Assembly (NCBI GenBank): GCA_026709335.1
Contig: JAPOTE010000006.1
Location: 1 to 64,000 of the forward strand
Reading direction: 5' to 3'
DNA length: 64,000 bases
Source of the DNA: Bacteroidota bacterium
GTDB lineage: Bacteria; Bacteroidota; Rhodothermia; Rhodothermales; Bin80
Translations under genes and position numbers: made by a program
In this document: piece by piece, positions 1 to 64,000 of the stretch
How positions within the stretch are numbered: the first letter of the stretch is position 1
Layout: every line of letters starts with the position of its first letter
Notes under the pieces: generated by a model
What the model was told of the DNA's origin: nothing
Database searches by the model: none
The model's input: the letters and a program-made list of their open reading frames with translations, nothing else

Positions 1-71
1 TCCTTAGCTCAGTTGGTTAGAGCGCTACGTTGACATCGTAGAGGTCGATGGTTCGAATCCATTAGGACCCA
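1..71 (+). tRNA. tRNA-Val (anticodon GAC), 5' end truncated by window edge
   Basis: The D arm, anticodon arm and T arm can all be folded. The anticodon stem ctacg/cgtag closes the loop ttgacat, giving anticodon GAC, which reads valine codons. The T arm is gatgg-ttcgaat-ccatt. The 3' acceptor strand aggaccc with discriminator A ends at 71. Its partner would be GGGTCCT, so the first three bases lie before the window. No CCA is encoded, because ctg follows the discriminator base. The tRNA sits just upstream of the infC operon. Confidence 0.93.
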
Positions 72-127
72 CTGATCGGGGCTTTTGCTCTGACACCACT
101 TAATTATTCAGTTAACCACTTATCATC

Positions 128-646
128 ATCGCAAAAGATATACAAACGCGTATCAATGATGCCATTGATGCACCGTCGGTCCGAGTTGTTGACCCACAAG
201 GTAAACATGGGATCTATCCCCTTGAAAAAGCGCTGGAGATGGCATATGACCAATCCTTGGATCTGGTTGAAATTGCCCCGAATGCTAATCCCCCTGTCTG
301 CAAAATTATGGACTATGGGAAGTTCCTCTATGAAAAAAACAAAAAGGAGCGCGATGCCCGAAAAAAGCAGCATCAGACTCAATTGAAAGAAATCCGGTTT
401 CGACCCCGCACGGATACGCATGATTTTGAATTCAAAGCAAAACATGCCCGTGAATTTCTTTCTGATGGACATAAAGTGCGTGCCTACGTTCAATTCAGGG
501 GACGTGACATTATCTATAAGGATCAGGGAATGGTGATCTTGGCTCGCCTTGTGGATTCACTGAAGGAGGTTTCGAAGCTGGACCAAGAGCCACGCATGGA
601 AGGCCGACGTATGACGGCCATCCTGTCTCCCATAAAACCAAAGTAA
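128..646 (+). CDS. infC: Translation initiation factor IF-3, probable AUC start
   Basis: IF-3 binds the 30S subunit, promotes subunit dissociation and proofreads start codon and initiator tRNA. The frame runs from a stop at 113-115 to 646. The family N-terminal motif TRINDAI begins near 146, well upstream of the first ATG at 239. No ATG, GTG or TTG lies between the stop and 239, so the start must be non-canonical. ATC at 128 gives a protein beginning M-A-K-D and 172 residues, the usual IF-3 length. ATC at 122 or 125 and ATA at 140 are alternatives. Both IF-3 domains are present, including the central [12 protein letters not shown] segment. It heads infC-rpmI-rplT, a standard ribosomal operon. 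Rare start codons in infC are known to allow autoregulation, since IF-3 discriminates against them; that it happens here is inferred. Confidence 0.93.
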
Positions 647-701
647 TCGGAACCCAAATGTTTTATTTTGGTTTACGCTTGTTTTGAATATTTCGGGAAC
701 G

Positions 702-902
702 ATGCCGAAGACTAAATCCAATAGTGGTGCCAAAAAACGATTTTTCCGTACAGCCTCCGGACGACTGAAGCGTGCACACGCCTATAAGAGTCACATCCTG
801 ACAAAAAAGAGCCGTAAACGCAAGCGGGAACTGGGGAAGAAGACGCTAATCGATATCAGGGACGAACCTCGGATCAATCGTCTGTTGGGATCCTCCAAGT
901 AA
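702..902 (+). CDS. rpmI: 50S ribosomal protein L35
   Basis: This small basic 66-residue protein begins [14 protein letters not shown], the signature of L35. It is rich in Lys and Arg ([13 protein letters not shown]) as expected for a large-subunit rRNA-binding protein. An upstream in-frame ATG at 684 would add six residues, but the family start MPKTK favours 702. It sits between infC and rplT in the conserved order, 19 bases before rplT. In enterobacteria L20 represses this operon; no matching operator can be claimed here by eye. Confidence 0.97.
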
Positions 903-921
903 TTGATAAATTCTTGAATTT

Positions 922-1278
922 ATGCCACGCGCACGTAACAGAGTAGCTTCTCGTCAGCGGAGAAAAAAAATCCTTGGCATGGCCAAAGGATACTGGGGGA
1001 GTCGAAGCAAGGTTTATACCGTAGCAAAACATGCGGTTGAAAAAGGACTCCAATATTCTTACCGAGATCGCCGTAAACGCAAACAGCATTTCAGACGCCT
1101 GTGGATTGCTCGTATCAATGCCGGTGCTCGGCTTCACGGTACTACATATTCTCGCTTGGCTGGTGCACTTCGCAAACAAGAAATTGCGTTGAATCGAAAG
1201 GTTCTCGCAGATCTAGCCATGAATGAGCCAACAACTTTTGCTCGCGTGATCGAAGAAGCTCATCAATCCGATAACTGA
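922..1278 (+). CDS. rplT: 50S ribosomal protein L20
   Basis: The 118-residue protein starts MPRARNRVASRQRRKKIL and contains the family core AKGYWGSRSKVYTVAKHAVEKGLQYSYRDRRKRKQ (described here as residues about 22-56). L20 binds 23S rRNA early in 50S assembly and often acts as translational repressor of its own operon. Its length and full N- and C-termini match the family. The stop codon at 1276-1278 is four bases before the start of the phenylalanine leader peptide, so readthrough transcription from the ribosomal operon would enter the pheST attenuator. Confidence 0.97.
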   Translation: MPRARNRVASRQRRKKILGMAKGYWGSRSKVYTVAKHAVEKGLQYSYRDRRKRKQHFRRLWIARINAGARLHGTTYSRLAGALRKQEIALNRKVLADLAMNEPTTFARVIEEAHQSDN

Positions 1279-1282
1279 ATAT

Positions 1283-1324
1283 ATGCCTAATCCATTTTTC
1301 TTTCTCGGCGCCTTACTTGGATAG
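1283..1324 (+). CDS. pheST leader peptide (Phe-rich attenuator peptide)
   Basis: A 13-codon frame, ATG at 1283 to TAG at 1322-1324, encodes MPNPFFFLGALLG with three consecutive Phe codons (TTT TTC TTT, 1295-1303). It lies directly between rplT and an intrinsic terminator in front of pheS. This is the same architecture and position as the E. coli pheM leader of pheST, whose stalled ribosome controls attenuation. Codon content, position and the alternative RNA strands around it make a leader peptide far more likely than chance. No clear ribosome binding site is visible, which is common among the annotated genes of this window. Translation itself is inferred. Confidence 0.82.
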   Translation: MPNPFFFLGALLG

Positions 1325-1388
1325 GGGCCGAATGTAGGACGGTGAACGCATTCCCGCCCCTGCTTATGCAGGACTGGCGGGTTTTTTT
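1305..1388 (+). promoter_or_regulatory. Transcription attenuator of pheST (mutually exclusive hairpins)
   Basis: Four strands can be seen. Strand 1, TCGGC at 1305-1309, lies just after the Phe codons and pairs with GCCGA at 1327-1331. Strand 2, AGGGGC at 1323-1328, can instead pair with GCCCCT at 1356-1361. That 1356-1361 strand is part of the 5' arm of the terminator at 1353-1388. A ribosome stalled at 1295-1303 would cover strand 1, free strand 2 and break the terminator. A ribosome that reads through would leave the terminator able to form. This is the classic amino-acid attenuation logic; stabilities were not computed. Confidence 0.8.
1353..1388 (+). terminator. Intrinsic terminator in the pheS leader
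   Basis: CCCGCC (1353-1358) pairs with GGCGGG (1376-1381). Inside this, CCTGC (1359-1363) pairs with GCAGG (1368-1372) around a TTAT loop, with a three-base bulge (1373-1375). Seven T residues follow at 1382-1388. This is a strong 11-bp GC-rich rho-independent terminator, ten bases before the pheS ATG. It can end infC-rpmI-rplT transcripts and act as the terminating form of the attenuator. Confidence 0.9.
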
Positions 1389-1398
1389 ATTTGATGAA

Positions 1399-2430
1399 AT
1401 GGACACAAATTTAGAGACGCTCCGATCGATCGTAACAGACCTGACACAGGAAATTGCTTCCGTGCAACTGAGTTCTACTTCCGAAGCCGAGGAATTTCGA
1501 ATTAAATTCCTGGGACAAAAGCGTGGCTTGATCACGCAACTATTCAAAACGATTCCTAATCTGCCAAAAGAAGATCGACGTGACGCCGGACAACTTCTGA
1601 ATGCTCTCCGAAAAAAAGCCCAGTCCACACTTGATGCAGCAAAGGAGCAGACCCGTTCGCACTCTACTGATCTTCCTGAGATTGATCTGACGCTACCAGG
1701 TCGCCAGAATCAATGGAGAGGATCCCGTCATCCCATTACGCTGGCTCTTGAAAAGATCACTGATATTTTTCATCGAATGGGATTCAGGATTGCTAAAGGA
1801 CCTGAAATTGAGGATGACTGGCATAATTTCACTGCACTCAATTTTCCCGAAGATCATCCTGCAAGAGACATGCAGGACACACTTTTTATTGATGAGGGGG
1901 ATCAACAGAAATCCCGGACCTTGATGCGAACCCATACTTCACCAGTACAGATTCGAATGATGATCGCCGGTAAGCCACCATTTCGCATGATTGCACCCGG
2001 ACGCGTCTATCGAAACGAAACCATTACCTATAAATCCTACTGCCTTTTCCATCAGGTCGAGGGACTGGTCATTGATGAAGGGATTACGATGTCTGATTTG
2101 AAAACCACAATCTACTCGTTTGCGTGCGCATTTTTTGGTGAAGATGTAAAACTGAGGTATCGTTCCAGCTTTTTTCCTTTCACAGAACCCAGTGCTGAAC
2201 TCGATATATGGTGGGAAATCCCCGAGCATCCAGACGGAGGTCGATGGATGGAAATTCTTGGCAGCGGGATGGTACATCCCAACGTCCTGAAAGCTGTCGG
2301 AATTGACTCCGAACGCTATACCGGATATGCCTTTGGTATGGGCGTAGAACGCCCTGCCATGCTTCACTATGACATTAAGGATATCCGAATCTTCTATGAA
2401 AATGATGTGCGCTTTCTGGCACAGTTCTAG
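1399..2430 (+). CDS. pheS: Phenylalanyl-tRNA synthetase alpha subunit
   Basis: PheS carries the class II catalytic core that activates Phe and charges tRNA-Phe in an alpha2-beta2 complex with PheT. The 343-residue protein starts MDTNLETLRSIV, with an N-terminal coiled-coil arm that binds tRNA. Motif 2 is visible as PGRVYRNETI, and motif 3 as YAFGMGVERPAMLHY near the C-terminus. A longer frame from 1342 exists, but its first codons run through the terminator hairpin, so the ATG at 1399 is preferred. The stop is four bases before pheT, which implies co-translation. Expression is probably set by the upstream attenuator. Confidence 0.96.
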   Translation: MDTNLETLRSIVTDLTQEIASVQLSSTSEAEEFRIKFLGQKRGLITQLFKTIPNLPKEDRRDAGQLLNALRKKAQSTLDAAKEQTRSHSTDLPEIDLTLPGRQNQWRGSRHPITLALEKITDIFHRMGFRIAKGPEIEDDWHNFTALNFPEDHPARDMQDTLFIDEGDQQKSRTLMRTHTSPVQIRMMIAGKPPFRMIAPGRVYRNETITYKSYCLFHQVEGLVIDEGITMSDLKTTIYSFACAFFGEDVKLRYRSSFFPFTEPSAELDIWWEIPEHPDGGRWMEILGSGMVHPNVLKAVGIDSERYTGYAFGMGVERPAMLHYDIKDIRIFYENDVRFLAQF

Positions 2431-2434
2431 ATAA

Positions 2435-4888
2435 ATGAAGATCTCATATAACTGGTTGTCTGAATACATTGACCACGGATTATCCCCCGATGATCTCGCT
2501 GACTCCTTGACCATGTTTGGGCTCGAGGTTGAGAAGACAGAACGGAGTATTCTGTCACTGGACGGGGTCATCGTCGGGCATGTACAGTCAGTTAGCCAAC
2601 ACCCCAATGCGGATCGTCTGAAAATCTGCCAAGTTGATCTTGGCAATCATGAGATCGTACAGATTATCTGCGGTGCCTCGAATGTTGCCATGAATCAACG
2701 AGTACCCGTTGCAACTGTCGGTGCCAAATTGACCACCGAAAACGGAAAAACTCTCGAGATCAAAAAGGCAAAAATTCGTGGGCAGCAATCCATGGGAATG
2801 ATCTGTGCCGAGGATGAATTGGGTTTATCAGATAACCACCAAGGGATCATGGTTCTCACTGGCACATCCAACATTGGCGAGTCCATAGAAGAGTATCTGC
2901 ACCGAGAGCGTGGGATAGTCAGTGATGCCTCCTTTGACCTGGCAATCACACCAAATCGACCTGATGCCACATGCCATATGGGCATTGCACGAGACCTTTC
3001 TGCTCTTCTAAATATACCTCCAAAATTCCCTGACATCACTCTTCATGCCGATGGAGATGAAGCAGTAGAATGGATTGATGTCAAAATTCAATGCCCTGAT
3101 AAATGTGCCCGATATTCTGCAATGATTGTCCAGGATGTCACCGTTACAGATTCTCCCGTCTGGCTGAAACAACGCTTGGAATCGATTGGACTACGTCCCG
3201 TCAATAATATTGTAGACGTCACCAATTTTGTGATGTTTGAGTGTGGCCAGCCATTGCACGCTTTTAACTATGACCAAATTGCCCAGAAGAAAATTATTGT
3301 TCGCGAATCTAGGGCAGGAGAAAAATTTGTCACCCTCGACGGCAAAGAACATTCACTGAACGATGGAATCATCCTGATTTGTGACGGAGAGCAACCTGTG
3401 GCACTTGGGGGCATCATGGGAGGTAAAAACTCAGAGGTCAGTAATTCAACCACAAACATATTGATTGAAAGCGCATGGTTTGATACCTCCCGGACGAGAC
3501 GTTCTGCTAAAGCGCTGGGCATTTCAACGGATGCGTCCTACAGATTCGAACGTGGTGTAGATTCGACACTCCAACCCTGGGCAGCAATGAGAGCTGCACA
3601 ATTGATTGCCGAGTTAGGCGGGGGCACAATCGTTCCGGGAATTGTTGATATACATCCACGCCCAAAACCGGCCCAAACCATTGATCTGCGAATCTCACGA
3701 ATCAGGAAAATTCTGGGTACAAAGATTGACGATTTCCGGGTTACCCAGATCCTTGCATCTTTAGGCTTTCAACCAAAGCAACAGGACACTGGAGTCATCT
3801 CTTGCACCATCCCCGCTTATCGTCCGGATGTTCAACTTGAGATTGATTTGATTGAGGAAATTGTTCGAATTCATGGTTTGGAAAACATAGGTATTAGCAA
3901 ATACTCCACTCTGCAACTCTCCATCCCACTTCCACGATCTGAAGATAGATTGCGCGAACAGGCACATAGCCACCTGACCGGACATGGATTTCGCGAAATC
4001 TATACAAACAGTTTACTGCCGAACGATTTAGCCGAACAATTCAGTCATGAAGTTCTTGAGACCAACTACCCCCCGGTTCGTACCCTGAATGCAGCCTCAT
4101 CATCTATGGCAACCCTTCGACCGTCACTGGTGCCCGGAATGCTGATGGTCATGCAGCACAATACACATCATTCCCAGCGAGTACTAAGATTTTACGAATT
4201 CGGTCATTTATTTCACCAAAGCACAGATCAGGCAACATTTATTGAGAATTACTCCGAGTATGATGGACTCCTGCTCGGAATCAGTGGTCCTGTGCAACCT
4301 GAAAACTGGGACGGTAATACTCGGATCACAGATTTCTTTGACCTAAAGGGGGAGGTTAGCCAACTCTTGGATACATTGCGGCTCAACACATTGGAAATGC
4401 AATTCAACAACCAGGCATCAAAAATCACGGAGTACCATATTACCCTCTACTCCAACGAAATTCGTTTGGGAGCCATTGCAAAATTATCCAGAGAAATTCA
4501 GGCATCCTATGATCTTCCCGATCCTGTCTTTTTTGCAGAATTCAACTGGACTCGACTGACCCTCTTACATGAAAACGCACCCGATCCAACATATGAGCCT
4601 GTTTCACCTTTTCCGGTGGTAGAGCGAGATCTTGCAGTATCTGTGGATCGATCGCAGCCCGTTGCCCCAATGATCACGGCCCTCCAAAAAGCTGGAATAC
4701 CGCTGCTCAAGGACATAAAAATCTTTGATGTATATACTGGCAACCGGATTCCCAAAAATCAGAAGAGCATTGCATTTGCACTCCGCTTCGGAACTAATCG
4801 AACCTTACGTGATCATGAAGTTGATCAGTTCATGAAAAAATTTGTTAATGTTCTTTTTGAACAATTTGATGCCACTCTGCGTAATTAG
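2435..4888 (+). CDS. pheT: Phenylalanyl-tRNA synthetase beta subunit
   Basis: The 817-residue protein begins MKISYNWLSEYID. Domains in order are an N-terminal EMAP-type tRNA-binding OB fold (about residues 40-150, with HPNADRLKICQVDLG), the B3/B4 editing domain that removes mischarged Tyr, B5, the degenerate class II core, and a C-terminal ferredoxin-like anticodon-binding (FDX-ACB) domain from about 720 (FPVVERDLAVSVD). Length and domain set match full-length bacterial PheT. It follows pheS by four bases. Confidence 0.97.
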   Translation: MKISYNWLSEYIDHGLSPDDLADSLTMFGLEVEKTERSILSLDGVIVGHVQSVSQHPNADRLKICQVDLGNHEIVQIICGASNVAMNQRVPVATVGAKLTTENGKTLEIKKAKIRGQQSMGMICAEDELGLSDNHQGIMVLTGTSNIGESIEEYLHRERGIVSDASFDLAITPNRPDATCHMGIARDLSALLNIPPKFPDITLHADGDEAVEWIDVKIQCPDKCARYSAMIVQDVTVTDSPVWLKQRLESIGLRPVNNIVDVTNFVMFECGQPLHAFNYDQIAQKKIIVRESRAGEKFVTLDGKEHSLNDGIILICDGEQPVALGGIMGGKNSEVSNSTTNILIESAWFDTSRTRRSAKALGISTDASYRFERGVDSTLQPWAAMRAAQLIAELGGGTIVPGIVDIHPRPKPAQTIDLRISRIRKILGTKIDDFRVTQILASLGFQPKQQDTGVISCTIPAYRPDVQLEIDLIEEIVRIHGLENIGISKYSTLQLSIPLPRSEDRLREQAHSHLTGHGFREIYTNSLLPNDLAEQFSHEVLETNYPPVRTLNAASSSMATLRPSLVPGMLMVMQHNTHHSQRVLRFYEFGHLFHQSTDQATFIENYSEYDGLLLGISGPVQPENWDGNTRITDFFDLKGEVSQLLDTLRLNTLEMQFNNQASKITEYHITLYSNEIRLGAIAKLSREIQASYDLPDPVFFAEFNWTRLTLLHENAPDPTYEPVSPFPVVERDLAVSVDRSQPVAPMITALQKAGIPLLKDIKIFDVYTGNRIPKNQKSIAFALRFGTNRTLRDHEVDQFMKKFVNVLFEQFDATLRN

Positions 4889-4962
4889 TCGACTGTTGGT
4901 ATCTAAACTTGAACCATTACCTTAGTTTTTATCGTTGAATCCATTTCTAGGATGCTTCTCTC

Positions 4963-5286
4963 ATGACTGCTGATCAACAAACACATGCATCAGGCGGATC
5001 TCCACTTGAACACGAGTTGAGTATTCCCTCGGCTACTGTTTTACGTGGGGCTACCTCACTCAGGCAATTACGGGATCGCGTACAGGCTCTTGTGAATGAA
5101 CTTGACCGCCTAAGAAAAATCAATCAAGAGTTTGCTGAGCGAATCACCGAGCTTGAATCGCCTGGAAAAAAGAACCCGAATAGTGTTACGCTCACATTTG
5201 ATAACGATAAAGAAAAACTATTAGCCCGGATCAACAGTTTTATCAAGGCCATCGATGATTATTTGATCCTTGAAGAGAATAAATGA
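4963..5286 (+). CDS. Small coiled-coil protein upstream of zapA (ZapB-like candidate)
   Basis: The 107-residue protein has no signal peptide or membrane segment. Residues about 30-70 (LRGATSLRQLRDRVQALV and the following ELDRLRKINQEFAERITELE stretch) form heptads suited to a parallel coiled coil. The C-terminus, about residues 83-107, is a second amphipathic helix ending IDDYLILEENK. It ends four bases before the zapA start and is probably co-transcribed with it. By position and architecture it may be a ZapA partner in the division ring, like ZapB of proteobacteria. I do not recognise the family by sequence, so the function is inferred from context only. Confidence 0.75.
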   Translation: MTADQQTHASGGSPLEHELSIPSATVLRGATSLRQLRDRVQALVNELDRLRKINQEFAERITELESPGKKNPNSVTLTFDNDKEKLLARINSFIKAIDDYLILEENK

Positions 5287-5290
5287 GATC

Positions 5291-5599
5291 ATGAAGCAGG
5301 AAACAATTCGGGTACAGATTCTGGGACGAGAATATCCTCTTCGAGTGAATAATGAAGATGTTACAACGATCATTGGCGTCGCGGAAAATGTAAATTACAG
5401 GATGAAAGCATTTAAAGAACAGTATCCAGATCAGCCTGATATGGTCGCCGCCGTACTGACCGCATTGGAACTTGCAGAAGAATTAATTGGCGCCAGGGAA
5501 ACTTCCAATTTTCTGTTGTCTGCCATTGATCGAGAGACCGAATACGTTGGGCGTGAACTGTCAGAGGCCTTAAAACATGTGCCTGCTGCAAACAAATAG
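5291..5599 (+). CDS. zapA: Cell division protein ZapA
   Basis: ZapA binds and bundles FtsZ filaments at midcell. This 102-residue protein has the family layout: an N-terminal globular half with VQILGREYPLRVN and a C-terminal long helix for dimerisation (about residues 50-95). It contains VAENVNYRMKAFKEQYP, which resembles the ZapA core. A TTG/ATG further upstream would overlap the preceding gene, so ATG at 5291 is chosen. It is followed directly by the 6S-like RNA and then rny; zapA next to 6S RNA is a common bacterial arrangement. Confidence 0.88.
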   Translation: MKQETIRVQILGREYPLRVNNEDVTTIIGVAENVNYRMKAFKEQYPDQPDMVAAVLTALELAEELIGARETSNFLLSAIDRETEYVGRELSEALKHVPAANK

Positions 5600-5634
5600 C
5601 GGAACCACCTTGATTCAACTCTGTTTCCTTCATC

Positions 5635-5818
5635 TGCGAGCGTCCGTAGCGGTTAGGCACGTGAACCGTCAATATTGCCTAAAGGGCGCTGACTTCAAAT
5701 CTGGACGTCTGACCTCAACCCGGCCTCGGGTCGTTATCACGCAGAGGATTGCGGAAGGATTTGGGCAGAGCCCAATCCTGTAGATAAGGGTTCACACCCG
5801 CCGCTACGGACGCTCGCA
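5635..5818 (+). ncRNA. ssrS: 6S RNA (RNA polymerase-regulating RNA)
   Basis: The 184-nt segment is closed by an uninterrupted 18-bp stem: TGCGAGCGTCCGTAGCGG (5635-5652) with CCGCTACGGACGCTCGCA (5801-5818). Inside, GTGAACC (5661-5667) pairs with GGTTCAC (5789-5795). A 10-bp bulged hairpin lies at 5756-5779 and a CCCG-GCCT-CGGG apical hairpin at 5719-5730. The rod shape, size, 3' AAGGGTTCAC-type segment and location after zapA all fit 6S RNA, which mimics an open promoter and sequesters housekeeping RNA polymerase. No good coding frame overlaps it. The family was assigned by eye, not by covariance search. Confidence 0.8.
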
Positions 5819-5823
5819 TCTCC

Positions 5824-5839
5824 AAAAGGAACCCTTTTT
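5824..5839 (+). terminator. Weak terminator after the 6S-like RNA
   Basis: AAAAGG (5824-5829) pairs with CCTTTT (5833-5838) around AAC, and the 3' arm runs into five Ts. The stem is short and AT-rich, so it may only help to define the RNA 3' end. Confidence 0.4.
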
Positions 5840-5879
5840 AAAGCAGTTCGTATCTCTCCCATTATAGACCAATAAATTC

Positions 5880-7577
5880 ATGGACGGCATACAAGCCGTC
5901 CTGTTGTTGTCTGTCTCCGTTGTAGCATTTGGGGCAGGACTTGGAGTTGCTTGGTGGATCTCCTCCGTCAATTCCCGCAGTGTACTTAGTAAAGCTCGTG
6001 AGGAGGCTTCCTCTATCGTAAATTTGGCGAAAAAAGAATCCGAAGCCTTAAAATTAGAAGTAGTAAATAATGCAAGAGCAACACTTGATCGTGAACGAAC
6101 TGAACTGAACTCCAAGCGCGCTGCTCTGGAACGAGAGCAAGAGACTATAGAACAGAATAAACGACGGCTAAAACAAAAAAATGACCGGCAGCGAGCAAAA
6201 TTCAACAACAGGAATCGGCGCTTAACAAAAAAACAACAAGCACTCGTTGAAGCAACTCAAACCATTGAATTGCTTCACGCACAAAGCAGAAAGGCTAATC
6301 AGCGGGCCGAAAAGCTTCGCTCCGAAGCCGATCGACTCTCCAAGAAGGCATCCAGCCATCTTGCGGATGTTAATTCCCAGAGACAACAGCTGGATTCCAA
6401 GCAAAGTCACCTTGATTCCCTCATCCGTGACCGTGTCCAAAAGCTGGAGATTATTGCAGATCTCACACGGGATGAAGCTCGAAGACATCTGCGAGAAGAG
6501 CTTCTCGACAAGGCCCAGGAAGATATTGCTCTTGAATTACTGGAGTTGAAGGATAAAGCTGCTGCAGAGGCGAAACAGGAGGCGCATAAAATTATCCTCA
6601 CTACGATGCAGCGAGTCGCCTCTGATGAAGCTGAATCGCACTCCGTGTCAGTTGTTTCGATTACATCTGACGATATTAAGGGGCGTGTGATCGGGAGGGA
6701 GGGACGGAACATTCACGCATTTGAAGCTGCAACGGGCGTAGATCTGCTGGTTGATGACACCCCTGGTGCAATTGTAATCAGTTCCTTCGATCCTTACCGA
6801 CGTGAAATTGCACGAATGGCACTGGAAAAGCTGATTCGAGATGGTCGCATTCACCCTGGAAGTATCGAACGCTTTGTTGAAAAAGCTCAGAAAACCATAG
6901 AAGAAGAAATCAGAAGTGTTGGTGAACGAACTCTCATTGATCTGAAATTGCGCGGCATGCATCGAGAGCTCGTAGCCATCGTCGGCAAGATGAAATATCG
7001 TACGAGTTATGGCCAGAATTTGCTGAACCACAGCATTCAGGTTGCACGCCTCTGTTCAATCATGGCGTCCGAAATGGGGCTTGATCCTCACATGGCCCGA
7101 CGCGCAGGATTATTGCACGATATCGGTAAAGTTCTGCAAGAATCTGATGATCGCTCCCATGCGATTGTAGGTATGGAATATTGTAAACGCTACCAGGAGC
7201 GCCTCCCCATTTATAATGCCGTGGGATCCCATCATAATGAGATCGAAATGAACTCGCTCTATGCTCCAATTGTACAGGTGTGCGATGCGATCAGTGGAGC
7301 TCGCCCGGGTGCACGACACATTCGCAGGGATGAATACATTGAACGCCTTCAGGATATGGAAGCCATTGCTATGTCATTTGATGGCGTTACTATGGCTTAT
7401 GCGATTCAGGGAGGCAGGGAACTCCGTGTCATTGTTCAATACTCCAAGGTATCCGATGAAGGAATACATGAAATCGCTGTAAAAATTTCTTCTCGTATTC
7501 AAAATGAACTGACCTATCCTGGTCAGGTAAATGTCACTGTGATCCGAGAGATCCGTAAAACATCCATCGCCAGATAA
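5880..7577 (+). CDS. rny: Ribonuclease Y
   Basis: RNase Y is a membrane-anchored endonuclease that starts mRNA decay in bacteria lacking RNase E. The 565-residue protein has one N-terminal membrane helix (about residues 5-28) and a long coiled coil rich in Glu, Arg and Gln (about 35-225). A KH domain follows with IKGRVIGREGRNIHAFE. The HD phosphohydrolase domain has LLHDIGKVL and, further on, GSHHNEIE. Length and order match the family (about 510-570). The stop codon overlaps the start of the next gene by one base, so the two are likely translated together. Confidence 0.96.
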   Translation: MDGIQAVLLLSVSVVAFGAGLGVAWWISSVNSRSVLSKAREEASSIVNLAKKESEALKLEVVNNARATLDRERTELNSKRAALEREQETIEQNKRRLKQKNDRQRAKFNNRNRRLTKKQQALVEATQTIELLHAQSRKANQRAEKLRSEADRLSKKASSHLADVNSQRQQLDSKQSHLDSLIRDRVQKLEIIADLTRDEARRHLREELLDKAQEDIALELLELKDKAAAEAKQEAHKIILTTMQRVASDEAESHSVSVVSITSDDIKGRVIGREGRNIHAFEAATGVDLLVDDTPGAIVISSFDPYRREIARMALEKLIRDGRIHPGSIERFVEKAQKTIEEEIRSVGERTLIDLKLRGMHRELVAIVGKMKYRTSYGQNLLNHSIQVARLCSIMASEMGLDPHMARRAGLLHDIGKVLQESDDRSHAIVGMEYCKRYQERLPIYNAVGSHHNEIEMNSLYAPIVQVCDAISGARPGARHIRRDEYIERLQDMEAIAMSFDGVTMAYAIQGGRELRVIVQYSKVSDEGIHEIAVKISSRIQNELTYPGQVNVTVIREIRKTSIAR

Positions 7578-8791
7578 TGACCAAGTTTTTTATCCTCTGC
7601 CTGTTCCTGTTAATGATGGGATGTACCCAAGATCAAACCATGGACGAGGCACACAGACTCGCAGAAGAGCACCTGATCATTGACGCTCATATTGACCTCC
7701 CTTACCGCTTGACTCGACTACCTGAAGATGTCAGTCAAGAAACTTTCGGAGGCGATTTTGACTACCCAAAGGCAGCTGCAGGGGGCCTCAATGCTCCATT
7801 TATGTCCATCTATATTCCGCCTGCACGCCAGGATGTACCCGGCTCTGCAAAGCTTCTGGCTGATTCACTGATTGACGTAGTGGAAGAGATTGTAGAGCAT
7901 GCACCGGACAAGTTTGCAATTGCTACCCACTCATCGGAACTACTTGCTCATAAAAATAACGGCTTGATCTCGCTTCCACTTGGCATGGAAAATGGTGCAC
8001 CAGTTGGTAGCATAGAGGATCTGGAACACTTCTTTGAACGTGGAATTCGTTACATCACCCTCACGCACGGAAGAGATAATCACATATGTGATTCTTCCTA
8101 TGACTCGACACGAACATGGGGCGGTCTTAGTCCGTTTGGGGAAAAGGTCGTTGATCACATGAATCGACTGGGGATCATCATTGATATTTCTCATTTGACC
8201 GATAGCACCATAGCTCAGGTATTGCGTCGTACCCAGGCTCCAGTCCTCGCTACCCATTCATCTGCCCGCCACTTCACTCCCGGATGGGAGCGAAACCTGA
8301 GTGATGAGCTAATCCGATCTACTGCTGCCAAAGGCGGGGTTGTAATGATCGGCTTTGGCGCTTCATTTATCAGCAATGAATATCGGGAACGGAATGACGC
8401 ACTGGCCGGTGCAATTGAAGCTTACCTGGAAGAGAATAACATTAATCTTCGCACCGAAGAAGGAGTGCGGTACCGAGAATCTCAACGTAAATCAAATCCG
8501 ATTGGAACCCTTTCGGAAGTGGTTGACCATATTGATCATATTGTTGGTCTTGTTGGGATTGACCATGTAGGACTTGGTAGCGACTACGACGGAGTTACTG
8601 GACTCCCGGAGGGCCTGCAAGACGCTTCCACGTATCCCAACCTGATTGCTGAACTGATACGCCGAGGATATTCTGAAGAAGATATCGCTAAAATCCTTGG
8701 AGACAATGCGCTCAGAGTGTGGAAAGAAGTCGAAAAAGTGGCTTCAAATTATGTACCGCGTACGGAATCGGATACAAACGAGGAAACCTGA
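7577..8791 (+). CDS. Membrane dipeptidase, peptidase family M19 (lipoprotein)
   Basis: M19 enzymes are zinc dipeptidases related to renal dipeptidase, with broad dipeptide specificity. The 404-residue protein opens with a hydrophobic segment ending in a possible lipobox with Cys at residue 16, so it is probably anchored outside the cytoplasmic membrane. The metal-site motif DAHIDLPYRL is at about residues 36-45, followed by LPLGMENG, IDISHLTD, ATHSSARHF and GLGSDYDG, all in family order. It overlaps the rny stop by one base. Its 3' end overlaps the convergent glyS gene by 43 bp. Substrate is unknown. Confidence 0.9.
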   Translation: MTKFFILCLFLLMMGCTQDQTMDEAHRLAEEHLIIDAHIDLPYRLTRLPEDVSQETFGGDFDYPKAAAGGLNAPFMSIYIPPARQDVPGSAKLLADSLIDVVEEIVEHAPDKFAIATHSSELLAHKNNGLISLPLGMENGAPVGSIEDLEHFFERGIRYITLTHGRDNHICDSSYDSTRTWGGLSPFGEKVVDHMNRLGIIIDISHLTDSTIAQVLRRTQAPVLATHSSARHFTPGWERNLSDELIRSTAAKGGVVMIGFGASFISNEYRERNDALAGAIEAYLEENNINLRTEEGVRYRESQRKSNPIGTLSEVVDHIDHIVGLVGIDHVGLGSDYDGVTGLPEGLQDASTYPNLIAELIRRGYSEEDIAKILGDNALRVWKEVEKVASNYVPRTESDTNEET

Positions 8792-10179
8792 TCCTCCGCA
8801 ACCCGAAGTTGCTCTAAAGTATCACGATTTCGAATCGTGACCCCCTTTCCATTCAAAGTTTCACTATCAATCGTGATGCATAAAGGTGTGCCTGCTTCAT
8901 CCATTCTGCGATAGCGCTTACCAATGGATCCTTTTTCATCGTAAAACACATTCCATTGACGTCGAAGAGCTTTCGTTATTGCAGCTGCACGCTCCGGCAT
9001 TCCCTCTTTACGAAGTAACGGAAAAACTCCAGCCTTGATGGGCGCAATTGACGGTTCAAATGCCATGACGACACGGCTGCCTCCATCGACTTCATCTTTC
9101 CTGTAAGCTTCGCAAAGCAACATCAGAACTGTTCGATCCAGTCCAGCCGAGGTTTCCACCACAAATGGAATAAATCTGGTTCCCGAGGGCTGATGGAAGA
9201 TTTGCATCTTCTTGCCAGAATATTCCTGATGCCTTCGAAGATCATAGTCCGTACGAGAATGAATTCCTTCAATCTCTTGCCACCCAATCGGGAACTCATA
9301 CTGGATATCTACCGCAGCGTCTGCATAATGAGCAGGCTTTTCGTGGACATGCCAGCGTAGTTTAGAGGATGGAATACCATTCTGAAGATGCCAATCCCAT
9401 CTCCGCGAACGCCATAGTTCATAAGCTTCTGACTGTGCTCCCGGCTGAACAAAATACTGCATTTCCATTTGTTCAAATTCCCGCATTCGAAAAATGAATT
9501 GGCGGGCAACGATTTCATTACGGAATGCTTTGCCAATCTGGGCAATCCCGAACGGGATCTGCACACGCGAGGTAGCCAGTACATTCTGAAAATTCACGAA
9601 AATTCCCTGGGCCGTTTCGGGGCGAAGAAAGATCGAAGAATCTTCTCCCGCGAGCGCACCCACTTTTGTTTCAAACATCATGTTGAATTGCCGCACATCC
9701 GTCCAGTCAAATGCCCCCGAATCGGGTCCCCGAATTTCCTCGGCCAAGATCAGCGAATGAAGCGCCTTGGGCATGTCTTCTGCATTAAGCGCCTGAGTAA
9801 ACTGCTTATGGACCGCATCTGCATGCTCTGTTTTTCCTTTTGCTCTCAGGCGATCAATGTGCTGTTCAATGAGCTGATCTGCCCGATAGCGTCGTTTCGA
9901 CACTTTATCGTCAATGAGTGGATCATGAAATGCATCTACATGCCCGGACGCCTTCCAGACTTTCGGATGCATCAGAATTGCAGCGTCTATACCCTCAATG
10001 TTATCATTCGTATATACCATCTCGTGCCACCACCTTCTCTGTACGTTCCGCTTAAGTTCTACCCCCAGTGGACCATAATCATACGTGGCTCCGAGTCCTC
10101 CATAAATTTCCGAAGATTGGAATACAAAGCCTCGACGCTTACACAGTGCCGTAATTTCATCAAATCGCTTACTGCTCAT
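8749..10179 (-). CDS. glyS: Glycyl-tRNA synthetase (alpha2, single-chain type)
   Basis: This 476-residue class II synthetase charges tRNA-Gly. It is the eukaryote/archaea-like dimeric form, not the alpha2-beta2 form. It starts MSSKRFDEITALCKRRGF and has FQSSEIYGGLGATYDYGPLG, the LRPETAQGIFVNF signature, motif 2 FRNEI, the ExE segment FIFRMREFEQMEMQYFV (described, residues about 220-236) and a C-terminal anticodon-binding domain. Length is normal for a compact bacterial member. The C-terminal codons overlap the convergent M19 gene by 43 bp. The gene is 56 bases downstream of rho on the same strand. Confidence 0.95.
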   Translation of the reverse strand: MSSKRFDEITALCKRRGFVFQSSEIYGGLGATYDYGPLGVELKRNVQRRWWHEMVYTNDNIEGIDAAILMHPKVWKASGHVDAFHDPLIDDKVSKRRYRADQLIEQHIDRLRAKGKTEHADAVHKQFTQALNAEDMPKALHSLILAEEIRGPDSGAFDWTDVRQFNMMFETKVGALAGEDSSIFLRPETAQGIFVNFQNVLATSRVQIPFGIAQIGKAFRNEIVARQFIFRMREFEQMEMQYFVQPGAQSEAYELWRSRRWDWHLQNGIPSSKLRWHVHEKPAHYADAAVDIQYEFPIGWQEIEGIHSRTDYDLRRHQEYSGKKMQIFHQPSGTRFIPFVVETSAGLDRTVLMLLCEAYRKDEVDGGSRVVMAFEPSIAPIKAGVFPLLRKEGMPERAAAITKALRRQWNVFYDEKGSIGKRYRRMDEAGTPLCITIDSETLNGKGVTIRNRDTLEQLRVAEDQVSSFVSDSVRGT

Positions 10180-10235
10180 GAGCTGTTATATCGTTGTTTG
10201 ATTAGTCAAAGTGGGCGTTTCCCGACGAATTGTGA

Positions 10236-11366
10236 TCAATAGTCACGAACCAGAGCCGTAAGGAGTGCGTCATTGGTCGGAAAGGTTCTCATATGACGTG
10301 TCAAGGCCTGCATGGCTTCCATAGGAGGGCGACTGTTCAGGACCTGAAACAATCGATTATGCCTCTGAATTGAGTCCCCTAAGAGCAGATCTTCATTTCG
10401 TGTTCCAGATTTTCGAAGGTTGATTGCGGGCCATACGCGCCGGTGAGCCATTTCACGATCAAGAACAATTTCTGCGTTCCCTGTTCCTTTGAATTCCTCG
10501 AAAATCACTTCATCCATCCGGCTTCCCGTTTCGATCAAGGCCGTAGCAATGAGTGTCAGCGAACCCCCATTCTCTATATTTCGTGCACTCCCAAACAGGC
10601 GACGGGGAATCCTCATGGCCCCCGAGTCCAGCCCACCCGACATAGTTCTTCCTGAACCCTCTCCCCAGAGATTGAACGTGCGTCCAAGCCGTGTGAGCGA
10701 ATCCAATAACAGAACTACATCATCTCCCAATTCAACCAGACGTTTAGCATATTCAAATGCCAATACAGATACTCGTACATGATTGAATTCCTCCTGATCA
10801 CTGGAGCTCGCAAAAACCGTTGCTTTGGTGCTACGCCGGAAATCTGTTACTTCCTCAGGACGCTCATCAACCAATAACGCAACGAGATGAATGTCAGGAT
10901 GATTCATAGTCAGAGAGGATGCAATCTCCTTGAGAATCAATGTTTTACCGGTTCGAGGAGGTGCCACAATCAAAGATCGCTGTCCTTTTCCGATCGGGCA
11001 GGCAAGGTCAACTACCCGCATTGTAATATCATTTGAGCTCTTGACCAAATTCAGCTTCGTATCCGGATATATGATTCGCCCTTCTTCAAACTCATGAAGG
11101 CGTGACCATTCATCTGGAGCGATATTCATCACCTTCGTTAAGCGGGATACCTGTAAATCACCTTTCTTGCCAGGGCGCAGGAAACCCTCCAGTACGACAC
11201 CATCACGCAGTCTGTATCGACTGATGAGGGATGGCGGACAGAATGGATCATTGTCACTCTTCGGCATGCCCGACCTTAATTCTCGAACAAAACCGAACTT
11301 GCGATCTCCAATAATTTCAAGCATTCCCGTGAAGGGTCGCTCAGGGCGCTTCTTTTTGGAAGCCAT
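10236..11366 (-). CDS. rho: Transcription termination factor Rho (compact form)
   Basis: Rho is a hexameric RNA-dependent ATPase that ends transcription of untranslated RNA. This copy has 376 residues. It begins with a short basic tail and goes straight into the cold-shock-like RNA-binding domain (about 11-80), so the N-terminal helical domain of E. coli Rho is missing. Walker A is APPRTGKT at 135-142, instead of the common APPKAGKT. ALLVDERPEEVTDFRRS, LLLDSLTRLGR and the R-loop GSLTLIATALIETGSRMDEV follow. All catalytic segments are present, so it should be functional. glyS follows downstream. Confidence 0.95.
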   Translation of the reverse strand: MASKKKRPERPFTGMLEIIGDRKFGFVRELRSGMPKSDNDPFCPPSLISRYRLRDGVVLEGFLRPGKKGDLQVSRLTKVMNIAPDEWSRLHEFEEGRIIYPDTKLNLVKSSNDITMRVVDLACPIGKGQRSLIVAPPRTGKTLILKEIASSLTMNHPDIHLVALLVDERPEEVTDFRRSTKATVFASSSDQEEFNHVRVSVLAFEYAKRLVELGDDVVLLLDSLTRLGRTFNLWGEGSGRTMSGGLDSGAMRIPRRLFGSARNIENGGSLTLIATALIETGSRMDEVIFEEFKGTGNAEIVLDREMAHRRVWPAINLRKSGTRNEDLLLGDSIQRHNRLFQVLNSRPPMEAMQALTRHMRTFPTNDALLTALVRDY

Positions 11367-11505
11367 AACTCACTGTTTCAGCATCACCGTTGCACAGTAA
11401 TGCGTATCAGGTGTGACGAATTCGCGCTAGGCCGTATCGTGCGCGTTTAGAGAGGTTGATTCGTAGTATCTTACACTGTAATCTCCTTCTTGTTCCAATA
11501 GTGCT

Positions 11506-12093
11506 ATGCTGAGGTATGAATCGGTTTTATGGAGCCAAAATCTGACCTACTTGGCGGGGGTTGACGAAGTTGGCCGTGGCGCCCTTGCCGGACCGGTTGT
11601 CGCTGTGGCTGTTGTCTTCCCTCCTCACACTGCAATTGATGGAATTCAGGACAGTAAAATATTAACGAAGCGTGCCCGCAAAGATGGGTTAAAAAAAATC
11701 TGCCACTCAGCAATTGATCTCGGCGTTGGATTTGCTACTCCCCGGGAAATTGACAAACTCAATGTTCTTCATGCATCTTTACTAGCCATGCATCGCGCTG
11801 TGACTTCACTGGACTGCATACCCCAAGCCATCTTGGTGGACGGCAGGCGTTCCATTCCGGACATGCATTGTTCCCAACTAGCCCTCGTTAAAGGGGATCA
11901 GCGAAGCCAGTCCATCGCTGCAGCTTCCATTGTGGCAAAGGTTACACGTGATCAATTCATGCAACAGCTCCACAATAACTATCCTCAATATGGCTGGAGT
12001 CAAAACGTAGGGTATCCTACGAAAGGCCATTACGCTGCACTGCATGAAATTGGACCATGCACCCATCATCGTCAATCGTTCCGACTCAAATAG
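11506..12093 (+). CDS. rnhB: Ribonuclease HII
   Basis: RNase HII removes misincorporated ribonucleotides and RNA of RNA/DNA hybrids. The 195-residue protein contains GVDEVGRGALAGPVV (residues 18-32) with acidic catalytic residues D20 and E21, VDGRR with D112, and KGDQRSQSIAAASIVAKVTRD (described, about 141-160). These are the family active-site blocks in order. It is divergent from rho, with a 139-bp shared upstream region. Its last 22 bases overlap the convergent aroK gene. Confidence 0.96.
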   Translation: MLRYESVLWSQNLTYLAGVDEVGRGALAGPVVAVAVVFPPHTAIDGIQDSKILTKRARKDGLKKICHSAIDLGVGFATPREIDKLNVLHASLLAMHRAVTSLDCIPQAILVDGRRSIPDMHCSQLALVKGDQRSQSIAAASIVAKVTRDQFMQQLHNNYPQYGWSQNVGYPTKGHYAALHEIGPCTHHRQSFRLK

Positions 12094-12605
12094 GCCTCCC
12101 GGCATTTTGCCGCCGCTAATTCTGGTGTGACTCCCGTCATATCCAGAACCTTGTGAGCCTGATGATAGATTGACTCGCGCTGTCTGAGCAGGTTGCGCAC
12201 CTTTATTTCCATCTGCTCAATTGACAATCGAGCACCATTGGAGTCCAATAACAATGGCCGGATCGCTTGATCTGCGTGGAGTCTGCGTACCAACTCTTTT
12301 ACACCCACACGTAGATATATTAGCCATGACTCTTTCAATGCCCAAGCAAGGTTTTCGGATCTCATGAGGGTGCCACCACCTAATGCGCAGACACTGTGAT
12401 CCGGTAGCGAAGTCAGAGCTTTAGACTCCAGTTTCCGAAATACATTCTCCCCTTGCGTCGAAAAAATTTCTTCGATGCTCCTCCCCGCCAAATGGGTAAC
12501 ACGTTCATCCAAGTCAATAAATTCAACTGAAAGTAGAGCTGCGAGCTTCTCGCCCGTTACACTCTTGCCAGACCCCATAAAACCCGTCAATAAAACTCTG
12601 CACAT
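12072..12605 (-). CDS. aroK: Shikimate kinase
   Basis: Shikimate kinase phosphorylates shikimate at the 3-hydroxyl in chorismate biosynthesis. The 177-residue protein has the P-loop GFMGSGKS (residues 8-15), the substrate motif FIDLDERV (about 29-36), and GGGTL (about 77-81) with the following lid region containing RPLL. Length is typical. It is convergent with and overlaps rnhB by 22 bp. The 205-bp gap to truA is divergent and probably holds promoters for both. Confidence 0.95.
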   Translation of the reverse strand: MCRVLLTGFMGSGKSVTGEKLAALLSVEFIDLDERVTHLAGRSIEEIFSTQGENVFRKLESKALTSLPDHSVCALGGGTLMRSENLAWALKESWLIYLRVGVKELVRRLHADQAIRPLLLDSNGARLSIEQMEIKVRNLLRQRESIYHQAHKVLDMTGVTPELAAAKCREAYLSRND

Positions 12606-12810
12606 CGATTTTATGAACTCGTGAGATAACTTTCCTCCTCAAGATACATCCAGACGGGATTCAAGTCTCTATCCTGTTTTGAATTTCCCTCTGATAGATC
12701 ATGTCGCAACAAACATTTTTCAAATCCAATAAACAGCATAGTATATCTCGTGTACAAGGATCCAACATTTCACATCTGATCCTTCTAGCTTTATATTGGC
12801 ATCAAGTATC

Positions 12811-13575
12811 ATGCCTGTATACGCATTACTTCTGGAATATGATGGATCTGAGTATAGCGGATGGCAGCGACAAGATACTCAACCCACAATCCAAGCAGCT
12901 GTAGAGGAAGCTCTTCAGACTTTTCTGCGCTGTGATCCAATCCGAATTACAGGATCTGGGCGGACAGATGCAGGGGTGCATGCAAGAGGTCAGGTTGCCC
13001 ATTTTGAATGTGGCCCAATCGCGGAGGGTCTATGGAGACGGCTTGTTCATGGATTAAATGGTTTACTCCCCCCATCTATTGCAGTCCTCGCCGCAATAAA
13101 TGCTCCGGAAGATTTTCACGCACGTTATGATGCAAAACGACGTACCTATCATTATTATATTTCCCGCAAACCCTTGTCAATTGAACGCAATCGCCGCCTC
13201 GTTGTATCGCACAGATTAGATTTTGAACGCATGAATCATGCATGTCACCAATTGATTGGAACTCAGCATTTTGGCGCATTCTGTCGAACAAGCAGTGCGA
13301 CAATTAATCGCGTCTGCACCGTATACTATGCTCAATGGCAACCCGAAACCTCCGACGGATACTGGAGGTTTGTGATTGAAGCGGATCGTTTTTTACATGG
13401 TATGGTTCGCTCTCTGGTAGGAACCTTGCTGGAGATCGGACGCGGCCAAAGGTCTTCTCGGGATTTGGAACGCATTCTGGCAACGAAGGATAGACGCGAG
13501 GCAGGCCCATCTGCCGCTGCTTTTGCACTTCTTCTTGATCACGTGACCTACGCCACCCCTCTTTTTGAAATTTGA
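12811..13575 (+). CDS. truA: tRNA pseudouridine(38-40) synthase TruA
   Basis: TruA makes pseudouridine at positions 38-40 in the anticodon stem-loop of tRNAs. The 254-residue protein starts MPVYALLLEYDGSEYSGWQRQ. The catalytic Asp lies in GSGRTDAGVHARGQVAHF. KRRTYHYYI and the C-terminal FLHGMVRSLVGTLLEIGRG blocks follow. An in-frame TTG at 12796 would add five residues, but ATG at 12811 fits the family start better. The next gene begins eight bases after its stop. Confidence 0.96.
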   Translation: MPVYALLLEYDGSEYSGWQRQDTQPTIQAAVEEALQTFLRCDPIRITGSGRTDAGVHARGQVAHFECGPIAEGLWRRLVHGLNGLLPPSIAVLAAINAPEDFHARYDAKRRTYHYYISRKPLSIERNRRLVVSHRLDFERMNHACHQLIGTQHFGAFCRTSSATINRVCTVYYAQWQPETSDGYWRFVIEADRFLHGMVRSLVGTLLEIGRGQRSSRDLERILATKDRREAGPSAAAFALLLDHVTYATPLFEI

Positions 13576-13582
13576 GCCACTC

Positions 13583-14896
13583 ATGCGAATCTGCTGGTTG
13601 CTGGTCTTGTTGCTCGTTGCATGTGAGCGGCCGTTCGTAGAAACTACCCAACCTGAACTCCAGGTGATCGAACCTGATCTGACCGAAGTACAAACCTCTC
13701 AGGTCATTACGATCCTGGTCAAATCCACGCACTTTCGAATTTTAAAAGAAGTATCCCTCAATGGTGTTCAGATGAAACCTGCTCCCCCCGGCCCTGGCCA
13801 CTGGACAACCTCACTTGGGTTAAGGCATGGCATTAACAGATTTTACCTCGATGCAACCGATGAAGAAGGAGTATCCCGCAGAGATACCGCCTATGCGGTC
13901 TACCTGCCTCATCAGATTTCCAGAAATGCTCCCGCCCTTCCAGAAGGGAGAGGAGGCCACTCCACGATTCGCCTTCGTGACGGAAGCGTTATGGTTACAG
14001 GAGGAGCCCGCCAACAAGGAAATCTTGCTCAATCAGAATCATTTCTGCTCGATCCTACATCTGATCGCTTCATCCAAATGGAAGCGCGCCTGCTTACGCC
14101 AAGAACCGGGCATACAGCCAGTCTCCTGCCGGATGGCAAAGTACTCATTGTTGGTGGCAGCAGAATTGATTCACCTTCCGAGGTGAGTGATCTGATTGAA
14201 ACAGTAGAAATTATTGATCCCACTGCTTCCCAACCTGGATTCATTGAGCTGCCTGTCCGTGGACAGGCAATCCGAAGGACGCATCATACGGCAATCATTC
14301 ATGAGGATAATGGTGAATTGCTGCTTGATCTTGCAGGAGGCTATGGGGATCTTAATTATGGTGCGAACCCATTTTTTGGTGTACGACAGGATCTGCGAAC
14401 CTTCCGGATTGAATCCGATGAAGTGATTGCTTTGAATACCAGAGCTTCTGCACCATTTATATATGAACCTGTTGCCGGTCATACTGTAACCCAATCCCAA
14501 CCTGATTCGTACTTTATACTTGGAAGTCAATTCATGAATGGAGATGCTATTAACGGAAATATGCGAATACATTATCCAGGAGGATCCAGGGTAGATTTTT
14601 CTCCACTACCCGGATTACGGATTCCACGTACATACCATGCAACTGCTTCAATATTCGGCGGAATTTTTGGACTATTCGGAGGCAGGCTTGAATCTTCCGA
14701 CATCTCATTGCAAATCGAAATCTTTCACGAATCTACCGATCAGTTCTTTACGCTACGTCCTTCCCAGCCGATGGTTACCCGCTACGATCATACCGCAACT
14801 TCAACCGGACTAAGAGCTATACTTCTGGTTGGAGGATTCAATCAGAACGGAACAGCTACCCCTGTATCCGAGTTTGTTCTTTTTTCCTCAAGGTAA
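13583..14896 (+). CDS. Kelch/galactose-oxidase-like beta-propeller lipoprotein
   Basis: The 437-residue protein has a lipoprotein signal, MRICWLLVLLLVAC, with Cys14 as lipid site. A short Ig-like N-terminal domain (about 20-115) contains IKVSTHFRI-like beta strands. It is followed by repeated blades of the form R-x-GHTASLLPDGKVLIVGGS and YDHTATSTGLRAILLVGGF, typical of Kelch-type propellers. Four or five blades can be recognised between about 125 and 435. It is probably outer-membrane or periplasmic and binds a protein or glycan; no catalytic residues can be claimed. It follows truA by seven bases, so co-transcription is likely. Confidence 0.75.
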   Translation: MRICWLLVLLLVACERPFVETTQPELQVIEPDLTEVQTSQVITILVKSTHFRILKEVSLNGVQMKPAPPGPGHWTTSLGLRHGINRFYLDATDEEGVSRRDTAYAVYLPHQISRNAPALPEGRGGHSTIRLRDGSVMVTGGARQQGNLAQSESFLLDPTSDRFIQMEARLLTPRTGHTASLLPDGKVLIVGGSRIDSPSEVSDLIETVEIIDPTASQPGFIELPVRGQAIRRTHHTAIIHEDNGELLLDLAGGYGDLNYGANPFFGVRQDLRTFRIESDEVIALNTRASAPFIYEPVAGHTVTQSQPDSYFILGSQFMNGDAINGNMRIHYPGGSRVDFSPLPGLRIPRTYHATASIFGGIFGLFGGRLESSDISLQIEIFHESTDQFFTLRPSQPMVTRYDHTATSTGLRAILLVGGFNQNGTATPVSEFVLFSSR

Positions 14897-14914
14897 TTTC
14901 TAAACTGTTGATCC

Positions 14915-15094
14915 ATGAGACTTGACCGGATTCTCAACTGGATTGTGATTGCGATCGTGGCTGTCGTCGTGATCGTGCTGCTTGATATCATTCTTGGACT
15001 AGTTATTGGACTGGCCAAAATTGCACTCCCAATTCTAATCATTCTCTTTGTGATTGGCTTCATCTTGCGATTCATTGGTGCGCGGCGTGCTTGA
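14915..15094 (+). CDS. Small two-helix membrane protein of unknown function
   Basis: A 59-residue frame lies exactly in the gap between the Kelch lipoprotein and tadA. It starts MRLDRILNWIVIAIVAVVVI and is almost entirely hydrophobic, with two membrane helices (about residues 8-30 and 34-54) and a basic end, RFIGARRA. Its stop lies eight bases before the tadA ATG. Positive-in charge at both ends suggests a hairpin with both termini in the cytoplasm. The family is not recognised. Confidence 0.7.
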   Translation: MRLDRILNWIVIAIVAVVVIVLLDIILGLVIGLAKIALPILIILFVIGFILRFIGARRA

Positions 15095-15102
15095 GAAGGA
15101 GC

Positions 15103-15579
15103 ATGGCCCTTTCCCAACTTCTTGAACCTGATCGCCGCTATATGCGATCGGCTCTGCAACAGGCTGAACTGGCAAAAGAAAAGGGAGAAGTGCCTGTTGG
15201 CGCCGTCATTGTTCAGAGAGGGCAGATTGTTGGAAGAGGACACAACTTGGTTGAATCTCTCAGAGACCCTACCGCCCATGCCGAGATGATCGCTATCACT
15301 GCTGCATGCGAAACTCTCCAATCCAAGACACTAACTGGCTGTACCATGTACGTTACTCTTGAACCCTGCCCGATGTGTGCGGGCGCAATTGTACTGTCCA
15401 AGCTGGATCGTTTATGTTTTGGTGCATTTGACGCGAAAGCGGGGAGTGCTTCCACCTTATACAATATTCCTCAAGATCCACGCTTGAATCATCAGGTTGA
15501 TATAGTCAGTGGTATCGAGGCGGACAGGGCAGAAGAATTGCTCCGCGGTTTTTTTCAGGAACTCAGGGACACATCTTGA
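15103..15579 (+). CDS. tadA: tRNA-specific adenosine deaminase
   Basis: TadA converts A34 to inosine in the tRNA-Arg wobble position. The 158-residue protein has the zinc deaminase motifs HAE (59-61) and PCPMC (88-92), and MYVTLEPCPMCAGAI as a block. An AGAAGGAG purine run lies one base before the ATG, overlapping a possible upstream TTG start at 15091; spacing favours neither clearly, so ATG at 15103 is used. A guanine deaminase is a less likely alternative. Confidence 0.92.
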   Translation: MALSQLLEPDRRYMRSALQQAELAKEKGEVPVGAVIVQRGQIVGRGHNLVESLRDPTAHAEMIAITAACETLQSKTLTGCTMYVTLEPCPMCAGAIVLSKLDRLCFGAFDAKAGSASTLYNIPQDPRLNHQVDIVSGIEADRAEELLRGFFQELRDTS

Positions 15580-15616
15580 TCGCTCTCCATAGCAAATCTG
15601 ATCTGATAAATTCTAT

Positions 15617-16621
15617 ATGACAGATATAGTGATCATTGGAGCTGGCCCGGTCGGTCTGGCTTGTGGGATTGAAGCAGCAAGAAGCAACCTTCGCGCCACT
15701 GTCATTGATAAAGGGACCATTGTGAATTCACTGGTCGGCTACCCCACTCATATGGAGTTTTTTTCCACCGCAGAACTTCTTGAAATTGGTGGTCACCCCT
15801 TCCCTACTCTCTCTACAAAACCTACCCGCCCCGAAGCTCTCAAATACTACCGTCAGGTTGCCGTTGCTGAATCTCTGAATCTCCAACTTTATGAGCGCGT
15901 TCAGCACGTAGAAGGTTCTGATAACAACTTTACGGTTGTGACCACTAAGGGCACCCATCTATGCCGTAAAGTCATTGTGGCGACTGGATTTTTTGATATT
16001 CCCAATCCGCTTGACGTTCCTGGTGAAGAGCTTCCCAAAGTTACACATTACTACCACGAACCCTATGCCTATGCCGGACAAAGAGTAGCCATAATTGGAG
16101 CAAAAAACTCGGCGGCCAAAGCCGCACTGGAATGCCATCACTATGGAGCGAAGGTAACACTGATTCATCGCGGCGATTCTCTGTCCGAGAAGATAAAATA
16201 CTGGATCAGGCCAGATATTCAAAATCGCATAAAAGAAGGTAGTATTGTAGCTCATTTTAATACTCAAATACAATCCATCAAACCAAATGAGCTGATCCTG
16301 AATGGCCCCGAAGGCATGTTTTCGCTCAGCAATGACTTCGTAATTGCAATGACCGGCTATCGTCCTGATTACGCTTTCCTGGAAACACTGGGAATTACCA
16401 TTTCGGATGATCCATTCCGAACACCGGGTCATCACCCGGAAACATTCGAAACGAATCGTCCAGGCTTGTACATGGCTGGTACGGTGTGTGGTGGCTTACG
16501 TACGAGTCGCTGGTTCATTGAGAACGGACGCTTTCATGCTACGCAGATCATTCACCATATCTCTACAGGACGTGTCGAACAGCTTAAGTTAGAACAACGT
16601 AATTGGAAAACCGCTGAGTAG
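15617..16621 (+). CDS. ypdA: YpdA/Bdr family FAD-dependent bacillithiol disulfide reductase
   Basis: YpdA reduces bacillithiol disulfide with NADPH in species that use this thiol. The 334-residue protein begins with the FAD-binding IIGAGPVGLACGIEA motif (about 5-19). A second nucleotide-binding segment, VAIIGAKNSAAKAALE, is at about 157-172. The YpdA-type segments GYPTHMEFFSTAELLEIG and TGFFDIPNPL are visible. There is no CxxC redox pair as in thioredoxin reductase, which fits YpdA. Glycine-rich C-terminal FAD contacts are seen in GLYMAGTVCGGLRTSRWF. The presence of bacillithiol in the cell is inferred. Confidence 0.85.
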   Translation: MTDIVIIGAGPVGLACGIEAARSNLRATVIDKGTIVNSLVGYPTHMEFFSTAELLEIGGHPFPTLSTKPTRPEALKYYRQVAVAESLNLQLYERVQHVEGSDNNFTVVTTKGTHLCRKVIVATGFFDIPNPLDVPGEELPKVTHYYHEPYAYAGQRVAIIGAKNSAAKAALECHHYGAKVTLIHRGDSLSEKIKYWIRPDIQNRIKEGSIVAHFNTQIQSIKPNELILNGPEGMFSLSNDFVIAMTGYRPDYAFLETLGITISDDPFRTPGHHPETFETNRPGLYMAGTVCGGLRTSRWFIENGRFHATQIIHHISTGRVEQLKLEQRNWKTAE

Positions 16622-17159
16622 AGTCCATATAATTATGGGAATTACGGGGAATTATACGTGAGGCTGCAACTCGGTCTCGGAAGCGGCAGTGAGACTCAGG
16701 AGCCCGCAAGATTTCTTTTTTTAATTTAATTAACGTATCAAATCGGGGGCACTCCGAGCAACATTCACATGCAACTTCTCGAGAAACCTAGGCCCATAGG
16801 TTTTATTTGGATCGAAATAAACTGAATATTGCACCAGTGAACCTGAACACTCAATTCACCTGAACTGGAAAGTCTTCACTATGGATTTAGAACCAAGGCA
16901 AAAGTGGAATGCACAACGTTGAATCGATAACAAAACCGATTTTCTTATTTTGTAGCAGGCACCATGCTTGGTTGCGTCAAATAGCGGCAAGCTGTTATGC
17001 AGGATTCCTGACTTTTTTTCTGTTCATGAATTTCATCTGTACCTACTGGATTACTCTTATTCACTCTTTAGAAGCAGTGAATAGTATTGAGTTTGCAAAC
17101 TATCCAAATTATTCGCCTCTCCTTCAATCCACTCAAACCCCAAACTATTTCAAAGCTAC
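16622..17159. other. 538-bp intergenic region before the giant repeat protein
   Basis: The region is AT-rich and holds no convincing gene. A weak hairpin, GTCTC (16674-16678) with GAGAC (16691-16695), is followed 18 bases later by a T-rich run around 16713-16722; it could be a poor terminator for ypdA. A 103-codon frame at 16909-17220 overlaps the next gene start and shows no family features. Long upstream space suggests that the next gene has its own regulated promoter. Confidence 0.5.
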
Positions 17160-20100
17160 ATGCTTAAGCCCATACACATTCATTCAAATCCATCAGGAAG
17201 AAATGACTTTGCTGGATTAAAACGTCGATTTTCTTCCTTACTGACCCTATTGGCTCTTTTCATATCTGCCGTGATTCCGTTAGCAGATGCTGCACCCTCT
17301 GTAATCGCAGATGCCAACATATTTCCTGAATCTGCAAAAAAGCTCATGAGCCATAGCTTAGTGGATACCACTAGCATTAAATCCGAAAAGCAGCTTCGCA
17401 GATTCAATCTTTCTGTAAACAGAACCGCCCTATCCGAAAGTGAAGGGGCGGCTTCAATCACGGTAACTGCTGACCTTGATGGAGGGGCAACATTCTCTAC
17501 AATTCAAACGCTTACCATCAACGTAAGTGGCTCTGGTATTGCCTCCGCAGTAGATTTTACACCTGTTCCCAGCTTCGAAATTACCGTCCCTGCAAACGCG
17601 AACAGTGGATCGGCATCTTTTACCCTTACACCTGAAAATGACAATGTGCATGAGACATCAGAAACGGTAACGATCTCCAGTACAAGTTCCTTAGTTAGTG
17701 GGACAGCCTCCATTTTGATCCTAGATGACGACCCTGCACCAAGAGGAATCAGTCTCGGTTTTGGTGGCCCCCTGTTTGGCGCTCAAGAGGATGGAGGATC
17801 ACAAACATTCACGGTCAGGGCTACAGTGAATGGACGTACTACCTTTGGAACTACTCAGTCTATTCCTGTCTCAGTTCAGGGTACACTTGCACCCGGCGTG
17901 GTTGGTTTTGGTGCTGTACCTGACTTTAGCATTGAAATCCCTGCCGGTAAACAATCTGGAAGTGCAGATTTTAGCATCACACCTGTGGATAATTCTATAG
18001 ATGAATCCGATGAGACGATTACGATCAGCAGTTCCAATCCTCTAGTCGTCAATTCCCCCACATTTCTCGTGCAAGATGACGATGATCCGCCCCGCGGAAT
18101 TAATCTACGCGCCAGTAGTGGAGCAGTCTATGAAGACGGTGGAACGCAGAAAATTGAGGTCATCCTGGAAATATTCGGATCTACAACCTACGCCACAGAC
18201 CAAGTGATTCCAATTACGGTTTCGGGAACTGGTGCTCCCGGAGTTGTTGGCTTTGCACCTGTTGCAGGTCTCAACATCACACTTCCCGCAGGAGCATCCA
18301 ATGCAAGTTCGACGTTTTCAATCTTTCCTATAAACAATCAACTTGACGAGAGGAATGAAACAATTACCATATCCAGCTCCGCCCCCCAAGTCACCGGACC
18401 AGCTACCATCAACCTTGAAGATGATGATGCCCCGCCCGGGAACATTAGATTTTCTGCTGCCCCAACTGTGATTGGAGAAGAGGATGGACCTACTTCTGTC
18501 ATCGTGACAGCAACAATTGGGACAGAATCAACTTTCGGTGAATCTACATCCATCCTCATGACAGTGACAGGGTCCGGGAATTCCAATGTAGTTGATTTTT
18601 CATCTGTATCCAGCTTCTCCGTTATCTTCGCTCGCGGCGAAACTATCGGAGAAGGTACAGTGATTATTGAGCCCATTAACGATGACTTGGTCACTGAAGA
18701 TGAAACCATTACTCTTTCGAGTAGCGATCCATCCGTGATTGGGTTCGCCGTAATCACGTTGTTAAATGATGATTCTCCACCATCCGTTGAGTTGAGTGCT
18801 ACTCCAGTTTCTATTTCAGAAAACGATGGTGCCACAACCGTAACCGTCACGGCATCCCTTGAAAATTCCTCAGAGTCTTCGGACGATCTGATTATTCCTA
18901 TTTCTGTATCTGGATCCGGTATAGAAGAAGCAGTTGACTTTGTCCCCGTAGCCGATTTTGATCTGACCCTGGAGGCAGGCAGAATGACGGGTTCTGCCTC
19001 CTTTATTCTCTCTCCGATAAATGATAACTACGACGAAGCTGATGAAGTCATTACCCTAGCAAGTTCACAGGCGTTCGTGATCAACTCCCCAACGATTGAC
19101 CTACTGGATGACGATGAAACACCGACTTTGAGCCTGACAGCAGCCCCGAATTTAATTGGTGAAGAAGATGGTGCAACAGAGATTGTCGTGACTGCAACGA
19201 TAAACGAATCAGTCCAATTTAGCACTGCACAAGTTTTCCCAATCACAGTTACTGGATCTGGCATAGAAGAAGCAGTTGATTTTATCTCCGTGGACGACTT
19301 CAATCTCACAGTTTCAGCAGGCAGTTCAAGTGGTAGCGCCAATTTTATCCTCACGCCAGTAAATGACATCGAAAATGAGATCGATGAACTCCTGACCATT
19401 CAAAGTACCAGCATTCTCATCACTAAAGATGCAACTGTTTCAATCATTGACGATGATGATCCCGCAGAGATCCAGCTTTCTCTGAAGCCTGATGTTGCCC
19501 ATGAAGAACGCGGTGTGCAAACAATCATGGTTACTGGCACGATCATCAATGGCAGTCCCTTTCCCCACAATCACACTGTTCCTCTTTCAATTCGCGGAAG
19601 CGGCGAATTAACTGCCGTTGATTTTGAACCTATCCCGGATGGTGCACTCCGGTTTACACGAGGTGTTCTTGAAGTCTCCACAACCTTTGAAATCACGCCA
19701 ATTGATGATCTCGAGTTTGAATTGGATGAAACGATTACAATATCCAGCACGGATGAGCATGTCAATGCACCGGTTAACTTACGCCTTATCAACGACGATA
19801 TTAAACCTGATGGAGTGATTTTCACTGCCTCTCCAAACAAAATACGAGAAGATGCAGGAGCCACAAAAGTTACCGTATCTGCTACTGTACAGGGAACAAC
19901 TCGATACACAACCAACCAAGAAATTGACTTAACCATCACTGCGGACAGTGATCCAACCGCCGTTAGATTCCAGCAAGTTCAAGGAGTTTCACTAACAATT
20001 CCCGCCGGCACCTCCAAGGGGAGCGTTGAATTTGAGATTTTACCCAAAAACAATACCTCGCACCAACCCAATGGGATAGTTCACATTGGTAGCACCAGTC

Positions 20101-22541
20101 CTCTGTTGTTGGAGACTGCCCAAATCATCCTGGAGAATGATGATGCCCCTCCAACAGGCATCGCTCTCAAAGTTACGCCTTCATCAATTTCAGAAGGCGA
20201 CGGTACAATTCCACTTACGATTGAAGCATTGGTGCAAGGCGGAACTACATTCATTACAGAGAATGTACTGACGGTTTCAACTCGAAGCTCAGGGGAACCC
20301 TCTGCGGTCGACTTTACCCCCATACCAGATTTTCAACTCAAAATTCCGGCCCAATCATTGAGTGCAACTACTGTGATCGAACTAATTCCCGAAAATGATC
20401 TTCTGGATGAGCAGGATGAAATCGTGACCTTCAGTGCTCCCCTCGTTTCCGAATCTGCTACCCTAACGATCGTTGACGATGATGCAGAGCCTGAGGGAAT
20501 TAATATTTCCTTGAATCCAACTGAGATTGCTGAAGATGCCGGAGAAACTAAAATTTCTGTAATGGCTCATGTCAATGGGAGTACCCGATACGCCACAGAC
20601 AAATTACTGAATCTAACAGTAACAGGCTCAGGTATACCACATGTAGTTCGCTATACGCTCACTGCCCCAACAACAATTATGCTCCCGGCAGGCCATGAAC
20701 TCGTTTCTACCACAATCACTGTATCTCCCGAAGACAACCTTCTCGATGAAGGAGATGAAATCCTAACCATTACTGCCAGTGATGATCAAGTCAGATCCAG
20801 TGCTGAGCTCACCCTCATAGATGATGATGCCGAGCCGTCAGGATTTGTGCTTTCGGTGACACCTGAGATCGTTGTTGAAGGGGCTGGGGCTACGACCGTA
20901 GATGTAACGGCAACGATTATAGGTGATTCAAGATATGCTAGTTCACAAACGCTGAATATTTCAGTATCTGAAGGAACGAATGGGGGTGTCGGCTTTGAAA
21001 GTGTACCTGACTTCACCATTGAAGTGCCTGCCGGTGGAGACGCCGCTACCAACAGTTTTATTCTGACTCCGTTTCAGAATAGAATTCGTGAAACAGATGC
21101 AATTATAGTCATTACTGCTCTTCATAGAGGAGTGACTTCCCGTGCGACGATTCTTCTTCAGGATGATGATCAATCTACCGAACGAATAGCAGACGTAAAT
21201 GCGGTTCTAATACCCGAAGCAACCAGAGCTATCATCGCCAGCACTGTTAGAGTAATCAGTGAGCGTACTCAAGCCTTCGGGAATGATTTATCCCTCCAGA
21301 AGACGGACTTGGCAAATGGATTATCCAGAATTGCTTCGAGATTGCAAAATAATCACGCATATAGAAATCCATTGCAATCTGTACAAATTCCCTCACTTCG
21401 GAATGCCACACTGACTACCGGGCTAACAGAACGCATTACCATTTGGGGGCATGCGGATTACCGCGCACTCTCCGGCAATGATGATGATTATCCACTTAAC
21501 TACGATGGCGGAATGGGTGCCATCCATCTGGGAGTGGATATGTTTTTCGATAAATTTCTGGTGGGTGTGTCGGTCGCACAGTTTGGGGGTGATTTCGATT
21601 ACGAACATCATGGAGGAACAAATGGATTGACTTTGATGACTCCGATTGACGGGATCTATCAGATCAACACTCGCACATTAACTCCATACGTCGTCTGGTC
21701 GTCGAATTCACTATCCAAAATTTGGGCGATGGGAAGTCTCGGATTGGGGGATGTGGTAGTTTCTGATCCTGAAACAAACCCCGAAGAAAGTAACACCTCC
21801 ATGATCTCTTATGCAACGGGGATTGATCTGAAACTGATCAAAGCGCCTCATGATTTTTCTCTGACAGTAAAAGGTGCTGCCTGGGGAGGACAAATGAACC
21901 TAGATGAAAATGGTGCCCGCATTAATGAGCTTGATGTAGGCGTGTATCGCTTTCAAGTCTCGCTTGAAGGAGCTTATCAAATTCGTATGGCAAGCCAGGG
22001 CATGTTTCAGCCATTTATTGAGACTGGCCTGCGCGGGGATCTTGGGGATGGACAAACGGGGACTGGCCTGGAAATGGGAGGCGGTGTTAGGCTCTTTCTA
22101 CCCTCTGTTGGCCTTCGGATGGCAGGCCATGGACATGTACTGGTTCTACACGGAGGAGATATCAATGAGTGGGGATTTGGCGGAATGGTACGTTTTGCGC
22201 CCGGCGGTAATTCTGGACCAGCCCTGGAGTTACGATCAATGACTGGCGATCAGTTTCAATATGGCCAGCGAGTCTGGCATGAAGCCAAATGGCTCGGTCA
22301 AGAAAAGCACAGAGTTATGAATACCCGACTTCAGTCACGGATGAGCTATGGATTTACCACCACTGCTGGAACAGTGTCACCATATACTGGATTTGATCTC
22401 GGTCAAGGTATCATCACACAAGTAGGAGCGGAATATCGTATTCTTGGACGACTAAGCATTCAAATGGAAACAATTTATCCCATCGAACCTCACACATATG
22501 GAAGTTCACCCGCTGTTCGATACTCCATGATCTTGAAATAA
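17160..22541 (+). CDS. Giant Calx-beta repeat protein with C-terminal autotransporter-like beta barrel
   Basis: The 1793-residue protein has an extended N-terminal region and a signal peptide (about residues 20-45, core RRFSSLLTLLALFISAV, cleavage after ADA). Eleven tandem Calx-beta-like domains of 113-116 residues follow (about 82-1345), each ending in an acidic DDD/DDDDPP-type strand and containing a D/NE-T-ITISS motif. Calx-beta folds bind Ca2+ at the acidic loops and are used in adhesion. A helical linker (about 1350-1410) leads to a C-terminal domain from about 1424 (ITIWGHADYRALSG) rich in alternating beta strands, ending YSMILK. This resembles an autotransporter barrel. It is probably a surface adhesin exported through its own barrel; function inferred. 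It ends without Phe or Trp, which is unusual for a barrel signal. Confidence 0.85.
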   Translation: MLKPIHIHSNPSGRNDFAGLKRRFSSLLTLLALFISAVIPLADAAPSVIADANIFPESAKKLMSHSLVDTTSIKSEKQLRRFNLSVNRTALSESEGAASITVTADLDGGATFSTIQTLTINVSGSGIASAVDFTPVPSFEITVPANANSGSASFTLTPENDNVHETSETVTISSTSSLVSGTASILILDDDPAPRGISLGFGGPLFGAQEDGGSQTFTVRATVNGRTTFGTTQSIPVSVQGTLAPGVVGFGAVPDFSIEIPAGKQSGSADFSITPVDNSIDESDETITISSSNPLVVNSPTFLVQDDDDPPRGINLRASSGAVYEDGGTQKIEVILEIFGSTTYATDQVIPITVSGTGAPGVVGFAPVAGLNITLPAGASNASSTFSIFPINNQLDERNETITISSSAPQVTGPATINLEDDDAPPGNIRFSAAPTVIGEEDGPTSVIVTATIGTESTFGESTSILMTVTGSGNSNVVDFSSVSSFSVIFARGETIGEGTVIIEPINDDLVTEDETITLSSSDPSVIGFAVITLLNDDSPPSVELSATPVSISENDGATTVTVTASLENSSESSDDLIIPISVSGSGIEEAVDFVPVADFDLTLEAGRMTGSASFILSPINDNYDEADEVITLASSQAFVINSPTIDLLDDDETPTLSLTAAPNLIGEEDGATEIVVTATINESVQFSTAQVFPITVTGSGIEEAVDFISVDDFNLTVSAGSSSGSANFILTPVNDIENEIDELLTIQSTSILITKDATVSIIDDDDPAEIQLSLKPDVAHEERGVQTIMVTGTIINGSPFPHNHTVPLSIRGSGELTAVDFEPIPDGALRFTRGVLEVSTTFEITPIDDLEFELDETITISSTDEHVNAPVNLRLINDDIKPDGVIFTASPNKIREDAGATKVTVSATVQGTTRYTTNQEIDLTITADSDPTAVRFQQVQGVSLTIPAGTSKGSVEFEILPKNNTSHQPNGIVHIGSTSPLLLETAQIILENDDAPPTGIALKVTPSSISEGDGTIPLTIEALVQGGTTFITENVLTVSTRSSGEPSAVDFTPIPDFQLKIPAQSLSATTVIELIPENDLLDEQDEIVTFSAPLVSESATLTIVDDDAEPEGINISLNPTEIAEDAGETKISVMAHVNGSTRYATDKLLNLTVTGSGIPHVVRYTLTAPTTIMLPAGHELVSTTITVSPEDNLLDEGDEILTITASDDQVRSSAELTLIDDDAEPSGFVLSVTPEIVVEGAGATTVDVTATIIGDSRYASSQTLNISVSEGTNGGVGFESVPDFTIEVPAGGDAATNSFILTPFQNRIRETDAIIVITALHRGVTSRATILLQDDDQSTERIADVNAVLIPEATRAIIASTVRVISERTQAFGNDLSLQKTDLANGLSRIASRLQNNHAYRNPLQSVQIPSLRNATLTTGLTERITIWGHADYRALSGNDDDYPLNYDGGMGAIHLGVDMFFDKFLVGVSVAQFGGDFDYEHHGGTNGLTLMTPIDGIYQINTRTLTPYVVWSSNSLSKIWAMGSLGLGDVVVSDPETNPEESNTSMISYATGIDLKLIKAPHDFSLTVKGAAWGGQMNLDENGARINELDVGVYRFQVSLEGAYQIRMASQGMFQPFIETGLRGDLGDGQTGTGLEMGGGVRLFLPSVGLRMAGHGHVLVLHGGDINEWGFGGMVRFAPGGNSGPALELRSMTGDQFQYGQRVWHEAKWLGQEKHRVMNTRLQSRMSYGFTTTAGTVSPYTGFDLGQGIITQVGAEYRILGRLSIQMETIYPIEPHTYGSSPAVRYSMILK
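17403..21180 (+). repeat. Eleven tandem Calx-beta coding repeats (about 340 bp each)
   Basis: Repeat units start at residues beginning FNLSV, ISLGF, INLRA, IRFSA, SVELS, TLSLT, EIQLS, VIFTA, IALKV, INISL and FVLSV. Each ends at an acidic D/N-DD turn just before the next unit. DNA identity between units is low by eye, so the array is old and diverged rather than a recent expansion. Confidence 0.8.
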
Positions 22542-22959
22542 TCCCGAATAAAACTTTGCGCCCTTAGATCTTTATAGTTTTGTTGAATTGTTCGTGAAAC
22601 ATCCTATGATTCAGAGTGAATGCCGAAGTATTTCTATGGAAATCCCGAGCCTGCATGAGGAGTATCTGAACAATGATTTGCTTGAAACAGATCGAATTAA
22701 AAACAGCTATCTTCGTTCATTTCATATAGACCAACCGTACGGCCAAAAATCTACCCTTTGACAAATAAGTTTGGACTTCAATAGGATATCAATGATCACA
22801 AATGCACTTTCCCCGTTAACGCCTGTTTTGCTGCTGAATACAATCATTCCAATGAAATCAGGCACTCGCTGGATTCCCAAGTGAATACCGGATTCATCGC
22901 TCCAAGAATATTTTCAATGTAGATCACCCTTATCCGATTCGTAGATATTTTCTCTGAAT
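22542..22959. other. 418-bp intergenic region
   Basis: Only a short frame with no good start (about 22605-22761, ending GQKSTL) was seen, and it has no family features. No hairpin followed by a T-run is evident after the repeat-protein stop. The promoter of the transpeptidase gene is likely in the last 150 bases, but I could not identify it. Confidence 0.4.
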
Positions 22960-24702
22960 ATGTGTATTTCCCGAATCTCTAGGCCGAATGAGATGGTTCA
23001 CTATTGCACAGTAATATTAATATTTCTCACATTACTTACGTGTACTGAATCCGTCCAAGCCCAAGCGGGCCGAATCCCGGTCACCGCTGACAGCGGTATG
23101 GTCGTCTCCAGTCATTATCTGGCTTCCGAAGCCGGTATGGAAGTTCTGAAGAATGGTGGCAATGCCGTAGATGCCGCCATTGCCACGGCCTTTGCACTCG
23201 CGGTGACGCTCCCGTCTGCCGGAAATATCGGGGGAGGAGGATTTCTGGTCTACCACGGCGCAGATGGTTATGTGACCGCGTTTAATTTCAGAGAAAAAGC
23301 TCCCTTGGCTTCCTCGGAAAAAATGTTCCTCGGGTCTGATGGGCAGATCAGGGATAACTCTAATCACGAGGGGCCCCTTTCCGTTGGTGTACCGGGGACC
23401 GTTGCTGGACTCTGGCTTGCCCACCAACGCCTTGGCTCGGCAAACTGGAGAGACCTCGTTGAGCCAGCAGTTAAACTGGCACAAGAGGGATTTCCTTCCA
23501 CGCGTGCGATGCAATCATTTCTGACACGACTTGCACAGACATCTGATCCATTATATGCTGGGACCCGCCGCGCATTTCTAAAAGATGGAACAGATATTTT
23601 CCAACCTGGAGAAATCTGGAAACAACCGGACTTGGCCGCCTCGCTGATCCGCATTCGGGATCATGGACACGATGGTTTTTACTCTGGGGAGACAGCACAA
23701 CTTCTGAGCGAATTTATGCTGGAACATGACGGCCTGATTACCCTGGAAGATCTTGCCTTATATACTGCTGAAGAGGTGAATCCGATACATGGAAGTTTTG
23801 GGGACTACGAGATCTATTCAATGAGCCCGCCGAGCTCAGGAGGTGTTGCATTGATTACCATGTTAAATATCCTTGAAGCATATGATCTCGAATCCCTGGG
23901 ACATAATTCTGCTGAATACCTGCATCTACTTACCGAATCAATGCGGCGCGCGTTCGCTGACCGTGCAGAACATTTGGGAGATCCATCTTTCAATCCAAAT
24001 ATGCCAGTCAAACGGTTGACTAGCAAAGCACACGCTGATCGACTACGAAACTCCATTGATGCGGAGCGTGCATCTCGAAGTGACGCCAAGACACTCAGTG
24101 CGCTTTATCTCGCAAAAGAAAGTGAAGAGACGACTCATCTCTCCGTAGTTGATGCAGAGGGAAATGCGGTCTCGTTGACCTACACACTTGAACACAGTTA
24201 CGGATCCCAAATTGTAGCCGACGGGACTGGATTTTTGCTCAACAATGAAATGGGAGATTTTAACCCCATCCCGGGTTACACGAATTCAAATGGAACTATT
24301 GGTACCCCTCCCAACCTTATTGCTCCACAGAAACGTATGCTGAGCAGCATGACACCTACCATTGTAGCAAAGGATGGCAAACCATTTATGGTAGTGGGAA
24401 GCCCCGGAGGTCGTACGATTATCAATACCGTCCTCCAGATCATCCTGAACGTGACCACGTTTGGAATGAATATAGCCCAGGCAGTAGAAGCTCCCCGTAT
24501 CCATCACCAGTGGCTACCCGACATCACGAGTTTTGAATCATGGGGAATATCGCCCGACACAAAAACCCTCTATGAAGCCAAGGGGCATCAAGTACGCTAT
24601 AGAAGCTCACAGGGACGCGCGCATTGCATCATGATCAAAGATGGCCTATTTTATGGTGCAGCTGATTCTCGCAGCTATGATGGACAAGCCATTGGATTCT
24701 AA
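22960..24702 (+). CDS. ggt: Gamma-glutamyltranspeptidase
   Basis: Ggt cleaves the gamma-glutamyl bond of glutathione-like compounds in the periplasm, releasing or transferring glutamate. The 580-residue precursor has a signal peptide ending near VQAQA; ATG at 22993 is a shorter start option that keeps the signal. NGGNAVDAAIATAFALAV and GNIGGGGFLVY are the family N-terminal blocks. The autoprocessing nucleophile is Thr391 in ETTHLSVVD, which splits large and small chains. The small chain has SYGSQIV, NNEMGDF and SSMTPTIV with VGSPGGRTII. Length is typical. The end overlaps the downstream permease start. Confidence 0.95.
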   Translation: MCISRISRPNEMVHYCTVILIFLTLLTCTESVQAQAGRIPVTADSGMVVSSHYLASEAGMEVLKNGGNAVDAAIATAFALAVTLPSAGNIGGGGFLVYHGADGYVTAFNFREKAPLASSEKMFLGSDGQIRDNSNHEGPLSVGVPGTVAGLWLAHQRLGSANWRDLVEPAVKLAQEGFPSTRAMQSFLTRLAQTSDPLYAGTRRAFLKDGTDIFQPGEIWKQPDLAASLIRIRDHGHDGFYSGETAQLLSEFMLEHDGLITLEDLALYTAEEVNPIHGSFGDYEIYSMSPPSSGGVALITMLNILEAYDLESLGHNSAEYLHLLTESMRRAFADRAEHLGDPSFNPNMPVKRLTSKAHADRLRNSIDAERASRSDAKTLSALYLAKESEETTHLSVVDAEGNAVSLTYTLEHSYGSQIVADGTGFLLNNEMGDFNPIPGYTNSNGTIGTPPNLIAPQKRMLSSMTPTIVAKDGKPFMVVGSPGGRTIINTVLQIILNVTTFGMNIAQAVEAPRIHHQWLPDITSFESWGISPDTKTLYEAKGHQVRYRSSQGRAHCIMIKDGLFYGAADSRSYDGQAIGF

Positions 24703-26053
24703 ACCCGGGCCTACGCCCCCCAAACTCAGACGTGTCCTGACTACTTTGGACACATCTGCAATTTTGATTGGCATTACAATTGGAGCAGGCATTTTTGCTG
24801 TACCTCAGCAAATTGCGCTGAATATGACCTCATTCAGCCAGATCTTCTGGCTTTGGGCGGGTTGTAGCATATTTGCATTCATTGGCTATCTGATTTATGC
24901 TGAGCTTGGGACACGCCTACCGATCACAGGCGGAGAATACATTTACATCCACCAGGCCTTTGGCCCACTGGCCGGATTTCTTTTTGGATGGGCCCAGGTA
25001 TTTATTATCCGATCCAGCCCAATGGCAAGCCTGTCACTGGTAACCGTTGCCTATTTCGAATTTTTTGTGGATCTCCTTCCTTGGCAGGAAACTGTTTTAG
25101 CACTCTGCATCATTGCTGCTCTTTGCTACCTGAACTATTCAGGAATCCAGCATGCCAAAACCTATCAGAATTTCTCTACCATTGTCAAAGTTGCTGGCTT
25201 ACTCATCTTGATAGCTATTGGACTTATTGCATTACCTGAAAGTGAAAGTAAACTCGCAGAAACGGCGGCCAGTCAAGGTAGATTAGGGTTTACTGGCAAC
25301 ATCGCTGACTCAATTCTCCTGATTCTCTTCACCATGGTTGGATGGGAACGGCTGGGATATGCTGCCGGCGAGATGAAAAACCCCAATCGTTCACTCCCAC
25401 GCGCACTCCTGCTTGGGTTTCTCGTAATTTTCACCGTTTACATTACTGTGAATGTGGTTTACCACTCTGTGCTAGGATTGGAAGGAATTCGGGAAACAAA
25501 TCGTGTGGGAGCAGAAGTGGCTACAGTGCTTCTGGGCTCTATCGGAGCTGGCACTTTTGCAATATTGGTGATGATTTCGGCGACTGGCAGCATGAATGGA
25601 ACGATCATTGCAGCACCGAGAGTCTACTATGCCATGGCAAAAAACGGCCTCTTTTTTCGGTGGCTCAACTATGTCCATCCAAAATATCTCACTCCATCCC
25701 GTGCAATTCTACTACAGTGTGGATGGGGAGCAGTGATTTTACTCGTTCGGGGATCTTTTGAATCGATTGTAACGGGTATGGTATTCGTTATTTTGATCTT
25801 TTATGCCGTATCAACAGCTGCCTTATTCGTACTCCGACATCGTAAAACAGGGGAAGACCATGAAATTTTCAAAATACCCGGATTTCCGGTTCTCCCCGCA
25901 TTGTATCTGTTTTTGCTTCTCGGTCTCATTCTCGTTCGGGGGATATTGGATTGGCAAAACTCTCTGATTGACCTGTCATTTGTCCTTTCCGGACTTCCTG
26001 CGGCCGCATACTTTTTTTGGAAACGCCGTGCAAATATGCAAACCAGCACATAA
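24677..26053 (+). CDS. APC superfamily amino-acid permease
   Basis: The protein starts MMDKPLDSKPGPTPPKLRR (ATG 24677 or 24680), with about 12 hydrophobic segments over 458 residues. The first helix carries LIGITIGAGIFAVPQQIA, the APC substrate-site signature around an unwound GxGIF helix. YLIYAELGTRLPITGGEYIY is helix 2-3. It overlaps the ggt 3' end by 26 bp, so translation is coupled. It probably imports an amino acid, perhaps glutamate or a product of Ggt; substrate cannot be read from sequence. A TTG/ATG at 24641 gives a longer, less likely start. Confidence 0.88.
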   Translation: MMDKPLDSKPGPTPPKLRRVLTTLDTSAILIGITIGAGIFAVPQQIALNMTSFSQIFWLWAGCSIFAFIGYLIYAELGTRLPITGGEYIYIHQAFGPLAGFLFGWAQVFIIRSSPMASLSLVTVAYFEFFVDLLPWQETVLALCIIAALCYLNYSGIQHAKTYQNFSTIVKVAGLLILIAIGLIALPESESKLAETAASQGRLGFTGNIADSILLILFTMVGWERLGYAAGEMKNPNRSLPRALLLGFLVIFTVYITVNVVYHSVLGLEGIRETNRVGAEVATVLLGSIGAGTFAILVMISATGSMNGTIIAAPRVYYAMAKNGLFFRWLNYVHPKYLTPSRAILLQCGWGAVILLVRGSFESIVTGMVFVILIFYAVSTAALFVLRHRKTGEDHEIFKIPGFPVLPALYLFLLLGLILVRGILDWQNSLIDLSFVLSGLPAAAYFFWKRRANMQTST

Positions 26054-26121
26054 GCGCCCGAGATCGTTGGCTCGCAGTGACGGATTCCGTATGAATCCGA
26101 TCGAGTAGAATTCTTGGTCTA

Positions 26122-29100
26122 TCAGTTCAATTTAACGTTGATCGCCGGAATGTTTTTCTCCCGGATCATGGCATTCAGGATCGGAATCTCTGTATCCAAC
26201 ATGATCTGCAGTGCTCTCAACTCTCCATCAATCCTGCTTACAAGATCTTCGCGCACTTCAATAGCCTGATCCGTTGGAGCAAAATCCCCGATAGAGACAT
26301 TGGTTGCCACTGCTGCCAACTTATTATTCAAGCGAATCGGGAAATTCAGCGGATCTTGGCGGCTTTGATTTTTTGTCTGATAGAGCGTTTCCTCTATTTT
26401 GGTAATCTTCTCAATGAAAGCCTCAGCAGATATTTTAATCTCAACATGTTCTTCTTCTAAATTGTCAGTGATCGTACGAATCTGATCACGTAGTCCACGA
26501 ATTTTCCTGATTGCGATATGAGTTTCGCTAAGTTTGTCTCGTATTCCGATCAAAAAATCAAATTGAGCCTCTAGATCCGCTTGACTGGAACTTGAACGCG
26601 GATTTTTGAGCAATTCAAATCTTGTCTCGAGTGAATCGTCTCCCACAATAAGCCTCGCGCGATAGGTTCCTGGTACGGCCCTTGGTCCCCGAACACTCCC
26701 CGCCCACATAACCAATCCCTCAAACGATTCTGCATCTTCATAGCGTGTATTCCACCGAAAAGTATTCAACCCCATCTCTATTTCAAGATCGTCTTCTTCT
26801 GCAGTGAAACTTTTGATCAGGGTACCGTCCATTTCAAGGATTTCCAGTCTCGTGGCACTTGAATCTGGCGCTTCTGCAAACCAGTATCGTACATTCACAG
26901 TTTCGCCTGTCCGCCATGTGGGCGCTGAATCATAAATCCATTTGGATGAGGTTGCATCTATGTCTGACAATTGATGCAATGGAGTAACATCTTCCATGAT
27001 CCAGAAAGAACGTCCTTGCGTGGCTACAATTAGATCATTCTCTTTCCAATCAAGATCCGTGATTGGAACGATTGGCAAATTTTGTTGAAATGGATTCCAA
27101 CTTGCACCATCATCAAAAGAGATGTATAAACCTGATTCTGTTCCAGCCCATAACAGGCCAGGATAAATCTGATCTGTCTGAATTGCACGGGCAAAGTGTT
27201 GAGAATCAATTCCATTGACTATCAGCTCCCAGTCCATACCATAATTGATCGTTTTGTAGATGTATGGGGAAAAATCGTCAAGTTTATAACGCGTACCAGC
27301 AAAATAAGCTGCTCCCTCCATCGTTGGATGAGCAATCAGATCATTGATCTGCATCCATTCCGGCATTCCTGAGGGTGTAATATCTGTCCAGGTATCTCCA
27401 CCGTCACGAGTGATATGAACCAGCCCATCGTCTGAACCCACCCAAATTATTTGCGGGTCCTGTGGACTTTCGGCAACTGTAAATATGGTAGCATAATATT
27501 CTACTCCAGTATTATCCTTGGTAATCGGGCCTCCGCTTGGACCAAGCTTGGTCGAATCTGCCCGGGTTAGATCCGGACTGATCATTTCCCATGATTGCCC
27601 CTCATTGGTAGTTCTGAAAAGGTGATTCCCTGCCGCATATAGAATATTTGAGTTGTGCTGAGAGAACAGGATTGGAAAATTCCACTGGAAGCGATACTTC
27701 ATGCCCTCTGCGCCATGCCCCATAGGATTATCCGGGTACACATTTATAGCTCTACGTTCACCTGTATCATGATTGACGCGAGTCAGGTAACCACCGTACG
27801 AACCTCCATAGACAATTTGTGGATTATCTGGCTTGGGAGCAAGCCAACCGCTTTCACCTCCTGCTGTTGGTTCCCATTCTCGCTCGTTCAGACCCTCAGA
27901 GGTATGTAAGATGCGTACGGTCGAATTATCCTGTTGTGCGCCGAGAATGCGATAAGGAAAATAATTGTCTGTGGTGACCCTGTAAAATTGAGCCGTGGGT
28001 TGATTGTAATATGTACTCCAGTTTTCTCCGGCATCAAAACTGACTTGGGCACCTCCATCATCCGCAATGATAAGATGGCTGGAGTCATCCGGGTCAATCC
28101 ACAAGTCATGATGATCCCCATGAGGGGTATCTATACTTGAGAATGTACGTCCGCCATCCTTGGATCTCCAAAACTGGACATTCAGGACATATACGATATC
28201 TTCATTCGCGGTGTCTGCATAGATGCGTGTATAATACCATGCTCGCTGTCGTAAATTTCGATCTTCATTGATCCTCTGCCATGTTTCTCCGCTATCATCA
28301 GAGCGGAATACACCACCTTGAGGAGCTTCAATAATCACCCAGATCCGATCAGAGTTTACTGGTGAGATAGCAATACCACTGATCCCGAGTGGCCCGCGGG
28401 GAAGCCCGTTTTCCCGGCCTGTAATCTCTGTCCAGGTATCACCGCCATCGGTAGATTTCCAGATACCACTCCCCTCTCCTCCACTTTCCAGACTGTATGG
28501 CGTTCGAATGACACGCCAAGCACTCGCGTAAAGGATTCTGGGGTTTGTTGGATCCATAGCAAGATCAACAAACCCGACTTCGTCATTGATGAACAATATA
28601 TTTGTCCAGGTATCGCCACCATCCATTGACCTGTAGATACCACGCTCGTCATTGGGGCCAGAAAGGTGCCCCATCACTGCGGCATAAAGATGATCTGGGT
28701 TGCGGGGATGAATCCGGATTCGTGGAATGCGATGGCTATCAGACAATCCCTTGTGTTCCCATGTACGGCCTGCATCAACCGACTTGTAGACACCGTAGCC
28801 ATGGGATACATTTCCTCTTACAGTCTTTTCTCCACCACCCACATAGATTACATTTGGGTCCCACGCACTAACTGCAACCGAACCAATACTCCCCCCAAAG
28901 TAACCATCCGAAATATTTTCCCATGAACTTCCTCCCGTTGTTGATCGCCATACGCCTCCACCCGTTGCCCCAAAATATGCTTTCATTGGCTCACCGAAAA
29001 CCCCTGAAACGGCCGCCGAACGCCCACCTCTGTAAGGCCCAACACTTCGAAATTCCAACCCGCTATAGTGGAGCGAGTAATGTGATTGCGTTTTAGCTTC

Positions 29101-29166
29101 TGGCGGAGAGATCAGAGTTAATGCGGCAAGTCCCACAAGGACTCGTAATGCTTGATTCGGTAACAT
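26122..29166 (-). CDS. Secreted BNR/VPS10-like repeat protein (glycosidase-like)
   Basis: The 1014-residue protein has a signal peptide (MLPNQALRVLVGLAALTL, cleavage near KTQS). Its first ~700 residues form repeated seven-bladed-type propeller strands with Asp-box motifs of the form S-x-D-x-G-x-TW, for example SVDAGRTWEHK, SMDGGDTWTNI, SDDSGETWQRI and TRDGGDTWTDI. The C-terminal 300 residues hold a beta-sandwich (about 730-850) and a helical end. This arrangement is common in Bacteroidota proteins labelled BNR repeat glycosyl hydrolases or sortilin-like. No catalytic pair can be assigned. No C-terminal type IX sorting domain is evident. Confidence 0.82.
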   Translation of the reverse strand: MLPNQALRVLVGLAALTLISPPEAKTQSHYSLHYSGLEFRSVGPYRGGRSAAVSGVFGEPMKAYFGATGGGVWRSTTGGSSWENISDGYFGGSIGSVAVSAWDPNVIYVGGGEKTVRGNVSHGYGVYKSVDAGRTWEHKGLSDSHRIPRIRIHPRNPDHLYAAVMGHLSGPNDERGIYRSMDGGDTWTNILFINDEVGFVDLAMDPTNPRILYASAWRVIRTPYSLESGGEGSGIWKSTDGGDTWTEITGRENGLPRGPLGISGIAISPVNSDRIWVIIEAPQGGVFRSDDSGETWQRINEDRNLRQRAWYYTRIYADTANEDIVYVLNVQFWRSKDGGRTFSSIDTPHGDHHDLWIDPDDSSHLIIADDGGAQVSFDAGENWSTYYNQPTAQFYRVTTDNYFPYRILGAQQDNSTVRILHTSEGLNEREWEPTAGGESGWLAPKPDNPQIVYGGSYGGYLTRVNHDTGERRAINVYPDNPMGHGAEGMKYRFQWNFPILFSQHNSNILYAAGNHLFRTTNEGQSWEMISPDLTRADSTKLGPSGGPITKDNTGVEYYATIFTVAESPQDPQIIWVGSDDGLVHITRDGGDTWTDITPSGMPEWMQINDLIAHPTMEGAAYFAGTRYKLDDFSPYIYKTINYGMDWELIVNGIDSQHFARAIQTDQIYPGLLWAGTESGLYISFDDGASWNPFQQNLPIVPITDLDWKENDLIVATQGRSFWIMEDVTPLHQLSDIDATSSKWIYDSAPTWRTGETVNVRYWFAEAPDSSATRLEILEMDGTLIKSFTAEEDDLEIEMGLNTFRWNTRYEDAESFEGLVMWAGSVRGPRAVPGTYRARLIVGDDSLETRFELLKNPRSSSSQADLEAQFDFLIGIRDKLSETHIAIRKIRGLRDQIRTITDNLEEEHVEIKISAEAFIEKITKIEETLYQTKNQSRQDPLNFPIRLNNKLAAVATNVSIGDFAPTDQAIEVREDLVSRIDGELRALQIMLDTEIPILNAMIREKNIPAINVKLN

Positions 29167-29595
29167 TTTTCAGAATTCGTGGCTACAGAAGTAAGATAGC
29201 AATTTAATATCAGGTCTTCAACTGAAGAGTATGAGGGAGTGAGATTATCACGAATATGCCCATGAGAGGATCAACACAAGCATCAAATTTTCTGCCTCTC
29301 CAATCCATTTTATGCCTCTTCCTGAAACATACCCTAATCTGAATTAATTTGGTAATTGGACTTCAAAACGTACGTTCCATTTCCTGTAACTCTTATCAGT
29401 GCAATCAGCAGAGGCCTTCTGTTCAATCTCAACGAGACAGAAATACATCAGTCCTGATCGTGCTTCCCGAATGAGAATTTTCGTCAAAAAAGGGCTGATC
29501 CAATTGGAAAAATGTGCGGATGGCTCGACAAAAGCCTTGCCACTGGAAAGATAACTGCCATGCCACTCGCTTGTAGTGATCCACAAGCTAAGAAG
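29167..29595. other. 429-bp region with a doubtful 80-codon frame
   Basis: A minus-strand frame at 29344-29586 encodes 80 residues (MWITTSEWHGSYLSSGKAF start, ends EVQLPN). Composition is plausible, but I see no family, no partner and no start signal. It may be a remnant of a larger gene. The rest of the region has no feature I can support. Confidence 0.35.
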
Positions 29596-29668
29596 TGGAG
29601 CTAAGCGGAGTCGAACCGCTGACCTCCTGAGTGCGATTCAGGCGCTCTACCAACTGAGCTATAGCCCC
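29596..29668 (-). tRNA. tRNA-Ala (anticodon CGC)
   Basis: Read on the minus strand, the 73-nt sequence folds as a complete cloverleaf. The acceptor stem GGGGCTA/TAGCTCC contains the G3-U70 pair that identifies alanine tRNA. The anticodon stem CCTGA/TCAGG closes the loop ATCGCAC, with U33 and anticodon CGC. The T arm TTCGACT is standard. Discriminator A is followed by no CCA. Confidence 0.93.
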
Positions 29669-29910
29669 ATTAGTTTAGGGCATGTGTACGTTTCCCATGC
29701 TCTAAAGGTCCTTTGAAAAAAATTCTCAGGACACGATTAGACGTACACGCATCGGCAGATTAAATTGCACCATTATTTCCTTGGAAAACCTCTGAATTAT
29801 TTGATGGAAATCAGATTTGCCATGTTTACCATAATCAGACAAACAATATGCCATGAAAATCGTTCACCCAAGGTACTTCTATTGCTGTTATACCATACGT
29901 TATACCGACC

Positions 29911-32625
29911 ATGAACACACCCGTCCAGACCAAGAAAAAAGATTATTTTGGAACCAGAGCCTCTTTTGAAACACCTCAGGGAACTGCATGGATGTATCGT
30001 CTAGATTCGATTGATATTGCTGGCTATACTATTGATAAACTACCCTATTCAATTCGAGTCATGCTTGAGGCCGTCCTTCGTGGCTGTGACGGTTTTACCG
30101 TAATCCCAGAGAATGTGGAACAACTCGCCCTGTATAACCCCAAAGCCCCATTACGTGCAGAGGTGCCATTCTCACCTGCGCGGGTATTGTTACAGGATTT
30201 CACCGGTGTACCCGCGGTGGTTGACCTTGCGGCAATGCGCAGTGCAATGGCACGAGCTGGCGGGGATCCTGCCGCAATCAATCCGCGTGTCCCTGTTCAT
30301 CTGATCATAGATCACAGTGTTCAAGTAGATTATTATGGCATTCCGGAAGCACTGCAGCTGAATTCTGATCATGAATTTCGGCGTAATCGGGAGCGATACG
30401 AATTTTTGCGCTGGGGGCAGCAGGCATTTGATAATTTCTACGTCGTTCCCCCAGCCAGCGGCATCTGTCATCAGGTGAACCTTGAATATGTTGCCCGGTG
30501 TGTGTGGACGAGAAAAGAGGATCATGATATTGTTGCATTTCCCGACTCACTGGTTGGTACAGATTCACACACTACCATGATTAACGGTCTTGGAGTCGTA
30601 GGATGGGGGGTTGGCGGAATTGAAGCAGAAGCCGTCATGCTTGGTCAGCCAATCTACATGCTGATGCCAGAAGTCATTGGGTTTCGACTCACAGGTACAC
30701 TCCCTGAGGGCGCAACGGCTACCGATATGGTTCTTGCAGTTACCCAAATACTTCGTGAATATGGTGTTGTTGGTCGTTTTGTAGAATTTTTCGGACCAGG
30801 AATTCAGGCACTCTCTGTACCGGATCGCGCCACAATCAGCAATATGTCCCCTGAGTATGGGGCAACCATGGGGTTCTTCCCCATTGACGAGGTGACCTTG
30901 CAATTCCTCCGGCGGACAGGTAGAGATGAGGACTTGATTCAATTGGTGGAACGTTATACGAAGGAGCAGGGGCTATTTTTGAATCCCGAATCTCCCGAGC
31001 CTGAATATCTGAACATCTTATCACTGGATTTGGGGGATGTAGTTCCAAGTGTTGCTGGACCCAAGAGACCGCAAGACCGCATTCCAATTCCTGAACTGGG
31101 CACATCATTTCGAAAATCTTTTAGCGCACCGGCTGGTCCGCAAGGATTTGGGCGACAGAATTCTGACCTGAAAAACAGTATAGAATCATCTGAACTTCCA
31201 GATCCACTCCATAATGGAGATGTCGCGATCGCGGCAATTACAAGTTGTACCAACACGAGTAACCCCAGTGTGATGATCGGTGCAGGACTGGTCGCCAAAA
31301 AAGCTGTCGAACGTGGACTAAACGTGCCCCCTTATGTCAAGACCAGTTTAGCACCAGGATCGCGTGTGGTGACTGAATATCTCCAGAATGCCAACCTCAT
31401 GCCATACCTTGCACAACTAGGCTTCGATCTCGTTGGATATGGTTGCACAACCTGTATCGGAAACTCGGGCCCCTTACTCGAAGCTGTCAGCAACTCTATC
31501 CAAAAAGGAGATCTCGTAGTCGCAGGAGTACTGAGCGGCAATCGCAATTTCGAAGGTCGTATACATGCACTGGTCCAGGCAAATTACCTAGCTTCTCCTC
31601 CCTTGGTAGTCGCGTACGCCTTGGCAGGAACTGTTGATATTGATCTTACCAGTGAACCACTGGGGAAAGATCTTGCCGGCGAAAATGTTTATCTGCAAGA
31701 TATTTGGCCAACTGCTGAAGAAATTTCTGATGTTGTTGAAGCCTCTATCACTCCAGATCTGTTTCTGGAAGAATATGGCGGCATCGAAACGTCAAATGAA
31801 ACATGGAATGCAATTGAAATCCCCAGCGGATCCTTATATGATTGGAACCCCGATTCAACTTATATACAGGAACCTCCATTCTTTGTTGGCCTAACTCATG
31901 AAGCTTCAACTGTGCCTGTAATCGAGAATGCACGTGTACTGGCCAAACTGGGCGATTCCACCACTACAGACCATATTTCACCTGCAGGTGCAATCCCACG
32001 AGAATCTCCGGCAGGTGTCTATTTAAGTGCTAACGACATCCTTCCACGTGACTTCAACTCGTTTGGAGCTCGACGCGGAAATCACGAAGTGATGATGCGA
32101 GGCACGTTTGCCAATATTCGCATCAAAAACAAACTCGTGTCAGGCACCGAAGGTGGGGTCACCAAATGCTTTGCCAGTAATGACGAAATCATGCCCATTT
32201 ACGATGCAGCGATGCGTTACCAAAAAGCTGGCATCCCATTGATCGTTTTGGGAGGAAAAGATTATGGAATGGGCTCAAGCCGGGATTGGGCAGCCAAAGG
32301 AACTATTTTGCTCGGGGTCCGAGCAGTGATTGCAGAAAGTTTCGAACGGATTCACCGTTCCAATCTTATTGGAATGGGAGTTTTGCCTCTGGAATTCATG
32401 GCTGGTGAGGATGCTGAATCACTTGGCCTGGTGGGAAACGAGTCCTATAGCCTCCATGTGCCTCAGGAGGCAGGGACGATCGTCGATGTATTGGCAGTGG
32501 GCGCAGACGGAAAGAAAACCTCTTTCGGGACACAATCTCGCCTAGATACGCCTGTAGAGGTTGAATACTACCGTAACGGTGGGATTTTGCACTATGTCCT
32601 GCGTGAATTTTTGGACAAAAAGTAA
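29911..32625 (+). CDS. acnA: Aconitate hydratase A
   Basis: AcnA interconverts citrate and isocitrate in the TCA cycle. The 904-residue protein has the AcnA/IRP-type order and length. The [4Fe-4S] cysteines are C446 ([11 protein letters not shown]) and C512 and C515 ([12 protein letters not shown]). [16 protein letters not shown] and the C-terminal swivel domain with TTDHISPAG and [18 protein letters not shown] are present. The start ATG follows a 242-bp gap after tRNA-Ala, so it is probably transcribed alone. The downstream region has no clear terminator. Confidence 0.97.
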
Positions 32626-33214
32626 CTGCCGTGAAACCGCAGATCAATCCTCCCATGGGAAGAACTCGGAGACAAGTTGAAAGTACTCATACCATTCTGT
32701 TGTTTATTGTATCTAATAACAGAGTTTGCAGACAACATGTTTGAAGATCCCGAAACATAAACCAATTTCAGCGGGTCGTTGGGCTTTGGTACATTGTGCC
32801 AGACTTATGAAAGGAATGATGGTCACGGTTAGGGAATCCACATACTTCTTGGCGTGAGAGGTGACTTGGTTGGTTGAAGAACTCACGCCTTTAATTGTGG
32901 TGACTCTATATCAACAAAATCATGCGTTACAGTCCTACGGGGCCAAGCGCGCGTATACCTCAGGTCTGATTTTAATATGAATTGCCGGATGATTGCTTCT
33001 TTATAAGTCAGATTTGGTTGACTTGGAGATATTTCAATCAAGTTAATGCATGTTTTATAGTCTACTTTGTTCGGCATACCGGGCCAACTCTATCCCATGA
33101 TAGATTATTTTGGGGATTATCTGGCGAATAGCAAATCCAGCTATTTGTTGAAGAGAGGCGGGCAATGTAACTATTTTGCACGCATCTCCTTGATCAAACA
33201 GGTCAAGCCGATAC
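32626..33214. other. 589-bp intergenic region
   Basis: Frames of 60-70 codons occur on both strands (for example 32883-33077 minus) but none shows family features or a plausible start context. No terminator with a T-run is clear. The region lies between convergent acnA and rpiA and may contain decayed coding sequence. Confidence 0.4.
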
Positions 33215-33904
33215 TCAACGGCGAATTATATCCACACCAGATTCTGTCCCTACAATCACATCTGTCACGAGATTAACAAACAGCCCATGCTCCAGAACCC
33301 CAGGCATTTCTAAGAGCGTACGACTGAGTTGACCCGGATTACTGATTGAAGGAAAGGCTGCATCGACGATCCAGAATCCCTGATCCGTTACTACTGGACC
33401 ATCTTTTTGCACCCCTATACGCAGGGACGCATGAACTTCCATGGCACAAAGTGTACGCAAAATAACTGGTGCAGCGACGGGAAGGATCTCAATTGGCACT
33501 GATGCCTTTTTACCCAATTGACTAACTAGTTTGGAAGGATCTACCAGTACAAGAAATCGCTTGGATTGACTGGCGATGAGTTTTTCCCGTGTATGCGCCG
33601 CACCGCGCCCCTTAATCAAATCAAGTTTCGGGCTTACCTCATCTGCACCATCAAATGCAATATCGAGTTTTTCACTCACATCATCAAAGGTGCAGATAGG
33701 AATTCCATGATTGCGTGCGATGATCTCCGCCGAACTGGACGTCGGAATACCTCGAATTTGTAGACCGTCCTCCCGGATCTTCTTTCCAATGGCAGCAAGT
33801 GCATAAGCGGTCGTTGAGCCGGTTCCAAGCCCAATGGTCATACCATCTTCCAAGTAACGGGCAGCTTCTTCACCAGCCCGCCTCTTGGCCATGTCTTGAT
33901 CCAT
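33215..33904 (-). CDS. rpiA: Ribose-5-phosphate isomerase A
   Basis: RpiA interconverts ribose 5-phosphate and ribulose 5-phosphate in the pentose phosphate pathway. The 229-residue protein has GLGTGSTT (about 25-32), DGADEVSP (about 85-92), KGRGAA and a conserved ending NLVTDVIVGTESGVDII. Length is typical. Its ATG overlaps the stop of the upstream permease gene by one base, so it is co-translated with the two permeases, although no functional link is obvious. Confidence 0.96.
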   Translation of the reverse strand: MDQDMAKRRAGEEAARYLEDGMTIGLGTGSTTAYALAAIGKKIREDGLQIRGIPTSSSAEIIARNHGIPICTFDDVSEKLDIAFDGADEVSPKLDLIKGRGAAHTREKLIASQSKRFLVLVDPSKLVSQLGKKASVPIEILPVAAPVILRTLCAMEVHASLRIGVQKDGPVVTDQGFWIVDAAFPSISNPGQLSRTLLEMPGVLEHGLFVNLVTDVIVGTESGVDIIRR

Positions 33905-35127
33905 TACTCGTGACGTAGAGATTCAATCGGATCCATACTTGCTGCTTTATATGCGGGATATACACCAAATGTTAATGCAATTGCTGTGACACCAAGTACA
34001 GCACCAATCGCCCATGTCCATGGAAACACGAATGATACATCAACAAACCGACCCACAATATTCCCACTCAATACCCCGATCAATATACCGGTAATTCCAC
34101 CGATCTGGCAAAGAAAGATGGCTTCATATAGAAACTGAATAAGAACATCCCGGCGGCGTGCTCCAACAGCCTTACGGACTCCAATCTCTCGAGTACGTTC
34201 GGCAACAGAAACGAGCATGATATTCATGACGCCAACTCCGGCCGAAAGCAATGTAATTAGCCCTACAATGGCACCCCCTAATTTTACCTGACCTGTAAAG
34301 CTTGTGATCTCATTAACTATAGATTCTGAGCTCTGAATTTCGAAATTATTTTCATCACCCGGATCTACATTGCGGATCACTCTGAGAATTCCAATCGCCT
34401 CTTCCATTGCCTCGTCTAGAGCCTCCATACTTCGAGTTTCCACTTCGATTGAGATATTTCGCTTTGCAGCACTATATGTCCGAATCATACTGGTAATTGG
34501 GATCAATGCCTGAAGATCGAGGTTCTCCCCAAACACATCTCCTTTTTCAGCCATGACTCCGGCAACCTGATAACGGTTCCCACCAATGATGACGGGTTTA
34601 CCAACAGGGTTGATATTCGGGAAAAGCCTCAGGGAAATATCATGTCCAATCACCACAATATCACGCCCGAGTTCTACATCCAGTTCCGTGATGTTCCGCC
34701 CCTGTTCAATATCAAATCCATTTGTAGAAAGCCAATACTCGTTTACTCCTATCATGGTAATCACATTTTCTGTTGCTCGACTTCCATAGCGGGCATCTAC
34801 AGGACCTGTCACTTGCATTCGCGGGCTGATTGCAGAGGGGAGCCGTGCCTTTTCTGCATATCGAACCATATCATCATACGTCAGGTTACGCCGCGCTCGA
34901 TATCTGGAGGCAGAACGACTGAAACCATCTGCCCTTGAAATCGTGAAGTTCGTCGCCCCGAAAGATTCGATTGTACTCACCAGTTGCGTTTCCATGACTT
35001 GCACTGCAGTCACCGCTACAATAATGGCAAAAACACCAATCACAATCCCCAATAACGTGAGCATTGAACGTAGCTTATGGCTACGTATGATTTCCCATGC
35101 CAGGCGGACAAATTCAAGGTTAATCAT
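33904..35127 (-). CDS. MacB/FtsX-like ABC transporter permease (copy 2)
   Basis: The 407-residue protein has one N-terminal membrane helix (about 18-45), a periplasmic MacB_PCD-type domain (about 45-270) and three C-terminal helices, the last near 370-395. The core motif SVAERTREIGVRKAVGARR marks the cytoplasmic coupling loop used by FtsX-type permeases. It starts directly after the stop of copy 1 (TGA then ATG) and resembles it over its whole length. Such permeases work with an ATPase that is not encoded in this window. Its substrate may be a lipoprotein, peptide or macrolide-type compound. Confidence 0.88.
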   Translation of the reverse strand: MINLEFVRLAWEIIRSHKLRSMLTLLGIVIGVFAIIVAVTAVQVMETQLVSTIESFGATNFTISRADGFSRSASRYRARRNLTYDDMVRYAEKARLPSAISPRMQVTGPVDARYGSRATENVITMIGVNEYWLSTNGFDIEQGRNITELDVELGRDIVVIGHDISLRLFPNINPVGKPVIIGGNRYQVAGVMAEKGDVFGENLDLQALIPITSMIRTYSAAKRNISIEVETRSMEALDEAMEEAIGILRVIRNVDPGDENNFEIQSSESIVNEITSFTGQVKLGGAIVGLITLLSAGVGVMNIMLVSVAERTREIGVRKAVGARRRDVLIQFLYEAIFLCQIGGITGILIGVLSGNIVGRFVDVSFVFPWTWAIGAVLGVTAIALTFGVYPAYKAASMDPIESLRHE

Positions 35128-36357
35128 TCAACTGTAACGTAGTGCGTCGATAGGGTTCATTCTGGCAGCATTCCAAGCGGGAACCACACCGAAGATCACA
35201 CCGACCCCCACACAGATTCCAAATGCAAGAAACACTGTACCCATTGCAAATGACGCGGGAACAAATTGATCAACAATTGCTGTTACGCCCAGAGAAATCA
35301 GAATTCCAATCGCTCCTGCGGCAACACATACGAGTACGGCTTCTATCAAGAACTGAGACAGTATCGCTCGTCGGCTCGCTCCCACAGCTTTTCGAACTCC
35401 GATTTCTCGAGTACGTTCTTTAACGGTAACGAACATAATATTCATTACCCCAATCCCCCCGACGACCAATGCAAGACTCGTCAAGAAGATGCCAATGGCA
35501 TAGACGACAGTCTTTACACCTGCCAACTGCTCCTGGAAAGCCTCGGTTTTGTTAATTGAGAAGTTATCTTCCTCCATCGCATCCAATCCCCGGGCAGACC
35601 TCATAATTCCTGTTAATTCCTCCTCAAGTAGTGGTACAACCTCCGAAGATGGCGAATTTACCTTGACTGTGATGCTCCTGAAACGCCCAAAATGCCTCTC
35701 AAATGTACTGAGCGGGATCTGAGCCTGCTCATCAAACGAAAACAACCCAAAAAACTTACCCTGCTCCGCCAGAACTCCGATTACCTCAAATCTTTTCCCT
35801 CCAATTCTGATTGTCTTCCCAACAGCTTGTTCAGCGGGAAACAGAGATTCGTTTACGGCGTGACCAATCACGGCAACATTCCGACCTACCAGGTTGTCGA
35901 AGTGATTATACCAGCGACCTTGCGAAAGCTCAATCTCATCGCCAACTGTAATTTCTGGCGTTGATCCTTGAATAAATACACCGCGTAATACACGATCACG
36001 ATAACGAATCGGACGCCCTGTTTGGACAAGTGGTGCCACCGCAAGCGCATATTCCGAGCGATCACGAATGTATTCTGCCAAATCTTCCCTTAAATCTGGT
36101 CGGGACCACTGGCGCATCCTCTCTGACGGCTCCGTAAACCAACTGTTCTTCTGAATATAGATTGCGTTTGTACCTAAGAGAGCCAAAGAGCGATCCATTG
36201 CATTTTCCAGACCGTTGATGACAGTGATCATGGCAGTCACAGTAACAATGCCTATGATAATCCCCAGCATCGTCAATGCGCTGCGCATTCGATTTGTACT
36301 CAGAGCACGCAATGCAATACTGAAACTCTCCCAGGTCTCTACGAAAAAACGGATCAA
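35128..36357 (-). CDS. MacB/FtsX-like ABC transporter permease (copy 1)
   Basis: This 409-residue permease has the same layout as its downstream neighbour: one membrane helix near 20-45, a periplasmic domain, then three helices near the C-terminus with TVKERTREIGVRKAVGASRRAIL. The N-terminus FVETWESFSIALRALSTNR is typical of MacB-type permeases. It is the first gene of the apparent permease-permease-rpiA transcript. Together the two may form a heterodimer that needs an external ATPase. The shared organisation suggests an old duplication. Confidence 0.88.
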   Translation of the reverse strand: MIRFFVETWESFSIALRALSTNRMRSALTMLGIIIGIVTVTAMITVINGLENAMDRSLALLGTNAIYIQKNSWFTEPSERMRQWSRPDLREDLAEYIRDRSEYALAVAPLVQTGRPIRYRDRVLRGVFIQGSTPEITVGDEIELSQGRWYNHFDNLVGRNVAVIGHAVNESLFPAEQAVGKTIRIGGKRFEVIGVLAEQGKFFGLFSFDEQAQIPLSTFERHFGRFRSITVKVNSPSSEVVPLLEEELTGIMRSARGLDAMEEDNFSINKTEAFQEQLAGVKTVVYAIGIFLTSLALVVGGIGVMNIMFVTVKERTREIGVRKAVGASRRAILSQFLIEAVLVCVAAGAIGILISLGVTAIVDQFVPASFAMGTVFLAFGICVGVGVIFGVVPAWNAARMNPIDALRYS

Positions 36358-36525
36358 ACTAATACCTCACACTTTGGTCTTTATGTGCCTACGGAGGAAG
36401 AACAGCCGGGTTGCGAATCCAATCCGGTTTGGCTTGCTCTCTGTTGTGGTTAATGAGAATTCCATGAACATTTGTATACTTGAGTCTGGTAATGTGTAGA
36501 AGTATGTCCGGTTCAAAAATTCCTT

Positions 36526-36684
36526 ATGAGCAAGCTGAAAATTTCCGTTGAATTTCTGCGGTTTCTAAGAATCCGGAAGAAATATTGGCTAACACCTATT
36601 GTTGTAGTTTTACTATTTTTGAGCATCCTGATCGTTCTGACGCAAGGGTCAGCGCTAGCTCCTTTCATTTATTCTCTGTTTTAG
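36526..36684 (+). CDS. DUF5989-type single-pass micro-protein
   Basis: A 52-residue frame starts MSKLKISVEFLRFLRIRKKYW and has one membrane helix (about 25-41) before a conserved ending TQGSALAPFIYSLF. This looks like the DUF5989 family of small membrane proteins, which have no established function. It is 49 bases upstream of parA, but shared transcription cannot be shown. Confidence 0.75.
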   Translation: MSKLKISVEFLRFLRIRKKYWLTPIVVVLLFLSILIVLTQGSALAPFIYSLF

Positions 36685-36733
36685 GCATTATTGTTGCATG
36701 TACAAACAGGAGTATACCGATCTATACTGCTAA

Positions 36734-37546
36734 ATGGGCCAGATAATCGCAATTACGAATCAGAAAGGAGGAGTCGGAAAGACTACCACTGCAGCCAATC
36801 TCGCAGTTTCTCTGGCTGTTCTGGAATATCCCACATTACTGGTAGATATGGACCCTCAAGCTAATTGCACATCCAGCTTGGGATATAATGTTAAGGAAAT
36901 CAGGCAATCAATTTATGAAGTTATTGTCGGAAAAACCCCTCCAGTTGATGTGATATGTACTCCCGAAGAAATCCCTCATCTGGATTTACTTCCCGCGAAT
37001 ATTAACCTTGTAGGGGCTGAAATTGAGCTTATCAGTGTCATCAATCGTGAACAACTTCTCAAGCATACCTTGGAGGGTATGTCAGAAAAATATGATTATA
37101 TCATTATTGATTGCCCCCCTTCTTTGGGATTATTGACCGTCAATGCTCTGACTGCCGCTGATGGGGTTATCATCCCCGTTCAGGTGGAATATTTTGCTCT
37201 CGAGGGACTGGGACTACTGCTCAATACAATCAAAATTATACGGGATGGTCTCAACCCTGATCTTCAAATTTTTGGAGTACTGTTAACACTTTTTGATTCA
37301 CGTCTGCGACTCTCCAGACAAGTTGCTGCGGAGGTTAAGAGCTATTTTGGTGATCAGGTATTTAAGACTGTGATCAAGCGAAACGTAACGGTTGCAGAAG
37401 CTCCCAGCTTTGGTAAACCTGTCCTTCTGTATAGTGCGACCAGCACTGGAGCTCGCAATTATCTGGCACTTGCGAGAGAAATGATCCAACGTACTACCTC
37501 TTCCAATACCAAAGCCTCTCGCTTTACCCCACCATCGCATAGCTGA
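36734..37546 (+). CDS. parA: Chromosome partitioning ATPase ParA/Soj
   Basis: ParA drives chromosome origin segregation and responds to ParB. The 270-residue protein has the deviant Walker A motif KGGVGKTTTAANLA (11-24), with K11 and K16, and LLVDMDPQANCTSSLG and the switch II-type block DYIIIDCPPSLGLLT. Length is as expected for a chromosomal type Ia/Soj protein. It is followed by parB after 64 bp, the standard order, and suggests the region is near the replication origin, although this cannot be confirmed here. Confidence 0.96.
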   Translation: MGQIIAITNQKGGVGKTTTAANLAVSLAVLEYPTLLVDMDPQANCTSSLGYNVKEIRQSIYEVIVGKTPPVDVICTPEEIPHLDLLPANINLVGAEIELISVINREQLLKHTLEGMSEKYDYIIIDCPPSLGLLTVNALTAADGVIIPVQVEYFALEGLGLLLNTIKIIRDGLNPDLQIFGVLLTLFDSRLRLSRQVAAEVKSYFGDQVFKTVIKRNVTVAEAPSFGKPVLLYSATSTGARNYLALAREMIQRTTSSNTKASRFTPPSHS

Positions 37547-37610
37547 TTACGAATTTCTCAGTATTTTCCACTGAGAAGTCCCTCTCGACCTATCATCTCT
37601 TCATACATAC

Positions 37611-38495
37611 ATGCCGAAACAGAAGCCTGCACTTGGACGCGGACTGAACGCACTCCTTGGCACGGACGGACAACTACGGTCTGAGGAAGACGCCCGTGCA
37701 CTCGTTGGAGGTATTTTTGAGTTACATGTAAGTGTAATCAAACCAAACCCATTTCAACCCCGACAGGAATTTCATACAGAAGCTCTTGAATCACTTGCTC
37801 AGTCGATTGAACAGCTAGGGGTGATCCAACCTATTACCGTTCGGGCTACAAAGGGAAATGAGTTTGAATTGATCAGTGGTGAACGACGACTCAAAGCTGC
37901 AAAATTGGCTGGACTAGAAGAAATTCCTGCATACATCCGCCCCGCCAAGAATGCACAAATGCTGGAGATGGCCTTGGTTGAAAATGTCCAACGTGAAGAA
38001 CTAAACCCTATTGAGGTTGCTCTTGGTTATCAGAGACTTGTCGATGAATACAATCTCACACAAGAAGATGTTGCTCTACGAGTCGGCAAAAAACGATCTA
38101 CGATCACAAATTTTTTGCGCCTCCTGCACCTTCCTCCGAGAATTCAGGTAGGACTTCGAGAAGGCGCTATTACCCCTGGCCATGCCCGTGCATTACTTTC
38201 GCTTCCCGATGATCGAACCAAAAATCGACTATTTGTTGAAATCCAACAAGACCACCTGAGTGTGCGCGAGGTTGAACAGCGAACAAGGATTCTTTCTAAG
38301 CAACCGAAAAAAACTAAAAAAACGACGGCTGATCCCGCAGTGTACATCACTCAAACTGAAAGCAAGCTCCGAAAAACCTTAGGAACTAAAGTCCGAGTCA
38401 AAAACACAATAAAAGGATCCGGTAGAATTGTTATCCATTACTACTCCCAAGAAGACCTGTCACGCCTCATTGAACTGCTTGCGCGATCAGATTGA
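37611..38495 (+). CDS. parB: Chromosome partitioning protein ParB/Spo0J
   Basis: ParB binds parS sites, spreads by CTP switching and loads SMC. The 294-residue protein starts MPKQKPALGRGLNALLG. The N-terminal domain carries IKPNPFQPRQEF and GERRLKAAKLAG, the C box of the CTP-binding pocket. The helix-turn-helix (about 140-165) has LTQEDVALRVGKKRSTITNFLRL. A basic C-terminal dimerisation domain is present. No parS consensus was found by eye near these genes. Confidence 0.95.
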   Translation: MPKQKPALGRGLNALLGTDGQLRSEEDARALVGGIFELHVSVIKPNPFQPRQEFHTEALESLAQSIEQLGVIQPITVRATKGNEFELISGERRLKAAKLAGLEEIPAYIRPAKNAQMLEMALVENVQREELNPIEVALGYQRLVDEYNLTQEDVALRVGKKRSTITNFLRLLHLPPRIQVGLREGAITPGHARALLSLPDDRTKNRLFVEIQQDHLSVREVEQRTRILSKQPKKTKKTTADPAVYITQTESKLRKTLGTKVRVKNTIKGSGRIVIHYYSQEDLSRLIELLARSD

Positions 38496-38497
38496 CC

Positions 38498-39124
38498 ATG
38501 ACATGTCAATCCCTGAAGGTATTCCTGTATGTATGTCTCTCGTTATACGTCCTCATTACACTGCAGGCAAGTGGGCAACAAACAGATACGACCATAACTG
38601 GTTCTTCTATAGTCAAGCAACTGGATCCTCAGGCTGCGCTGAGACGTGCATTTGTTCCAGGATGGGGACAATTATATAATCGAGACTACTACAAGGTACC
38701 GATTGTATATGTAGGGTTCGCGGCTTTTATCGGATCTGCCATTCTGGTAAATCGACGATATCAACTCTATCGACATGCCTATCTTTTTACCGCACGGGCG
38801 AATCAGGACGGGACACCAGTATTTTCTGAGTACGAAAGTGACTATTTCGAACTTCTCGGCGACTTAGGCTTAAGGCCTGAATCAAATCTTATGCCCGATG
38901 AAGTAGAAGCGCGCCGTAACAGACTGGAACCTCAGATCCGAGCACAGCGAGATGCCCTCCGCCGAAACAGGGATTTACTGTACTTCGGGTCGATAGCATG
39001 GTATGGATTTACGGTTATTGATGCCTTCGTCAGTGCACATTTATCGGAATTTGACGTTAACGAATCCTTAACGGTCCAAATGACCGGAGGACCCGAACGG
39101 CTAGGACTCACTCTTACTTGGTAA
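38498..39124 (+). CDS. DUF5683 domain protein, membrane associated
   Basis: The 208-residue protein has an N-terminal signal or membrane helix (MTCQSLKVFLYVCLSLYVL) and two more hydrophobic segments. A central motif, AFVPGWGQLYNRDYYKVPIVY, is the hallmark of DUF5683, and LLYFGSIAWYGFTVIDAFVSAHL is the final helix. The first ATG in frame is 38498, three bases after the parB stop. A DUF5683 gene next to parB is frequent in Bacteroidota, suggesting a role near chromosome or envelope organisation; the actual function is unknown. Confidence 0.85.
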   Translation: MTCQSLKVFLYVCLSLYVLITLQASGQQTDTTITGSSIVKQLDPQAALRRAFVPGWGQLYNRDYYKVPIVYVGFAAFIGSAILVNRRYQLYRHAYLFTARANQDGTPVFSEYESDYFELLGDLGLRPESNLMPDEVEARRNRLEPQIRAQRDALRRNRDLLYFGSIAWYGFTVIDAFVSAHLSEFDVNESLTVQMTGGPERLGLTLTW

Positions 39125-39215
39125 TCCCGGTTCTGGTCATGTCCAACCTCATTTACCTGACTCCTGAACGATTTGATTTGTCAAGAATCAATTCCAGGTT
39201 ATTGCATTTCTTGAC

Positions 39216-40496
39216 ATGTTCATATCTTCAATGAATAATCTGGATAGCAACACTCTCCCGGCTGAGCCCCCAATATTTGAAAAGGCGCGTGCTTTCACGG
39301 CGCCAGGTACGTTATTCAGCGAAGCTAAAAGTGCAGGCCTCTACCCATATTTTCGTGCAATTTCGCGGAGTGAAGGTACACGCGCATTCATTGACGGCCG
39401 CGAGCTTATCATGGCTGGATCAAATAATTACCTCGGATTAACCAGCGATCCACGTGTTAAAGAAGCGGCCAATCAGGCTACGGCCCGATACGGTACAGGT
39501 TGCACAGGAAGCCGCTTTTTGAATGGAACACTGGACATCCATCTCGAGCTAGAAGCGCGACTTGCCGCATTTATGCAAAAGGAGGCATGTGTTCTTTTCT
39601 CAACCGGGTACATGACAAATATGGGTGTACTGCAAGGGCTTACTTCTAAAAATGACTTAATTTTTTCGGACAAGGACAATCATGCCTGTATTGTAGCAGG
39701 AACTCAGGTCAGCGAGGCAAACTGCTGGCGATACCGGCATTTTGATATGAATCACCTGCGGCGGCTTCTGGAAAAAGCAGAAACAGAACAACCTGAATCT
39801 GACAGACTTATTGTTACCGACGGGGTTTTCTCAATGAGTGGGCGGATTGCCCCAATCCCCGAGCTCACTAAGCTTGCTCAAGAATTTGACGCAGCTCTGG
39901 TGCTCGATGATGCGCATGCAGTAGGAGTGATTGGCCCAGGTGGCAGAGGATCTGCAGCATATTTTGGACTAGACAGCGAAGTACCTCTCACAACTGGGAC
40001 TTTTTCGAAAAGTTTTTCCTCTGTGGGAGGATTTGTAACGGGGGATTCTGATGTGATTGAATTTATCCGACATATGGCCCGTGCTCATATCTTCAGCGCT
40101 TCTATGCCTCCCAGTACTGTTGCTACAGTACTGAAATGTCTGGAGATCCTGCAGGAAGAAACCTGGCGACTTGATCGCCTATGGCAGATTTCGAATTATA
40201 TGCGAAACGGATTTCGTAATGCAGGTTTTGATGTCTGGACCAGTGAAGCACCCATTATCCCTGTAGTGATCGGTAATGACATGATGCTGGCATTTCAATT
40301 CTGGACTGACCTACTGGAGGAAGGAGTATTTGTAAACCCGGTTGTCCCCTGGCGGGGAGCCGTTCCGAGAGGCTTATCCATAATGCGTACATCATACATG
40401 GCCACCCATACTGATGAAGACTTGGACAGGGTTCTTGAGACCTTCTATCTTGTGGGGCGAAAACATGGGGTGCTGAATAACAATCATACCATGTAG
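39216..40496 (+). CDS. Serine palmitoyltransferase-like alpha-oxoamine synthase
   Basis: This 426-residue PLP enzyme belongs to the alpha-oxoamine synthase family. It has GSNNYLGLTSDPRV, TGCTGSRFLNGTLDIHLELE, the aldimine-stacking His156 (DNHACIV), LDDAHAVGVIG with D231 and H234, and the PLP lysine K265 in TGTFSKSFSSVGGFV. The FLNGTLDIHLELE form and the neighbouring acyltransferase favour serine palmitoyltransferase, which condenses serine with an acyl-CoA for sphingolipid synthesis. 8-Amino-7-oxononanoate synthase (BioF) and glycine C-acetyltransferase are alternatives. ATG at 39231 would shorten it by five residues. Confidence 0.82.
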   Translation: MFISSMNNLDSNTLPAEPPIFEKARAFTAPGTLFSEAKSAGLYPYFRAISRSEGTRAFIDGRELIMAGSNNYLGLTSDPRVKEAANQATARYGTGCTGSRFLNGTLDIHLELEARLAAFMQKEACVLFSTGYMTNMGVLQGLTSKNDLIFSDKDNHACIVAGTQVSEANCWRYRHFDMNHLRRLLEKAETEQPESDRLIVTDGVFSMSGRIAPIPELTKLAQEFDAALVLDDAHAVGVIGPGGRGSAAYFGLDSEVPLTTGTFSKSFSSVGGFVTGDSDVIEFIRHMARAHIFSASMPPSTVATVLKCLEILQEETWRLDRLWQISNYMRNGFRNAGFDVWTSEAPIIPVVIGNDMMLAFQFWTDLLEEGVFVNPVVPWRGAVPRGLSIMRTSYMATHTDEDLDRVLETFYLVGRKHGVLNNNHTM

Positions 40497-40506
40497 TACA
40501 GCAACC

Positions 40507-41652
40507 ATGCCAGTTTCCCCTAGGTGTGTTGTACGACCCATAGATTCACGACGAGACCTGAAACGGTTCATTCAGTTTCCATATGATCTCTATCAAGGAA
40601 ACTTGTTTTGGGTGCCTCCTCTCCGTGTAGAGCAGTTTGAGGTATTAAACCCCCGTAAACATCCATTCTTTGAACATGGTCAAATGCAACTCTTTCTCGC
40701 ATTTGATCAGACGGATAGGGTTGTGGGACGAATTGCGGCGATTATCAACGGGATGCATTTGAAAACACATGTCGATGATGCAGGATTTTTTGGCTTCTTT
40801 GAAACCGAAGAACGATATGAAATCGCTGAAGCATTGTTGGAGGCCGCGGCGTCTTGGCTTCGGGAACAGGGAATGAAAATAATTCGTGGACCAGTGAATC
40901 CCTCTTTGAATGATCCATCCGGCCTTTTGGTAGACGGATTTGACAGAGTACCTGCGATCATGATGACCTATAACCTCCCTTACTATGAAGAATATCTCCA
41001 TCGCTGGGGATTTACTCGCGTCATGACGCTATGGGCCTACTATGTTCATCGAAAACACGTCTCTCTTAATCGCCTCAGACGTGGAGCAGCGATTGTACGC
41101 CTCCGTAATCCGGGCCTCTCACTTCGAACATTAGATATGTCACGCTATGACGAGGAAGCCAATACAATACGGGAGATCTTCAATGATGCCTGGTCTGACA
41201 ACTGGGGATTCGTGCCGGTAACGGACAGCGAGTTTGCGCACATGGCAAAGTCAATGAAACAAATCGTTGATCCTAGAATCTGTTTTATTTTAGAATTGAA
41301 TGGGGACCCTGTGGGATTTTCTGTGAGTCTTCCAGATATCAATCCTGCACTACAGAGACTTCCAAATGGGAAACTCCTTCCTTTCGGTCTTGCTAAATTA
41401 ATACTTCTGACAAAGTTTGCTCAAATGCGAGAGGTACGCACTTTGTTGATGGGAGTACGTAAGGTGTATCAAGGCCGTGCGATGGATGTGCTTCCTGTTC
41501 TTGAACTCATTGAAAAATCGATACCCTATGGATACCCTGCAAGCGAAACAAGCTGGATCCTAGATGACAATCACGTAATGAAAAACCTTCTGGATTCAAT
41601 CAACGCTGTGGTAGATAAAGAATACGCGATTCTGGAAGCGCCCCTCAGTTGA
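40507..41652 (+). CDS. GNAT-fold acyltransferase, possible ceramide synthase
   Basis: The 381-residue protein contains GNAT-like segments: an N-terminal FIQFPYDLYQGNLFWVPPLR, a beta strand with RVVGRIAAIIN-like sequence near 75, FFETEERYEIAEALLEAAASWLREQG and GPVNPSLNDPSGLLVDGF. The second half forms another GNAT-like unit with FILELNGDPVGFSVSLPD. It begins 11 bases after the SPT-like gene. GNAT proteins beside SPT act as bacterial ceramide synthases in Caulobacter, so N-acylation of a sphingoid base is a reasonable guess. The family is named by resemblance and context; substrate is inferred. Confidence 0.72.
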   Translation: MPVSPRCVVRPIDSRRDLKRFIQFPYDLYQGNLFWVPPLRVEQFEVLNPRKHPFFEHGQMQLFLAFDQTDRVVGRIAAIINGMHLKTHVDDAGFFGFFETEERYEIAEALLEAAASWLREQGMKIIRGPVNPSLNDPSGLLVDGFDRVPAIMMTYNLPYYEEYLHRWGFTRVMTLWAYYVHRKHVSLNRLRRGAAIVRLRNPGLSLRTLDMSRYDEEANTIREIFNDAWSDNWGFVPVTDSEFAHMAKSMKQIVDPRICFILELNGDPVGFSVSLPDINPALQRLPNGKLLPFGLAKLILLTKFAQMREVRTLLMGVRKVYQGRAMDVLPVLELIEKSIPYGYPASETSWILDDNHVMKNLLDSINAVVDKEYAILEAPLS

Positions 41653-41687
41653 TCCCGTGAACATCTCTGCTTCCTGATTGGCTATAT

Positions 41688-42233
41688 TCAATTCGCCTTT
41701 TTTCTTGCCCACATCAGAGATGCATTCGCCGTAACAGCCATAATTGCAGCCACAATATCATACAGGATATCGTGCACATCAAATACTCGGCTCGGCAGCG
41801 TTAACTGAATCAGCTCATCTATCGTACCAAGACCGGCGGTAGTAGCTATGGCAATCAGATAACTTGAAAGAACTCGGTAGCCATGAATAGAGCGCTCCGT
41901 GAGGGCTTCATATATCAGCAAGGCTACTACCCCATACATAATCACATGTATCCGTTCATCAGGGCGTTCAATATTTACAAGTATTAACAAGTAGACAAGA
42001 CCTATCCCCAATGCAGTCAGTATTTCCCTCCACCGGGGGAGCGTAGTCATTCCCCGAGTAACAAGAAGTACAAGAATGAGACAGCATCCAAATGAAAAGA
42101 TTCCTGTTCCCCAAGCACTGTTTTCCAGGAATAGAAGCCAATTTCTTACCATGCCGAGGGTAGAATAGATAGCTGCTATTATGGAAAATACGCTCAGCCA
42201 CAAGCGTTTTTCACGCGTGGAAACAAATTTCAT
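41688..42233 (-). CDS. VanZ family membrane protein
   Basis: The 181-residue protein has four or five membrane helices. The VanZ-type core ERIHVIMYGVVALLIYE followed by the TIDELIQLTLPSRVFDVHDI loop (residues about 138-157, with D and E before the last helix) is present. VanZ proteins confer low-level teicoplanin resistance in some species, but most homologues have no known role. It is convergent with the GNAT gene with a 35-bp gap. Confidence 0.85.
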   Translation of the reverse strand: MKFVSTREKRLWLSVFSIIAAIYSTLGMVRNWLLFLENSAWGTGIFSFGCCLILVLLVTRGMTTLPRWREILTALGIGLVYLLILVNIERPDERIHVIMYGVVALLIYEALTERSIHGYRVLSSYLIAIATTAGLGTIDELIQLTLPSRVFDVHDILYDIVAAIMAVTANASLMWARKKAN

Positions 42234-42562
42234 CTGATGGATCCATTTGAGTGCTATCTCACAATTGTATTAGCACGGTTTGATGATATTGATTTTTTTT
42301 CGCGCAACTGAAATCAAGAATATACCCTATATGAAACTGAGCTGGTGCACGCTGAAAGATAACCGAACAATAAAAGAACAACGCATTTCATTCCTGTGGA
42401 AATAATCACTGTTGGAGGACGAAGTGCGATCAGATGAGATGTCAAAATCTGTGCCTGTGCGAACGATAAGATCTTCCAAGAATTGTCCAATGGATCAGCC
42501 GGGGGCTGAAAATTAAATGATCCAAAACATTTGCGCTTCCCTTGCGCAATGATCCCTCATTT
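42234..42562. other. 329-bp intergenic region
   Basis: A run of Ts at 42284-42296 and a small hairpin, TTGCGC (42530-42535) with GCGCAA (42543-42548), are seen; neither makes a clear terminator. A short 35-codon frame ending QPGAEN has no features. The VanZ promoter is likely on the low-coordinate side. Confidence 0.4.
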
Positions 42563-43426
42563 TTATTCGTCAACTGCTTTCTTACGGTTGTCCCTTAAGG
42601 AATTACCGCTCCTGTCTTTCCATTGAGCGGGACCGTTTGCGGCCCCTCCGCAACATATTGCTGCAGCAGCTGAGGAGGAGTTAAAGTGCATATCTCGGGA
42701 GAAAATGTAGCCCTCCTCTGTCTTTTGTAATGTGTTGTCCGCAATGAGTTTTTGGCGCAGGTTATAGAAACTGGGGGCTCCCTTTTTCATGGAGTGTCTT
42801 TCTTTTAAGCGTGCTATTGACCCCTTTAGAATCGTGAATCCCATATTCTCCTCACGACCTCTTGCATCCCATTCCTTTCCCTTGAGAATGTAGTGATTTT
42901 CGGAGATATTGTCAGATAAATTTTCAGGCTCAAAAAACGGAACTCCCAGGATCGGCAGAAGCGAAAGCGCCTCACGCAAATAACCTTCCAGTACGGTTTG
43001 GTCGACTTCGCTCAGAGATGTTTTTGACTTAATAACATCGTTATGCAAATTTGACCGCCCAGCCTTAACCGCAAGATCTATCAGACGAGATTCAAGATAC
43101 TTTACTTGTGCCTTGTTTAACTGTGTTCCATTGGTGGTGAATACAATCACTTGTTGCCAGAAGTCTTTGTTGGTGTGGTGGGAATCAAGACGGCTCCTGA
43201 TCTGTACAGACTCGCCTACATACAGGGTAGGTACATTGCCTCCATCGTCACCGATCAATATGTATACACCACTACCAGAAAACTCTTCTCGCTTCTTGGC
43301 TTGAGGGTACGTGCCTCTCGGGCATACGATCCCAAGTCCTATCCAGTTTGACTTCTCAACCAGGCGTAGCCCCTGTGGATTTCCATTTACCACAAATATT
43401 TCAATCTTGAAACCAAGTTTGTCCAT
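42563..43426 (-). CDS. GIY-YIG nuclease domain protein with DUF4357
   Basis: The 287-residue protein has a GIY-YIG-like core: GVYILIG (53-59), YVGESVQIRSRL (69-80) with the conserved Tyr and Arg, and a later Glu in LESRLIDLAV (about 116-125). A helical middle leads to a C-terminal DUF4357-type domain (about 215-285), with SSSAAAAICCGGAANGPAQW. GIY-YIG proteins of this form occur in accessory regions and may be DNA endonucleases of unknown target. Its promoter region carries two palindromes. Confidence 0.85.
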   Translation of the reverse strand: MDKLGFKIEIFVVNGNPQGLRLVEKSNWIGLGIVCPRGTYPQAKKREEFSGSGVYILIGDDGGNVPTLYVGESVQIRSRLDSHHTNKDFWQQVIVFTTNGTQLNKAQVKYLESRLIDLAVKAGRSNLHNDVIKSKTSLSEVDQTVLEGYLREALSLLPILGVPFFEPENLSDNISENHYILKGKEWDARGREENMGFTILKGSIARLKERHSMKKGAPSFYNLRQKLIADNTLQKTEEGYIFSRDMHFNSSSAAAAICCGGAANGPAQWKDRSGNSLRDNRKKAVDE

Positions 43427-43508
43427 TGGAATTCAGATTGTCAAAATATAGGAAGCGTTGAGGTCAATAAGTTCTTCTAATAAACTCAGCTGTTTTCCCA
43501 CGACCAAA

Positions 43509-43551
43509 CAGGACATCATGTCCTGTGCCAAGCGATAAAATGTCTAGACAT
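43509..43551. promoter_or_regulatory. Two palindromes upstream of the GIY-YIG gene
   Basis: CAGGACAT-C-ATGTCCTG (43509-43525) is a 17-base palindrome with one central base. ATGTCTAGACAT (43540-43551) is a perfect 12-base palindrome 14 bases later. Both share the half-site GACAT/ATGTC, so a single dimeric regulator could bind both. They lie between the rhomboid stop (43559) and the GIY-YIG start (43426) on the same strand. They could also be RNA hairpins of the rhomboid 3' end; no T-run follows. Confidence 0.5.
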
Positions 43552-43558
43552 CTTGTAT

Positions 43559-44161
43559 TCACAGAAGCCTGTCAAGAAAGGAAGGAAATACTCTCGGCTC
43601 CAGAATGATAGTCAATAGTGTCCCGCCAATGGCACCGCCGAGATGAGCTTCATGGGCAATGCCAAATGAACGTCCACTTCTCATGGCATAGATACTACCT
43701 CCCACAAACAGGAATGCAAACAGAATCGCAGGAATCGGCAGGACCCCGAAAAAATAAATGAATTCGTACGGAGCGAATAATACGTACGCGAACAATACAC
43801 CGCTGATGGCCCCACTTGCTCCGACGGCATTATATCCATGATTTCCGCGGTGCTGCACATGTGTCAATGCATGTGCACAAAACAGTGAACCCACATATAA
43901 AATCAAATACTTTATGCTCCCAAGTTGGAATTCCAATAGTGGACCGAAGAAGTACAACGTGACCGCATTGAACAACAGATGCGGGAGAGATACATGTACA
44001 AATCCTCCCGTGATATAGCGATAAGGCTCTTGGGAGATCAGGATTGGCCGAAACCCCAAACGATCAATCAGTTGCGGGTTTCCAAAGAGAGTAAACCCGC
44101 TCACCATTACGATCGAAAACAGCAGCAATACGGTAACAGGGGCGTTGAGTGCAAGAAACAT
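43559..44161 (-). CDS. Rhomboid family intramembrane serine protease
   Basis: Rhomboids cleave transmembrane substrates in the lipid bilayer. The 200-residue protein has six membrane helices. Catalytic Ser116 is in GASGAISG and the partner His173 is in AHEAHLGG. HVSLPHLLFNAVTLYFFG is the conserved loop 1/helix 2 block. Length is typical of a minimal rhomboid. Its ATG overlaps the purQ stop by one base, so it is probably co-translated with purQ without a clear functional link. Substrates are unknown. Confidence 0.92.
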   Translation of the reverse strand: MFLALNAPVTVLLLFSIVMVSGFTLFGNPQLIDRLGFRPILISQEPYRYITGGFVHVSLPHLLFNAVTLYFFGPLLEFQLGSIKYLILYVGSLFCAHALTHVQHRGNHGYNAVGASGAISGVLFAYVLFAPYEFIYFFGVLPIPAILFAFLFVGGSIYAMRSGRSFGIAHEAHLGGAIGGTLLTIILEPRVFPSFLDRLL

Positions 44162-44859
44162 TAATGTACTACTCCCATGAGGCTTCGGAATAATACTGCC
44201 CCATCTTGACCTCCCAAGGCATGTTCGGCGGCACGCTCTGGATGAGGCATCATGCCAAGCACATTTCCGCCCCGATTCACAATGCCAGCGATATTATTCG
44301 CTGACCCATTTGGATTCGCTTCAAGGGTGGCCTCACCATCCGGTGTGGTGTAACGAAAAACTACCTGCCCATTGTGCTCTAATTCAGCTAACTCGGATGA
44401 TTCTGCAAAATAATTTCCCTCACCATGTGCAACAGGAAGACGCAGAATCTGCCCCGGGTCAGCGGAATCAGTAAATGGATTCTCTACATTATCTGTTCGC
44501 AAGTGAACCCATTTACATACAAATCGAACGGACGAATTACGAAGCAGTACTCCTGGTAGAAGTCCACATTCACACAAAACCTGAAATCCATTACATATTC
44601 CAAGAACGAGCCCGCCTTGCTCTGCAAAACGGATGACGCTATCCATAATGGAAGAAAATCGGGCAACCGCCCCCGCGCGCAGATAATCCCCATAGGAGAA
44701 TCCGCCGGGAACGATCACCAGATCTACAGGTGGTAACTCTCGCTCTTTATGCCAGATAAAGCTCGTCTCAAGACCAAATACATGCCTGGCAACGTGATAG
44801 GCGTCATGGTCACAATTTGAACCCGGAAATACTATGACGCCTACACGCATGGCCTTCAT
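44161..44859 (-). CDS. purQ: Phosphoribosylformylglycinamidine synthase subunit PurQ
   Basis: PurQ is the glutaminase subunit that supplies ammonia for the fourth step of purine synthesis. The 232-residue class I amidotransferase has nucleophile Cys89 in GICNGFQ and the His206/Glu208 pair in MMPHPERA. The N-terminal [14 protein letters not shown] is family typical. ATG at 44850 is an alternative start. It begins immediately after the stop of the YceI gene. PurL and PurS are not in this window. Confidence 0.96.
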
Positions 44860-45459
44860 TTAATCTAGTTCTTCAACCTTGATGAGCTCCAAATCCAGAC
44901 TGATCTCAACTTCATGGCCCACAATCAAGCCTCCTGCCTCTGTCAATTGATCCCAGGAAAGATTGAAATCTTTTCGATTCACCGTTGTAGTTGCCTCAAA
45001 TCCGGCACGTTCAGTATCCCGCATCATGGCAGTACCGAGGAATTCGCCCTCCAGAACAATTGATTTCGTGACACCCCTGATTGTCAAATCTCCCTCCAAC
45101 TGAAAATTTTCCCCGTCAACTTCGGGAACCCCGGTGCTGACAAAGGTCATGGTTGGAAACTCCTCGGCTCCAAAGAAGTCATCTGAACGCAAATGTCCGT
45201 CCCGACGTTCATTTCCTGTATCTACACTCGCGGTTTCGATCGTCGCTTCTACGGTGAGCGAACTCAGATCGCTCTCATCCATCTCGATGCGCGCATCATA
45301 ACTTAGAAACTCGCCACGAACATTGGAAATGCCAAGATGGCGCACCTTAAACGAAATACTTGAGTGGGCAACGTCAATTGACCAAGATGAGTGCTTCTCT
45401 GTGGGAATTGAAAAACCCACAAAGAACAGGATAGCAAAAAACAAAGAAAAAGTTCTCAT
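44860..45459 (-). CDS. YceI-like lipid-binding family protein (secreted)
   Basis: The 199-residue protein has a signal peptide (MRTFSLFFAILFFVGFSI) and the YceI fold: WSIDVAHSSISFKVRHLGISNVRGEF, GHLRSDDFFGAEEFPTMTFVS and EFLGTAMMRDTERAGFEATTTVNRKDF (blocks at about 26, 83 and 135). YceI proteins bind isoprenoid or lipid ligands in the periplasm. It ends just before purQ on the same strand. Confidence 0.92.
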   Translation of the reverse strand: MRTFSLFFAILFFVGFSIPTEKHSSWSIDVAHSSISFKVRHLGISNVRGEFLSYDARIEMDESDLSSLTVEATIETASVDTGNERRDGHLRSDDFFGAEEFPTMTFVSTGVPEVDGENFQLEGDLTIRGVTKSIVLEGEFLGTAMMRDTERAGFEATTTVNRKDFNLSWDQLTEAGGLIVGHEVEISLDLELIKVEELD

Positions 45460-45587
45460 GATAGTGTATAGTTGATGATATTGATCTACGATTTAACTGT
45501 TGAAACTCAGATGCGGTATATAGGATTCCCTAATTCTGTCAACATTTTGCCCGTATAATCGTTTTCTGTCCGGATATTTTGATTTCC

Positions 45588-46463
45588 ATGATTCCACGCG
45601 AATTATTCGCCAAAATTCGGCGAATTGAAATACGTACGAAAGGACTGGTCAACAACGTTTTTGGCGGTGAGTACCATTCTGCCTTCAAGGGGCGCGGTAT
45701 TGAATTTTCTGAAGTACGCCCCTATCAGGTTGGAGATGATATTCGGAGCATTGACTGGAACGTCACCGCGAGGACTGGAGAGACGTTTGTCAAGATTTTT
45801 GAAGAAGAACGGGAACAGACATTATTGCTCGTTGTGGATATTTCAGGATCCAGCGATTTTGGTACTCGGGATAAATTTAAGCGGGAAATTGCAGCTGAGA
45901 TTTGTGCAGTTCTGGGCTTTAGTGCGATCAAAAACAATGATAAGGTCGGTCTCCTGCTCTTCTCCGATCGAGTAGAACTCTTTGTTCCTCCAAAGAGTGG
46001 CCGCCGGCATGTACTCCGCCTCATCCGTGACCTCTTTGCACATGAACCTCAATCCTCCGGTACTAACCTTCAAATCGCACTAGATCATATTCTCCGAGTG
46101 ATTCGCCGTAGATCCATCGTGCTGATCGTAAGTGATTTCCTTGACAAAGATTTTGAACGCCCTCTGAGGATGGTATCCCGCAGACATGATACTGTCGCAG
46201 TGCAACTCACAGATCCAAGAGAGTCCTCCCTCCCCTCACTTGGCCTCGTAACTTTATTTAATCCGGAAACGGGGCAATCCCAATTGCTGGACACAAGTAG
46301 CAGGAGGGTACGTGATACATTTGAGAAATCTTCATCAGATACTGACAGTCAACTCAAATCCCTCCTCCGCAGAGTACGTGTTGATCATGTTACCATCAAA
46401 TGCGGTGAAGATTTTGTGGATCCGCTGGCAAAATTTTTCCGAGCACGCGCACAAATTACCTGA
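45588..46463 (+). CDS. DUF58 domain protein of the bat operon
   Basis: The 291-residue protein has a DUF58 core: YHSAFKGRGIEFSEVRPYQVGDDIRSIDW (residues about 27-55, key R-P-Y and D-W) and a VWA-like region beginning LLLVVDISGSSDFG. DUF58 proteins act with MoxR ATPases in stress and envelope functions. The TTG at 45579 gives three extra residues; ATG at 45588 fits the family start MIPRELFAKIRRIE. The stop overlaps the next start, as TGATG. It is the first gene of a seven-gene bat cluster. Confidence 0.92.
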   Translation: MIPRELFAKIRRIEIRTKGLVNNVFGGEYHSAFKGRGIEFSEVRPYQVGDDIRSIDWNVTARTGETFVKIFEEEREQTLLLVVDISGSSDFGTRDKFKREIAAEICAVLGFSAIKNNDKVGLLLFSDRVELFVPPKSGRRHVLRLIRDLFAHEPQSSGTNLQIALDHILRVIRRRSIVLIVSDFLDKDFERPLRMVSRRHDTVAVQLTDPRESSLPSLGLVTLFNPETGQSQLLDTSSRRVRDTFEKSSSDTDSQLKSLLRRVRVDHVTIKCGEDFVDPLAKFFRARAQIT

Positions 46464-47437
46464 TGAACAGATTGTATCTGTATATCATACTGGCTGTAGC
46501 TGCAGTCCTTATGATTGGTTCTGATCCGGTTCAGGCGCAACGCGTAGACGCCTATCTGTCTGAGGATAGTGCCTATGTGGGAGACCGCTTCACTCTCACA
46601 TTCATCGCCATGCACGGATTTGATCAAATCCCGTCATTCCCAAGCCCTGACTCTAACTTTGGTGATTTCATACCTGTTAATTCGCTTCCACTCTACGCGG
46701 GAACTAAATATCTGGAATCTGATGCACGCTTGGACAGCGTTGTATACGAAGTAACTACTTTTGCTTTGGATACTGCCCGTTTAACACCGATGGTAATTGG
46801 TTTTGCGAATGATTCGGTGACTGCACTGACCTCTGAACGGGATTTGCTTGTAAACTCACTGGTTTCCCAGGATGCTGAAGGCATTCGTGACATGGCGCCA
46901 CCCATAGATTTTGGACGGCCATTATGGCCATATGTTTTCCTCGGATTGGCTGCTGTCATCGCAGGTTTACTGATTTGGTATATGATCAGGCGGCGACGTA
47001 AACCGGATATCTTCCCACCAGATGAGACGGAAAACCTTGATACGCCATCCCCTGCAACAATAGCATTGGAACGCTTGCATGCTCTTGAAAATACTCCACT
47101 TACAAACCGGCCACAAGTTGAAGCCTATTATGTGGAACTCTCCGAGGCTTTGCGTTGCTATATTGAACATCGCCTTAGGATCCCCGCCCTGGAATCTACA
47201 ACTCAAGAATTGATTCAGAATTTGGTCTCCCCGGATATCCAGCATCAAATCCCTTCCGGGGTTCCCGGACAACTAGAGCAGATTCTGTCCCTTGCTGATT
47301 TGGTAAAATTTGCTGATGTAACTCCTTCAATTCCTGAGGGGCGTTCTTCATTAGAAGAAGCGATCACTATAATTCGTCGCGTTGAAATCAAATTTGATCA
47401 GCGTGCTGCGAGCGAGAAACTCGCACCATCAAGCTAG
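46463..47437 (+). CDS. BatD-like small membrane protein in the bat operon
   Basis: The 324-residue protein has a signal peptide (MNRLYLYIILAVAAVLMIG, ending near VQAQ), a beta-rich extracytoplasmic part (about 26-150), one membrane helix (about 155-175, YVFLGLAAVIAGLLIWYMI) and a cytoplasmic helical tail starting with RRRRK. The tail segment YYVELSEALRCYIEHRLRI also occurs in DUF4381-like proteins. Such genes lie between DUF58 and BatA in many clusters. It overlaps the DUF58 stop by one base. The function is inferred from context. Confidence 0.78.
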   Translation: MNRLYLYIILAVAAVLMIGSDPVQAQRVDAYLSEDSAYVGDRFTLTFIAMHGFDQIPSFPSPDSNFGDFIPVNSLPLYAGTKYLESDARLDSVVYEVTTFALDTARLTPMVIGFANDSVTALTSERDLLVNSLVSQDAEGIRDMAPPIDFGRPLWPYVFLGLAAVIAGLLIWYMIRRRRKPDIFPPDETENLDTPSPATIALERLHALENTPLTNRPQVEAYYVELSEALRCYIEHRLRIPALESTTQELIQNLVSPDIQHQIPSGVPGQLEQILSLADLVKFADVTPSIPEGRSSLEEAITIIRRVEIKFDQRAASEKLAPSS

Positions 47438-47441
47438 TGTT

Positions 47442-48425
47442 ATGGAGTTTTCCCAACCTCAGTGGTTATTTCTCTTAATCCTAGTTCCTGGCTACGGACT
47501 ATTGAGTTGGTTTCACAGACGAAGAAACCCCGGACTGATATTCAGTAACACAAAAGCCGCGGAGAACGGCCCGCGCGGTTTTCGGGTGTATGCCTTATTC
47601 CTACCACCCCTGATTCGGATGGGAGCTATGACACTTTGTATACTGGCACTGGCACGGCCACAGGTGCGTGAGGTCACCCAAGAACGATATGCAGAGGGAT
47701 TAGATATTGTCTTGGTACTGGATACATCCACCAGCATGCGTGCGGAGGATTTTCGGCCGAATCGTTTTGAAGCAGCCCGTGAAGTTGCTTCTGAATTCAT
47801 TGATGGGCGAATATCTGATCGAATTGGATTGATTGTATTTGCTGCCAAAGCCTACACCCAAGCACCCTTAACCCTTGACTATCAATTCCTGCAACGGATG
47901 TTGGCCGAGGTTGAAGTCGGAGTAATCCAAGATGGCACCGCGATTGGTACTGCATTGGCAACGGCAGTAAATCGGCTCAAGGATACCGTAGCAGAAAGTA
48001 AGGTCATAATCCTTCTGACCGATGGACAAAACAATCGTGGAGAAATTGATCCTGTTACAGCTTCCGAAGTTGCTGCAACTCTGGGAGTGCGAATCTACGC
48101 AATCGGCGTAGGCACCTATGGGGAAGCCCCATTTGTAGTTGACCGACCTTTCGGTGGAAGACAGCGCCAAATGGTTCCCGTCGAAATTGATGAAGATATG
48201 CTCCGCTCTATCTCCCAAGGCACGGGTGGGCGCTATTTTCGAGCCACCAATGAAGAGGCACTCCGTGAAATCTATACACAGATTGGAGAATTGGAAAAAA
48301 CTGAGATTGAAACGCGTATTTACACAGACTATGAAGAACGTTACATTCGTTTTTTATTTCCTGGTCTGATTCTTGTACTTCTTGAAATCCTTCTATCCAC
48401 AACCTTGCTACGACGCTTTCCCTGA
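47442..48425 (+). CDS. batA: BatA, VWA domain membrane protein
   Basis: BatA carries an N-terminal membrane pair (about 8-25 and 57-75), a VWA domain and a C-terminal helix (about 303-325). The metal-ion-dependent adhesion site is D-T-S-T-S in VLDTSTSMRAEDFRPNRF, with T and D residues in DGTAIGTALATAV and LLTDGQNN. The bat genes (Bacteroides aerotolerance) are linked to oxygen tolerance. The 327-residue start at 47442 follows the upstream stop by four bases; a longer frame from 47382 overlaps the previous gene. Its stop overlaps batB. Confidence 0.92.
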   Translation: MEFSQPQWLFLLILVPGYGLLSWFHRRRNPGLIFSNTKAAENGPRGFRVYALFLPPLIRMGAMTLCILALARPQVREVTQERYAEGLDIVLVLDTSTSMRAEDFRPNRFEAAREVASEFIDGRISDRIGLIVFAAKAYTQAPLTLDYQFLQRMLAEVEVGVIQDGTAIGTALATAVNRLKDTVAESKVIILLTDGQNNRGEIDPVTASEVAATLGVRIYAIGVGTYGEAPFVVDRPFGGRQRQMVPVEIDEDMLRSISQGTGGRYFRATNEEALREIYTQIGELEKTEIETRIYTDYEERYIRFLFPGLILVLLEILLSTTLLRRFP

Positions 48426-49468
48426 TGGCTTGGCTCTTTGAATCATATTTGTGGACTCTCTGGGCTGCCCCCATGGCGCTTGCATTAAGCCTTTATGCTG
48501 CCCGGAAGCGTCGTTCTCTGCAGACCCGTTTTGGTGACATCACACTCGTTCAAAAACTTTCCAAGAGTGTATGTGGACGGCGACGACGTTTTAAATCCTC
48601 CATCATGGTTGCATCAATTGGTTTGTTAGCCCTTTCACTTGCAGGCCCTCAGATTGGCACTCAACTTCGTGAGATCAAACGAGAAGGAATTGACTTGGTC
48701 ATTGCACTTGATGTCTCCACTTCAATGCTGGCCGAGGATGTTGCACCAAATCGACTGGGACGAGCACGTAACGAAATCAAAAAGATATTGGGCGAGCTCC
48801 GGGGAGACCGTGTAGGCTTAATTATCTTCGCCGGAGATGCATTTATCCAGTGCCCCTTAACAACGGATTACAGTGCAGTGCGATTATTTCTTGATGTAGC
48901 GAACCCTGACCTGCTTGCTGTCCCCGGCACGGACTTTGGTGCTGCAATCAAAATGGCAACCCAAGCCTTTGATGCGTCATCACCCAGCACTGATCCGGAT
49001 GCTATAAGATCTAAGGCCCTCCTGATTGTATCCGATGGTGAAAACCATGTGGCCGCACTGGATGAAATTTTGTCAACCGCACGAGATGCTGGGATTACAA
49101 TATTCACGGCAGGAGTAGGAGACATCAATGGTGCTCCCATTCCCATATACAACTCGAGTGGCCAGCGGACCGGATACAAGCGTGACCTCGGAGGGCAGAT
49201 TGTATACTCCAGGCTGGAAGAAGCCGGCCTCAAAGCATTGAGTACCGACGGAGCCTATTTTCAGGTTGCCCGAACATCCAGCTCCCTCTCTCAACTAATT
49301 CCGGCACTTGAACAACTAGATCAGGCACTCCTTGCCGAGGAAGAATTTGAGGATTATGATCTAAAATACCAGTGGCCATTAGCGTTGGCACTATCGTTGT
49401 TATGTATCGACGGACTGATAGTTGTCCGCAGAAGCAATCACTTATCTAACAGACAAAAGATCTCATGA
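48425..49468 (+). CDS. batB: BatB, VWA domain membrane protein
   Basis: The 347-residue protein has the same plan as BatA: an N-terminal helix pair, a VWA domain and a C-terminal helix (about 312-335). The MIDAS motif is ALDVSTSMLAEDVAPNRLGRA, and LLIVSDGENH marks its later acidic site. It starts on the batA stop (TGATG). BatA and BatB together form the usual paired VWA proteins of the operon. The domain spans about residues 90-290. Confidence 0.92.
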   Translation: MAWLFESYLWTLWAAPMALALSLYAARKRRSLQTRFGDITLVQKLSKSVCGRRRRFKSSIMVASIGLLALSLAGPQIGTQLREIKREGIDLVIALDVSTSMLAEDVAPNRLGRARNEIKKILGELRGDRVGLIIFAGDAFIQCPLTTDYSAVRLFLDVANPDLLAVPGTDFGAAIKMATQAFDASSPSTDPDAIRSKALLIVSDGENHVAALDEILSTARDAGITIFTAGVGDINGAPIPIYNSSGQRTGYKRDLGGQIVYSRLEEAGLKALSTDGAYFQVARTSSSLSQLIPALEQLDQALLAEEEFEDYDLKYQWPLALALSLLCIDGLIVVRRSNHLSNRQKIS

Positions 49469-50265
49469 TGATCCTCACCGCAATTATTGGCGGCTTCTTT
49501 GCAGCGACCCAGGTAATTCCCGGGACTGGCCCAAATCAACGTGGTAGAGCTGGCAACGATTACCTGAAGCAAGAAAAGTACGAGGAGGCAGCCGAAGCTT
49601 ATCGGAAGGGGTTATCCTCTTACCAAGATCAGGAAAAAACTGGCCCGGTCTACCATGGACTCCAGAACAACCTAGGGTTGACCTTGCACCGACAAGAAAA
49701 TTTTGAAGATGCCGAAAGAGCCTTTGATGAGGCTCTTGCCTCTGCTCCGAACCTAGAAGCCACTACCATGGCAGCCTTTAATGCCGGGAATAATGCTTTT
49801 ACGCATCAGCAATTGGAAAGGGCTCTGGAACACTATCGGACTGCTTTGATGGCAGACCCAGATAACGAAGACGCCAAATTCAATTTTGAATTTGTGAGCC
49901 GACAGTTGCAAGAACAGGAAAATCAAGATCAGCAATCAGAAAGTGACAATCAGCAAGAAGAGCAAAGTGATCAAGAGGAGAGTGAGCAAAATGATCAAGA
50001 AAATCAGGATGGGGAGTCAAATGAGCAACAGAGCGAACAACAAGAAAATGAGCAAGAGCAGGCTTCGGAGCAAAACGAATCTGAACAAACCGAAGAAGAA
50101 TCACCGCAAGAACAATCCACAGAAAGCACCAAACAGCAGGAAACTCCTCTGACCCGAGAGCAGGCCGAACGTATTCTAGAAGCCCTTGAAAACGAAGAAG
50201 AACAACTCTTGCGGGAAATACAAAAAGTAGAAGGCCGCCCCAAACGAGTGGCCAAAGATTGGTAG
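49465..50265 (+). CDS. batC: BatC, tetratricopeptide protein with acidic Gln/Glu tail
   Basis: The 266-residue protein begins with a short hydrophobic signal-like segment (MMILTAIIGGFFAATQ). Two or three TPR motifs follow (about 28-145), for example YEEAAEAYRKGL and LERALEHYRTAL. From about 150 to 225 it is a low-complexity region of Gln, Glu, Asn and Ser, such as QQEEQSDQEESEQ. It then has a helical end with KVEGRPKRVAKDW. The ATG overlaps the batB stop by four bases. This tail is typical of BatC. Confidence 0.85.
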   Translation: MMILTAIIGGFFAATQVIPGTGPNQRGRAGNDYLKQEKYEEAAEAYRKGLSSYQDQEKTGPVYHGLQNNLGLTLHRQENFEDAERAFDEALASAPNLEATTMAAFNAGNNAFTHQQLERALEHYRTALMADPDNEDAKFNFEFVSRQLQEQENQDQQSESDNQQEEQSDQEESEQNDQENQDGESNEQQSEQQENEQEQASEQNESEQTEEESPQEQSTESTKQQETPLTREQAERILEALENEEEQLLREIQKVEGRPKRVAKDW

Positions 50266-50270
50266 ACTGA

Positions 50271-52097
50271 ATGCGGTGCTTGCTTCTTTTGACTGGACTA
50301 ATTGTCACAGCCCATTATACACTCGCTCAGACTGTCACTGGACTGGTGTCCTCTCCCACGATCGGCACCGAAGAAACGGTTGCCTACACACTGGAGATCT
50401 CCGATGCAGATGCTTCTGATATAAGTTCTCCAACTCCACCGGACGCGGAAGGCCTGATCCTGGTTTCTACGACTGCTTCCCGAGCCTCCAGTGTTTCCAT
50501 TACGAATGGACGTGTAAGCCGTAGCCTCAGCTTTACCTGGCATTACCGGCCTGAGCAAGAAGGGCAAGTCCGCATCCAAGAAGCCAGTGTTAACATTGGT
50601 GGCCAAATCTACACTGCACCTTCGATCACAATCACAGTTGTCCCACAAGTACAGCGACCACGACCTCAGCGACGTTCTCCTTTCGGAGCATTTAGTTTAT
50701 TTGATGACCCAACTCCCGCCTCTCCTCCAGATGTGACTGAACAGGACATCTTCATTCGTGCCGTCCAGAGTAGCCAAGAGGCATACCAGAATGAACAGGT
50801 CACACTTGATTACAAGTTGTATTTTCGCCCGGAAACAGTGCCTCGAAATAGCCGCCAGGCCGATTCTTGGGATGCTGAAGGATTCTGGCGTGAAGAATTG
50901 GATCTTTCTGAGACTCCTGTCCCTGATCTAGTCATCGAAAACGGAATCCGTTATCAAGTGGTTTCAATTCGCCGTGTGGCTGTTTTCCCCACACGGCCAG
51001 GAGAACTTTCTATTGATCCACTGAAAATTGCTGCCGAAGTACAACCTCCTGATTTAGACCCCTTCAGTAGCCCTTTATTTTCACGCTCATATTTGACGAT
51101 CGAACGCGCCTCCCCCACGATAAGCATTCTGTCTAAAGAACTCCCCGACAGTGCACCCGATGGGTTTACTGGCGCAGTGGGACAATATTCGCTGAATGTC
51201 GAACTGAATCAAACTGAACTGGAAATTGGGGAAGCATTACAACTCACAGTAGCCATTGAAGGAATGGGGAATATTGCATTGATCGAAGCTCCCGAACTTG
51301 ATCTGCCTGGTATCTTTGAAGTATATGAGCCTGAAGTGAATACTTCAAAAATCGAAAATGGAAATTTAATCGGTGGACGAAAGGTTTTTACGTGGCTTTT
51401 GGTTCCTCGCTCCAATGGGATATTTCAGATTCCACCTATTCAATTTGTTTTCTTTGATCCTTCCCGATCGGACTATGTTGTACGCTCTATTGAACTGGAT
51501 CCCGTTACAATTACGGGTACGGCAACCGGCCCGATCGCTGCAACTTCTACGGCTTCTGGATTTCCAATAGATGATATAGCACCTCTGAAAAGAGATCCCC
51601 GATGGATTAACACCAATCGGAGGGCCCTACACTCTCAACCCTGGTTTTATGTTCTCCTCGTACTCCTCCCCCTACTAGGAATTGGTACTACAGCAATTTT
51701 GAGTCAACGAAGAACTCGCCTTGCCACGGACATTGCTTGGGCCAGAAACCGGAAGGCGCATCCTCTTGCCAGAAAACACTTGAAATATGCAAAAAAATCT
51801 CTTTCAAAAGGAATGCCTGACGAGTTTTATGCCGCACTGGATCAGGCTATACTTGGTTTTCTCGGAAACCGCATGAATATCCATGAGCGTGGACTAACAA
51901 GACCTCAACTCACAGCTTTATTGGCAGATGAAGGAATTTCTCAGGAAAAACAGCAGAATTTGATACGATTTCTTGATCTCTGTGACGCAGCAAGATTTGC
52001 TCCTATTCCACCGGAAAAACCCCATATGAAAGAGCATTTTGCCCAAGCAGGCCAAATATTAAGCACACTTGCTCACGATATAGAATCTGCAGCTTAA
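50271..52097 (+). CDS. batD: BatD, oxygen tolerance protein
   Basis: The 608-residue protein has a signal peptide (MRCLLLLTGLIVTAHYTLAQ). A long extracytoplasmic region of repeated beta-sandwich segments (about 22-445) includes LYFRPETVPRNSRQADSWDAEGFW. One membrane helix (about 460-480) and a cytoplasmic helical tail follow, with YAALDQAILGFLGNRMN. This is the standard BatD layout and length. It sits five bases after batC, and its stop codon overlaps batE by one base. Confidence 0.9.
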   Translation: MRCLLLLTGLIVTAHYTLAQTVTGLVSSPTIGTEETVAYTLEISDADASDISSPTPPDAEGLILVSTTASRASSVSITNGRVSRSLSFTWHYRPEQEGQVRIQEASVNIGGQIYTAPSITITVVPQVQRPRPQRRSPFGAFSLFDDPTPASPPDVTEQDIFIRAVQSSQEAYQNEQVTLDYKLYFRPETVPRNSRQADSWDAEGFWREELDLSETPVPDLVIENGIRYQVVSIRRVAVFPTRPGELSIDPLKIAAEVQPPDLDPFSSPLFSRSYLTIERASPTISILSKELPDSAPDGFTGAVGQYSLNVELNQTELEIGEALQLTVAIEGMGNIALIEAPELDLPGIFEVYEPEVNTSKIENGNLIGGRKVFTWLLVPRSNGIFQIPPIQFVFFDPSRSDYVVRSIELDPVTITGTATGPIAATSTASGFPIDDIAPLKRDPRWINTNRRALHSQPWFYVLLVLLPLLGIGTTAILSQRRTRLATDIAWARNRKAHPLARKHLKYAKKSLSKGMPDEFYAALDQAILGFLGNRMNIHERGLTRPQLTALLADEGISQEKQQNLIRFLDLCDAARFAPIPPEKPHMKEHFAQAGQILSTLAHDIESAA

Positions 52098-52840
52098 TGA
52101 GACGAACCATCTTATTCTTTCTAACTCTGATAACTGGTTCAGGCCTGACACAGGCGCAGCAACTGGAGGATGCACTTCGCATCTTTGATGAAGCAAATCT
52201 TCTGGTTGAATCTGGTATCTACGAAGAAGCGATAGATCGATATCTCTCAGTTCTTGAAACAGGCTATGTTAGTGGCCCCCTCTACCATAACCTTGCCAGT
52301 GCCTACTACCGTCTTGACAAAATCGGAGAAGCAGTTCGCTATTATGAACGTGCCCGCCGCTTACTTGGTGATGATCCTCAACTCATCCACAACATTCAAA
52401 TTGTGGAATCTCGGATCCAGAATCCTTTCTCAGAACTTCCCAGACCGTTCTGGCGTTCTTGGTGGGATCAATTATTTGGGCGATCTGATACGCTTCTCTT
52501 TTTGATTGCGGGGGGTAGCCTGTATTTGATTGCCTGCTTCCTGTTCGGTCAACTACTCTGGACAAAAACGCGAAGTAATTGGCATCGGAGATTTCGCATA
52601 GGAACCCTTAGTCTCGGGATGCTACTCATTCTCATCACTATTTCCATTTCGGCTGAAAAGAGTTCAATTCGTGGGGCGGCCATTCTAGAGGATACAATAC
52701 TGACAACCGAAACAGAGAGTATTGATATACCTGAAGGAATAAAGGTTACTCTCGTTGAGAAGACGATGGAAGGTGTTCAGATACGACTCCCGAATGGTGT
52801 CCAAGGTTATGTAGATCCGGACGTTCTGGGAGATTTCTAG
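52097..52840 (+). CDS. batE: BatE, TPR and SH3-like membrane protein
   Basis: The 247-residue protein has a signal peptide (MRRTILFFLTLITGSG), TPR motifs (about 22-105, with YEEAIDRYLSVLETG and IGEAVRYYERARRLL), two membrane helices (about 133-155 and 172-192) and a C-terminal SH3-like domain ending VQGYVDPDVLGDF. BatE usually ends this operon. No terminator is visible immediately after its stop. Its start overlaps the batD stop by one base. Confidence 0.9.
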   Translation: MRRTILFFLTLITGSGLTQAQQLEDALRIFDEANLLVESGIYEEAIDRYLSVLETGYVSGPLYHNLASAYYRLDKIGEAVRYYERARRLLGDDPQLIHNIQIVESRIQNPFSELPRPFWRSWWDQLFGRSDTLLFLIAGGSLYLIACFLFGQLLWTKTRSNWHRRFRIGTLSLGMLLILITISISAEKSSIRGAAILEDTILTTETESIDIPEGIKVTLVEKTMEGVQIRLPNGVQGYVDPDVLGDF

Positions 52841-53221
52841 TCAATCGATTGATATAACTACTGTGCAATCCTATGTGCATTTCTTTCTGATGTGATCCGC
52901 ATGCTGCCTTGAGATTAATGACTGCGGAGAGGCCTAACAAAGCGGCGGAAGCCAGATTCTGCGAGAAGTCTACACTGCCTGATGGATTTTCTGTGTGCGG
53001 GAGGGAGTTTTTGCGAGAGAAGCGTTTTTCTGCTTCTGTACCTCTTTAAGGCAAATTTCACATCCTTTTGTTGAACTATGATGCGATCAGACGAAGTTTA
53101 GAACAAATGAAACTGGGTGGATTCCCTGTCTTACCCAAAAAAGCATCTTCATTTGCAGATGCCATGTTGTTCATAATCCCCAGGAGTACAATCAAGGTAT
53201 TGTACCTGACTGTTTTAGGTT
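52841..53221. other. 381-bp intergenic region after the bat operon
   Basis: No gene is supported. A 62-codon frame at 53068-53256 has no family. A hairpin AGAAGC (53016-53021) with GCTTCT (53031-53036), near T-rich sequence, could act as a weak end for bat transcripts. I see nothing else. Confidence 0.4.
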
Positions 53222-53586
53222 TTAGGCACTACCGTTATTCAGTAGCCAGCCTATGATGGCGATTAATAAAGCTACGATCACCGTTAACCCGCCGGTCACC
53301 AAACCAATCAGTAGGTTATACTTGGAATTCTGAGAATCAATCTTGGAATTCTGAGAGTCAATCTTGGAATTCTGGGAATCAATCTTGGATTCCAGAGTTT
53401 TGCTGATCGTCTTCATTTCCAATCTCACCTGAGCGTTGCTGGTATCGATCCGATCTAGTACGTTTGCTGATGCCATGTTGTAGATATCTTCTGTGAGATT
53501 GTTTGCATCGTCTGGCTCAAGTCCGGCCCTACGAAAAAAACCGAAATTCGAGTGAATATACCAGAATTAGATTGCTGATCTTCCAT
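53222..53586 (-). CDS. Coiled-coil/membrane protein, apparently read through a -1 frameshift
   Basis: Two minus-strand frames join. The first starts at ATG 53586 (MEDQQSNSGIFTRISVFF) and is read to the T-run at 53533-53540. A -1 slip on T TTT TTC (gtT TTT TTC in frame) enters the second frame, which begins RRAGLEPDDANNLTEDIYN and continues through ATG 53476 to 53222. The joined product has 121 residues. The second frame alone from ATG 53476 has 84 residues: a helix, three IDSQNSK heptads, and a C-terminal membrane helix (LLIGLVTGGLTVIVALLIAIIG). Without a shift the first frame ends after 43 residues at 53455. It may be a programmed shift, a homopolymer mutation or a sequencing error. The family is not recognised, though helix-coiled coil-membrane plans like this are common in small phage or stress proteins. 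Confidence 0.6.
53321..53383 (-). repeat. Three 21-bp tandem repeats encoding heptads
   Basis: On the + strand, cttggaattctgagaatcaa-t repeats at 53321, 53342 and 53363, each 21 bp, with one or two changes, then a partial unit at 53384. They encode repeated K-I-D-S-Q-N-S heptads of a coiled coil. Copy number could vary by slippage without breaking the frame. Confidence 0.9.
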
Positions 53587-53805
53587 AATTTGGTTTGACA
53601 GCGTTTAAGACCAATGATTCCATTTGACAGTCACGCCGCTCCTATTAGTTAGGCCCACCTTACCCATTGGGCGCGTATTTGGATTTCAAGTATACAAAAA
53701 AAACAGAATCTTCTTTTTATGAATGGGTAGGCTATTTTGGGGGAGTCTTCTGGATAGAGGTTCAGTCCTCCGAGGAGTAGATTGCATTTGTAAATCGTTC
53801 TTTAT

Positions 53806-53873
53806 TTCGGAATTCTCGTACACATGTGTACTCAGCGGAATTTACGGCTGAGTTTATTCCCAAAAATTCCGAA
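53806..53873. other. Nested palindromic element next to the aminotransferase gene
   Basis: An outer inverted repeat TTCGGAATT (53806-53814) / AATTCCGAA (53865-53873) encloses a perfect palindrome GTACACATGTGTAC (53818-53831) and a hairpin ACTCAGC (53830-53836) / GCTGAGT (53847-53853). It lies 19 bases beyond the aminotransferase stop on the minus strand. It could be a transcript-end structure, a protein site or a small mobile-element remnant. Confidence 0.5.
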
Positions 53874-53891
53874 TTTAGGAGGCAAGCTTGG

Positions 53892-55328
53892 TTAATAAAC
53901 TGCTAGCCTATCCTTCAAAGCATCCAACGATTCACAAAGCGTGCTGACCAAAAACTCCACCTCTTTCTCATTTATAATCAAGGGCGGAGAAATCCCAAGA
54001 GTATCCCCCATTGCCCGAAGAATGAGTCCTCTGCGCATAGCCTCCGCACGAACTCTCATGCCCATCTTGAACGAAGAAGGAAAGGGGATGTATTCCTCGC
54101 CCTTGACGGCAACGAGTTCTACTCCTGCAACCATTCCTGAACCACGCACTTCGCCTACAAGCGCATGTGGTGCTACACGCTGTCTCAATTTTTCCTGAAG
54201 CTGAGCCCCAATGGTACGCACATTCTCCAGGATATCATCCTCCTCATAGATATTCAAACATTTCAGCGCGACTGCAGCAGATACAGGATGTCCGGAATAG
54301 GTCATCCCATGTGCGAAAAATCCAACCTGATCACTTCCAGATTCCAGCGTATCATATATCTTTTGATTAACCATGACTGCTGAAATCGGAAGATAGGAAG
54401 CAGATAGAGCTTTGGCTGTAATCAAGATATCAGGCTCCATTCCGACAGTCTGACTCCCCCACATATTACCCGTCCTGCCAAATCCGCAGATCACCTCATC
54501 TGCCAGCAAAAGTACATCGTATTTCTTCAATACACGCTGGATTGCATCGAAATAACCCTCAGGCGGGATAATAACACCTCCAACCCCCATGATTGGCTCG
54601 GCAATAAATGCAGCAACCGTTTCTGGCCCTTCATCTATGATCTGATCTTCCAGTTCTGCCGCTAAACGTTCACTAAATTCCTTCTCAGATTCTCCCTCCT
54701 CTGCAAAACGGAAGTAATGCGGCTTCGAAGTATGAAGGAAACGAGAAAGTGGAAGATCAAAAAGCTTATGATTACGTGGCAACCCCGTCAGGCTTGCAGA
54801 TGCGATCAGTGAACCATGATATGCATCTCGACGAGCAATGATCTTTTTCTTCTCTGTACGTCCAAGTGCATTGTTATAATACCACACCATCTTCACGGCC
54901 GAATCCACTGCCTCCGATCCGGAATTTGCAAAGAAGACCTTAGCCATCGGAACTGGAGCAATCCTGAGCAATTCTTTCGCCAGAGAAATGCCAGCAGGAT
55001 GACTTGCGGAGGCAAACATGTGCATATACGGCAATTTCTGCAATTGCTCAAATGCAGCATCTGCCAGTCGTTGTTCGCTAAATCCAAGAGAAGCTGACCA
55101 CAACCCGGCAACTCCTTCTAAATAACGATTTCCATGCTCATCGTAGACCCAAACTCCCTCTCCATGGGTAATGATCACGGGGCGATGCGACCCCAACGAT
55201 GTGAAGGGGTGTAGGACAGATGCTTGATCCTCGATAGAAAGGACCGTCAGATCCGGCTCATCAATCACGTCATTCTCGGGAATTTTCCAACGAGTTCCCT
55301 GAAGCACACCTACACCATTGGGCATCAT
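53892..55328 (-). CDS. Class III PLP-dependent aminotransferase
   Basis: The 478-residue protein begins MMPNGVGVLQGTRWKIP. PLP residues are in LLLADEVICGFGRTG (D277) and the Schiff-base lysine K306 in LITAKALSASYLPISAV. FFANSGSEAVDSAVKM and the YSGHPVSAAVALK block follow family order. The omega-amino acid:pyruvate transaminase-like subgroup has this N-terminal block. Class III enzymes use beta-alanine, taurine, putrescine or similar amines; the substrate is not readable from sequence. The gene is followed downstream (low side) by the palindromic element. Confidence 0.9.
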   Translation of the reverse strand: MMPNGVGVLQGTRWKIPENDVIDEPDLTVLSIEDQASVLHPFTSLGSHRPVIITHGEGVWVYDEHGNRYLEGVAGLWSASLGFSEQRLADAAFEQLQKLPYMHMFASASHPAGISLAKELLRIAPVPMAKVFFANSGSEAVDSAVKMVWYYNNALGRTEKKKIIARRDAYHGSLIASASLTGLPRNHKLFDLPLSRFLHTSKPHYFRFAEEGESEKEFSERLAAELEDQIIDEGPETVAAFIAEPIMGVGGVIIPPEGYFDAIQRVLKKYDVLLLADEVICGFGRTGNMWGSQTVGMEPDILITAKALSASYLPISAVMVNQKIYDTLESGSDQVGFFAHGMTYSGHPVSAAVALKCLNIYEEDDILENVRTIGAQLQEKLRQRVAPHALVGEVRGSGMVAGVELVAVKGEEYIPFPSSFKMGMRVRAEAMRRGLILRAMGDTLGISPPLIINEKEVEFLVSTLCESLDALKDRLAVY

Positions 55329-55396
55329 GATGAGATTTTCTGTGATGAAACCAGCGCTTTCACCCGTGCAAGCGTGAATGTTTTCAAGGACGCGAA

Positions 55397-55738
55397 TTAA
55401 GCTTTGACGCCTTCTTTCGCCTGATCGAGCTTACCGTAGATTGTAATGATCTGATCAAATCCACTTATTTCGAAAACCTCCCGCACTTCAGTAGATAACC
55501 CACAGATGGCAAAGCGCTTATTGCCTCGATAAATTTTTGCCAATTGAAGTACAATTCTCAAACCTGCACTGCTAATATATTCAATGTGAGCGAAATTAAG
55601 AATTAATGCAATATCAGATTCTGCAATTCCCGCGGAAATTGTCTCTTTAAACAACAATGCATTGCGACTGTCAATTCGACCACTCAGGATGGCTGTCCTG
55701 ATACTATCCTCAAATTCCCAAGTTATATTGAGACTCAT
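55397..55738 (-). CDS. STAS domain anti-sigma factor antagonist
   Basis: The 113-residue protein is a stand-alone STAS domain, as in SpoIIAA. Its phosphorylation site is S57 in the YISSAGLRIVLQLAK block. It normally binds an anti-sigma kinase when unphosphorylated and so frees a sigma factor. No kinase, phosphatase or sigma gene is adjacent; the next gene downstream is the aminotransferase, 68 bases away. Its target is unknown. Confidence 0.9.
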   Translation of the reverse strand: MSLNITWEFEDSIRTAILSGRIDSRNALLFKETISAGIAESDIALILNFAHIEYISSAGLRIVLQLAKIYRGNKRFAICGLSTEVREVFEISGFDQIITIYGKLDQAKEGVKA

Positions 55739-55850
55739 TTTTAGATATACTCAAAGATGTTAGTGGGTAAAACAATATCTTTCATGTCTCCCAGAAGTTT
55801 CTGACTTATCAATCAGGATACTGTCAAAATTCTGTATTTTGGTGATCTGA

Positions 55851-55868
55851 GCCTTGAACCCTCAAGGC
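55851..55868. other. Hairpin upstream of dnaX
   Basis: GCCTTGA (55851-55857) and TCAAGGC (55862-55868) form a perfect 7-bp stem with an ACCC loop. It lies 60 bases upstream of dnaX and about 110 bases upstream of the STAS gene on the other strand. There is no T-run on either side, so an operator or RNA element is more likely than a terminator. A TATAAT-like hexamer follows at about 55891. Confidence 0.35.
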
Positions 55869-55928
55869 AAACCTTTGTTGCATTGTAGTATAATTAAAGC
55901 CTGTTGAATCAGTAAGAGATCTATATAA

Positions 55929-57725
55929 ATGAGCAGGTCCCAGTACTTGGTTACTGCACGCAAATATCGTCCACAACGTTTTGCCGACCTTGTGGCTCAG
56001 GGGCATGTCGCACAAGCTCTCATGAACGCCCTCAAACTGGAACGAATTGCTCATGCGTATCTCTTTACGGGTCCACGCGGTGTCGGAAAGACGACTGCAG
56101 CTAGAATTCTGGCAAAAGCAATTAATTGCACAGGGAATGAAAACGGCGAAGTGGAACCCTGTCTGACATGCCCTTCGTGCGACGACTTTGAGACACAACG
56201 AAGCCTAAGCATTTTTGAGATTGATGCAGCGTCAAATAACAAAGTGGAAGATATTCGAGAATTACGTGATAATGTTCGGATCCCACCACAGGGAGGGCGT
56301 CGCAAGGTTTACATCGTTGATGAGGTTCATATGCTCAGTAATGCAGCTTTCAATGCACTCCTGAAAACTTTGGAAGAACCGCCCCCACATGTGCTGTTTA
56401 TTTTTGCAACCACGGAACCACACAAGGTGCTTCCAACTATCCTTTCCCGATGCCAGCGCTTTGATTTTCGACGTATCCCCTCAGGCGAGATTGTTACGCA
56501 TCTGATTGAAATATGTGACAAGGAAAAAATCACGGCAGATGAAGACGCACTCCACCTGATTGCCGACAAAGGAGATGGTGCAATGCGTGATGCTTTGAGT
56601 GTCTTTGATCAAGCAGTCGCGCTATGTGGATCAGAGTTAAAATACTCTACACTAACAGATGCCTTGCGGGTCGTGGATGCAGATTTATATTTTGAAGCAA
56701 CCCGCCATATAGCCGAACGTGCAACAGGCCCCATCCTCAGCCTTGCCGAGAAAGTGATTTCAGATGGATATGATATCAGGGAATTCCTGAATGGCCTTGC
56801 AGAGCATGTAAGGCATCTACTCGTTACGACCACCCTTGGCCCAACTGCGCTGGTGGATGTCAGCAAAAGCCTTAGAGAACGTTATACAAAAGCCGCTACA
56901 TTATTCTCCGAAACGACACTGCTCCGCCTCCTGATGGTCATGGATGAAACTCAGGCTCGACTGCCTGCCTCTTCTTCACCACGGCTGACCGTTGAACTCG
57001 CACTCATTAAAATGACGCATATGAGCGAGAGCTCTGATCTTTCGGAAGCTTTGGAACAGATTCGCCGCATCGAGCAAACCATGAATGGAAATTCACAGCA
57101 GCAGATGCGGCGGAGCCAAGAACCTGTTAACCAGGTTCCACCTGGTCAAACATCTCCCTCGCCTGTGCACCACCCTCCTAGTCAAGATATTCCTGTCCAC
57201 CCTGCAACCACTCAGCAGCCTCCGAGACAAAAAACTCGTACTGCTTCGTTGGCATTCGGACAACCGGCCTTGAATCCTACAAACTCCACCGAACAGACAA
57301 GCCTGCCAAAACAGAATCAGACTTCACAAAACCCAGGAAAAGAATCTGCCAATCCCAAAGGAACTCTCCAAGAAACTTGGGAGCATGTACAGAAAATCAT
57401 AGGACAGAATCCTGATGTCCAAGGGAGCAGTACATTGAAAAATTCTATCGCCATTGAAATACATAACCAATCTCTGGAAGTTGCAGTACCCAATGAGGTG
57501 GTCATTATGGTTGCACAAAATCCCGCACTGAAAAACCTGATTAAGAGTACAATGCAATCTTTCCCCCAATTCTCAAATGTAGATGTAAAATTTGTAGTTA
57601 GACCAGATTTGTTTCCAGTAGTAGAAGTAGATTGGGATGCTGAATTTCAAAAACTTAAAGAAAAAATCCCGGCGCTCAAATTACTTGATTCCGCGTTCGG
57701 ACTTAAACTAGTTAATTCACCTTAA
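55929..57725 (+). CDS. dnaX: DNA polymerase III subunit gamma/tau
   Basis: DnaX is the clamp-loader ATPase. The 598-residue protein has Walker A GPRGVGKT (48-55), zinc cysteines C67, C78, C81 and C84 (including CLTCPSC), IVDEVHMLS and SRCQRFDFRR in order. Residues about 370-480 are a Pro/Gln/Thr-rich linker, then a C-terminal domain of about 110 residues. No shifty A AAA AAG motif in frame was found, so production of a separate gamma form cannot be claimed. It starts the conserved dnaX-ybaB-recR cluster. Confidence 0.95.
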   Translation: MSRSQYLVTARKYRPQRFADLVAQGHVAQALMNALKLERIAHAYLFTGPRGVGKTTAARILAKAINCTGNENGEVEPCLTCPSCDDFETQRSLSIFEIDAASNNKVEDIRELRDNVRIPPQGGRRKVYIVDEVHMLSNAAFNALLKTLEEPPPHVLFIFATTEPHKVLPTILSRCQRFDFRRIPSGEIVTHLIEICDKEKITADEDALHLIADKGDGAMRDALSVFDQAVALCGSELKYSTLTDALRVVDADLYFEATRHIAERATGPILSLAEKVISDGYDIREFLNGLAEHVRHLLVTTTLGPTALVDVSKSLRERYTKAATLFSETTLLRLLMVMDETQARLPASSSPRLTVELALIKMTHMSESSDLSEALEQIRRIEQTMNGNSQQQMRRSQEPVNQVPPGQTSPSPVHHPPSQDIPVHPATTQQPPRQKTRTASLAFGQPALNPTNSTEQTSLPKQNQTSQNPGKESANPKGTLQETWEHVQKIIGQNPDVQGSSTLKNSIAIEIHNQSLEVAVPNEVVIMVAQNPALKNLIKSTMQSFPQFSNVDVKFVVRPDLFPVVEVDWDAEFQKLKEKIPALKLLDSAFGLKLVNSP

Positions 57726-57743
57726 TCTCAAATTGGAGACAAA

Positions 57744-58064
57744 ATGCTCAATATGCTCAAACAGGTTGCCGACATAAAAAATCATATCGCAAAAGTGCAG
57801 GAAATCATGCAACGTGTCACTGCCACCGCAGAAGCTGGTGGTGGATTGGTGAAAGTTACTGCCACCGGGAATCAGCGAATCACAAAGATTGAATTGGACC
57901 CTGAGATCGTTGACCGCAGTGACATGACGATGTTACACGACCTGATTGTTGCAGGTGTGAACAAGGCACTTGACGAGGCCACTGAAGCTGGACAGAACGA
58001 ACTACGCAACCACACCAATAGCCTCCTCCCGCAAGATATGGATCTATCTAAACTCGGTCTTTGA
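57744..58064 (+). CDS. YbaB/EbfC nucleoid-associated protein
   Basis: The 106-residue protein starts MLNMLKQVADIKNHIAKVQEIM and has the YbaB core GGGLVKVTATGNQRITKIELDPEIV (residues about 34-59). YbaB binds DNA as a dimer and is nearly always between dnaX and recR, as here, 18 bases after dnaX and three before recR. It is thought to be a nucleoid-associated protein with a loose role in repair. Confidence 0.93.
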   Translation: MLNMLKQVADIKNHIAKVQEIMQRVTATAEAGGGLVKVTATGNQRITKIELDPEIVDRSDMTMLHDLIVAGVNKALDEATEAGQNELRNHTNSLLPQDMDLSKLGL

Positions 58065-58067
58065 CCC

Positions 58068-58682
58068 ATGCAATTTGCTTCGGAATCTGTCGAAAATTTG
58101 ATTGAGCAATTTTCGAAGCTGCCTACGATCGGACGCAAAAGCGCCCAACGTCTTGCCGCACACGTGCTAAAGATGCCCACATCGGAGGTGTCCAGGCTGG
58201 CGAATGCATTGCTGGAAGCCAAAGAACGTGTACGGGAGTGTAGTATCTGCCGGAACGTGACCGACACAGAAATTTGTGTGATCTGTAGCTCCACCAAACG
58301 CGAATCGACTATCATCTGTGTGGTACAAGATCCCGAGGATATTGTAGCTCTGGAACGCACCGGCGAATACCGAGGCTTGTATCATGTCCTTGGCGGCGTG
58401 ATTTCTCCATTGGACGGAGTTGGCCCCGACGACCTGCATATTCGTCCGCTGATTGAACGCATCGGTACACCCAACACCAGCGTCACCGAAATCATTCTTG
58501 CCTTGAGTCCTACTGTAGAAGGAGATACAACAGCACTCTACTTGACTCAGTTGCTGACACCTTTTTCCGTGAAGATTACCCGTTTGGCACGTGGAATTCC
58601 AGTTGGCTTAACCCTGACCTATGCAGATGAAGCAACACTTTCACGGGCAATTGCCGGACGTGACACCATGTCAAAGCCATGA
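58068..58682 (+). CDS. recR: Recombination protein RecR
   Basis: RecR works with RecF/RecO in loading RecA at gaps. The 204-residue protein has a helix-hairpin-helix start ([18 protein letters not shown]), a zinc finger with C-x2-C and C-x2-C ([18 protein letters not shown]), and a Toprim domain ([27 protein letters not shown], residues about 84-110). Length is typical. It ends eight bases before the convergent SDR gene. Confidence 0.96.
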
Positions 58683-58690
58683 GCATTGCA

Positions 58691-59338
58691 TTAATGTCTG
58701 CCGTATGCATGTAATGCAGTTCCACGCAACGCCTGAGCAGATTCAAAACATAACTGAACTGCCATCTCCGCCAAGTCTTCAGCATGAACACCTGGACCGT
58801 TTCTGTCTCGGTATTGAATAACGGATGGAGCTAAAGCATACGTATTCAGTGTTGAATATTCTGCTGCAACCGCCTCAATCAACCGAAGTAGCCCTGCCTT
58901 GCTGGCTGCATACGCTCCTCCCCGCGCAACTGCGGCTTCAAGACCTGATTGGGCACAAATGCCGATGATCGTACCACCGTTCTGAATCATATGCCTTGTT
59001 GCCTCCCGAAAACATAAAAAACTGGTGGTGAGATTAACACGCATCATACGCTCCCAATCCTCCAGCTTCGTATCCAGAAACGGCCACTCATTCCACATCC
59101 CAACTGCATGAACCAGAACATCCAGTTGATGGTACTCGCGCTGGATATGTTCAAATGCGTTGACAACCTCAACCTCGCTGGACAAATCCAGAGTCAGATC
59201 CTCCGTCCCTTCATTGCCAACCGACACCACACGAGCATTAGCTTCTGCAAATCGTGTAATCAATCTCTGGCCCAAACGACCACCCCCACCGGTAATCACG
59301 ACAACCTTATTCTCCAAGTTAGAACGGTTACATGTCAT
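58691..59338 (-). CDS. Short-chain dehydrogenase/reductase
   Basis: The 215-residue protein has the Rossmann glycine motif TGGGGRLGQ (16-24) and the catalytic Y143-x3-K147 in YAASKAG, with a preceding Ser in ICAQSG. NAG-type block HAVGMWN is replaced by a less usual form. Start 59338 (MTCNRSNLENK) is preferred because longer frames run into the upstream gene; it overlaps that gene by 11 bp. SDR enzymes use NAD(P)H on varied substrates; the specific reaction is unknown. Confidence 0.88.
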   Translation of the reverse strand: MTCNRSNLENKVVVITGGGGRLGQRLITRFAEANARVVSVGNEGTEDLTLDLSSEVEVVNAFEHIQREYHQLDVLVHAVGMWNEWPFLDTKLEDWERMMRVNLTTSFLCFREATRHMIQNGGTIIGICAQSGLEAAVARGGAYAASKAGLLRLIEAVAAEYSTLNTYALAPSVIQYRDRNGPGVHAEDLAEMAVQLCFESAQALRGTALHAYGRH

Positions 59339-59798
59339 TTGTGTCTCCACCTGTCTCGGGAATTGAATCGGCCGATGTATGATCGTGCACAATCCGCCAT
59401 CCGTCCTCTGTATGCTCGGCAATCAACGTAAATAAACCTGAGAGTTGATCATCGGATCGTTCCAATGTGTAAGCACCGAATACCATTGCATGCCGAGATC
59501 CAAGCATGCGGATTTCTCGGAGATCAAATGAAAGGTGCCCCATTGCTTCAAGATCAGGATAAGTTCTGCGATATCTCTCCAGAGTGGATTGCCAGCCCCG
59601 CACTTCCCCTCCTGATCCCACAAAACGAAGGCTGTCACTGTTGAGATATCCCTGCATAAACGTTTCGATGTCTCCGGCATTCCATGCATTCTGCTGCTTC
59701 TGCAAGATATGTCGGAGTTCCTCTTGGGGAGGAGTTGTACAGCTACTGAACACTCCAGTGAAGAGGATAGCTGTCAAAAAGTACATAAATCTGAACAT
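59328..59798 (-). CDS. NTF2-like (SnoaL/DUF4440-type) lipoprotein
   Basis: The 156-residue protein has a lipoprotein signal with Cys20 (MFRFMYFLTAILFTGVFSSC). The mature part, QQNAWNAGDIETFMQGYLNSDSLRFVG, is the start of an NTF2-like cone fold, which ends DGWRIVHDHTSA. Such small lipoproteins may bind a hydrophobic ligand or be calcium-stress related, but no role is established. It overlaps the downstream SDR start, so the two are likely one transcript. Confidence 0.88.
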   Translation of the reverse strand: MFRFMYFLTAILFTGVFSSCTTPPQEELRHILQKQQNAWNAGDIETFMQGYLNSDSLRFVGSGGEVRGWQSTLERYRRTYPDLEAMGHLSFDLREIRMLGSRHAMVFGAYTLERSDDQLSGLFTLIAEHTEDGWRIVHDHTSADSIPETGGDTNDM

Positions 59799-59942
59799 GG
59801 TTATTTACATTACGTTGCACCGCAAAGAACACTGAGTGCCTTTAACCTACAAAAAAGAACCCTTATATCTGCATTTATTGATACGAGCACAAAGAGCAAA
59901 AGCTACGAACAACAGAGCATGCATGGCTCGTCAACAGGATAA

Positions 59943-62900
59943 ATGCACCTGAACGTACGCCAAATTTCTGTGATACCCCAACTGGTGGTATACTCCGTTG
60001 GTACCCTGCTGGTTTGGGTTCTCCTGGCACATGCTGCCGCCCAGGGAGATCATTCCCGAAATGGATTTCATGGGAATGTACCCGCAGACACCGACAGCGT
60101 CACACTGCATCAGGTGGATTCGCTTCGGGCATTACTTTCCCGTTTGGGTCGTGATTCGGTCCGAAACATGGTCCTGAACTTGGGCCTGGACAGCCTTCTT
60201 CTCGTCCAGATTGATTCACTTGCGCCAATCGATACGAACGAACGTGCAAAACGATACTTCTCAGCCCTGACACGCCCCAGACTTAGCACCAGTATCTTTC
60301 CCCAACAACGACGGTCGCTAGGGGCTGAACCATTTAACGGTTGGAATCATCAAATTGAGCTTGACAGTACCTCGGGATCATTCTATAGAATCAGAGAGCA
60401 GGTCGCGGAAAAAGATGTTCGACATACCATTCGTGTCACTCGAGAACAATATCGAGCTGAAAAACTTTCGCAAAGCCTTGATCGAAACTGGCGCCAGCTT
60501 CTTGATCGGAGAAGAAGCCTGCAGGATCGACAACGCAGAGGACTGGGATTATCAATTTCTGTACCGGGAGGACGCGAAAGTGGGTTCTCGACTATTTTTG
60601 GCAAGAATGAAGTGGACCTCCGTGTCAATGGTAGTGCAGATATCCGACCCGCATTCATCTACGAAAAGAATGCTCAGCAGGCAATCCTGGGCCAGGGCGC
60701 ACAGGTGACGCCAGAATTTCGTATGGATTTACGACTGGGAGTGACGGGCACCATCGGCGACAAAATGAAAGTCAATGTAGATTGGGATACAAACCGCGAC
60801 TTTGACTTTCAGAACCAACTTGAATTGGCGTATACCGGATACGAGGACGAAATTATCCAGAGTATTGAAGCTGGAAATGTCTTCCTTCAGACCCCTTCCA
60901 CCCTGATTCGAGGCGGGCAAAGCCTGTTTGGAATCAAATCTGAATTTCAGTTGGGGACCTTGCGACTCACAACTGTGGTCAGTCAGCAGGAAGGGCAATC
61001 TAACAGCCTTTCACTAGATGGTGGTGCAGAGACATCTACTTTTAGTCGACGACCAACAGACTATAGTCAGCGAAAATATTATTTTCTGAGTTATTACTTT
61101 CGCAATCGATGGAATGATGCGTTAAGCAACCCTCCGAACATCATCCTTGACGCAATTTTTTCACATATCACTGATATTGAGGTCTGGAAGTTGACTCCCG
61201 TAGGCCCCGAAGAGCAAAATGTTCGGCAAGTGGTTGCCGTTGTAGATTTGGGGGAACCCCCGCAATTGATTCAGGAGGCGGACCGCTATACCCAGGAGCG
61301 TCATCCTAACGGTGACCTAGACCAGTATGATCAGGCCGAACTGCAAAACGAGTTGCGGGCGGGCGCCGCCGTGCCACAGGATTATCTGGAAAGTGGTGCG
61401 ATGGAGCAACCTCTCACGATCGTTGACTACCAGGTCGGACAGTTCAAGAAGCTGGAGATTGGACGCGATTACGATCTGGACGCGGGGCTGGGGTACATCA
61501 CATTGAAACAGACCATTCAGGAGAGTGAGGCGCTCGCTGTATCCTTCCGCTATCTTGCTGGGGGAAGAGAGGTTCAGGTTGGTGATTTTTCTAGTCAAAC
61601 TGGTGGTGGAGATAACAGCCAGACCGGAGACCGGCTCGTCTTGAAATTGCTTAAACCCGTCAATCTCCAGCAACCGGCAAACCTGGACAAACCGGATCAA
61701 CTCAATCCGGCAGCATGGTACCTGGAAATGCGGAACATCTATGAGTTGAGTCGTGGGCTTCTGCCTTCCGAATTTGAGTTGAATATCAGTTTTGAACCGC
61801 CTGGCCGCGCTTCCACAGAAACAATTCCCGGGGTTACCGGACAGCAGACCCTGCTTCAGGTACTTGGACTTGACCGACTCAATGAAGACGGTGCCTCAAA
61901 CCCGGATAACCTGTTTGACTTTCTGCCGAATTATTCAATTATCCCTGGCGATGGGCTATTGATTTTCCCATACCTGGAACCCTTCGGGAGACGAATGGAG
62001 GCCTTGATTGATGCCAGTGGCCTTGATGAACAGGAAAAGGCGGAGGCAAAAGATCTCTACGTGTTTGATGAGCTTTATACACAAAAACGCGTGAACGCAA
62101 TCCGGAATACGGCAAAAAATGTATACCTGATTGCAGGCTCTCACAAAGGAGGTATTCCTTCCTTTTATGACCTTAAAGCCTATTCAGGCTTGATTGAGGG
62201 ATCTGTACGGGTGACCTCGGGAGGAAACACACTGATTGAGGGAAGCGATTATATTGTTGACTATTTGGGAGGAACAGTTACGATCATTAATAATTCCTAT
62301 CTCATTGCCGGACGAGATATCGAAATTGAATATGAAGAAAACGCATTTATCAACCTCCAGCAGAAAACACTCCTGGGAGCCCGGCTGGAATATCTTCCAA
62401 GTGAAGAGTTTTCAGCAGGCGGAACAATTATGCGTCTCAATCAAAAATCCATTACCGATAAATTCCGTGTTGGTGACGAACCAATCTCGAATATGATCTG
62501 GGGGATCGACTCACGGCTTGAGTTGGAACCCCAGTGGCTTACCCGAATGATTGACTGGCTCCCTCTCATCCAAACGAAGGAACCCAGTTCCCTCTTAGTT
62601 GCCGGAGAATTTGCACAACTACGTCCGAGTCATGTGCTGACAAATGCCTTCAAGGATCAGCGGAGGTTGCTACGGAAAGATGGGCGTGATTTTTATCCGG
62701 ATGAAACACAAGGGATCTCGTATGTAGATGACTTTGAAGGATTCGAAAACCTGATTTCTCTCACTCGTCAAGGGGCTTGGCTCTTGAGTAGTGCACCTGT
62801 CATTGGCGTCACTGATGAGTCAAGTGGACTCGAAAAAGATCTCACCAATGACGGGCGCGGAGTGATGGGCTGGTACACACTCAATGCATCCTCGTTAGAG

Positions 62901-64000
62901 CAGTTTTCAGGTGACATCCCACTTGCGGTGCAGCTGGTAAGTCCACAACAAGTCTTTCCGAACAGGGAAACACTTCAAAGTGAACGGATTCTAACAACCC
63001 TTGACCTCTATTTTTCTCCGCATGGACGCGGTCCGTACAACTATAACCGGGATCTTGGTCGCTTTCTAGATAATCCAAAAGAAGCTTGGGGGGGCATGAC
63101 TCAACGCCTCACCGAAGGCAATACTGACTTCACTGCAAAGAATATTGAGTTTGTGGAATTTGTAATGCGGCCATTCCCGGAAGCGGGTGAAACGAACCGA
63201 GATGCAAAGTTACTCATTGATATCGGACGAATCAGTGAAGATATTATCCCGGATAACAAACTGAACACAGAGGATGGCCTGTCCCTCTCAGAGGTTGGAA
63301 GCGTCGGGACGCTTGCAAGATTGTCTACCGGGCAACAAAATCAAAGTATCAATCCGATTGACGGTAATGAGCGAATTACCGAAGACCTTGGTTTGGACGG
63401 CCTCCCCTCGTTCCCCAACAATAAATTTGAACAGGAAGGGGGAGCTGGGACCGAACAGTTTGTGTTTGCTGATTTTCTCGCATCACTGAACAATACCGTC
63501 AGTGTCCGATATCCCGAATACCTGGCCCGAGAAAAAGCAAAAGCACTTCTGGACCCCTCCGCAGATGACTACTACTATTTTCTGAACGAGAGTTTCTTTG
63601 GCAATCGTCAATTCTTCCCGGGTGGAGCCAGCATTCAGGAAAGGTTTACCCGATTTTTTCCAGGACATGAATTGAATACATTCGATGCTCACAGTAAACT
63701 CGGCCCTCCCGGGGAAAATACAGGTAATTCTCGTGTCCCAGATACGGAAGATATTAACCTGAACTCGGCCTCTGATACAGACAACAGTTATTTTCAGTAC
63801 GAAATTCCTCTCAACCTTGCAATTCTTGACGAACTCGCCCGCCCCGAGAATACTGATGATTTTATCATCAACGAAATTGAATCTCCCAATAGCGGGGGAA
63901 CCGGATGGTACCTGGTTCGAATTCCTGTGAGGAGTTTTACCCGACGTGTCGGAGGAATTCAGGATTTCACACTCATGGAATCAATTCGCGTCTGGACGAC
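59943..64000 (+). CDS. sprA: SprA, type IX secretion outer-membrane translocon, 3' truncated by window edge
   Basis: The frame is open from ATG 59943 to the window end, giving the first 1352 residues of a protein usually about 2300-2500 long. A signal peptide (about 1-36, ending AHAAAQ) is followed by SprA-type blocks: KNEVDLRVNGSADIRPAFIYEKNAQQ-like sequence near 215-240, PEFRMDLRLGVTGTIGDKMKV, VNVDWDTNRDFDFQN, and near the end FTRRVGGIQDFTLMESIR. SprA forms the very large pore of the T9SS and is needed for gliding and surface export. It is preceded by a 144-bp gap. No T9SS C-terminal sorting domain was recognised in other genes of the window. Confidence 0.93.
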   Translation, partial: MHLNVRQISVIPQLVVYSVGTLLVWVLLAHAAAQGDHSRNGFHGNVPADTDSVTLHQVDSLRALLSRLGRDSVRNMVLNLGLDSLLLVQIDSLAPIDTNERAKRYFSALTRPRLSTSIFPQQRRSLGAEPFNGWNHQIELDSTSGSFYRIREQVAEKDVRHTIRVTREQYRAEKLSQSLDRNWRQLLDRRRSLQDRQRRGLGLSISVPGGRESGFSTIFGKNEVDLRVNGSADIRPAFIYEKNAQQAILGQGAQVTPEFRMDLRLGVTGTIGDKMKVNVDWDTNRDFDFQNQLELAYTGYEDEIIQSIEAGNVFLQTPSTLIRGGQSLFGIKSEFQLGTLRLTTVVSQQEGQSNSLSLDGGAETSTFSRRPTDYSQRKYYFLSYYFRNRWNDALSNPPNIILDAIFSHITDIEVWKLTPVGPEEQNVRQVVAVVDLGEPPQLIQEADRYTQERHPNGDLDQYDQAELQNELRAGAAVPQDYLESGAMEQPLTIVDYQVGQFKKLEIGRDYDLDAGLGYITLKQTIQESEALAVSFRYLAGGREVQVGDFSSQTGGGDNSQTGDRLVLKLLKPVNLQQPANLDKPDQLNPAAWYLEMRNIYELSRGLLPSEFELNISFEPPGRASTETIPGVTGQQTLLQVLGLDRLNEDGASNPDNLFDFLPNYSIIPGDGLLIFPYLEPFGRRMEALIDASGLDEQEKAEAKDLYVFDELYTQKRVNAIRNTAKNVYLIAGSHKGGIPSFYDLKAYSGLIEGSVRVTSGGNTLIEGSDYIVDYLGGTVTIINNSYLIAGRDIEIEYEENAFINLQQKTLLGARLEYLPSEEFSAGGTIMRLNQKSITDKFRVGDEPISNMIWGIDSRLELEPQWLTRMIDWLPLIQTKEPSSLLVAGEFAQLRPSHVLTNAFKDQRRLLRKDGRDFYPDETQGISYVDDFEGFENLISLTRQGAWLLSSAPVIGVTDESSGLEKDLTNDGRGVMGWYTLNASSLEQFSGDIPLAVQLVSPQQVFPNRETLQSERILTTLDLYFSPHGRGPYNYNRDLGRFLDNPKEAWGGMTQRLTEGNTDFTAKNIEFVEFVMRPFPEAGETNRDAKLLIDIGRISEDIIPDNKLNTEDGLSLSEVGSVGTLARLSTGQQNQSINPIDGNERITEDLGLDGLPSFPNNKFEQEGGAGTEQFVFADFLASLNNTVSVRYPEYLAREKAKALLDPSADDYYYFLNESFFGNRQFFPGGASIQERFTRFFPGHELNTFDAHSKLGPPGENTGNSRVPDTEDINLNSASDTDNSYFQYEIPLNLAILDELARPENTDDFIINEIESPNSGGTGWYLVRIPVRSFTRRVGGIQDFTLMESIRVWT

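Follow-up and report, generated by a model that had tools for sequence, protein, structure and literature searches.

The closest described system is the pheM-pheST-ihfA locus of E. coli (pheM at 1799226-1799270 of NC_000913.3), and pheST attenuation has been mentioned for gamma-proteobacteria (PMC1262725). Outside the Proteobacteria, comparative analysis predicted leader-peptide attenuators at trpS and leuS of Streptomyces (PMC1262725), and a histidine leader peptide is described for hisS/hisZ of bacilli, for which a convergent origin has been discussed (PMC2965389). Both resemble the element described here in being cases of synthetase control beyond the Proteobacteria, but the former involves other synthetases in another phylum and the latter belongs to Firmicutes and senses histidine. 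Leader-peptide attenuators have also been suggested in Bacteroidota, from transcriptome data on Flavobacterium psychrophilum, but these concern amino-acid biosynthesis operons, and pheS does not appear in the main text (PMC9723704). Whereas leader-peptide attenuation of tRNA synthetase genes has so far been a matter mainly of Proteobacteria and Actinobacteria, the locus examined here very probably works like E. coli pheM, which would make it a pheST attenuator outside the Proteobacteria with lineage-specific twists. No description of a pheST attenuator in Rhodothermales was found in the literature searched; the survey of Lopatovskaya et al. 2010 may overlap.

The window, meaning the whole stretch of 64,000 nucleotides (64 kb) analysed, shares with E. 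coli the gene order infC-rpmI-rplT-leader-pheS-pheT, and all features given below lie on the forward strand. rplT (ribosomal protein L20; 922-1278), an ORF with homologues in 59/59 relatives, ends in a TGA at 1276-1278. Downstream, pheS (phenylalanine--tRNA ligase alpha subunit) occupies 1399-2430, with 48-62% identity to the PheS of other genomes, and is followed by an ORF at 2435-4888 which, from its sequence, position and family knowledge, we take to be pheT, for the beta subunit. The closest named PheS proteins come from Rhodothermaceae, Rhodothermus and Rubrivirga MAGs (58-62% identity), which bears out the original prediction that the element lies outside the enterobacteria. A Phe-rich 13-codon frame had been noted between rplT and pheS, and it and the other noted features lie exactly where they had been placed: the leader peptide ORF MPNPFFFLGALLG (1283-1324), starting 4 nt downstream of rplT, reads ATG CCT AAT CCA TTT TTC TTT CTC GGC GCC TTA CTT GGA TAG, with the three adjacent Phe codons (TTT TTC TTT) at 1295-1303, and Phe-run ORFs are conserved in relatives. 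On both strands of the 64 kb, this leader is the only short ORF in which clustered sensing-type codons are followed by a terminator.

The alternative RNA strands and the terminator proposed for this leader were likewise recovered. Strand 1 (1305-1313; TCGGC at 1305-1309 and CCT at 1311-1313) pairs with strand 2 (TAGGGGCCGA, 1322-1331) through TCGGC and GCCGA (1327-1331), extended by CCU (1311-1313) and AGG (1323-1325), with a fold energy of -14.1 to -14.4 kcal/mol. Strand 2 has a second possible partner in strand 3 (GCCCCTG, 1356-1362), where AGGGGC (1323-1328) pairs with GCCCCT (1356-1361), plus U1322:G1362 and a GAAUG/CAUUC extension; in RNA before strand 4 exists, this fold has -18.0 kcal/mol. 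Strand 3 is common to this antiterminator and to the intrinsic terminator at 1353-1388 (-19.9 kcal/mol), which consists of CCCGCCCCTGC TTAT GCAGG ACT GGCGGG (1353-1381) followed by T7 (1382-1388) and contains strand 4 (1368-1381; GCAGG at 1368-1372 and GGCGGG at 1376-1381). A consensus terminator scan did not pick up the hairpin at 1353-1388, probably owing to its 3-nt bulge. The same bulged hairpin forms the terminator in relatives, and CCCGCCCCTG-loop-CAGG-NN(N)-GGCGGG is retained almost everywhere, as expected if strand 3 serves two partners. In nearly all leaders the stop codon lies inside strand 2 or directly adjoins it; in the window it lies inside (TAG, 1322-1324).

Our analysis indicates, with a probability of about 0.88, that pheST is controlled here by ribosome-mediated transcription attenuation in response to charged tRNA-Phe. 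The leader ORF with its three Phe codons is followed, in the right order, by pairings that exclude one another and by a terminator, and the targets are the Phe-tRNA ligase genes themselves. The 4 nt between rplT and the leader leave no room for a promoter, there is no clear ribosome-binding site, and many relatives have the leader start and the rplT stop overlapping in an ATGA; together these points suggest that transcription of the leader comes from rplT by readthrough and its translation from reinitiation. Polymerase arriving from infC-rpmI-rplT would transcribe the leader, and ribosomes finishing rplT would probably reinitiate at the nearby leader ATG; the transcript might alternatively start at a promoter inside rplT. 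When Phe-tRNA is ample, the ribosome would reach the stop at 1322-1324 and cover strand 2, allowing the terminator at 1353-1388 to form and the transcript to end before pheS. When it is scarce, the ribosome would stall on the Phe codons (1295-1303) and cover strand 1 (1305-1313); judging from usual footprints, a ribosome with a Phe codon in its A site should extend to roughly 1307-1316 and leave strand 2 free. With strand 4 still to be transcribed, strand 2 (1322-1328) could then pair with strand 3 (1356-1362), giving readthrough into pheST. In an untranslated leader, the 1:2 stem would form and the terminator would prevail. The transcript boundaries and the response to Phe starvation implied by this scheme are predictions. 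As the leader would be fed from rplT, the attenuator would also terminate the ribosomal-protein operon at its 3' end.

Folding agrees with the original prediction in that both states form separately (2:3 at -18.0 and 3:4 at about -20 kcal/mol), and with a ribosome placed at the stop codon, so that strand 2 is covered, the remaining RNA folds as the terminator (-20.9 kcal/mol). The two states do not come out evenly matched, as even with strand 1 masked the finished terminator fold is, at equilibrium, stabler than the antiterminator (-27.1 versus -20.8 kcal/mol). Antitermination would therefore require 2:3 to form while strand 4 is still inside the polymerase, perhaps with polymerase pausing as a further aid. 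Competition can also come from a small CCUUA/UAGGG hairpin if the ribosome has not advanced far enough along the Phe run. Folding of a single sequence by itself is weak evidence, with z = -0.72 for 1240-1420 and -2.9 for the leader itself (1283-1389).

To follow the element across relatives, the rplT-pheS gap was extracted from about 100 genomes. A single order, sampled in 15 families, makes up our "relatives" set, to which the "class" set adds the remaining members of the class; we infer that the single order is Rhodothermales and that the remaining members, its sister order, are Balneolales. The original prediction had staked its case on related genomes having the small ORF and the pairing strands, and both recur in 9/15 families (f1, f2, f3, f5, f6, f7, f9, f12 and f14), with differing sequences that still pair. 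Rhodothermus- and Salinibacter-like genomes are among the carriers. Such breadth bears on the strongest rival, that the hairpin does no more than terminate the infC-rpmI-rplT operon, that the Phe ORF is accidental, and that pheST is expressed from its own promoter or by passive readthrough. T-rich stretches do give Phe in any frame, and the sister order as well as families f10, f11 and f13 have a terminator with no leader. In the genus of the window, however, 10/10 genomes have a leader with three or more clustered Phe codons whose stop lies 10-75 nt 5' of the terminator, against 0.01 expected from dinucleotide shuffles. Among other Rhodothermales loci with a terminator, 23/59 have at least two clustered Phe codons (shuffle expectation, 1.1), a count from a conservative script that missed two loci, L025 and L028, which have a leader.

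The spelling of the Phe codons also argues against an accidental ORF. Within the genus it varies while Phe is retained (TTT TTC TTT; TTC TTT TTT; TTT TTC TTT TTC), and in the Salinibacter-like family f14 the leader carries FRFAFAF or FQFAFAF, with spaced Phe codons, TTT/TTC swaps and no T-run, indicating that the Phe codons themselves are what is retained. Leader L012 reads MRFGFPVFGSALSL, and that of L032, a Rhodothermus sp., is nearly identical to the leaders of the G017/G031/G050 group. With Phe codons elsewhere spaced and synonymously varied, a stop within or beside strand 2, and an antiterminator that co-varies, we consider the terminator-only account improbable.

Co-variation was assessed by scoring each genome's strand 2 as a duplex with every genome's strand 3 and comparing own with permuted pairs. 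This duplex-energy permutation test replaced counting of covarying positions in the MAFFT alignment A1, an approach abandoned because the AGGGGC/GCCCCT core hardly varies there and strand 1 is misaligned. Across 29 leaders, own pairs average -17.2 versus -15.1 for permuted ones, and 0/20,000 permutations were as good. As the permutation leaves within-family relatedness in, the trustworthy figure is that for one leader per family (9 families), where own pairs score -18.0 versus -14.6 (P = 0.0005). A genome's strand 2 fits its own strand 3 better than does the strand 2 of another family. Three cases are clear: the Rhodothermus-like antiterminator pairs CCTGTAACCGGGGCG with CGCCCCTGTTACAGG; some genera of family f5 pair GTTGAAGG with CCTTCAAC, while other f5 genera pair CTGTAG with CTACAG; and L176 has GGGAT with GTCCC where the remaining leaders have GGGGC with GCCCC. 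The 1:2 stem is present in the window and in most relatives, suitably placed for stalling at Phe to mask strand 1, and its permutation P values are 0.0024 (29 leaders), 0.025 (17 leaders) and 0.10 (one per family, a weak result), which leave 1:2 a supported candidate for a conserved part. Parts, conservation and 2:3 co-variation together support the pheM-like attenuator logic that had been proposed. The f5 leaders (L115, L142, L169, L175, L177, L178 and L183) have a single Phe codon, and their co-varying antiterminators reach into the terminator loop.

Two further accounts fare worse. The small ORF might be a translational coupler that carries rplT ribosomes to pheS by reinitiation, with no Phe sensing, and the ATGA overlap in many relatives (in the window the start lies 4 nt off) would suit such a role, as would the leader genes proposed to boost translation through reinitiation in bacteria including Bacteroidetes (PMC4833913). 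Such a coupler leaves the Phe codons, the antiterminator and the terminator unexplained, however, and in the window 74 nt and the terminator hairpin separate the leader stop from the pheS start, which makes this account very unlikely. Equally hard to credit is another RNA sensor (a T-box, an L20-binding autoregulatory site or some other structured RNA) overlapping the small ORF by chance: many Firmicutes do control pheST by a T-box, and in E. coli the operon encoding L20 is regulated by L20 itself, but the whole leader RNA is only about 105 nt, its stems lack sequence conservation except in the AGGGGC/GCCCCT core, and Rfam families, T-box included, gave no match to the window's leader at gathering thresholds or even at E <= 5.

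If the element is an attenuator, its sensing codons need not be the same throughout the order. An unexpected feature of most leaders, other than those of the genus and of f14, is an Arg codon right before the Phe codon(s), which is always CGA and always followed by TTT. CGA-TTT is found in 23/23 such leaders, or 20/20 once near-duplicates are removed (L015, L017, L018, L020, L023, L024, L029, L030, L111, L114-L116, L127, L142, L169, L170, L175, L177, L178 and L183), and the positions flanking it on either side are variable. In those families, CGA encodes 4-11% of the Arg residues of RplT and PheS. Of the RplT residues that are invariant across these 20 genomes, 0/45 keep one codon, and at the 12 invariant RplT Arg sites CGA is used in 0-2 of 20 genomes. 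In f5, where the leader has one Phe codon, CGA is still present; the window's leader is without it, and CCA precedes FFF.

In a his-leader reporter, CGA is slowly translated and lifts attenuation (PMC4046918). As CGA is invariant in these leaders though rare, a natural reading is that a built-in slow codon makes a weak Phe sensor sharper. We tentatively suggest, at rather less than even odds, that most Rhodothermales families sense through the dicodon CGA-UUU and not through a Phe run, with slow CGA holding the ribosome at the start of Phe. An inosine tRNA might read CGA slowly, so that a single Phe codon could suffice to sense tRNA-Phe charging, and the same conjecture might account for lineages without CGA mostly having three or four Phe codons. 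CGAUUU is possibly a conserved RNA hexamer with another role; pairings with downstream sequence, sought by eye, were inconsistent between lineages. The invariant CGA offers a natural test of how codon speed tunes attenuators, for which engineered his leaders served previously.

The leader is dispensable, as 6/15 sampled families are without it. Four of these (f8, f10, f11 and f13) have a terminator only, as seen on reading their loci. In f4, pheS has moved away from rplT, and inspection by eye of two of its three loci showed no Phe leader plus terminator ahead of pheS. In f15 (L130-L133 and L182), the rplT-pheS gap is 0-27 nt and both leader and terminator are lost, so that pheST is presumably co-transcribed with rplT with no attenuator control. 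In the sister order, a leader was found in 0/21 loci, the rplT-pheS order being retained with a plain terminator. Many genera in the rest of the class (L145-L168) have in this gap a terminator with an ACCGG...CCGGT stem followed by a T-run, and no leader.

To extend the comparison, 395 genomes from the whole phylum were searched with a covariance model of leader plus terminator (R1). Matches better than 1e-4 fall in Rhodothermales only, at the rplT end wherever the position of rplT is known, and the window's own genome has a single match. In the rest of the class R1 gives weak scores only, of 15.6 bits or less, and the weak matches beyond Rhodothermales, with E values from 5e-4 to 0.008, are about what chance would give over 395 genomes. 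ORFs with Phe clusters before pheS, seen at 7/79 loci nearly all from other Bacteroidota, are scattered with no shared pattern and were taken as chance. Upstream of hisG, trpE, ilvB, thrA and pheA in the same genome as the window, no comparable leader was found.

How this element is related to E. coli pheM can be judged from what the two share and where they differ. Both have a Phe-rich leader, antiterminator and terminator alternatives, and identical controlled genes. In E. coli, however, rplT and pheM are 122 nt apart with a terminator and a promoter-like sequence between them, and pheM lies 283 nt from pheS, whereas the Rhodothermales leader abuts or overlaps rplT and lacks that intervening terminator and promoter. 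Its terminator would also, unlike that of E. coli, double as the end of the ribosomal-protein operon. At E <= 5, R1 did not match the pheM locus of E. coli (L185). With R1 unmatched there, and the sister order keeping the gene order with no leader, an origin independent of pheM, which the original prediction had raised, is favoured by the sequence comparison though not proven. An entire order next to Bacteroidota using such a switch at the place of pheM, with a sister order that is without it, would be a clean case in which to ask if switches of this kind arise repeatedly. A switch that is at the same time the end of an essential ribosomal-protein operon would link PheRS supply to ribosome synthesis, and cultured strains among the Rhodothermus and Salinibacter relatives make it testable.

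At the head of the same gene cluster, in the region 120-240 of the window, infC appears to begin 5' of the position where its first ATG stands. The probable start is an ATC codon near 127-130, which resembles the non-standard starts that infC has in other bacteria.
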